Origin: Desulfobacterales bacterium
GTDB taxonomy: Bacteria > Desulfobacterota > Desulfobacteria > Desulfobacterales > Desulfobacteraceae
Direction of reading: 5' to 3'
NCBI GenBank assembly: GCA_023143455.1
Contig: JAGLHT010000028.1
Location: forward strand, 1 to 32,442
Length of the DNA stretch: 32,442 nucleotides
The notes under the pieces are model-generated. The model ran no database searches. It was not told the origin of the DNA and saw only the letters and a program-made list of their open reading frames with translations. A program made the translations under genes and the position numbers. Shown here one piece after another: positions 1 through 32,442 of this stretch (the stretch's first letter is position 1; each line of letters begins with the position of its first letter).

Positions 1-4
1 TGTG

Positions 5-112
5 TCAACCATAATATCTATATTTACGAATATCGCCATCCACATGGGCAAAACATTTTTCACAGCTTAGACCGCATGGTGCTAATGCGGCATTAATTTG
101 TTCAGTTGTCAT
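5..112 (-). pseudogene. DUF3795-like zinc/Cys protein, truncated
   Basis: A short reading frame on the minus strand starts at an ATG (112-110) with a strong AAAGGAG site about 8 bases upstream. The 35 residues include APCGLSCEKCFAHVDGDIRK, which resembles the N-terminus of DUF3795-type Cys-rich proteins, normally well over 100 residues long. After this the reading turns to KYRYYG and stops at TGA (7-5), so the gene looks broken by a premature stop or frameshift, or only a remnant survives. The rest would lie outside the window, so full decay cannot be proved. Family assignment is from memory of the motif and is moderate. Confidence 0.55.
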
Positions 113-246
113 ATTTTTGTCTCCTTTTGGTAATAAAATATAATTGATTATAATAGTTGCATTTTAAAAAGAAAAGTGGCATAAACGACAATATAAGAGG
201 TGATATCGGCAATATTGTTAAAAAAATGATCTATCCGGGTGGAATA

Positions 247-1245
247 ATGAAAAAAGTAACTATTCTCGGACTCTATAATTCCATGGCAACCACTATTTTT
301 GGACCCATGGATATCTTAAATCAGGCAGGGCGACTCTGGAACCGTGTTAGCAATGCTCCGCAAACCCCGTTTTTTGATGTCACTATTGCCTCACCAGATG
401 GACAACCCATCAAATGCTCAAATAATGTTCTTATCCAGCCCCATTGCGGAATTGAGACCGTTGGTAAAACAGATTTAATTATCATTGCATCAGCCACCTA
501 TATTAAAAAAATCCTTCAAAAAAACCCAGAGTTGGTTCCCTGGATCCTAAAACAATACAACCAGGGGACCCAAGTAGCCAGCATCTGCACAGGAGTGTTT
601 TTGCTTGCAGAAGCAGGTTTGCTGGATGGGAAATCAGCAACTCTTCACTGGAGGTTTACAGAGATGTTCCAAAAAAAATACCCTAAGATTAATTTAAAAC
701 AGGACAAAATGTTCATTGACCATGGTCGTCTCTATTGCTCGGCTGGAGTAAATGCCGGATTGGATTTAACCCTTTATCTGGTGGAAAAGTTCTGTGGCAG
801 ACAAGCAGCAGTAGAGTGTGCCAAGACAATGGTCTTAGACTTAGGGCGAGAATTGCAGACTCCCTATGATAGTTTCCTTTTTTCCAAGAACCATGATGAC
901 ACTTTAGTCATTAAAGCCCAAAAATGGATAGAACAGCATCACACTCAATTAATTGATTACGACTTGTTAGCCGATAAATACCAGATAAGTCGCCGTTCAC
1001 TGGAACGCCGGTTTAAACAAGTAACAGGTGTCACCCCTTTGGGTTATCTACAAAAAATACGAGTACAAACAGCAAAGGATCTTCTGGAAGAAGGCAGTAA
1101 AACCTTCAATGAAATCACTTATCAAGTTGGTTATGAAGATATTGCCTTTTTCAGAAAAATATTTGTCAGACTGACTGGCCTTAGGCCTAAAGAATACCAG
1201 CAACGGTTTACAGGGTACTCTGTAAAACCGGAAAGGATAACCTGA
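247..1245 (+). CDS. AraC-family regulator with DJ-1/PfpI (GlxA/FtrA-type) sensor domain
   Basis: This is a 332-residue transcription factor. The N-terminal half (about 1-180) is a DJ-1/PfpI glutamine-amidotransferase-like domain, with the nucleophile-elbow sequence ASICTGVFLLAEAGLLDGKS. The C-terminal 100 residues carry the two helix-turn-helix units of AraC proteins (LADKYQISRRSLERRFK and FNEITYQVGYEDIAFFRKIF, ending in LRPKEYQQRF). The frame is open from an ATG at 157, but the start at 247 is preferred: it has GGTGGA just upstream and begins MKKVTILG, the usual start of the DJ-1 fold. The first 30 codons of the longer version look non-native. The arfB-like gene follows after 2 bases, so the two are probably co-transcribed. 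The ligand and targets cannot be inferred. Confidence 0.9.
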   Translation: MKKVTILGLYNSMATTIFGPMDILNQAGRLWNRVSNAPQTPFFDVTIASPDGQPIKCSNNVLIQPHCGIETVGKTDLIIIASATYIKKILQKNPELVPWILKQYNQGTQVASICTGVFLLAEAGLLDGKSATLHWRFTEMFQKKYPKINLKQDKMFIDHGRLYCSAGVNAGLDLTLYLVEKFCGRQAAVECAKTMVLDLGRELQTPYDSFLFSKNHDDTLVIKAQKWIEQHHTQLIDYDLLADKYQISRRSLERRFKQVTGVTPLGYLQKIRVQTAKDLLEEGSKTFNEITYQVGYEDIAFFRKIFVRLTGLRPKEYQQRFTGYSVKPERIT

Positions 1246-1247
1246 TA

Positions 1248-1664
1248 GTGCTAAAAATTTCCCTTAACATTTTCATTCCTGATGATGAAATAGAATTATC
1301 GGCAATCCGTGCCCAGGGAGCCGGTGGTCAAAACGTTAATAAAGTATCTTCAGCAATTCATCTGCGCTTTGATATCAAAAAATCTTCTCTGCCAGATTTC
1401 TATAAACAACGCCTGTTAAATTTAAACGACCAGCGTATCACTAAAAATGGCGTGATCGTTATAAAGGCACAGCAATTCCGTACACAAGAAAAAAATCGAG
1501 AAGATGCTCTTAAACGATTGCGGGAATTGATTAAAAGTGTTGCTATTGTACAAAAAAAAAGAAAACCGACCAAGGCAAGCAAAGTATCCCAGAAAAAACG
1601 GATTGATAAAAAGGTTCTACGGGGTAAAACAAAAACATTGCGAGGCAAGGTTTCAGAGGAATAA
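1248..1664 (+). CDS. arfB: ArfB/YaeJ-like peptidyl-tRNA hydrolase (ribosome rescue)
   Basis: This 138-residue protein has the class-I release-factor catalytic loop AQGAGGQNVNKVSSA with GGQ at residues 26-28, followed by a Lys/Arg-rich C-terminal tail (KKRKPTKASKVSQKKRIDKK). That is the architecture of ArfB, which enters the mRNA channel of stalled ribosomes with its basic tail and hydrolyses peptidyl-tRNA. It lacks the stop-codon recognition domains of RF1/RF2, and its length matches the family (about 140). The start is GTG at 1248, two bases after the TGA of the preceding regulator, suggesting translational coupling. Confidence 0.92.
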   Translation: MLKISLNIFIPDDEIELSAIRAQGAGGQNVNKVSSAIHLRFDIKKSSLPDFYKQRLLNLNDQRITKNGVIVIKAQQFRTQEKNREDALKRLRELIKSVAIVQKKRKPTKASKVSQKKRIDKKVLRGKTKTLRGKVSEE

Positions 1665-1694
1665 TTGAATACCATTATTGTTAGGAGGATATAA

Positions 1695-2510
1695 ATGGCT
1701 GATTTATTACAACAATTTAACCCAGTTACCCAGGCCTTTATTGCAACTCTCTTTACCTGGGGCGTAACTGCTGCAGGAGCGGCACTTGTCTTTTTTTCAA
1801 AAACCGTCAACCCGAAGGTTATGGATTCAATGCTTGGTTTTGCTGCTGGTGTAATGATTGCTGCAAGCTTCTGGTCACTTCTTGCACCAGGCATAGAAAT
1901 GGCGGACCAGCTGGGGCATATTCCATGGCTGACTGCAGCCATCGGATTTATGAGCGGAGGAATTTTTATGAGACTAATTGACGAATTTCTTCCACACCTT
2001 CATCCGGGTCTAAGTATTGATAAAAAAGAAGGGGTAAAAACTTCATGGCAACGCAGTACACTTTTAGTACTTGCCATAACTCTTCACAATATACCTGAGG
2101 GACTGGCTGTGGGCGTTGCTTTTGGAGCTGTAGCAGCCAATCTTCCTTCAGCGACGATTGGAGGGGCCATTGCTCTTGCCATCGGTATTGGAATCCAAAA
2201 TTTCCCTGAAGGTGCAGCTGTATCAATGCCGTTGAGACGAGAAGGCATGTCTAAAGGGAAAAGCTTTTTAATGGGACAAGCTTCCGGTATAGTAGAACCA
2301 ATTGCTGGTGTTATCGGAGCAATATTTGTCTTGAAAATGCAAAACATTTTACCCTACGCTCTATGTTTTGCTGCTGGAGCCATGATTTTTGTTGTGGTAG
2401 AGGAACTAATTCCGGAATCTCAAAAAAACTATGCCAACATAGATGTAGTAACAATGGCAACCATGATCGGCTTTTCTGTAATGATGATTCTTGATGTGGC
2501 TTTGGGATGA
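1695..2510 (+). CDS. ZIP-family metal transporter (ZupT/GufA-like)
   Basis: This 271-residue inner-membrane protein has about eight hydrophobic helices. It carries the ZIP metal-site signatures HNIPEGLAVGVAFG (helix 4) and QNFPEGAAVSMPLR (helix 5), plus the late EELIPES motif. ZIP proteins bring divalent cations such as Zn, Fe, Mn or Co into the cytoplasm; the specific metal is not readable here. A His-containing loop (LPHLHPG) lies between helices 3 and 4. The start ATG at 1695 has a good TAGGAGG site. It lies 30 bases after the arfB-like gene on the same strand and may share its transcript. Confidence 0.92.
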   Translation: MADLLQQFNPVTQAFIATLFTWGVTAAGAALVFFSKTVNPKVMDSMLGFAAGVMIAASFWSLLAPGIEMADQLGHIPWLTAAIGFMSGGIFMRLIDEFLPHLHPGLSIDKKEGVKTSWQRSTLLVLAITLHNIPEGLAVGVAFGAVAANLPSATIGGAIALAIGIGIQNFPEGAAVSMPLRREGMSKGKSFLMGQASGIVEPIAGVIGAIFVLKMQNILPYALCFAAGAMIFVVVEELIPESQKNYANIDVVTMATMIGFSVMMILDVALG

Positions 2511-2535
2511 GAATAAACACAGCTTTCAAACTACC

Positions 2536-2564
2536 TTGCATAATCAGACTTCAATACTTATTCT
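2536..2564 (+). promoter_or_regulatory. Putative sigma-70 promoter of the thiol peroxidase gene
   Basis: TTGCAT at 2536-2541 and TATTCT at 2559-2564 are separated by 17 bases, resembling -35 and -10 boxes. They lie in the 90-base gap before tpx, which would start transcription around 2571, just ahead of the AGGAGA site. Assigned by eye only. Confidence 0.4.
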
Positions 2565-2600
2565 GTAAAAAAGAGAATATAACAAAAAAAGGAGATTAAA

Positions 2601-3098
2601 ATGTCAAAAATTACTGTAAATGGAAAACCTATAGAGACTATTGGAGAACTGCCTCAAATTGGAAGCGCTGCTCCTGACTTTTGTGTTGTAAAAGCAGATC
2701 TTTCTGAAGCAACACTTAAGGATTATGCAGGGAAGCGTCTAATTATTAATATCTTCCCAAGCATAGATACTCCTACTTGTGCAACCTCTGTAAGAAGATT
2801 TAATCAGTCTGCAAGTGATCTAAAAAATACAGCTGTTCTATGTGTTTCTGCTGACCTTCCCTTTGCTGGAGCGTGTTTTTGTGGAGCAGAAGGTATAGAA
2901 AATGTAGAAACAGGTTCTACTTTTCGTTCTCCTTCTTTTGGACAAGATTATGGTGTGACTATAACAACTGGCATCTTAAAAGGTTTGCTTTCAAGAGCAA
3001 TTGTTGTACTTGATGAATCTGGAAAAGTTATTCATACTGAACAGGTTCCTGAAATAGGGAATGAACCAAATTATGATGCAGCAATAGCTGTTCTATAA
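2601..3098 (+). CDS. tpx: Thiol peroxidase Tpx (atypical 2-Cys peroxiredoxin)
   Basis: This 165-residue protein matches Tpx from end to end. The peroxidatic cysteine is Cys60 in the motif SIDTPTCATSVRRFN and the resolving cysteine is Cys94 in ACFCGAEG. This is the Cys60/Cys94 arrangement (61/95 in E. coli) that forms an intramolecular disulfide reduced by thioredoxin. It reduces H2O2 and alkyl hydroperoxides. An extra cysteine (Cys92) sits two residues before the resolving one. The start ATG has AAAGGAGA about 7 bases upstream. It is separated from the ZIP gene by 90 bases with a plausible promoter, so it may be its own unit. It fits with the flavodiiron protein and rubrerythrin found further on. 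Confidence 0.95.
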   Translation: MSKITVNGKPIETIGELPQIGSAAPDFCVVKADLSEATLKDYAGKRLIINIFPSIDTPTCATSVRRFNQSASDLKNTAVLCVSADLPFAGACFCGAEGIENVETGSTFRSPSFGQDYGVTITTGILKGLLSRAIVVLDESGKVIHTEQVPEIGNEPNYDAAIAVL

Positions 3099-3135
3099 AA
3101 GACAAATTATTATCTTAAACTAATTGGAGTATCAT

Positions 3136-3255
3136 GTGTTTGATATCAAAAACTCATTATTTGGTGATAGTTCAACAACCAATGCTGTTATTTGTAATAT
3201 TGACGGTGAGCCTGTTGGTTTTGCAGTTTATTTTTTTTATTTTTCAAACCTATAA
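3136..3255 (+). pseudogene. Remnant of a GNAT-family N-acetyltransferase
   Basis: A 39-codon frame (GTG at 3136, TAA at 3253) encodes SLFGDSSTTNAVICNIDGEPVGFAVYFFYFSNL. This matches the region around strand beta-4 of spermidine/diamine-type GNAT acetyltransferases, where sequences of the type SLFG...AEVDGEPVGFALFFHNFST are usual. It has neither the normal N-terminus nor the acetyl-CoA-binding half, and no ribosome-binding site of note. It is best read as an internal fragment left by deletion, lying between tpx and hgcA. Confidence 0.6.
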
Positions 3256-3269
3256 ACAGGGAAAATAAA

Positions 3270-4457
3270 ATGAAAACCGATTCAAATCAAAGTTGCAATA
3301 AAGGATGTTGTGATGAGAGCAACGAGCAAATTAAAGGATTTAACAGCTCAAATATCTCCATCATGCCTTCCATGCGCCCTCCTTTGAACCCCATGGCAGA
3401 ATATGAGAAATCTGGATATGAACTCTGTTCTTTTGTTGAGAATTTTGTGCAAACAGATGCAGATCCTGTTCCAAAAATCAAAACCCATCTTAGCAAAAAA
3501 GATATATTCTCCACCATTAAAGTGCGGTGTGGTATAAAAAGACATAAATATACAGTCACACCCGGTCTTTATTGTATTGGAAATCCAGACAAAAATTCTG
3601 AAGTCCTTGTCACTGCCAATTTCAAACTTACATTTGACCATGTAAGGTCACAACTTGAAGGCCTTGACGTATGGATTCTTGTGCTTGATACAAAAGGCGT
3701 AAATGTATGGTGTGCTGCAAGCAAAGGAACTTTTGCCACAGATGAATTGGTTAGACAAATAAAGCGTGCCTCTCTTGAAAAAATCGTGAGTCATCATAGA
3801 GTCATTGTTCCTCAGTTAGGAGCCACTGGTGTTTCTGCAAAAAAAGTCAAAAAGGACTCTGGCTTCAGAGTAGTGTACGGACCCATCAGAGCTTCAGACA
3901 TTATGACTTTTCTCAAAAACGATAGAAAAGCAGATCAAAAAATGAGAATGGTGACCTTTACTTTTTCTGAAAGACTGATCTTAATCCCTGTGGAATTAAA
4001 CATGGTCATGAAACCTGCTTTTATTGTATTAGCAATTATACTTTTATTGTCTGGTATTGGACCTGGAATTTTTTCTTTTTCCGTTGCATTATCAAGGGGT
4101 TCTATCGCAGCTGCTGCTCTTTTTATCGGTGTTTTTACCGGGGCTGTCATCACTCCGGCATTACTTCCCTATATACCTTTTAAAGCATTTGCCATAAAGG
4201 GTATTATCACAGGCGTGGTATTTGCCCTTGCAACAGGGTTTATGTTGACAACAACTCCATTTGTTTCATCAATGACTTCGTTAACAAGCCTTTTTTTATT
4301 AACTATTGCCATCAGCTCTTTTCTTGCCATGAATTTTACTGGGGCAACACCTCTTACATCCCCTTCCGGCGTAGAAAAAGAAATGAAAATGTTTATACCA
4401 GTACAACTTTTAAGCCTTGCCACTGCTGTAGGCTTCTGGATATATTCAGCTTTTTAA
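3270..4457 (+). CDS. hgcA: HgcA, corrinoid-dependent methyl carrier for mercury methylation
   Basis: This 395-residue membrane protein carries the HgcA cap-helix signature NVWCAASKGTF (residues 145-155), where Cys148 is expected to be the lower axial thiolate to the cobalt of the corrinoid. Upstream are the conserved stretches STIKVRCGIKRHKYTVTPGLYCIGNP and VLVTANFKLTFDHVR of the corrinoid-binding domain. About five membrane helices follow (residues 245-395), as in known HgcA. HgcA passes a methyl group from a folate-derived donor to Hg(II). Two oddities stand out. The fourth motif glycine (WCAAGK in the sequences I know) is Ser151. The N-terminus is roughly 50 residues longer than the reference protein I recall and starts with a Cys-rich CNKGCC. 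The start ATG has AGGGA 7 bases upstream. hgcB begins 23 bases downstream. Confidence 0.95.
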   Translation: MKTDSNQSCNKGCCDESNEQIKGFNSSNISIMPSMRPPLNPMAEYEKSGYELCSFVENFVQTDADPVPKIKTHLSKKDIFSTIKVRCGIKRHKYTVTPGLYCIGNPDKNSEVLVTANFKLTFDHVRSQLEGLDVWILVLDTKGVNVWCAASKGTFATDELVRQIKRASLEKIVSHHRVIVPQLGATGVSAKKVKKDSGFRVVYGPIRASDIMTFLKNDRKADQKMRMVTFTFSERLILIPVELNMVMKPAFIVLAIILLLSGIGPGIFSFSVALSRGSIAAAALFIGVFTGAVITPALLPYIPFKAFAIKGIITGVVFALATGFMLTTTPFVSSMTSLTSLFLLTIAISSFLAMNFTGATPLTSPSGVEKEMKMFIPVQLLSLATAVGFWIYSAF

Positions 4458-4480
4458 ATCTTAAATAACAGGAGTATTCC

Positions 4481-4780
4481 ATGTATGATCAAAGATATAT
4501 AGATGACGTGTCAAGTCTGGTATTAAATCCTGAAGAATGTGTAGGCTGTGGGCTGTGCGTTGAGGTCTGCCCCCACCGTGTTTTTGAACTTTCAGATAAA
4601 AAAGCTAAGATAGTTGATTTTAACGCCTGTATTGAATGTGGTGCCTGTGTAAACAATTGTCCGACCCAGGCCATTGAAGTTACTCCCGGAGTTGGCTGAG
4701 CAGCCTATATTATCCAGGGCTGGATAAAAGGAAAAGAAAATGCCTCCTGTGGTGGTTCAGCGAACACTGGCTGTTGCTAA
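4481..4780 (+). CDS. hgcB: HgcB, 2[4Fe-4S] ferredoxin with predicted selenocysteine at residue 73
   Basis: HgcB supplies electrons to HgcA. Two ferredoxin motifs are clear: CVGCGLCVEVCP (Cys20, 23, 26, 30) and CIECGACVNNCP (Cys50, 53, 56, 60). Read conventionally the frame stops at TGA (4697-4699) after 72 residues. The same frame then stays open to TAA at 4778 and encodes AAYIIQGWIKGKENAS, then CGGSANTGCC, which is the expected HgcB C-terminus with its terminal Cys pair (98-99). The UGA sits at position 73, where known HgcB proteins have an essential conserved Cys (PGVGC). A hairpin with a GG-containing loop follows the UGA at the spacing of a bacterial SECIS. I therefore call a 99-residue Sec protein. 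Start: ATG with AGGAG 7 bases upstream. arsC starts 14 bases after the TAA, so the extension fills what would otherwise be an odd gap. Confidence 0.88.
4700..4731 (+). promoter_or_regulatory. Candidate bacterial SECIS element in hgcB
   Basis: Directly after the UGA (4697-4699) the RNA can form CCU (4704-4706) with AGG (4729-4731), then an internal loop, then the 7-bp stem TTATCCA (4710-4716) with TGGATAA (4721-4727), closed by the loop GGGC (4717-4720). The loop begins 17 bases after the UGA. That is close to the E. coli fdhF arrangement I recall (18 bases, loop GGUC). It would recruit SelB with Sec-tRNA. Energy and SelB binding were not tested. Confidence 0.7.
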
Positions 4781-4794
4781 AGAGCAATATAACC

Positions 4795-5226
4795 ATGCCA
4801 GAAAAAATCAATATTTTATTTTTATGTACTGGTAATTCATGCCGAAGCCAGATGGCTGAAGGCTTTGCCCGACATATAAAAACAGATCTTATAAATCCCT
4901 TTTCAGCGGGCGTTGAAACCCATGGATTAAACTCTAATGCTGTAAAGGTTATGGCTGAGGCAGGCGTGGATATCTCTCACCATAAATCAAAGAACATTGA
5001 TGATTTTAAAAACATGAAATTTGACTATGTTATTACGGTTTGCTCCCATGCAAATGAAACCTGTCCCCTGTTTCCGAATGTTGGCAAAAAGGTTCATGTT
5101 AATTTTGATGATCCACCAGAAATGGCTAAAAATTTTAAAACAGACATAGAAAAACTTGACTGCTATAGAAAAGTCAGAGATCAAATAAAAGAATTTATAT
5201 TGGAACTACCTGATAATTTACTATAA
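4795..5226 (+). CDS. arsC: Arsenate reductase ArsC (thioredoxin-coupled, LMW phosphatase type)
   Basis: This 143-residue protein has the P-loop CTGNSCRS (Cys11 nucleophile, Arg17) and the second redox pair in VCSHANETCP (Cys83 and Cys90). This is the three-cysteine relay of the Staphylococcus-type ArsC that reduces arsenate to arsenite with electrons from thioredoxin. The frame also opens at a TTG (4774) inside hgcB. ATG 4795 is preferred because MPEKINILFLC is the normal N-terminus and AAAGAG lies upstream. It is the last gene of the hgcA-hgcB-arsC run and ends 11 bases before the convergent DHH gene. No arsenite pump or ArsR is next to it, so its role here may be general thiol or arsenic protection of a metal-processing operon; that part is inference. 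Confidence 0.92.
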   Translation: MPEKINILFLCTGNSCRSQMAEGFARHIKTDLINPFSAGVETHGLNSNAVKVMAEAGVDISHHKSKNIDDFKNMKFDYVITVCSHANETCPLFPNVGKKVHVNFDDPPEMAKNFKTDIEKLDCYRKVRDQIKEFILELPDNLL

Positions 5227-5237
5227 ATTAAAAATTT

Positions 5238-6227
5238 TTATTCAATTTTTTTTCCGGCTGTCTTATCAATGGTTGATATAATCCAGTCACCAAGAGCTTT
5301 TTGATTAATAGATTTGATCTCTTTTTTGATCAAATTCAAATCAAGCTCAGCTCTTGCCATTGTTTTATGCCCTCCTGCTGATCCGTACTTTGTGAATGCT
5401 TCTTTTGCCGTGTTTCCAGCACCTTTGCGCAGTCCATCATTCCTGAACACTATTATAAGTGTTTTTTCAAAAATCCCCGAAATAACACTCCAGTTAACAT
5501 GGGCAAGGGTGAGAAAAAAATCAGCCACAACAACAAGTTCATCTGGTTTTTTAATTTTTCCTGCGTGAAAAAAAACACGGTTATGAATAATTTTTTTATA
5601 TTTTATGGCATACCCTAAAAAATCAAGATCTTCTTTGCTCAATAAGGCTCTTTCAACCTTTGTCACAATATTGTTATCTGCAAATTGATACAGGTATTGA
5701 AATGCTTTGATATCTTCCAAACTTGTTTGCCGTGTAAAATTAGATGTATCTGTCTTAATCCCTAACATTAATGCCGCAGCAAGCTTTGAAGACGGTTTTA
5801 TCTTAGATGCCCTTAAGTATTCAGTAAAAATTGTTGAGCAGGCACCGTATTCAGATCGAATATCAACAAAAGACGCATTATCGTTGGTTAATGGATGGTG
5901 GTCAATTATGGCATCAAAGTCAAACCCAGAAAATATTTCATTATGATCAGGCTGAGAGTCCAATATTACAAATGCATTAAAATCTTCTTTTCTAATGTCA
6001 TCCAATAAAACCATTTCTGAGTCTGTATATTCTATCATAGCAAGATTATCTGGACGACTGATCTTATTAAAATGGGCAATAACAACTTCATGTACCTTGC
6101 GCCATAACAGCCTTCTAAGCGCCATTGCACTTGCTATGGAATCAGGATCAGCATTAATCACCACAAGAATTTTTGAATTTTTATCAAAAAAGGTTAAGAG
6201 TTTTTTTAGTTTTCCCTGATTAGTCAC
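5238..6227 (-). CDS. DHH-family phosphoesterase (NrnA-like nanoRNase/pAp phosphatase)
   Basis: This 329-residue cytoplasmic hydrolase has the DHH motifs in order: NADPDSIASA (motif I variant, residues about 24-33), VILDSQPDH (motif II), the signature DHHP (motif III) and DTSNFTR (motif IV). The C-terminal DHHA1 substrate motif is GSAGGHKTMARAE. These Mn-dependent enzymes cleave short oligonucleotides or 3'-phosphoadenosine 5'-phosphate, which matters in sulfate-assimilating or reducing cells. The start is GTG at 6227, one base after the TAA of the upstream membrane-protein gene, so it is translationally coupled. Exact substrate (pAp, nanoRNA or c-di-nucleotide) cannot be chosen from sequence. 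Confidence 0.85.
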   Translation of the reverse strand: MTNQGKLKKLLTFFDKNSKILVVINADPDSIASAMALRRLLWRKVHEVVIAHFNKISRPDNLAMIEYTDSEMVLLDDIRKEDFNAFVILDSQPDHNEIFSGFDFDAIIDHHPLTNDNASFVDIRSEYGACSTIFTEYLRASKIKPSSKLAAALMLGIKTDTSNFTRQTSLEDIKAFQYLYQFADNNIVTKVERALLSKEDLDFLGYAIKYKKIIHNRVFFHAGKIKKPDELVVVADFFLTLAHVNWSVISGIFEKTLIIVFRNDGLRKGAGNTAKEAFTKYGSAGGHKTMARAELDLNLIKKEIKSINQKALGDWIISTIDKTAGKKIE

Positions 6228-6228
6228 C

Positions 6229-7323
6229 TTAAAACTTCCCTTTATTTCTGCTGAAAAACAATGTCAGTGTAATAAAAGAATAACCACTGACTGCTAATAA
6301 TGCAAACCACCCGTAAAAAATCCCCAAAGGGGCAAGAACAATGGCTGTCAGCCAGTGAATAAAAATCACAGTTGGAGAATGCAATTTTATGGGAAAATCA
6401 TCAAACCTGCAAATAACAGACAGACCACAAAGATTCCATCCATAAAGAGAAGCAAATACATGCATGTGTAACAACCATTTTATCTTTTGGGGATCATACC
6501 CTGGGGACATTTGAAAAAATATATATGCAATGCCGGTTACGGCTGTAACAATTAAAAATACAATGCCTGAGGTTAAGAATGATTTTTGTTGAATATTTTC
6601 AGCAAATTTTGAATAAAGAAAAAATACAGTAATAACTGCAAAGAAAAGTGCAAAGGTTACAAAGACCTGGGGGATAAACTTCTCAAACAGAATAAAGCCA
6701 AAGAAAATTATAACACCAAGGGTTATTGCCCAGAAACATATCTCCATAATCACTTTAATTGATGAACCCTCTATTTTTTTTAAGCTTGAAAAAACCAGAG
6801 AAAGAGTTATCAGGGATAATGGAAAAGAAAAACCTAGAAAAAAAGTGTTAAGAGTCAGCTTTTCCATGGTTACAAACTTGAAATATTCATTATTTAAAAT
6901 CACCAGAGATGCCATGATAAGTCCTGTAGAAAGGCAAAGGAGTGAAGCTTGATGGAACTTCTCTGATACAGATTCCTTAGATTTAAAAAAATGTATGGGG
7001 AAAAAAGAGAATTTTTCAATTCGAATTTTCTCAACCAACACAAACAATAGAATAGAAACAAGGATGGTAACCGGATAAATCTTTAAAAAGGCTGAAAGAG
7101 CATAAATTAGGGAGCCTAGAAAAAACAACATGACAGTTTTGGAAACATTTACCCTGCCTTGTGTGTAGTATAATAAAATGGTTCCGCCAGTACAAAGATT
7201 AAAAAGGAAAATATGAAGTCTTTCAAAACTATAATTTTCTATAGGGAAGTAAATTTGAATGAACCCGAAAACAAGAGCTGTGATCATTAGAAAGGAAAAA
7301 AGAACTTTTAATTTTATACTCAT
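6229..7323 (-). CDS. Polytopic membrane protein of unknown function
   Basis: This 364-residue integral membrane protein has about eleven hydrophobic segments spread over its whole length. I do not recognise the family securely. A late segment WLLHMHVFASLYGWNLCGLSVI, followed by VIFIHWLTAIVLAPLGIF, holds several membrane-embedded His residues. This vaguely recalls haem- or copper-binding membrane proteins (NnrS or oxidase subunit I-like) or YndJ-type proteins; this is only an impression. ATG at 7323 is preferred over the upstream ATG at 7392, which would overlap the preceding gene by 62 bases. The preferred start lies 7 bases after that gene's TAA with a GGAAGG site. It sits in a tight three-gene unit between the SDR39U1 fusion and the DHH phosphoesterase. 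Confidence 0.7.
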   Translation of the reverse strand: MSIKLKVLFSFLMITALVFGFIQIYFPIENYSFERLHIFLFNLCTGGTILLYYTQGRVNVSKTVMLFFLGSLIYALSAFLKIYPVTILVSILLFVLVEKIRIEKFSFFPIHFFKSKESVSEKFHQASLLCLSTGLIMASLVILNNEYFKFVTMEKLTLNTFFLGFSFPLSLITLSLVFSSLKKIEGSSIKVIMEICFWAITLGVIIFFGFILFEKFIPQVFVTFALFFAVITVFFLYSKFAENIQQKSFLTSGIVFLIVTAVTGIAYIFFQMSPGYDPQKIKWLLHMHVFASLYGWNLCGLSVICRFDDFPIKLHSPTVIFIHWLTAIVLAPLGIFYGWFALLAVSGYSFITLTLFFSRNKGKF

Positions 7324-7330
7324 GTTTTGT

Positions 7331-8704
7331 TTACCTTCCAAGCACATCTTTGAGTGCAGTAAATAATTCTTTATGTTGAAACGAGAATCCATTGTCCAAA
7401 AGCTTTACTGGCATCACCCTTGCACTTGCCAAAAGAGTTTCTTGCCCCATTTGTCCCCATAAAGCTACGGCTAAAAATTTTGGAATAGTAAAATACACTT
7501 TTTTTCCAAACACCCTGGCAAGTGTTTGGGAAAATTCTTTATTGGTAGCAGGACTTGGCGCAGTAAGGTTAACAGATCCATTTATTTTATCATTATTCAA
7601 TATATATAAGATGCCTGATAATGCATCATCCATACTGATCCAGCTCATGTATTGCCTGCCGTGGGACAAATTCACTCCACAACCTGCTTTAAAAGGAAGT
7701 TCCATCCTTGCAAGAGCACCGCCTGCAGGGGTAAGTACCACACCAATCCTGAGCTGAATGGTCCTTATCCCAGCTTTTTGGGCATCAGCAGATGCATCTT
7801 CCCATTTTTTACAAACTCTGGAAATGAAACTATCCCCCATTGTATCGCTTTCGGTTAGTATATTATCTTGTCTTTCACCATAAAAACCAATAGCAGAAGA
7901 AGAAATAAAGACCTCAGGTTTATGGTCAAGGTTTTTCATTCTCTGGACAAGCAGTCTGGTTGGGATTATTCTAGAGTCAATAATCAGTTTTTTTTGTTTG
8001 TCTGTCCACCTATTCCTTGAAATATCAGCTCCATTTAAATTGATGATTGCATCAATAGCACCTGCATTTTCAAGATCAAGTATGCCCTTGTACGGATCCC
8101 AGAAAATCTCATCATTTAAGAGCTCACCACTCTTTCGGACAAGTCGGATCACTTCATGGCCTGAGGTTCGTAAAAATGGAACCAATATACTCCCTATTGT
8201 TCCTGTGGCACCGGAAATAAGTATTCTTTTCTTTTTTGCCTTATCCACATGGTGTTCCAAATCATATTTAAGAACCCGATGTCTATAGCTAAACATTCTT
8301 TCAAATTCTTTTTTTGCAAACCCATAAAATGGTCGGCTTAAAAAGCCAAACGGTAATTTGAACTCTAGATCATCTTCCATAAATGAAGTGTTCTCATCCT
8401 CTGATTCAAATCGGTGAGTATGTTCCCATTTGGAAAATGGTCCTTTTGTCTGACAATCTTTAAAGAGTTTATTTTGCTGATATTCTATATGCTCAGCCTT
8501 CCAGATCATAGGGATCTTAAATATGCGAATTTTAAATGTTACCTTTACTCCTTTGTCAATCCCATTGCCTTTTCGGGCGATCATTTCTAATGGAGCCCAG
8601 GGTGGAGTGAGTCTTGATATTGCGCCATCTCTTGCATGCCATGCAAAAGTCATCTCAACAGGAGCACTAATTCTGGTTCTTTTTGTATAAGTATTAAACT
8701 TCAT
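7331..8704 (-). CDS. SRPBCC-SDR39U1 (TIGR01777/YfcH-like) fusion epimerase
   Basis: This 457-residue protein has two domains. Residues 1-150 form a START/SRPBCC lipid- or ligand-binding fold (typical start NTYTKRTRISAPVEMTFAWH, later PLEMIARKG and FESEDENTSFMEDDLEF). Residues about 158-457 form an atypical short-chain dehydrogenase of the SDR39U1 type: NAD(P)-binding ILISGATGTIGS, NLNGADISRNRWT, FISSSAIGFYGE, the catalytic neighbourhood LRIGVVLTPAGGAL, and YMSWISMDDA. The fusion is known in several bacteria. The substrate is unknown; the SRPBCC part suggests a hydrophobic ligand. It is the first gene of a minus-strand trio with the membrane protein and the DHH hydrolase, and diverges from fprA across a 103-base spacer. 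Confidence 0.9.
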   Translation of the reverse strand: MKFNTYTKRTRISAPVEMTFAWHARDGAISRLTPPWAPLEMIARKGNGIDKGVKVTFKIRIFKIPMIWKAEHIEYQQNKLFKDCQTKGPFSKWEHTHRFESEDENTSFMEDDLEFKLPFGFLSRPFYGFAKKEFERMFSYRHRVLKYDLEHHVDKAKKKRILISGATGTIGSILVPFLRTSGHEVIRLVRKSGELLNDEIFWDPYKGILDLENAGAIDAIINLNGADISRNRWTDKQKKLIIDSRIIPTRLLVQRMKNLDHKPEVFISSSAIGFYGERQDNILTESDTMGDSFISRVCKKWEDASADAQKAGIRTIQLRIGVVLTPAGGALARMELPFKAGCGVNLSHGRQYMSWISMDDALSGILYILNNDKINGSVNLTAPSPATNKEFSQTLARVFGKKVYFTIPKFLAVALWGQMGQETLLASARVMPVKLLDNGFSFQHKELFTALKDVLGR

Positions 8705-8807
8705 AATTTACCCAATAAAACAAATGAGTCATTGATTTTGCGCATTTTATATTATAACAATAATCATCAAGTTAAAACCAATTTTTAAGAAAAAAGGAGC
8801 AAAATAA

Positions 8808-10004
8808 ATGTATAAACCTATTAAAATAGCTGATGGTATTTATTCAGTTGGATGTCGGGATTGGGATATCCGGGATTTTCATGGCTACTCAACTTACGAA
8901 GGTACCACTTATAATGCCTTTCTTGTCCTTGGTGAGAAAAATATTCTCATTGATACGGTAAAAGAAAAATTTGGAGATGAACTACTCTCAAATATCAGCA
9001 AAATAATTGATCCCAAAGAAATTGATATAGTGATCAGCAATCACACAGAGATGGATCATTCAGGAGCACTCCCCAAAGCAATGCATGTAATTGGAAAAGA
9101 CAAACCTCTTTATTGCTCTAAGATGGGTGCAAAAAATCTTAAAAGCCATTTTAAAAATGACTTTAATTTTAAAGCTGTGGGTTCAGGTGATACACTTAAG
9201 GTTGGAAACAGAACCTTTTCCTTTCTTGAAACAAAAATGTTGCACTGGCCTGACAGTATGTTCACATATCTTGTTGAAGATGCCATATTGTTTTCCAGTG
9301 ATGCCTTTGGACAACACTTTGCAGGCGACATGTTTTTTGATGATGAAATCGGAGATGAAATTATACCCCATGCAAGAAAGTACTATGCTAATATACTTCT
9401 TCACTTTTCAGGAAGGGTTCAGGATCTAATAAAGGATGTTACAAAAATGAACCTTAAAATTGATATGATATGCCCTGACCATGGTATTATCTGGCGGGAT
9501 AACCCTTCCAAAATCATACAACTCTATGACAAATGGTCAAAGCAGGAACCCGCTAAAAAAGCAGTAGTTATATTTGATTCCATGTGGGAAAGCACAACTA
9601 AGATGGCCCGGGCAATTACAAGTGGTATTGAATCTGAAGACGTTAAAGTAAGGCTTATGAATACCAGGAAGTGGCACAGAAGTGATATTATGACAGAAAT
9701 CCTTGATGCAGGTGCTATCGCTGTTGGATCTCCAACATTGAATAATGGTATTTTTCCGGTAATTGCAGATGTTATGACATATGTTAAAGGCCTTAAACCT
9801 CAAAATAAAATTGCTGCTGCGTTTGGATCTTATGGATGGAGTGGTGAGGCTGTAAAAATTCTGAATCAGGAATTTGCTGCAATGAAATTTGATATTATTG
9901 ATGAAGGAGTTAAGGTTCAGTATGTTCCTGAAGAGGAAGACTTAAGTAAATGTTTTGATCTGGGTGTAAAATTGGCTAAAGCATTAAAAGAGAAACTATC
10001 TTAG
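8808..10004 (+). CDS. fprA: A-type flavoprotein FprA/ROO (flavodiiron O2/NO reductase)
   Basis: This 398-residue cytoplasmic enzyme has a metallo-beta-lactamase-like diiron domain (about 1-250) followed by a flavodoxin domain (about 255-398). The diiron ligand motif is NHTEMDHSG (His79, Glu81, Asp83, His84). Later ligand segments are TKMLHWPDSM, SSDAFGQHF and CPDHGIIWR. The FMN phosphate loop is FDSMWESTTKMA, with SPTLNNGIFP and GSYGWSGEA further on. It reduces O2 to water or NO to N2O using rubredoxin or another electron donor. No rubredoxin domain is fused and none is adjacent. A good AAGGAG site precedes the ATG. The rubrerythrin-like gene starts 47 bases downstream, so the two probably form an oxygen-defence operon. 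Confidence 0.95.
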   Translation: MYKPIKIADGIYSVGCRDWDIRDFHGYSTYEGTTYNAFLVLGEKNILIDTVKEKFGDELLSNISKIIDPKEIDIVISNHTEMDHSGALPKAMHVIGKDKPLYCSKMGAKNLKSHFKNDFNFKAVGSGDTLKVGNRTFSFLETKMLHWPDSMFTYLVEDAILFSSDAFGQHFAGDMFFDDEIGDEIIPHARKYYANILLHFSGRVQDLIKDVTKMNLKIDMICPDHGIIWRDNPSKIIQLYDKWSKQEPAKKAVVIFDSMWESTTKMARAITSGIESEDVKVRLMNTRKWHRSDIMTEILDAGAIAVGSPTLNNGIFPVIADVMTYVKGLKPQNKIAAAFGSYGWSGEAVKILNQEFAAMKFDIIDEGVKVQYVPEEEDLSKCFDLGVKLAKALKEKLS

Positions 10005-10051
10005 GCTTTAACATAACTTTATAATAAAGAATTGACAATCAGGAGAAAACA

Positions 10052-10522
10052 ATGCCCAACGAATTTAATGCAAACGATATTTTTGAGATAGCCATAAAAA
10101 TCGAACAAAATGGCGCAATATTCTACAGGAATGCCGCAGAAAAAGTAGACAAAGAAGATAACAAAAAATTTCTACTTGAACTTGCTAAAATGGAAGATAC
10201 CCACGAAGCAACCTTTGAAAGTATGCAAAAAGAATTAAAAGACACAGAAGTGTTTTCAACAGCCTTTGACCCTGAAGATGAAAACATACTTTATCTAAAA
10301 GCTCTTGCTGATGCGCGGGTTTTTGCTAAAAAGGAAGAGCCGGTAAGTGAGTTTAAAGAAATTATTCACTCTGCTATCCAGGCAGAAAAAGATTCTATTG
10401 TTTTTTATCTTGGGATCAAGCAATTAGTTCCTGAAAAACATGGGAAATCAAAAATTGATTATATCATCAAAGAAGAAATGAGCCACATAAAGCTTCTTGT
10501 CAGAAAACTATCCCAACAATAG
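10052..10522 (+). CDS. Rubrerythrin-like ferritin-fold diiron protein (no rubredoxin domain)
   Basis: This 156-residue four-helix-bundle protein has the rubrerythrin diiron ligands spread over the usual helices: EIAIKIEQNGAIFYR, the ExxH of KMEDTHEATFE, AIQAEKDSIVFY, and the final ExxH of KEEMSHIKLL. Rubrerythrins reduce H2O2 with electrons from rubredoxin. The C-terminal rubredoxin-like domain of classical rubrerythrin (about 190 aa) is missing, as in the shorter family members, so an external donor is needed. The start ATG has AGGAGA 6 bases upstream. It follows fprA on the same strand and is followed by a GC-rich hairpin at 10539-10576 that may end the transcript. Confidence 0.88.
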   Translation: MPNEFNANDIFEIAIKIEQNGAIFYRNAAEKVDKEDNKKFLLELAKMEDTHEATFESMQKELKDTEVFSTAFDPEDENILYLKALADARVFAKKEEPVSEFKEIIHSAIQAEKDSIVFYLGIKQLVPEKHGKSKIDYIIKEEMSHIKLLVRKLSQQ

Positions 10523-10538
10523 CAATAGCTAATTAATA

Positions 10539-10576
10539 CCCCCACTGGTTTCAAACTTTCTAGAATCAAGTGGGGG
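10539..10576. terminator. GC-rich hairpin after the fprA-rubrerythrin operon
   Basis: CCCCCACT (10539-10546) and AGTGGGGG (10569-10576) form a perfect 8-bp stem with a 22-base loop, starting 17 bases after the rubrerythrin stop codon. No T-run follows, so it may slow polymerase, protect the mRNA end, or belong to the structured stretch that comes next. Confidence 0.4.
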
Positions 10577-10581
10577 GCGCC

Positions 10582-10663
10582 TCCGACAGACTACCACCAT
10601 GAGTGACGCAACAGCTTAAATGCTTTAAAAAGCATTTAAGAGAACTTTTGTGGATATGTCAGA
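10582..10663 (+). ncRNA. Possible structured RNA or RNA element
   Basis: No open frame of interest is present here. TCCGACA (10582-10588) pairs with TGTCAGA (10657-10663) with one mismatch, closing a region that contains a perfect 12-bp inverted repeat (10615-10626 with 10629-10640). A GACGCAA stretch lies at about 10605-10611. The GACGCAA core recalls the c-di-GMP-I riboswitch, but the rest of that consensus is not there. No downstream gene on the plus strand lies close enough to be obviously controlled. The strand is uncertain. It could also be a relic of a mobile element. Confidence 0.25.
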
Positions 10664-10697
10664 CAGAAGAGAGCTTGCTTAATTCAAAAGAATAGTT

Positions 10698-10742
10698 CTG
10701 ATACACATATGTTTCAATGTTTATGGAGCATATGTGTATCAG
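10698..10742. terminator. 14-bp perfect inverted repeat downstream of the small Sec-protein gene
   Basis: CTGATACACATATG (10698-10711) and CATATGTGTATCAG (10729-10742) form a perfect 14-bp stem with a 17-base loop. It lies 22 bases beyond the stop codon of the minus-strand gene 10765-10929, as a transcript-end hairpin would. A T-rich stretch but no clean T-run follows on the minus strand. A protein-binding palindrome is an alternative. Confidence 0.4.
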
Positions 10743-10764
10743 ATTCAAAATTACATTCTATTAT

Positions 10765-10929
10765 TCAGGGCTTAAAGGGTTTAATGTTTGAGTTATTGTC
10801 TTCATTTTTTTTATCTGTCACCTGACAGGAATTTCTCATTCAGGTGGAGATACCCATTTTAGGCAAAATATATAATTGTAATAAAAAATAAACCCCGATG
10901 AATAATATAATAAAAACAGTTTCCTTCAT
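10765..10929 (-). CDS. Small membrane-anchored predicted selenoprotein (54 aa)
   Basis: The ATG (10929-10927) follows a near-perfect GGAGG site at 9 bases. The product begins MKETVFIILLFIGVYFLLQL, a single membrane helix, then YILPKMGIST and an in-frame UGA (10842-10840) as codon 30. The same frame continues MRNSCQVTDKKNEDNNSNIKPFKP and ends at TGA 10767-10765. Reading the first UGA as Sec gives ST-U-MRNS-C, a Sec and Cys separated by four residues outside the membrane, which looks like a redox or metal site. A small hairpin with an AGGU loop lies 16 bases after the UGA. If UGA simply stops, the product is a 29-residue helix with a strong start signal and an unexplained conserved-looking tail. 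I do not recognise a named family. Confidence 0.65.
10815..10839 (-). promoter_or_regulatory. Candidate SECIS hairpin of the small selenoprotein gene
   Basis: On the minus strand, CTGTC (10828-10824) and GACAG (10819-10815) form a 5-bp stem with loop AGGT (10823-10820). A bulged C below could extend it by one pair. The loop begins 16 bases after the UGA, nearly the same spacing as in hgcB (17), and also presents GG in the loop. Confidence 0.55.
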
Positions 10930-11086
10930 GTTATCAATCCTCCATTCTTCATTTGTTACTATCTTAATTATTAACTATAGCAAATTATGTACCACCGTGC
11001 CCAGAAAAACAATTACTGAATAATCCAATTTTGTGTTACAAAACTAAAGTAATACAAATAACTGAGTTTTTAGGAGTAAGGATAGC

Positions 11087-11266
11087 ATGGGCTATTGTAT
11101 TAATCATCCGAAAAGAGAGACAAGCTACAAATGCATGAAACATGAGATATATCTCTGTGAAGAATGTCTTAAATGCCGCGATCCTGAACTTTACTGCAAA
11201 TTCAGACCTTCCTGTGCCATACATTTTATAACAGAAAAGGGCTTTGATTCTGAAAACACCCCATAA
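11087..11266 (+). CDS. Small Cys/His-rich putative zinc-binding protein (59 aa)
   Basis: The ATG at 11087 is preceded by TAGGAGTAAGGA. The 59 residues include CINHPKRETSYKCMKHEIYL, then CEECLKCRDPELYCKF and CAIHF. Spaced CxxHP, CxxH, CxxCxxC and CxxxH patterns resemble B-box-like zinc knuckles. I recall similar short proteins in sulfate- and metal-reducing bacteria but no function. It is transcribed away from the small selenoprotein gene across a 157-base spacer, so the two may share control. The zinc-binding role is inferred from the ligand pattern only. Confidence 0.75.
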   Translation: MGYCINHPKRETSYKCMKHEIYLCEECLKCRDPELYCKFRPSCAIHFITEKGFDSENTP

Positions 11267-11452
11267 TTATAGCTTTCTATAAGGTTTTAATCATCTTGAC
11301 CGATATGCTTCCTGTTTTACCTTAATCCACCATCAAAAAAATAAATAAATTAGGCTTAAAGATAATAAATAAAGAAAAATAGCAATGCTAATAAATATAT
11401 AAAATCATTTATTATTTATTCTTGTAACTATGTGTTATTATATACAAAGCAT

Positions 11453-12661
11453 ATGAAAATCAAAAACAACATACTGCTTATCATTTTGGCATGGTTTTTA
11501 TTGGCCATTATATCTTTTTTCTGGAACTATACAAATGGGAAAAAAGCACAGCATGAACTTGCTTTTCAAACAGCCAGAAACCTTTTTAAACATATAGAGA
11601 CAACTCGTTTCTGGAACACTCTTCACGGTGGGGTCTACGTCCCGATTACAGCAGAAACACAACCAAACCCTTATCTAAAAACTGAAATGAAAAATATTAA
11701 AATCAATGATAAATTGATGCTGACAAAGGTGAATCCTGCCTTTATGACTAGACAGATTGCTGAAATTGCCATGAAACGGGATGGCATTAAATTTCATATT
11801 ACGAGTCTCAAACCTATTCGTCCTTTAAATAAGCCAACTTTGAGAGAAGCAGCCTGCCTCAATGATTTTGAAAAAGGAATTGCTGAAGTTGGATACTTCA
11901 TTAAAAATAATGCAATGCCATCTTTTTTTTATATGGCCCCTCTTAAAACTGAAGAAGAATGTTTACAATGCCATGCTGTACAGGGTTATAAGACAGGCGA
12001 TATAAGAGGAGGTATAAGTATCTTTACCCCGTATGAGGTAAAAATATCAACGCTCCCCTTGATATTGGGACATGTCGGGATATGGTTTGTTGGCGTGGTT
12101 GGTATAATTTTTGCCGGAAACAAATTAAATAGAGCTTATGCAACAATAAGGAAACAAGCTTTGTTTGATTCTCTGACAGAAATCCCGAACCGCCGGAATT
12201 TTTCTGATAATATTGCTGTTGAATTCATGCGCAGCAAAAGAGATAAAAATCCAATATCATTGATAATGTGTGATATAGATAATTTTAAAGCATACAATGA
12301 CACTTATGGTCACAGTAAAGGGGATGCCTGCCTTAAAAAGGTTGCCCAGGGCATAAAAAACTCACTTAAAAGACCTAGTGATTTTTGCGCACGATATGGT
12401 GGTGAAGAATTTATTGTGTTATTGCCTGACACGTCTTTAAATGGTGTGAAGCATGTTGCCGAAAAAATCAGATCAAATATAGAAAAAATGAAGATCCCGC
12501 ATAAAAATTCGTTACCTGCAAAGATTGTAACCTTAAGCCTTGGCGTGACAACTTCAGACGGTGTCACCTTAGATTCAAATGCCTCCCATGAAAAATTAAT
12601 CAGACATGCGGACATAGCTATGTATAAGGCAAAAGAAAAGGGTAAGAACCAGGTTGTATAA
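11453..12661 (+). CDS. Membrane diguanylate cyclase with periplasmic haem-binding (DUF3365/Tll0287-like) sensor
   Basis: This 402-residue protein makes c-di-GMP. Residues 1-30 are a membrane helix. Residues about 35-195 are a periplasmic domain with NPAFMTRQIAEIA, ending in ECLQCHAVQGYKTGDIRGGISI; the CxxCH (Cys170, Cys173, His174) is a c-type haem attachment motif typical of DUF3365. A second helix (about 205-225) leads to the GGDEF domain, with DSLTEIPNRRNF, CDIDNFKAYNDTYGH and the active-site GGEEF (316-320). An inhibitory-site RxxD (RPSD) precedes it by five residues. The sensor probably reads redox state, O2 or NO. ATG 11453 is preferred over an upstream in-frame GTG (11432), but its ribosome-binding site is weak either way. 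Confidence 0.9.
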   Translation: MKIKNNILLIILAWFLLAIISFFWNYTNGKKAQHELAFQTARNLFKHIETTRFWNTLHGGVYVPITAETQPNPYLKTEMKNIKINDKLMLTKVNPAFMTRQIAEIAMKRDGIKFHITSLKPIRPLNKPTLREAACLNDFEKGIAEVGYFIKNNAMPSFFYMAPLKTEEECLQCHAVQGYKTGDIRGGISIFTPYEVKISTLPLILGHVGIWFVGVVGIIFAGNKLNRAYATIRKQALFDSLTEIPNRRNFSDNIAVEFMRSKRDKNPISLIMCDIDNFKAYNDTYGHSKGDACLKKVAQGIKNSLKRPSDFCARYGGEEFIVLLPDTSLNGVKHVAEKIRSNIEKMKIPHKNSLPAKIVTLSLGVTTSDGVTLDSNASHEKLIRHADIAMYKAKEKGKNQVV

Positions 12662-12700
12662 AAGTTTTATTTGATGTCAACAAACAGTCATTAATTCCAA

Positions 12701-12735
12701 TGGTAGGATGGACAGCTCCGCAGTCCATCCTATCG
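12701..12735. terminator. Hairpin between convergent diguanylate cyclase and megasynthase genes
   Basis: TAGGATGGAC (12704-12713) and GTCCATCCTA (12723-12732) form a perfect 10-bp stem with a 9-base loop, extendable by G-T and G-C pairs to about 13 bp. It lies between two converging stop codons (12661 and 12739), where a bidirectional terminator is expected. No strong T-run flanks it. Confidence 0.55.
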
Positions 12736-12738
12736 GGC

Positions 12739-15700
12739 TTAGTATTCTATTAGTTCTAAAATTCTATCTTCTTTTGCCAATTGATTTATTTTAACCATTT
12801 CAAAACTTGAAACTTCAATAAAAATATTACCTTTTTTATCAACAAGCTTTAGGTTATAGGTGTTTGTTTCCTCTCCTGAATTGATCTTCTCGGTAATACA
12901 ATAGTATTCTTCATTCTTTAAAACATCTTTGTAAAATTTTAAAGATTTAATTTTAAATGGGAGGACTGTCATATGTGTTGTAAAAAATTCCAAGAGACCA
13001 CCGGTTTGAAACATTGCATCCACAAATACTGGAGCCGCAACAAAATTGGGACCTTTTGAACCTTTAAAGAAATCTTTTTCACTCGTATCTTTAATAGTTG
13101 TAATCAATTTTTTACCATCAAAAGAGTTAATCTCAGTAATAGTTTTAAAAAGACCAAACATAAATAACCGTTTAGGATTATAAACAAGTGTTTCAACATC
13201 ACCATCATATTTTACAGAAGTGAATTCAGGAATTTTGATTTTCTTTGCTTGAAGCGGTTTATCAGCAAATCTATATTTCCCCTGATAATGAAGGATTGGG
13301 TCTCCCATTACCATCCCTTTAGGATTTTTAAACTGTGATGAAATATTGCAGGTATAAATATCATCTATGCCTTTGTTGCTTGTAATGAGAATCTCTTTTG
13401 ACCTGCCCTTAAGGAGTTTTATACCATAAGGAATTGAAAAATCTGTTAGTTCTACAAAGTTCCCATCATTACCATGTATCGATTTTGCGACCTGAGCCAT
13501 GGTTTCTATTCCTGTTGATCCTAGAAAAAGCGGTACATCATCCATAGTATGGTCATGAAGGAAAACATCCCTTTCAAGATCAAGAACTCTGGAATAAGTT
13601 ATAGTTTTTTCAGTTTGCTCAACAATATCATCAAGGAATGGAAATTCAACATCTGACGGATTCCCAAGAAGACCGTCTTTGTCAAATGAATAATCAAGAC
13701 CCGAAAAAACCATTTCTGTTTCAGTTTTATCAAGCAGATCCGCCATAAAGAATTTTACGCCCTGCTCCATGGGAAGAAACTGTATACCTCTTTCTTCGAG
13801 CACCTTTCTAACCGTTGGATTTGTTGCCATTCCAACACCACCCCAGGCAGTCCATGCATAAACCTTATAAGTTTTATCAGGATGAAGTTGTTTTTGTCGG
13901 AACAGAGTTTTACCAATCAAATCATTTGCACAAGTATAATCAACCTGCCCCTCATTTCCAAATCTTGCTGTAACAGATGAAAATGTAAAGAAATATTTAT
14001 AATCTCTTTCCTCTGTCGCCCTTAGAAGGTTTCGCATTCCTTTCACCTTTACATCAACAACAAGTTCAAAAACCCATAACTCTTTTTTGGGTATAAACTG
14101 ACTCATTTCCATGCCTGCTGCATGGAAAATTCCATCAATTTTCTCATACTTATCAACTGCTTTTTTTACAGCTTTATAATCAGTCACGTCTACACAATTA
14201 TAATCAACAGAGACACCCATGGATTTTAAGTTTTCAATGTTTTCTACAGATTGCCGTACCCTTAGAAGTTGATCCAATGCTTTTTTAATTTCTAATGGTT
14301 TTGCCCCTTTCATATCAGTTTTGAGCATTTCCATAAGCTCTGGCTGGTCTGTATTCTTATCAAGATATTTTTTATCAGTACTGTAAATATCATTAATATC
14401 AAGAATGATCAGGTTTGTTTTATATTTTTCAACAACTTTTTTAATAATTTCATAGGTGATACCTCCTGCGCCGCCTGTTACAAGCATGGTATCATTATCT
14501 TTAATAATTTTTTCTGTTTTATCTGCTATGCTTGTTTTCATACTTAAACAATAACGTTTTTTATTTTTATACCCTATCTCGCACCTTGTATCATCAGAAA
14601 GAAGCTCATCAATAAAAACTTCAGCTATTTTATTTATACTCTTTTTTGGCTGCTTATAAGAAAAATCAACAACCTTTACCATTGTATCTGCCATTTCCTT
14701 ATTCACAGTTTTCAAAAGACCTGCAAGTCCTCCAAATGCCGGATGGATATCACCACAATCTTTCAAATCCGACAAATATGGGAAAACAACAGAGTCAAAT
14801 GCAATTGTTCCGATTATACTCTCTTTTTTATCAAGTTTTTCAAACAAGCTTTTAATCATTACAAAGAAGGATTTGATTGTTGCGTTGATTTCTTTATCTG
14901 AATCTTCTTTGGAAAAATAATAATCCAAAGGAGCAAGGTGAATAAAACCATCTATCTCAGGATGTTTTTCCTTGAACTCTTCAACTCTTTTTTCGCATGT
15001 TTTTACATCAGTAAGATCAAATTTAAAATCAGCTCCTTTTACCCCAACAGTTATTACTTTACCCTTTTTTTCTTTGATCTTTTCAATTACTTTTTCAGCA
15101 AAACCATGGCTATCAAGAGATACAATAATTATTTTATCTTTTAAATCTCTTTTAGAAAGTTTTAGATCATTTGTTTGCTCAGCTCTCACAATCAGCCTTT
15201 TTATGGGAGATGATGGATCAGGAAATTCATCGTCACCTTTCACATCCCCTTTTATTACTACCTTTTTTATTTCAGGTGTAACTAAATAGGTGTTCTCACT
15301 TTTTGTACCACTTGAGTTTGAGCTTATTGTTGCAATATATTCGCTAAGTCTTGCTATAGTATTCAAATCTCGCAATCTCAAATCGTCAGGTACGGAGAAT
15401 TTAAACTTATTGGCAAGAGATCCAAATATCTCAACCTGCTTTACTGTGTCTATACCTAAATCTGCCTCAAGATCAAGATCATCTTCAAGCATATCTGTTG
15501 TATAGCCTGTCTGCTCACTAATTATTACTCGTACATTCTCAACTATGTCAGAAGCATCACCACCAAAGCCTTTTTGAACCTCTATATCGACACTTATATC
15601 AACATCAATATCTCCTTTAGTTTCTATACCACTATCTTTTGTTGCCGGCGCCGCCGTAACACCTGCTTTGGTACCTATATATTCAGCAAGTTTTGCTATT

Positions 15701-18700
15701 GTATTTAAATCTCTTAGCCTTAAATCATCAGGCACGGAAAATTGAAACTTTGTGGCAAGGCTACCAAATATCTCTACCTGTTTTACCGTGTCTATACCTA
15801 AATCTGCCTCAAGATCAAGATCATCCTCAAGCATATCTGTTGTATAGCCTGTCTGCTCACTAATTATTACTCGTACATTCTCAACTATGTCAGAAGCATC
15901 ACCACCAAAGCTTTTACCAGCATCTGAATCGACACCAGCCTCTGGCTTTAAATCAGTTGATGAAATTTCCTTTACTACTTGAGAGGGACCGGCTTTAGTG
16001 CTTACATATTCACTAAGTTTTAATACTGTATTTAAATCTCTTAACCTTAAATCATCAGGCACAGTGAATCCAAACTGTGTTGCAAGGCTGCCAAAGATTT
16101 CTACCTGTTTTACTGTATCTATACCTAAATCTGCCTCAAGATCAAGATCATCCTCAAGCATGTCTGTTGTGTAACCTGTCTGGGTAGCTATTATTTCTTT
16201 TATCTTTTCTAAATGATCACCATAATTTGCTACAAAATCAGGCGCAGCAGGTGGTGCTTTAAATTCCTTTTGCTCAATTGCAGGTTTAGAAACAATTATC
16301 TTTTGAACTTGAGCTGCTACTTTTTCTTTTCTAATAGCAGGTTGTCCATCAGACACAACACAAAGAATATTATCAATAATCTTGAGTTCAGGATTTTCAG
16401 CTTTAGTAATTTTTTTAAGCCATGCACGATACCCAGGATTCTTCTCAAAAGAGTTCTCCTGAATTCTTTTAACAAAAAGAAATGCAAAATGTGACCCAAA
16501 CCCTGCTGCAAGATGAAGTCCGTATTCAGAATCTATTTCCTTTTTAGTACTAAAATTGAGTTTACTAAAATGCTTTGGAATTTTCTGTAAGTTTGCAATG
16601 GGAGGAGCTTTTCTTTTCTGAAGTGCTTTTATAAGAACAACGTCCTCAATTGCAGCTCCAAGAGTATGACCTGTAAATCCTTTTGTGTTTGAAATACAGA
16701 TATGATTTAGATATTCGCTAAAAGTTGACTCAAGTGCCTGTACCTCAGCATCAGCACTTCCACCCCTTGCAGGAGTATATGTTTCATGGGACATGAACAA
16801 CAATTTCTTAGCATACTTATCTTTACTCAGACCATGCTGTTTTTCAATCTTGGTGATAAATTTGGTCATCTCAGCCGTCATATGAGGAACATCAATATTA
16901 TAGGAATGATACCCGGAATTTGCTATATGGGTTCCAAGTATTTCTGCCTGACCTTTCATGCCTCTTTCAACTGCACTTGCTTTATTCTCAATAACCAGAC
17001 CCACGGCACCGCTACCGACTATAGTGCCATTTCTGTCCTCATCAAATGGTTTTGCAGCTTCTGAAACTCTTTTCTTAATTGTGGCAGCACCAAGGGCTAA
17101 AAAACCTGAACCAATCCATTGATTCTGCCTTGCTGATGTGGCGTTTTCTCCACCAACAACAAGCACTCTTTTACACCTTCCAACTCTGATCCAGTCCTCG
17201 GCAATTCCAATTGCCAGGGTTGTTGAAGCGCATGCACTTGACACAAGAGTATTCGGACCTTTTGCCTTAAGTATCTTGGCAAGATGTGCAGAGCCAAGTG
17301 GGCAATTATTTGCAAGAAAATTTCTATCGAATTTATATCCACTAAAATCTTTCTTTTTTCTTGCTTTAGCCTTAAAAAACCATTCAGTCAGCTCTTCTTT
17401 AACTTTAACATCCTGTATTTGTTCCATTAAGAAATAATAGATATTTTCAAATTCTTCATAGGGTTTTAAAAAGAATTTTTCGTAATAATAATTTTCAAGC
17501 TCTCCAATCAAAGTCTCCCCATTGGGGAAAAGCGAAGTAAGAATAACACCGGTATTTTCCTGCATTTCTTCGGGCAATGCAAACCCATCAGGGATAATAG
17601 TCTTGCCATTTTTAGAAAGTTTATATTGCATAACAAGGGGGATCCCTGCATCTTTAAGAGCTTCAATACCTGCTGCAATTCCAAGACCCATGCTGATATC
17701 ATACTGCTCTTTTATTCCATATTCATCTGTTAAATCAAAATAGCCAAGCTGACCTGCAAGATGAATAACATCTTCTGCTTTTGTTATTTTTACAAACTTC
17801 GCACTTCCGTCAGGCTGTTTATAAAGTTTTGTTATATTCTTATCTATAATTCTCTCCTGATCGTCAGGAGAAAGAGGTTCAATAAAGTTTTTGCCATCAA
17901 GTATTGCATCAAAATTATCGCTTGCAAAAACCTTCCTTGCTTTCCCTGGAAGTCCCAGAGAAACACCTGAAATCACAATTGATTCCGTGTTGAAATTAAA
18001 TTTCTCAAAAGCATTAACAGCAGTTTCTTGTTGCTGGCGCTGGAACTCATTAAAAAGCAAATTATCAATATATTGCTTGTTCTTGTTTTTAAATGTATCA
18101 AAATCTTCATGTGATGAAACTGACAGACCTAAAGTAAATGTATCTGAAATAGTTTTTGTCTTATTCATAAATGTATCATCCTTTGATTCCTGTGCCTCCA
18201 TTGCCTCAAGTGATCCTATTGATTCCGGCAAAGAAGCCGGCTTAACAAAAATAGAGTTATATGACCTTAAATATCCCATGCAATCATCAAAAGAAGTTTT
18301 CTCACCCTTTTTAATATCAACAGTAACTGCTGTATTGTAATCAGCGATGTTAATGTTTTTTAAAAGGTTAACAAGCAGCTTTGAAGGCCCTATTTCAATA
18401 AAATGCGTTCTCCCGCTTGCATAGACATATTCAATAGATTTGATAAATTCCACAGGTGATATAATCTGTTTTGCAAGAAGATCTTTTACCTCATGTCTCC
18501 TTTCAGAATATGGTTTACCAAGGGCATTTGATATTATTTTTCCATACCGTGTTTCTTTTAATCTTATAGTGTCAAGATAATCTCTCAATTTCACAGAAGC
18601 TTTATTAAGGAGCGGGGTATGAAACGCGCCGGAAAGATTCAGTTTTGTAAAAGAGACCTCTTTACTTTGTAGAAACTCACAGAATTTTGCAATTGAATCT

Positions 18701-21700
18701 TCAGTGCCTGACACAGCAGTCTGCTTTTCGCTGTTTTTATTTGTAACATAGATACTTGATACAAAAGATTCTCTGATTAATAATTCAACCTCTTTTTCAT
18801 TTTTAAATACAACCATTATCTTACCTGGGATTTCATCACCTGCTTCTTTCATCAGATCTGCCCGTTTAATGATAAGTTTCATTGCATCATCAAAATCTAT
18901 CATTCCATTACAATAAAGTGCTGTATATTCCCCAACACTATGACCTATAAAGTAATCAGGAGAAAAACCTTCACTGTGGAGTCTGTCAAAAATTGCAGCT
19001 GATGACAGGAAAATTGCAGGCTGGGTATTTTCAGTAAGATTCAAATCAGGGTTATCTTTAAACATCATTTCAAGAAGAGAATATCCTCTTTTGGCTTGAA
19101 ATATTTTCTCGCCCTGGTCCATTGTGTTCTTAATTTGTACATCTTTTTCATACAATTCTTTCATCATGCCGCTTCGTTGGGCGCCCTGTCCGGAAAGAAG
19201 TGCCACCATCCTGAGTTTGCGACCTTTTTTATCTGATGAATATGAAAAATCTCTTAGCCTGACACTCTCAGCCTGTGTTGCTTCTATCTTTGTTTTGCCT
19301 GCAACAAGGCTTTTTGGCAATGCACTTGCAATAACATGCATATGATTACCACCAATTCCATTAACATTTGATGCAAACCTGACAGGTTTGTTTTTATCGA
19401 GAGTTATAATTTCTTTTGCTGTTCTTAAAGCCCTGCTATCATTTAATGTAGAATGTTCTTCTGAATAATTAAAATTAGGTGGTATTTTGTTATTTTTTAT
19501 CATAAGCATAAGTTTCGCAAGAGCGACTGCAGGATTTGCAGCTCTAAAATATCCAAACTGAGGCTTTGAATTACCACAATAAACTTCATGATCAAAACAT
19601 TCTTCTACAACCTGTTTTTCCACCATATCTCCAAATATATTGGAAAATGCAAACATATCTAAATGACTGATATCCTGTTTTCTAATACCGCTCTTTTTGT
19701 AACAATCATTTATTGTGGCTGCAAAAACAGGCCCGGAAGGTGAAAGAAGATGATCAGGAACACTTGATTTTATAGAAAATTGATTCAGCTCCCCAAGTAT
19801 TTCCATGTCTGCTTCTTTTGCTTTTTTGAAAGTAGTAAGAACGTGCATGGCAGCACCTTCACCCATAATATATCCATCTGCTCTTGAATCGAAACAATTA
19901 CAATCGCCTTCAGAAAGGAGTCCCATGCGTTTAAAAGCCATTAATGCAGCAGGATAAAGGTTTGTATCAACACCACCCGTAAGAACAAAATCAAGATCTT
20001 TAAATAAAAGCTCCCGGGCAGCAGATCGCATCGCAACAGTGGCTGACGCACATGAAGCATCAACAACATAGTTTGCTCCGTTAAACCCAAAATAATTAGC
20101 AATTCTGCCTGATATTATGTTTGAAAGTAATCCGGGAGTAGTATCTCCATTGTTTTCAGGGATTGTTTTTTCAATAATAGAAATAACATGATCTGCCATT
20201 GCTTTCCTAGCGTTTTTAGGAATTCCTGAATTATTATTCAACAATTGTGCAATAAATTGTTTTCTTACTCTTAAAATATTTTTGCATTGTCTTTCACCTG
20301 CAATTGTTCCCAAGATAACGCCTGCTTTATTTCCCTTTTCAAGGCATTTAGCAAGCCCTGACGTATTAACTGCTTCGTCAGCTACCATCAGTCCGAAAAG
20401 TTGTCCACGTTCAACAGATTTGACCACAGTTGGAGGCATTTTATATTTTAGATTATTAAATTTAAAATCTCTTGCAATTCCTGCTTTTACTTTTGGAAGC
20501 CAGTAAAAGGATCCTTTTTCTTCTTCAGAATACGCTTTATTATTAAAAATTCTATCAGGGATTGGACTTAAAACAGTGCTTCCTGATTGGAGCTGTTTCC
20601 AGAACTCTTCTTTATTATTTGCCTCGCCAAGAAGAATGCCCAGACCTGCAACAACAATTCTGTCATCATTAAAATCATATTCTGTATTGGAAAAAATATC
20701 TCTTTTTAATAGTTGATAATCATCTCTATATTCCTGGAGAAGTGCATGATAGTTAATCCCACCAAAGCCATATGCACTTACACCTGCTCTTTTTAATTTC
20801 CCATTGCTTTCCCATTTTTGCTGATCTTTAACTATAAATAATGATGAGTCACTCAAATTACAATTTTTCGACAAGTTCTCAAACTGACAATTAGGTGGAA
20901 GAATCCCATGATTAATAGCAAGCAAAGCTTTAATAAAACCTGCTGCACCAGAGCCTCCTAAAAGGTGACCAATCTGTGATTTAATAGAGCTTATTCCAGC
21001 ATTGGCACCTTTATATTTATCTTTTAAGGTGGCAATCTCAACTTCATCACCAACTATTGTTGAAGTTCCATGGGCTTCAATGAAACCAATATCCTGTGGT
21101 TTAATATCCTGAAGTGCTTTTTCGTAACATCTTTCTATGCAAAGCTTCTGCCCTAGAGGATTTGGTGCTGCAATTGCTTTGCCTTTTCCATCAGAACTTG
21201 ACCCAATGGAATTTATTACTCCAAGGATATTATCCTTATCCCTCACTGCATCCTTCATTCTTTTTAACATGAACACAACAGAACCTTCCCCAAGGATAAA
21301 TCCATCAGCTTTTTCATCAAAAGGGAATGAACCTTTTGCAGATAAAGTCCCCATTTTTGAAAATCCGATAAAAGTTTCCGGAGAAAGATGAGTATTTACT
21401 CCACCGACAATAACCTGGTCATGCTCTCCTGAAAGGAGCTCTCCTGCTGCTGCATCAATTGCAGCAAATGATGAAGCGCATGCTGCATCAATCACATAGT
21501 TGATGCCCCGAATTCCAAGATGACTTGCGATTCTTGAGGCTTCAATATTTAAAATCACTCCATGGACAGGGTCATAACCGGGGTTATCTCCTTCAAACCC
21601 TTGTTTTAACAATTCTCTTAATTCATCTTTTTGTTTTTTAGTTAAATTCTGGTATTCATCTGTTTCCTTAACCCAGGATAAAACTTCAGGAAAATAATAT

Positions 21701-24189
21701 TTGAACAAAAGATCATTTCCCAGCTCATTTCCAAGGCATGTTGCAATAATTACAGCTGTCCTTGATGGATCATCACATATAATCTGATCATTCTCGCCAA
21801 GATACCCGGCATTTTCAACCGCTTTATATGCAGTATCAAGTATAATTTGCTGGCTTTTTGAAAGCCTTGATGCTTTATCTCCTTCATACCCGAATCTATT
21901 ACCATCAAATTTATAATCATTAATGCAGCCTGCAAGAAGAGTATATGATTTGTCTACAGCACTTTTATCAGCATCATAATAGAGCTTTCGATCAACTCTT
22001 GATTCAGGAATCTTTGATATGGAATATTTTTTTGCAAGGATATTCTCCCATAGTTGTTCTGGAGAATCAGCATCAGGAAGGGTACATGCCATACCAACCA
22101 CCGCTATCTCATCATTAATTTTATTTTTTTCAGAAGTAATAATTTCAAGATTGTTCATATTTTGAAAAAGAAGAGATTTGTTTTCCATATATCTTGAATG
22201 AATATCGGAAATGGTAAGTTGCTCGTTAAAAAATGCAAGGCTGTCTCCCACGAGGAAATTCCCTTTTTCTTTATGTTCTTCTCCTTCAAAATATGTATAA
22301 TTTTCTTTGCCGGGGTTCTTGAAATCAGGGAGAAATCCCTTTGCTCCAATTAACAGAGATCCGATATTCTTTTGTTCAAAAGTATGTTTTCTGTTCTCCA
22401 GGCTATCTTTACCTTTTATCATATCTTGTTCTATCTTAAGCATCATTTTTGCAAATTGAGTTGGTGCTGTTCTTGATAAAAGACCTACTGACTCACCTAC
22501 TACAACAGTTTCGTCCAGCTGGGATATGATCTGTTGATATTGGCTTTTAAGACTCTTTGTTTTAATAATTTCTTGGGTAAAAAGATATGCTGTCCCTACC
22601 TGAACACCTACTTTTGCACCTCTTGCTACAAGCAGTGAAGACAACCCTGAAATAAAAAAACCTGCGTAACATGTTGAAATGCCACCGGCAAAGATCAAAG
22701 AAAAAGTAGAAAGATCATACTCTTTTTCTTCATTAACATGGGCAATTGCAACTTCCCATAGTACAAGACTTGAAAGAGCACCTACATGCCCGCCTGCTTC
22801 TCCCCCTTCAAATATAAACCTTTTGCACCCGCTTTTTATTCCATTTTTCAGCATAGAAACAGATGGAGCATGGAGATAAGTTTTTGTACCGGCCTTTTCA
22901 AGATCAATAATCTGAGATGGAATTCCTCCGGCAAAAAGAGCAAAGGGGACTTTATAATCTTTAACCATTTGCAGATGGCTGTCCACCGCAGGGTTAAATG
23001 CTTCAATCCCTACTAATCCTGCACCAAATCTATCCAGATTTTTTGCGCCATCTTTAAGCATATTATCTGCAAGATCATAGGGAAGACTTCCCACCGCAAG
23101 GAATGGTAATGCACCAGCTTCAAAAACCTTTTTAGCAAATCTTGAATTATCGCTTATATTTGCCATGGGACCCTGAATAATTGGATATTTGGTTCCATGC
23201 ATTTTTGCAAGATCTGAATCTGCCTTTAAAGGGTCATGTTGATCAACATAACTAAGGTTTGTGCCAATACCTTTAAAAAAAGTTGCGATCATCTCTTTTA
23301 AAGACCTTGTGTTTTTTGCAAAATATTTTGCAAAAACACCATCCTGGCCAAGATAAAATAAAGATTGAATAAATTGAGCTTCATTATCATCAAGAGAAAC
23401 AATCTCAGCTTTAATCATTTCAAAAAGCTTTTCTCCGTGACCTGGTTTATCACCAAGCTCCACAGCTTCCTGCTTCAAATCTTTTACAACTTTAGTTCCT
23501 ATTTTAGCAAAAACCCTATATATATTGTTACTATCTGTTTTAATTTGAGTAGAATCATTTTCATCCAGAGACAAAACAAGTTTTTTTAAATTTTCAGAAA
23601 TTGGAGCCTCTTCTGAAAGCCATACCTGGCTGTCAAAAACAACCCCACAGACTCCTGCTGCAAACATTCCTGCTGCTGTATACATCCCAACACCACCCTG
23701 AACAAAGATCGGGAAATCAGAATTTTTAAGATACCATTGCATAAGGATAAATGAAGAATATTTTGAAACCCTGCCGGAAGCTTCATTACCCTTTAAAATC
23801 AGGGTATGGGGCATTATTGTTTTTATCTTTTCATCAATATCAATATCTCTTATCTCAAGGGCAATTTTTGTATCTGAAAATTTGGAAAAATCAGCAGGTA
23901 TATCACCTTTTCCTAAAGGAGCAATAATAAGGTCAAGATTGTCAGATTCCAGTTTTTTGATCTCATCTATTAGATTCTGATCCTGACCGGAAAGTCTTAC
24001 ACCAAAAAGCAAATTTTCCCTTGAAAGTTTTTCAACTCTTTCAAGTATTAAATCCTTGTCTAAAAATTGAGTATCAAAAATACCAAGTGCACCGGAATCA
24101 TTTATTGCTTTGAAATAGTTCAAGTCAAACACTTTTACAGGATTTAAGACCATTAAAGGCAATCTTGAATTAATTATTCTTGTTAACAT
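12739..24189 (-). CDS. Single-chain PfaA/PfaD-like polyketide/fatty acid megasynthase (3816 aa)
   Basis: Domains in order by residue: degenerate nitronate-monooxygenase fold (1-225); PfaD-like enoyl reductase/NMO (330-620, EGGEAGGH with His468); KS1 (694-1150, Cys904, His1040, His1075); KS2 (1170-1620, Cys1380 but Phe1513 and Tyr1547 in place of the two His); AT (1658-1970, GHSVGEY Ser1751, His1857); KS3 (2065-2575, Cys2320, His2468 in SHETYTP, His2508 in TGHTLGA); three ACP-like repeats with IDTVKQ (Thr2692, Thr2801, Thr2915); KR (2985-3500, TGGAGGI at 3238, Ser3405, Tyr3418, Asn3422); DH (3540-3800, HDH at 3545-3547, Asp3724 in FVDAMFQ). This is the enzyme set of PUFA/secondary-lipid synthases fused into one iterative chain. 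No phosphopantetheinyl transferase is in the window. ATG with GGAG 7 bases upstream. A sigma-54 activator gene is divergent. Product unknown. Confidence 0.93.
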   Translation of the reverse strand: MLTRIINSRLPLMVLNPVKVFDLNYFKAINDSGALGIFDTQFLDKDLILERVEKLSRENLLFGVRLSGQDQNLIDEIKKLESDNLDLIIAPLGKGDIPADFSKFSDTKIALEIRDIDIDEKIKTIMPHTLILKGNEASGRVSKYSSFILMQWYLKNSDFPIFVQGGVGMYTAAGMFAAGVCGVVFDSQVWLSEEAPISENLKKLVLSLDENDSTQIKTDSNNIYRVFAKIGTKVVKDLKQEAVELGDKPGHGEKLFEMIKAEIVSLDDNEAQFIQSLFYLGQDGVFAKYFAKNTRSLKEMIATFFKGIGTNLSYVDQHDPLKADSDLAKMHGTKYPIIQGPMANISDNSRFAKKVFEAGALPFLAVGSLPYDLADNMLKDGAKNLDRFGAGLVGIEAFNPAVDSHLQMVKDYKVPFALFAGGIPSQIIDLEKAGTKTYLHAPSVSMLKNGIKSGCKRFIFEGGEAGGHVGALSSLVLWEVAIAHVNEEKEYDLSTFSLIFAGGISTCYAGFFISGLSSLLVARGAKVGVQVGTAYLFTQEIIKTKSLKSQYQQIISQLDETVVVGESVGLLSRTAPTQFAKMMLKIEQDMIKGKDSLENRKHTFEQKNIGSLLIGAKGFLPDFKNPGKENYTYFEGEEHKEKGNFLVGDSLAFFNEQLTISDIHSRYMENKSLLFQNMNNLEIITSEKNKINDEIAVVGMACTLPDADSPEQLWENILAKKYSISKIPESRVDRKLYYDADKSAVDKSYTLLAGCINDYKFDGNRFGYEGDKASRLSKSQQIILDTAYKAVENAGYLGENDQIICDDPSRTAVIIATCLGNELGNDLLFKYYFPEVLSWVKETDEYQNLTKKQKDELRELLKQGFEGDNPGYDPVHGVILNIEASRIASHLGIRGINYVIDAACASSFAAIDAAAGELLSGEHDQVIVGGVNTHLSPETFIGFSKMGTLSAKGSFPFDEKADGFILGEGSVVFMLKRMKDAVRDKDNILGVINSIGSSSDGKGKAIAAPNPLGQKLCIERCYEKALQDIKPQDIGFIEAHGTSTIVGDEVEIATLKDKYKGANAGISSIKSQIGHLLGGSGAAGFIKALLAINHGILPPNCQFENLSKNCNLSDSSLFIVKDQQKWESNGKLKRAGVSAYGFGGINYHALLQEYRDDYQLLKRDIFSNTEYDFNDDRIVVAGLGILLGEANNKEEFWKQLQSGSTVLSPIPDRIFNNKAYSEEEKGSFYWLPKVKAGIARDFKFNNLKYKMPPTVVKSVERGQLFGLMVADEAVNTSGLAKCLEKGNKAGVILGTIAGERQCKNILRVRKQFIAQLLNNNSGIPKNARKAMADHVISIIEKTIPENNGDTTPGLLSNIISGRIANYFGFNGANYVVDASCASATVAMRSAARELLFKDLDFVLTGGVDTNLYPAALMAFKRMGLLSEGDCNCFDSRADGYIMGEGAAMHVLTTFKKAKEADMEILGELNQFSIKSSVPDHLLSPSGPVFAATINDCYKKSGIRKQDISHLDMFAFSNIFGDMVEKQVVEECFDHEVYCGNSKPQFGYFRAANPAVALAKLMLMIKNNKIPPNFNYSEEHSTLNDSRALRTAKEIITLDKNKPVRFASNVNGIGGNHMHVIASALPKSLVAGKTKIEATQAESVRLRDFSYSSDKKGRKLRMVALLSGQGAQRSGMMKELYEKDVQIKNTMDQGEKIFQAKRGYSLLEMMFKDNPDLNLTENTQPAIFLSSAAIFDRLHSEGFSPDYFIGHSVGEYTALYCNGMIDFDDAMKLIIKRADLMKEAGDEIPGKIMVVFKNEKEVELLIRESFVSSIYVTNKNSEKQTAVSGTEDSIAKFCEFLQSKEVSFTKLNLSGAFHTPLLNKASVKLRDYLDTIRLKETRYGKIISNALGKPYSERRHEVKDLLAKQIISPVEFIKSIEYVYASGRTHFIEIGPSKLLVNLLKNINIADYNTAVTVDIKKGEKTSFDDCMGYLRSYNSIFVKPASLPESIGSLEAMEAQESKDDTFMNKTKTISDTFTLGLSVSSHEDFDTFKNKNKQYIDNLLFNEFQRQQQETAVNAFEKFNFNTESIVISGVSLGLPGKARKVFASDNFDAILDGKNFIEPLSPDDQERIIDKNITKLYKQPDGSAKFVKITKAEDVIHLAGQLGYFDLTDEYGIKEQYDISMGLGIAAGIEALKDAGIPLVMQYKLSKNGKTIIPDGFALPEEMQENTGVILTSLFPNGETLIGELENYYYEKFFLKPYEEFENIYYFLMEQIQDVKVKEELTEWFFKAKARKKKDFSGYKFDRNFLANNCPLGSAHLAKILKAKGPNTLVSSACASTTLAIGIAEDWIRVGRCKRVLVVGGENATSARQNQWIGSGFLALGAATIKKRVSEAAKPFDEDRNGTIVGSGAVGLVIENKASAVERGMKGQAEILGTHIANSGYHSYNIDVPHMTAEMTKFITKIEKQHGLSKDKYAKKLLFMSHETYTPARGGSADAEVQALESTFSEYLNHICISNTKGFTGHTLGAAIEDVVLIKALQKRKAPPIANLQKIPKHFSKLNFSTKKEIDSEYGLHLAAGFGSHFAFLFVKRIQENSFEKNPGYRAWLKKITKAENPELKIIDNILCVVSDGQPAIRKEKVAAQVQKIIVSKPAIEQKEFKAPPAAPDFVANYGDHLEKIKEIIATQTGYTTDMLEDDLDLEADLGIDTVKQVEIFGSLATQFGFTVPDDLRLRDLNTVLKLSEYVSTKAGPSQVVKEISSTDLKPEAGVDSDAGKSFGGDASDIVENVRVIISEQTGYTTDMLEDDLDLEADLGIDTVKQVEIFGSLATKFQFSVPDDLRLRDLNTIAKLAEYIGTKAGVTAAPATKDSGIETKGDIDVDISVDIEVQKGFGGDASDIVENVRVIISEQTGYTTDMLEDDLDLEADLGIDTVKQVEIFGSLANKFKFSVPDDLRLRDLNTIARLSEYIATISSNSSGTKSENTYLVTPEIKKVVIKGDVKGDDEFPDPSSPIKRLIVRAEQTNDLKLSKRDLKDKIIIVSLDSHGFAEKVIEKIKEKKGKVITVGVKGADFKFDLTDVKTCEKRVEEFKEKHPEIDGFIHLAPLDYYFSKEDSDKEINATIKSFFVMIKSLFEKLDKKESIIGTIAFDSVVFPYLSDLKDCGDIHPAFGGLAGLLKTVNKEMADTMVKVVDFSYKQPKKSINKIAEVFIDELLSDDTRCEIGYKNKKRYCLSMKTSIADKTEKIIKDNDTMLVTGGAGGITYEIIKKVVEKYKTNLIILDINDIYSTDKKYLDKNTDQPELMEMLKTDMKGAKPLEIKKALDQLLRVRQSVENIENLKSMGVSVDYNCVDVTDYKAVKKAVDKYEKIDGIFHAAGMEMSQFIPKKELWVFELVVDVKVKGMRNLLRATEERDYKYFFTFSSVTARFGNEGQVDYTCANDLIGKTLFRQKQLHPDKTYKVYAWTAWGGVGMATNPTVRKVLEERGIQFLPMEQGVKFFMADLLDKTETEMVFSGLDYSFDKDGLLGNPSDVEFPFLDDIVEQTEKTITYSRVLDLERDVFLHDHTMDDVPLFLGSTGIETMAQVAKSIHGNDGNFVELTDFSIPYGIKLLKGRSKEILITSNKGIDDIYTCNISSQFKNPKGMVMGDPILHYQGKYRFADKPLQAKKIKIPEFTSVKYDGDVETLVYNPKRLFMFGLFKTITEINSFDGKKLITTIKDTSEKDFFKGSKGPNFVAAPVFVDAMFQTGGLLEFFTTHMTVLPFKIKSLKFYKDVLKNEEYYCITEKINSGEETNTYNLKLVDKKGNIFIEVSSFEMVKINQLAKEDRILELIEY
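15446..15911. repeat. Two near-identical 124-bp direct repeats inside the ACP tandem
   Basis: Positions 15446-15569 and 15788-15911 are the same but for one base seen by eye, offset by 342 bases. They encode the end of the linker and the first half of ACP3 and ACP2 (residues up to the Thr at 2915 and 2801). The first ACP copy (Thr at 16114-16116) is clearly more diverged. The identity includes synonymous positions, so the duplication or gene conversion is recent. Confidence 0.85.
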
Positions 24190-24249
24190 TTATCATCTCC
24201 ATATATTTTTTTCATTTGTCATTGTTTAACCTTAAACATCTTACTCCTT

Positions 24250-24265
24250 ATCAATAAGCATGCCA
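24250..24265 (-). promoter_or_regulatory. Possible sigma-54 (-24/-12) promoter of the megasynthase gene
   Basis: On the minus strand TGGCAT (24265-24260), five bases, then TTGAT (24254-24250) resembles TGGCAY-N5-TTGCW with one mismatch at the important C of the -12 GC. It lies 60-75 bases before the megasynthase ATG in the spacer shared with a sigma-54 activator gene, which makes it more believable than the match alone. Confidence 0.4.
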
Positions 24266-24420
24266 AAATTAACAAAGAGTGTAAGCTACTTAATTTACAA
24301 TATTTTTTTAATTTGTATTATCATGCCACCTGTGTTATTACAAAAATAGCATGCATATTATGATCATGAATATACAAAGAATGAACATCAAAACCAAAAA
24401 GAAACATAAGGAAAAAAATA

Positions 24421-25914
24421 TTGAGCAAAAAGAAACTCAACCCGGAAGAAAGAAGGTTTTTTAAAACTGTCTACCATGCAGCATTTGCAAATCCATTCAG
24501 TATATTGAGGCAAAAACTTGACTTAAAGATTGCAGGCCTTTTCCCTTCAGCTTCACGCAGAGAAAGCACTGACAAATGTATACAAGAAATAGATTCAAGG
24601 ATACAACGACTTGAAAGAGAAGGGGCAGCACATATTAGTTCTTTTTCAGGAAAAGATCAGACAATCATGAAGATTGTATTCCTTTTTGATATTTTCCATA
24701 AATTCAGAGATGATTTTGACCAGCTGATTCTCGATCAAATTAAAGCAGAAGATACTCCTGTCAAAGCTTTGTTTGCCAATGAAACTATTTCCTTACTTTT
24801 AAAAAGAGGTTTTTCAGAAAAACGTGCAATTCATTATGTTGGCTTGTCATACCAGGTAAGACGAGCTTTCCATTTTATTTCACACTCCCTTATTGGAACA
24901 ACCACTTGTATGATTAAGTTCAAAAACCACCTCTGGAACAATATTTTCACTGATGACATAAATCTCTATGACAATTTTATGTGGAACAAGATGGAAGATT
25001 TCTCAACCCTGCTTCTTGGCGAAACCGGCACTGGTAAGGGCACTGCTGCAATGGCAATAGGAAAAAGTGGATTTATTCCTTACAATCCCCAAAAACAATG
25101 TTTTGAAGAAAGCTTTATGCACGCCTTTAACTCTCTCAACCTTTCACAATTTCCAGAAAGCTTACTGGAGTCAGAACTTTTTGGACATACAAAAGGAGCC
25201 TTTACCGGAGCTGTGGATAATCACCAAGGCGTTTTTGACAGATGCAGCCCCCATGGCTCAATATTTTTAGATGAAATTGGCGAGATTCCAAATCATGTAC
25301 AAATAAAACTCTTACAAGTATTACAAGAAAGGATCTTCACACCGGTTGGAAGCCATGAAAAATGCCGATTCCAGGGAAGAGTTATTGCTGCAACCAACAA
25401 ATCAGTAAAAGGTATACTTGGCGGTAAAGTATTCAGAGATGACTTCTACTATCGATTATGCTCAGACATTATTGAAGCCCCACCTTTAAGGGAAAGAGTA
25501 AAGGAAGATTCTTCAGAGCTTGACACGCTACTTGAATTCACTGTGAAACGTATGACAGGCTATAAATCTCAGCACCTTATCGATAGAGTTAAAAGAGTTA
25601 TCAATAAACATCTAGGGAAAGATTATAAGTGGCCTGGCAATGTAAGGGAACTTGAACAATGTGTGAGAAGTGTGGTTTTAAGGCGCAGCTATAAAGGCGA
25701 AGCATTGAATTGGAATCCACCTGCTAATATTACAGAGCAACTTGTAGCAGGCATACAAAATAAAAACATTGATATTCCTTCACTAATTTCAGGTTATTGC
25801 ACCATGCTTTATGAACATTTAGGGACATATGAGAAAGTTGCAAAGGAAACTGGCTTAGACAGAAGAACAATTAAAAAGCATATAGACAATCAATTTCATA
25901 CAAAAATAAATTAA
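24421..25914 (+). CDS. Sigma-54-dependent transcriptional activator (AAA+ with Fis-type HTH)
   Basis: This 497-residue bacterial enhancer-binding protein has a Walker A GETGTGKG at about residue 200, the sigma-54 contact loop GAFTGA at about 259-264, Walker B GSIFLDEIGEIP near 280 and the arginine region VFRDDFYYRL. A C-terminal helix-turn-helix (YEKVAKETGLDRRTIKKHI, about 472-491) completes it. The N-terminal 190 residues are not a receiver, GAF or PAS domain that I recognise, so the input signal is unknown. The start is TTG at 24421 with AAGGA 8 bases upstream; a nearby ATG at 24381 is out of frame. The gene diverges from the megasynthase with a 231-base spacer, so it is the natural candidate to activate it. 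Confidence 0.9.
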   Translation: MSKKKLNPEERRFFKTVYHAAFANPFSILRQKLDLKIAGLFPSASRRESTDKCIQEIDSRIQRLEREGAAHISSFSGKDQTIMKIVFLFDIFHKFRDDFDQLILDQIKAEDTPVKALFANETISLLLKRGFSEKRAIHYVGLSYQVRRAFHFISHSLIGTTTCMIKFKNHLWNNIFTDDINLYDNFMWNKMEDFSTLLLGETGTGKGTAAMAIGKSGFIPYNPQKQCFEESFMHAFNSLNLSQFPESLLESELFGHTKGAFTGAVDNHQGVFDRCSPHGSIFLDEIGEIPNHVQIKLLQVLQERIFTPVGSHEKCRFQGRVIAATNKSVKGILGGKVFRDDFYYRLCSDIIEAPPLRERVKEDSSELDTLLEFTVKRMTGYKSQHLIDRVKRVINKHLGKDYKWPGNVRELEQCVRSVVLRRSYKGEALNWNPPANITEQLVAGIQNKNIDIPSLISGYCTMLYEHLGTYEKVAKETGLDRRTIKKHIDNQFHTKIN

Positions 25915-25938
25915 GTCACATAATCAGAGGATTTAATA

Positions 25939-26736
25939 ATGAACAAAACATCCAACCAATTGCCCAAAAAATCATTGGGGTTTTTCCCAACTCCTTTAAC
26001 AGAGCTAAAGCGATTTTCTGACCATCTTAAGGGACCGCGAATTTTTATAAAAAGAGACGACCTTACAGGTCTTGCTTTTGGTGGTAATAAAACCCGAAAG
26101 TTAGAATTTTTAATTGCAGACGCGCTAAGCCTTGAGTGTGATACATTAATCACTGCCGGAGCAGCACAATCAAACCATTGCCGGCAAACTGCGGCAGCAG
26201 GATTTATAGAAGCAATAAAAGAGCTTCAAATACAAGTTGACGATTTGGATACTAAAATTTCGCATATTGTTTTTCCTACAAGTTCAGGCGGCACTCATTC
26301 TGGCATGATGATTGGAAATTCTATCTTTGCTCAAAATAAATTTAAGCTTATAGGAATTGGAATTGACAAAGGAGAAGCAGGCGACCTACCCCTTGATGAA
26401 CATGTCCTCAACCTTGCAAATTCAACTTGCGAAAAACTTAATTTAGATGTGAAATATACATTAAAAGATGTTATGATAAGAAATGAGTATTTAGGTGATG
26501 GTTATGGCATTGTAGGTGATTTAGAACGCAGGGCAATAAGACTCCTGGCTGAAACAGAAGGGATTCTTGTTGATCCTGTTTACACAGGTCGTGCGCTTGG
26601 AGGAATGATCAATATGATTGAAAAGAAAGAACTTTCTTTGGATGATATCGTTCTTTTCTGGCACACTGGTGGCAGCCCTGCATTGTTTCTATATTCAGAG
26701 GAAATCACACAAAAGTGCACAGGAGAAAGCTTGTGA
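25939..26736 (+). CDS. D-cysteine desulfhydrase/ACC deaminase-like PLP protein with internal deletion
   Basis: This 265-residue protein aligns with DcyD/ACC-deaminase enzymes (about 330 aa) at both ends. The PLP lysine is Lys51 in FGGNKTRKLE, the substrate loop is QSNHCRQT (Ser78), the phosphate-binding region is SSGGTHSGMMIG, and the C-terminal motifs DPVYTGRALGGMI and FWHTGGSPALF are present. About 70-80 residues that normally follow SNHxRQTAAA, up to the GGSNxxGxxG(F/Y)VE stretch, are missing: the sequence jumps from QTAAAG straight to FIEAIKELQIQ (around 26195-26205) without breaking frame. The active-site residues I can name remain, but part of the small domain is lost, so activity is doubtful. 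ATG with AGAGGA upstream. The next gene overlaps its stop by 4 bases. Confidence 0.8.
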   Translation: MNKTSNQLPKKSLGFFPTPLTELKRFSDHLKGPRIFIKRDDLTGLAFGGNKTRKLEFLIADALSLECDTLITAGAAQSNHCRQTAAAGFIEAIKELQIQVDDLDTKISHIVFPTSSGGTHSGMMIGNSIFAQNKFKLIGIGIDKGEAGDLPLDEHVLNLANSTCEKLNLDVKYTLKDVMIRNEYLGDGYGIVGDLERRAIRLLAETEGILVDPVYTGRALGGMINMIEKKELSLDDIVLFWHTGGSPALFLYSEEITQKCTGESL

Positions 26737-27683
26737 CAAAACCAAATATAAGGAAAATATACTGGTCATTACTTGGCATCATGTTAGCGACAACCTTATT
26801 TTTTTCTGCCGAGTTTGAAATCCCTGTGCTTGATAAAAAAGCTAATACTTATTTTACAGAATCAATAAGTAAAGCAGGTCTTGCATATGCAACATGCCGA
26901 ATCATCAATGCCTCAATTTCTATAATACAAAATTCAGAAATTGATCTAACACCTGCTGGTATTGGAGTGTCCTTAGCTATAGGGCAAGTCCTTGATCCGA
27001 TTGATGATATGACAGAACGGTTGTCAGATGTTCTTGTAACTGCAATTGTTTCCCTTGGGATTCAAAAACTTGCCTATGAAATAAGTATCAAAGTTGCACC
27101 GCCGGTACTTTCAATACTTCTATTTATTCTATCCTTATTAATATGGTTCAAAAATAAAAAAATAGAATCCTTTCAAAAAACTATTATTAAAATCATTTTC
27201 ATTGTAATGATTGCACGGCTTTGTCTACCGATTTCTTCTGTTGCAAATGATTTTCTTTATAAGCATTTTTTTGAAATTCAAATATCAGAGGCAAAAGAAA
27301 AGCTTTCTCTATCTACTTATGAACTTGATGAACTTAAAACATTTTCTTTGCCTGAAATTGATGGTGTTTTAGGAACAATCAAAAACAGCTCTTCATTACT
27401 TATAGAAAAAGCGAGCGCTTTCAAAAATGCTCTCATGAGTGTCATCAGCAATGCAGGAAAAATAATTAGTAGCCTTGTAGAACTCACAACACTTTATGTT
27501 GGAATTTTTTTCATTCAGGTACTATTTTTGCCTTTAATAATATTCTTCCTGTTAATAAAAATAACAAACTCTCTTTTTAATGCAGAGATCCCTATGATAT
27601 TACGGCACACTCACACCAAAAAACAAAAAAAAACCATTTCAATTGACTCAAAAGGATTGACAAATGACCATAAGACTTCCTGA
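26733..27683 (+). CDS. Membrane protein of unknown function
   Basis: This 316-residue protein has a signal-anchor helix near the N-terminus (IYWSLLGIMLATTLFFSA). A following 110-residue section contains SIIQNSEIDLTPAGIGVSLAIGQVLDPIDDMTERLSDVLVTAIVSLGIQKLAYEIS. Then come two adjacent helices (about 120-170), a likely extracytoplasmic stretch rich in charged helices, and a last helix pair (250-280) before a basic tail. I do not recognise a named family. The start is GTG at 26733, overlapping the TGA of the deaminase-like gene (GTGA) with AGGAGA 7 bases upstream; an upstream ATG at 26715 has no such site. The overlap argues for coupled translation. A decayed gene overlaps its end. Confidence 0.75.
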   Translation: MTKPNIRKIYWSLLGIMLATTLFFSAEFEIPVLDKKANTYFTESISKAGLAYATCRIINASISIIQNSEIDLTPAGIGVSLAIGQVLDPIDDMTERLSDVLVTAIVSLGIQKLAYEISIKVAPPVLSILLFILSLLIWFKNKKIESFQKTIIKIIFIVMIARLCLPISSVANDFLYKHFFEIQISEAKEKLSLSTYELDELKTFSLPEIDGVLGTIKNSSSLLIEKASAFKNALMSVISNAGKIISSLVELTTLYVGIFFIQVLFLPLIIFFLLIKITNSLFNAEIPMILRHTHTKKQKKTISIDSKGLTNDHKTS

Positions 27684-27924
27684 AAAGACAATCCTTGATA
27701 GAATCTTAAAATTCTTTAATAAAGAAAGAAATATTGAAATTTGATTAAGAAATCGGCATAATAAAATATCATCATGGCACTCTGAAAAAAGAAATGTATA
27801 TGAAGATTTAAAAAAACCTTTTGGTAATGACTTACATTTCATTGATGCTATAGCAATAATGACAGATACAGATAATAGTCGCGGGAAGATAAAATCATAC
27901 TATGGCAATATATTTTTCTCATAA
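27664..27924 (+). pseudogene. Decayed gene: short conserved N-terminus joined to a DUF3047 C-terminal fragment
   Basis: An ATG at 27664 opens MTIRLPEKTILDRILKFF and reaches TGA at 27742. Without leaving the frame, the sequence after the TGA reads WHSEKRNVYEDLKKPFG, then DAIAIMTDTDNSRGKIKSYYGNIFF and TAA at 27922. The second part matches the C-terminal core of DUF3047 proteins (usually above 200 aa). The first part resembles the start of a different short conserved hypothetical protein. Thus the region looks like fused leftovers after deletion plus a stop mutation. No SECIS-like hairpin or Cys partner supports Sec at this UGA. Confidence 0.65.
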
Positions 27925-28036
27925 GAGTAAATTGGTTCTTTAATAGTAATCCCAAAAAATAAAAAGGCTATCCAAACAAACATAGATGATGTATAAAATT
28001 AAGTTTTTGAACAATATGAATTAGAAGGAGTATGTC

Positions 28037-28723
28037 TTGTTAGGTACTTTTGTAAATATTGCAGCTATTATTGCCGGAAGCCTTGTTGGGCTTGTTTTTA
28101 AAGGCCGCATATCTGATAAATACAACAAAACAATTATGCAGGCTCTAAGCCTTGGAGTTATCCTCATTGGCCTTAAAAGTGCTTTTAAATGTAATGACTT
28201 TATTCTTATAATCATCTCCCTTGCCCTTGGCAGCCTTATTGGCGAACTCTGTAAAATTGAATGCAGATTAGAGAATACAGGTAACTGGCTTGAAAAAAAA
28301 ATCTCAAAAAAAAGCGGTAGCTTTGCAGTTGGATTTGTAACAGCATCTTTACTATTTTGTGTTGGAGCGATGGCAATTGTTGGCTCCTTAGAAAGCGGAC
28401 TTACAGGCAATCATGACACACTTTTTGCAAAGTCAACCCTTGATGGCATTGCAGCTATAATTTTTTCGTCCACCATGGGAGTAGGAGTTTTATTTTCTTC
28501 AATTTCAGTGCTTTTATACCAGGGGACAATCACGCTTACCGCTGTGTATATAAAGCCTTTTCTGGTTCCCGAGGTCATAGTACAGATGTCATCTGTTGGC
28601 GGACTTTTGATTGTTGGTATCGGCATAAACATGCTCGGAGAAAATAAAATAAAAGTCGGCAATATGCTACCTGCTGTTTTTATCCCCCTGTTTTATTATA
28701 TTGGTATGCAGATTATTCTTTAA
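28037..28723 (+). CDS. DUF554 family membrane protein (YdfK-like)
   Basis: This 228-residue inner-membrane protein has about seven helices and typical DUF554 features: the start LGTFVNIAAIIAGSLVGL, then LGSLIGELCKIE, CVGAMAIVGSLESGLTGNHDTLFAKSTLDGIAAIIFSSTMGVGVLFS and a final GIGINML. The function of the family is unresolved (a transporter role has been suggested). The start is TTG at 28037 with AAGGAG 6 bases upstream; the ATG at 28032 is out of frame. It ends 9 bases before the convergent nitroreductase gene. Confidence 0.92.
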   Translation: MLGTFVNIAAIIAGSLVGLVFKGRISDKYNKTIMQALSLGVILIGLKSAFKCNDFILIIISLALGSLIGELCKIECRLENTGNWLEKKISKKSGSFAVGFVTASLLFCVGAMAIVGSLESGLTGNHDTLFAKSTLDGIAAIIFSSTMGVGVLFSSISVLLYQGTITLTAVYIKPFLVPEVIVQMSSVGGLLIVGIGINMLGENKIKVGNMLPAVFIPLFYYIGMQIIL

Positions 28724-28732
28724 AAAAACATA

Positions 28733-29866
28733 TCAAACATTAACAAACCATTTCACAGGGCGCCGCAAGGATACCGGATTTGGATATTTATCAACATAAC
28801 CCACCCGTAGCATAAACTGTGGAATTGTTTCTGGTCTGTGGTTTGACTTGATATTAGCCTGGCCTTGTTTTTCTTCAAGGGTTTGGGTCATGGGATGAAT
28901 GGCAATATTTCTTTCTCTTGCAATAAGTGCCATCCGCTGAAATCGCCGACCAGTATCAATCAAATCTAAAGCTTTATTACCAGGGCTTGTAATCACAAGC
29001 CAGCCTGCACCCTGTCCTGCCTGTTCGATAGTCTTTTCAATCCCTTTTTGTCTGAAGCCATCGCTAATAACATCTTTTTTATTCATGAAATTACTTACAT
29101 ACCAGCCAGCAATCCCACTAATCTCCATACTCTGGGCAGTAATGCCATCCCGATATTTTTCAATGTCAGCACTTTTAAACCTAATCCATTGTGATAATTC
29201 TTCCTGGGCTTTATCATTTTCTGCCTGGATTTTAAAATTATCAATTGCTTCCTTTTCCATAAAAATAGCATGCTTACCACCTTTTGGAAAATAATGAAGC
29301 CTTGAACCCACCTCGTCCTCAAACGCCTTTATATCTGTTTTGTTAAGTTCTTTTGACAACATATTGCTTCTCAAAGTACGGCGCAGGGCAATCCTTTGCA
29401 AAGGATATTTTTGCGGTGTAGCTTTTTCAAGAGTAACTTTTGCAACTTGTTTGTCAAAAGAACTTTTTGCAAGAATAGTGATATGGGCATTAAAACCAAA
29501 TACTTTTGCCGCGATCACAAGATTCTCAATAAACGCCCCAATAGAAAGCATTACTTCACGGTTGCTGGAATCAACAATAAAAAGTCTTCGTTCTATATCA
29601 GACTCAATAATCCATTCAGTCTCATTCAAAATTCTTACTGACCACGGCTGGCTATTATGACCGCTTGGGGCAAGAGATGCATAATATAAAATATTATATG
29701 TTTCCTGATTCAAATGCCCAATACGATCTGATTGATCAGATTGATAGATTGGAAGATGCATAAGCTTTTCCCGTAAATTATTTTTGCATGAATATAAAAA
29801 TGAGCCGGTGCCCAAGACCAAAGTTCCTGCTGCCACTCCTTTTGTAATAAACTCTCTTCTGTCCAT
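28733..29866 (-). CDS. Exported nitroreductase-family (Acg-like) FMN protein
   Basis: This 377-residue protein starts MDRREFITKGVAAGTLVLGTGSFLYSC, a twin-arginine-type signal followed by a possible lipobox Cys. It is therefore probably folded with its FMN in the cytoplasm and exported, then perhaps lipid-anchored. The body has the split nitroreductase fold of Acg-type proteins: YYASLAPSGHNSQPWSVRI, RRTLRSNML, QAGQGAGWLVITSPG, GRRFQRMALIARERNIAIHPMTQ, and the end PQFMLRVGYVDKYPNPVSLRRPV. The substrate is unknown. It lies downstream of a TetR gene on the same strand and has its own copy of that regulator's likely operator 34 bases before its ATG. Confidence 0.88.
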   Translation of the reverse strand: MDRREFITKGVAAGTLVLGTGSFLYSCKNNLREKLMHLPIYQSDQSDRIGHLNQETYNILYYASLAPSGHNSQPWSVRILNETEWIIESDIERRLFIVDSSNREVMLSIGAFIENLVIAAKVFGFNAHITILAKSSFDKQVAKVTLEKATPQKYPLQRIALRRTLRSNMLSKELNKTDIKAFEDEVGSRLHYFPKGGKHAIFMEKEAIDNFKIQAENDKAQEELSQWIRFKSADIEKYRDGITAQSMEISGIAGWYVSNFMNKKDVISDGFRQKGIEKTIEQAGQGAGWLVITSPGNKALDLIDTGRRFQRMALIARERNIAIHPMTQTLEEKQGQANIKSNHRPETIPQFMLRVGYVDKYPNPVSLRRPVKWFVNV

Positions 29867-29899
29867 AATTTATCTCCCTTTCCTCTTATTGTTACTCTT

Positions 29900-29915
29900 G
29901 TCACCAAATGGTGAC
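29900..29915. promoter_or_regulatory. TetR operator in front of the nitroreductase gene
   Basis: The palindrome GTCACCAAATGGTGAC (7-bp arms, 2-base centre) sits between tetR and the nitroreductase gene. The same TCACC-N4-GGTGA pattern occurs in front of tetR itself, which points to this regulator as the binder. Confidence 0.7.
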
Positions 29916-29945
29916 CATTTTAAACAAAAAAAATCCTTCTATTTT

Positions 29946-30581
29946 TTATTCATTTTCCCCTACCACCCCATGGATGATTACCTTTATGGCATTTTCTAAG
30001 CGTTGCCATCCATGATCGGATGATAAATCAAGCCCACCATACAAATCAATATTTCTTGATCTTAAAACCAGGTAACTAATGGCAGCGCCGATTAATGACA
30101 CCACTGCCTGCAGATCCTGTTCATTATTTTTGGTTAATAAAAACATCTGGAAAAATTCCATCATGCTGTCTTCTCTTATGGCTTCCAGCTCTGCAGTAAG
30201 CTCGTTTCTCTCGCTCATTTCCCAGATCATTATTTCACATGTAACAGGTCTTTTTTTTAATGCCTTGATAAAGTTGTGACCCAGCGCAGAAAGTTTTTCT
30301 GACAATGAACATTCTACAAATTGATGCAAATCTCCTCCGGCAAGCTCCAGGGCGGATGGCCAAAAGTTTCCTTCTTTTCCATATGCAGAAATCAATCCGG
30401 GAAGCCCATCAAAATACCTATAGATCAATACCTTATCCACACCTGCTTCTCTAGCAATTGCATTAACACCCAGACCTTTGAATCCCTTTTTAGCTAAAAG
30501 GCTGCCTACAGCACTGATCAAGCGTTTGTGTGTAATATGTTTATTCCTGATTTTTATAGTTTTATTCTCCACAATAATCAT
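29946..30581 (-). CDS. TetR-family transcriptional repressor
   Basis: This 211-residue protein has an N-terminal TetR helix-turn-helix (RLISAVGSLLAKKGFKGLGVNAIAREAGVDKVLIYRYFDGLPGLISAYG, residues 19-68) and an all-helical ligand-binding half with no recognisable specificity. It is transcribed with the nitroreductase gene, 79 bases apart. Matching palindromes TCACC-N4-GGTGA occur upstream of this gene (30608-30621) and in the gap to the nitroreductase gene (29901-29914). A self-repressing switch that also controls the reductase is likely. The start ATG at 30581 has no obvious ribosome-binding site; a shorter start is possible. Confidence 0.9.
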   Translation of the reverse strand: MIIVENKTIKIRNKHITHKRLISAVGSLLAKKGFKGLGVNAIAREAGVDKVLIYRYFDGLPGLISAYGKEGNFWPSALELAGGDLHQFVECSLSEKLSALGHNFIKALKKRPVTCEIMIWEMSERNELTAELEAIREDSMMEFFQMFLLTKNNEQDLQAVVSLIGAAISYLVLRSRNIDLYGGLDLSSDHGWQRLENAIKVIIHGVVGENE

Positions 30582-30607
30582 TTTGGCAACTCATAAAACC
30601 CCTTATA

Positions 30608-30621
30608 TCACCGAGCGGTGA
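30608..30621. promoter_or_regulatory. TetR operator in front of tetR
   Basis: TCACCGAGCGGTGA has 5-bp arms extended by a C-G-like centre. It lies 27 bases before the tetR start and has the same TCACC-N4-GGTGA arms as the operator at 29900-29915. Confidence 0.7.
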
Positions 30622-30778
30622 CAAAATCAAGTATTAATTACCATTTTTCAGTTATCAAAAAAGTATACAAAAATCTACATTAATGGTAGTGTAGTAAAAT
30701 ACAAAAAATAATTTTTTATCCCGCAAAAAAATAATTCTGAAGTTGTTAACATACTAAAGCTAAGGAATGGATGAAAAG

Positions 30779-32442
30779 ATGAAATTCGCTGGAAAAAAAT
30801 CGCAAGACTTAAAGTCTCTGCAACAAAAAATTAGAGAGATGAATAACCTTGTCCAAATCAGGGGAAAACAAATTCGCATTCTTGGAAAAGACAGCCAGAC
30901 GTTATCAGCAATTTTTAACCACACTGAAGTTGGTTTTTTAATCATAGGGCATGAATTAAAAATAAAATGGAATAACAACATAGTAAAAATATGGGTGGAA
31001 AAAGAGGGGATAGATGATATTACTAATATCGGATACAAAGAACTGCTTAACAGCTTTGGTCAAATACTTCCTGATCCTGGTCCTGTAGAACAGGTTTTTG
31101 AGACGTGTGGCGTAGTAAATTATAACTTTCGTATGGGCTCAGGTATTAATAAAACTAATATTTATATGACTGCTATGCCAATACAGTCACCAGACGGTAA
31201 AGTGATAGAAGTATTGGTCATGCTGCGAGATTTGACTGATTTTGAAACACTGCATAACTCCCAACAAGAACTTGAACAAAGCGAAAAACTTACAAAAACC
31301 CTTTTTAGAATTTCCAATGCTGTAAATACCACAGACAATCTGGATGACCTTTTCGAATCAATCCACGAAGTTTTAGCAAATATCATTGATGTAACAAATT
31401 TTGCAATAGGTATTTATGATAGCAATAAAGACATTATATCTTACCCTTATTATGTTGACGAAACCAATGATGTGTATCATGCAATAAAGGATGTAAGCAC
31501 CTCAGGTATTTTGGCAGCTGAAGTTATCAATCTGAAAAAACCGCTTTTTCTCTCTAAATCCGATATTATTAAAAGAAAAAAGAAAGCAGGACGAAAATCA
31601 ATTGAATCAAACCCAGCACAATGGTTGGGTGTGCCTCTTATAATTAAAAAAAAAGCTGTTGGTGTTATTGTTGTTCAAAGCTACTCTAACCCTGAGCTCT
31701 ATAGCCAGAAAGATGCCGAAATACTTCTGGCTGTTTCGGATCAAATTGCTTTTGCTGTTGACAGAAAACGCTCTGAAGAAGCTCTTGCAAAAAGCAGAGA
31801 ACAAATAAAAAACATATCAAATCAGACAGACCAATTCAGTTTAACTGCAGCATCAATGATTTCTGCAAATAACCCAAAGGATATTTTTAATAAAATAAGT
31901 CGGGCAATTGTTAAATTCTCAAATTATAAAAGGGTAGTTATAACCTATTTGACAGATGAATCGCCATACCATGAAATCCTTGCCTATGACGGCCTTAAGG
32001 AAGAAAATATTGAAAAATATAGGCAGGTTATTATACGACCCGGATTTTTCGATAATTTCTTTAAAAATGGAACTGGCATTGGGCAATTTTCTGTTTTTAT
32101 TCAATCCTTTGAACTAAAAAAAGTTTATAATGACAAGTTAGTAATAAAAAGCAATAAAAAGATACCAGATTTACCTTCAGATTCATGGCGCCTGGATGAT
32201 ATGCTTTTTGTTAGAATGCAGGATGTCTCTGGTAATCTTATTGGATTTATATCTGTTGATGATCCTAAATCCATGAGAAGACCTACAGATGAAACAGTAC
32301 GACCCCTTGAAATATTTTCAAGCCTAGTTTCACAAATCATTATCAACACCAAATCCCAGGAAGAATTGAAAATTGCAAAAGATGCTGCGGAAGCAAGCGC
32401 TAAATCGAAAAGTAAATTTCTGGCAAATATGAGCCACGAAAT
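30779..32442 (+). CDS. Sensor histidine kinase, PAS-GAF-GAF-HisKA, cut by window end
   Basis: The frame is open from ATG 30779 (or 30767) to the window edge, about 554 residues. A short N-terminal coiled coil (LKSLQQKIREMNNLVQIRGKQIRILG) leads to a PAS domain (SQTLSAIFNHTEVGFLIIGHELKIKWNNN, residues about 40-150). A GAF domain follows (TLFRISNAVNTTDNLDDLFESIHEVL to VAFAVDRKRSEEAL-like helix, 175-345), then a second GAF-like domain (360-525). The final residues KSKFLANMSHEI are the HisKA H-box, with the phosphorylated His three bases short of the edge. The catalytic ATPase and any receiver domain lie outside. No membrane segment is seen, so it is probably cytoplasmic. Start choice is uncertain: AAGGA lies 12 bases before 30779 and directly abuts 30767. 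Confidence 0.88.
   Translation, partial: MKFAGKKSQDLKSLQQKIREMNNLVQIRGKQIRILGKDSQTLSAIFNHTEVGFLIIGHELKIKWNNNIVKIWVEKEGIDDITNIGYKELLNSFGQILPDPGPVEQVFETCGVVNYNFRMGSGINKTNIYMTAMPIQSPDGKVIEVLVMLRDLTDFETLHNSQQELEQSEKLTKTLFRISNAVNTTDNLDDLFESIHEVLANIIDVTNFAIGIYDSNKDIISYPYYVDETNDVYHAIKDVSTSGILAAEVINLKKPLFLSKSDIIKRKKKAGRKSIESNPAQWLGVPLIIKKKAVGVIVVQSYSNPELYSQKDAEILLAVSDQIAFAVDRKRSEEALAKSREQIKNISNQTDQFSLTAASMISANNPKDIFNKISRAIVKFSNYKRVVITYLTDESPYHEILAYDGLKEENIEKYRQVIIRPGFFDNFFKNGTGIGQFSVFIQSFELKKVYNDKLVIKSNKKIPDLPSDSWRLDDMLFVRMQDVSGNLIGFISVDDPKSMRRPTDETVRPLEIFSSLVSQIIINTKSQEELKIAKDAAEASAKSKSKFLANMSHE

What the first reader, a model, noticed from the sequence alone, without database searches (positions are those of the whole stretch)
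4481..4780. HgcB with selenocysteine in place of the essential Cys73
The apparent hgcB stop (UGA at 4697) sits exactly at residue 73, in PGVG-UGA-AAYIIQGWIKGKE. Known HgcB proteins have an invariant Cys there, important for mercury methylation. The same frame carries on for 26 codons with the family tail and terminal CC, a SECIS-like hairpin follows at the canonical distance, and arsC starts 14 bases after the true TAA. Sec binds Hg(II) far more tightly than Cys, so a Sec at the proposed mercury-relay site would be a notable variant of the methylation pathway. I know of no description of it, but cannot search.
Basis: partly seen in the sequence, partly recalled or inferred. Interest (0 to 1): 0.95.

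Follow-up and report, generated by a model that had tools for sequence, protein, structure and literature searches.

The report
Selenocysteine-form HgcB mercury-methylation ferredoxin
In this bacterium, and in all 16 sampled genomes of its family that carry the gene, the mercury-methylation protein HgcB has a UGA codon that is very likely read as selenocysteine where other bacteria have an essential cysteine; this kind of selenoprotein is already listed in print, so it is a well-supported new example, not a first discovery.

Summary
hgcB (4481-4780) follows hgcA and has an in-frame UGA at 4697, residue 73, the place of the strictly conserved Cys. Read through, the protein matches the HgcB model to its last position (125.5 bits, cut-off 99). 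Comparative evidence for selenocysteine is strong: all 16 hgcB-bearing genomes found in its family have UGA there, all 7 from other families of the order have Cys. The hairpin stem behind the UGA is complete in 53 of 53 distinct UGA genes and 1 of 32 Cys genes; stem plus GG loop in 52 of 53 (3.9 expected by synonymous chance) and 0 of 32. selA, tRNA-Sec and a Sec-type formate dehydrogenase are in the genome; selB and selD were not found in this 79%-complete assembly but are in the same-genus genome searched. Not new in kind: a 2026 review lists HgcB with motif GVGU. Added here, and not seen in the passages I could read: presence throughout the family sample, frozen SECIS codons, Val/Gly80 likely forced by the SECIS loop, and frequent loss of HgcA's N-terminal Cys pair beside UGA-HgcB. 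Any effect on mercury is untested.

The parts
3270..4457 (+). hgcA, corrinoid membrane protein of mercury methylation; cap helix reads NVWCAASKG (usual NVWCAAGKG)
   Evidence: NF040863 427.5 bits, cut-off 275; PF03599; cap helix variants counted
4471..4474 (+). GGAG, likely ribosome binding site of hgcB
   Evidence: read in the sequence; inference
4481..4780 (+). hgcB with UGA read as selenocysteine, 99 aa, TAA at 4778-4780
   Evidence: NF040864 125.5 bits over 1-93/93, cut-off 99
4697..4699 (+). UGA codon 73, predicted selenocysteine, at the place of the essential Cys73
   Evidence: role of Cys73 from PMC7305189 (passages)
4710..4727 (+). predicted SECIS upper hairpin: stem 4710-4716 with 4721-4727, loop GGGC 4717-4720
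   Evidence: fold; full stem in 53 of 53 distinct UGA genes
4704..4731 (+). lower 3-bp stem of the same hairpin, 4704-4706 with 4729-4731
   Evidence: fold; absent or different in several relatives
4772..4777 (+). C-terminal Cys-Cys of HgcB
4795..5226 (+). arsC-like gene (low-molecular-weight phosphatase / arsenate reductase family) next to hgcB
   Evidence: PF01451; TIGR02691 151.7 bits, under its cut-off of 174.3; found behind hgcB in only a few UGA relatives

Best explanation
The hgcB gene here carries an in-frame UGA at codon 73, which is very likely decoded as selenocysteine under the direction of a predicted SECIS hairpin directly behind it, and this would give a full-length 99-residue HgcB with selenium where HgcB otherwise has its essential cysteine. 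The protein would then work as HgcB does in the published models: two [4Fe-4S] clusters pass electrons to the corrinoid of HgcA, the terminal Cys pair carries Hg(II) or methylmercury, and residue 73 takes part in that transfer; the selenolate would be the stronger mercury ligand. Shown by sequence: the UGA, the hairpin, its conservation at synonymous sites, protein constraint after the UGA, and presence in every hgcB-bearing family genome sampled. Inferred: decoding as Sec. Untested: any effect on mercury binding or methylation.
For: Codon 73 is TGA in 69 and TGC/TGT in 34 of 103 parsed loci, copies included. Own family: 24 genomes searched, 16 with hgcB, 16 of 16 with UGA; other families of the order: 15 searched, 7 with hgcB, 7 of 7 with Cys. 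Phylum sample: 115 of 395 genomes over the cut-off (the window's genome is one of them); 45 distinct loci read from it all have TGC/TGT. Distinct UGA genes use ATT-ATC at residues 77-78 and ATA at 82 in 53 of 53, against 7/32, 15/30 and 3/22 of the Ile codons in Cys genes. Full 7-bp stem in 53 of 53 (Cys 1 of 32); stem plus GG loop in 52 of 53, 3.9 expected from synonymous resampling, 0 of 32 and 0 of 45 in Cys genes. Residue 80 is Val 51, Gly 2 in UGA genes; Thr 15, Ser 10, Gly 3, Val 2, Lys 1, Glu 1 in Cys genes. In codons 83-89, after the stem, codon positions 1, 2, 3 vary 0.022, 0.011, 0.369. The window hairpin meets the four bSECIS rules printed in PMC13188914. Own genome: selA, tRNA-Sec 78.8 bits, FdhA with UGA in CARLUHSSTVAGLA. 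Among 24 genomes searched (window's included) selB is in 21 and selD in 20, among them G001 of the same genus and 17 of 17 of good quality. UGA in records titled Desulfospira joergensenii, Desulfocicer vacuolatum and Desulfamplus magnetovallimortis.
Against: selB and selD were not found in this assembly; its best selB-like hit is a piece of EF-Tu. Completeness is 78.67%. The hairpin of the window alone is not significant. With the printed rules applied to a 44-nt fold, 8 of 53 UGA genes miss (all on energy) and 5 of 32 plus 5 of 45 Cys genes pass, so the rules alone do not discriminate well. Rfam has no SECIS match. The UGA genes are nearly all one clade, so they are not 53 independent events. 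No protein-level evidence.
Confidence: 0.94

Rival explanations
1. The UGA is a real stop and the cell makes a 72-residue HgcB without residue 73 and the tail, that is, a decaying or reduced gene.
For: UGA ends 5 of the 19 gene frames that I listed in the window, so it is a normal stop here.
Against: The codons after it vary almost only at third positions; the read-through matches NF040864 to its last position; the same UGA recurs in 53 distinct genes with a frozen hairpin; Cys73 to Ala abolishes methylation in vivo (PMC7305189, passage).
Confidence: 0.03
2. Sequencing or assembly error for TGC/TGT.
For: The window is from an incomplete draft assembly of 109 contigs.
Against: The same UGA stands in 53 distinct genes from many separate records, three of them with species names, together with a hairpin that Cys genes lack.
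Confidence: 0.01
3. UGA is read as another residue (Cys by near-cognate decoding, or Trp by a changed code).
For: Cys would fit the position.
Against: UGA ends 5 of 19 listed frames, and the 3816-codon frame at 12739-24189, which ends in TAA, contains none (the frames were cut at stops, so the lack of inner UGA in the others is partly by construction). selA, tRNA-Sec and a canonical Sec formate dehydrogenase are present. A changed code would not freeze a hairpin behind this codon.
Confidence: 0.02
4. Sec73 is real, but the pair's native job is not mercury: selenium was fixed for redox or another metal(loid), and mercury methylation is a side reaction. This is compatible with Sec decoding and is a rival only to the functional reading.
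For: PMC7305189 says that it is not known why microbes methylate mercury and that it is generally not thought to be detoxification (passage); an arsC-like gene adjoins hgcB here and in a few relatives.
Against: Nothing here tests it; Cys73 is needed for mercury methylation in the Cys form.
Confidence: 0.35

Closest known systems
Selenoprotein form of HgcB (NF040864, motif GVGU, example WP_250697400.1; PMC13188914 table, citing Haft & Gwadz 2023)
   Same: Same family and motif GVGU, UGA at the Cys73 place.
   Different: Nothing essential seen. The window has Gly80 where 51 of 53 distinct UGA genes have Val. The primary paper was not held, so its organisms and details could not be compared.
Cys-form HgcB of Pseudodesulfovibrio mercurii ND132
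   Same: Two CxxCxxCxxxCP cluster motifs, residue 73, terminal Cys pair, partner HgcA (sequence; PMC7305189 passages).
   Different: UGA in place of the Cys codon, and a hairpin behind it.
Selenoprotein form of HgcA (NF040863, motif CU)
   Same: Same pathway, Cys to Sec change in the partner protein.
   Different: hgcA of the window has no UGA between its start and its stop. CU in HgcA was seen here only beside Cys-HgcB.
E. coli formate dehydrogenase SECIS (recalled)
   Same: Small apical loop with GG about 17-18 nt behind the UGA; 41 of 53 UGA relatives have codon GTC at 80, which gives the loop GGUC after CAG.
   Different: A bulged U, recalled as part of the E. coli element, was not looked for.

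Membership tests
HgcB (NF040864) | Score over the curated cut-off along the whole model | tested here: met
   125.5 bits against 99, profile 1-93/93, with UGA read through as C
HgcB (NF040864) | Two CxxCxxCxxxCP cluster motifs and a terminal Cys | tested here: met
   sequence
HgcB (NF040864) | Lies next to hgcA | tested here: met
   HgcA 427.5 bits, ending 23 bases upstream
Bacterial selenoprotein gene | In-frame UGA at a Cys position of homologues | tested here: met
Bacterial selenoprotein gene | SECIS directly behind the UGA by the four printed rules | tested here: met
   loop 4 nt, stem 7 bp, GG first, spacing 17 nt, -9.0 kcal/mol; relatives 45 of 53, Cys genes 5 of 32 and 5 of 45
Bacterial selenoprotein gene | Hairpin conserved beyond what the protein sequence requires | tested here: met
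   52 of 53 against 3.9 expected; not corrected for shared descent
Bacterial selenoprotein gene | selA, selB, selC, selD in the genome | tested here: inconclusive
   selA and selC found; selB and selD not found in a 78.67% complete assembly, both present in same-genus G001
Bacterial selenoprotein gene | Selenium in the protein | not testable with these tools
   needs 75Se labelling or mass spectrometry
Mercury-methylating HgcAB | Methylates Hg(II) | not testable with these tools
   no assay

The most novel reading that the evidence does not exclude
Selenium sits at most once in an HgcAB pair, and it moves: either in the N-terminal CC/CU pair of HgcA or at residue 73 of HgcB. Where HgcB gained Sec73, the HgcA N-terminal pair became dispensable and decayed, so that one selenolate took over the mercury-capturing job of a two-thiol site. 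The SECIS then reshaped the protein, forcing Val or Gly at residue 80.
Probability: 0.2. Interest if true: 0.7.

Novelty: new member of a known kind. Interest (0 to 1): 0.42.

Why it matters
Residue 73 of HgcB is needed for making methylmercury in the one strain where, to my knowledge, it was tested, and the mercury step of the reaction is unresolved. A bacterial family that has very likely replaced this Cys by Sec is a natural experiment on that residue, and it implies that selenium supply may bear on HgcB in these organisms. It is also practical: a gene caller that stops at UGA cuts this HgcB to 72 residues and loses the residue that matters. The pattern in HgcA (frequent lack of the N-terminal Cys pair beside UGA-HgcB) points to a possible role for a region whose function I did not see described in the passages that I read.

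Tried and rejected
Rejected: truncation, sequencing error, changed genetic code (see rivals). Rejected: several independent origins suggested by TGA flags in other families of the phylum sample. Six genomes besides the window's were flagged; the five over the cut-off were opened and have Cys73, with the TGA right behind the last Cys residues in four and within the tail in L160; the sixth, G153 (60.3 bits, under the cut-off), was not opened. Rejected as shown: a second origin in L077 (its HgcA falls among Cys types); a single origin is not rejected (p-AU 0.777). Rejected: arsC as a fixed partner; besides the window and its copy L107 it was found behind 6 loci, of which two pairs (L109/L056, L115/L034) look like copies, while 59 UGA loci, copies included, have over 1.5 kb downstream. 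Rfam gave no SECIS. My first HgcB pattern was too narrow and was replaced (that one misses L087, which reads as TGT). My first two HgcA N-terminus scans were poorly anchored and were replaced. Rows dropped: copies (103 loci to 85 distinct); L085 and L119 as too short and L055 and L067 without an HgcA match; in the tree, phylum rows that do not span most of HgcA (119 rows kept). Of 122 genome contigs relatives only the best 80 were kept, which favours relatives close to the query. Of the 115 phylum genomes over the cut-off only part were opened (47 loci, 45 distinct). That no other window frame has an inner UGA is partly circular, since the frames were cut at stops. Not done: structure prediction, the protein database search, metagenome scans.

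Full report
What is there. The window holds hgcA (3270-4457) and, after 23 bases, hgcB (4481-4780). hgcB has one in-frame UGA, at 4697, codon 73. With the UGA read through, the protein matches the NCBI HgcB model at 125.5 bits over profile positions 1-93 of 93 (cut-off 99), and HgcA matches its model at 427.5 bits (cut-off 275). In HgcB of strain ND132 residue 73 is a strictly conserved Cys; its change to Ala abolishes mercury methylation in vivo (PMC7305189, passages seen).

Relatives. A scan of the GTDB genome contigs gave 122 relatives, of which the best 80 were kept. With 23 loci from the genome search and the window there are 104 loci, of which 103 were parsed: codon 73 is TGA in 69, TGC in 17 and TGT in 17, copies included (the one missed, L087, is TGT). 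In the own family 24 genomes were searched, 16 have hgcB, and all 16 have UGA; of 15 genomes from other families of the order 7 have hgcB, and all 7 have Cys. The HgcB stretches of three unnamed family genomes (L111, L113, L114) are the same as those in the records of Desulfocicer vacuolatum, Desulfospira joergensenii and Desulfamplus magnetovallimortis (L068, L027, L074), so the family is Desulfobacteraceae (inference). In a phylum sample of 395 genomes, 115 have HgcB over the cut-off, the window's genome among them. Six other genomes were flagged with a TGA inside the match. The five over the cut-off (L157-L160, L172) were opened and have Cys at 73; the TGA stands right behind the last Cys residues in four and within the tail in L160. 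The sixth, G153, under the cut-off, was not opened. Every one of 45 distinct loci read from that sample has TGC or TGT; not all 115 genomes were opened.

SECIS. After removal of copies there are 53 UGA and 32 Cys genes. In the UGA genes Ile77 is ATT, Ile78 is ATC and Ile82 is ATA in 53 of 53; the Cys genes use these codons in 7 of 32, 15 of 30 and 3 of 22 Ile codons. These codons form much of the two arms of a 7-bp stem, complete in 53 of 53 UGA genes and in 1 of 32 Cys genes. Stem plus GG loop is present in 52 of 53, where random synonymous choice with the codon usage of hgcA in the same locus (pooled where that is missing) expects 3.9; it is present in 0 of 32 and 0 of 45 Cys genes. The second G of the loop is the first base of codon 80, which is Val in 51 and Gly in 2 UGA genes, including the window, but Thr or Ser in 25 of 32 Cys genes: the SECIS likely dictates this residue. 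Third positions vary at 0.035 in codons 77-82 (the stem and loop) and at 0.369 in codons 83-89, while first and second positions of codons 83-89 vary at 0.022 and 0.011. The first contrast points to an RNA constraint, the second shows that the stretch after the UGA is kept as protein. The window hairpin satisfies the four bacterial SECIS rules given in PMC13188914 (section 5 read): loop 4 nt, stem 7 bp, GG at the loop start, 17 nt spacing, -9.0 kcal/mol.

Results against. The hairpin of the window is not special against shuffles (20 of 200 at least as good). On a 44-nt fold 8 of 53 UGA genes miss the energy limit of -7.5, and 5 of 32 and 5 of 45 Cys genes meet the rules. The UGA genes are nearly all one clade: on a quick tree of HgcA 51 of 52 form one group with SH-aLRT 99, and L077 falls among the Cys types; a single origin is not rejected (p-AU 0.777). 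So the counts are not independent events, and the Fisher and resampling figures are not corrected for descent. selB and selD were not found in the assembly; the nearest selB match is EF-Tu.

Machinery. The genome (2.70 Mb in 109 contigs, 78.67 percent complete) has selA (612.4 bits to TIGR00474), tRNA-Sec (78.8 bits, gathering score 47) and a formate dehydrogenase with UGA in CARLUHSSTVAGLA followed by a hairpin with a GG-containing loop. Of 24 genomes searched, the window's included, 21 have selB and 20 have selD, among them the one same-genus genome and 17 of 17 of good quality. Each selD match there contains one TGA. UGA also serves as an ordinary stop: it ends 5 of the 19 gene frames that I listed in the window.

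HgcA. In the 30 residues before the conserved PGY-type start of the corrinoid domain, a CC or CU pair is present in 27 of 29 distinct HgcA beside Cys-HgcB (one of the two misses is at a contig start) and in 10 of 52 beside UGA-HgcB. The window's HgcA has none there, though it has CC further up, at residues 13-14. Against a general rule: in the wider phylum set, all beside Cys-HgcB, a pair within 34 residues is present in 33 of 45 distinct rows, or 30 of the 38 whose start is well aligned, so the pair can be missing without a UGA-HgcB. CU in HgcA was seen in 3 of 29 and 9 of 45, always beside Cys-HgcB, and in 0 of 52 beside UGA-HgcB. The split follows essentially one clade, so it is a lead and not a test.

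What is known. PMC13188914 (passages and section 5 seen) lists HgcB NF040864 with GVGU and HgcA with CU among prokaryotic selenoproteins and cites Haft & Gwadz 2023 for HgcB. That paper is not held, so I cannot say which organisms or details it gives; it may contain some of what I call added here. [quoted passage not shown] PMC11205478 (one passage) calls Desulfospira joergensenii a putative mercury methylator. Searches for hgcB with selenocysteine gave one paper, for mercury methylation with selenoprotein and hgcA three, for hgcAB with selenium and selenoprotein none. In the passages that I saw the family-wide presence, the codon freeze and the HgcA pattern are not described. The library lacks most subscription papers.

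How it would work. PMC7305189 proposes that the terminal Cys pair of HgcB delivers Hg(II) to the corrinoid and then hands methylmercury to Cys73 (passages). With Sec at 73 the same relay would run through a selenolate, a stronger ligand for mercury (established chemistry, recalled). Whether this speeds, slows or protects the reaction is unknown.

Verdict. A real, very likely selenoprotein HgcB, typical of its family; a new member of a kind already in print.

Noticed in passing
window 3270-4457: The cap helix of HgcA reads NVWCAASKG; of 74 loci with a matched cap helix 69 have NVWCAAGKG and 5 the Ser form (window and its copy L107, L043 and L117, L122), copies included; 29 of 103 loci gave no match to the pattern.
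   Followed up: partly
HgcA N-termini of L073, L096, L102, L130, L133, L137, L139, L140, L152, L154, L156, L168: CU instead of CC before the corrinoid domain: predicted Sec forms of HgcA, all beside Cys-HgcB.
   Followed up: partly
L077:3211: UGA-HgcB with the same frozen hairpin codons in a locus whose HgcA groups with Cys types: a second gain, exchange of the gene end, or tree error.
   Followed up: partly
L061 hgcB tail; L160 hgcB tail: A UGA within the tail, before the terminal Cys pair: in L061 at the Gly place right after ASC (ASCUDSGCC, beside UGA73), in L160 beside Cys73. Early end, error or another Sec.
   Followed up: no
window 12739-24189: 3816-residue protein with three ketoacyl synthase, one acyltransferase, three carrier, a KR and a dehydratase stretch: polyketide or polyunsaturated fatty acid synthase type.
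   Followed up: no
window 8808-10522: Flavodiiron-type protein (ODP plus flavodoxin domains) followed by a rubrerythrin-family gene: likely oxygen or NO defence.
   Followed up: no
selD in L123-L126: selD of relatives has an in-frame UGA with a hairpin behind it, so SelD is itself a predicted selenoprotein there.
   Followed up: no
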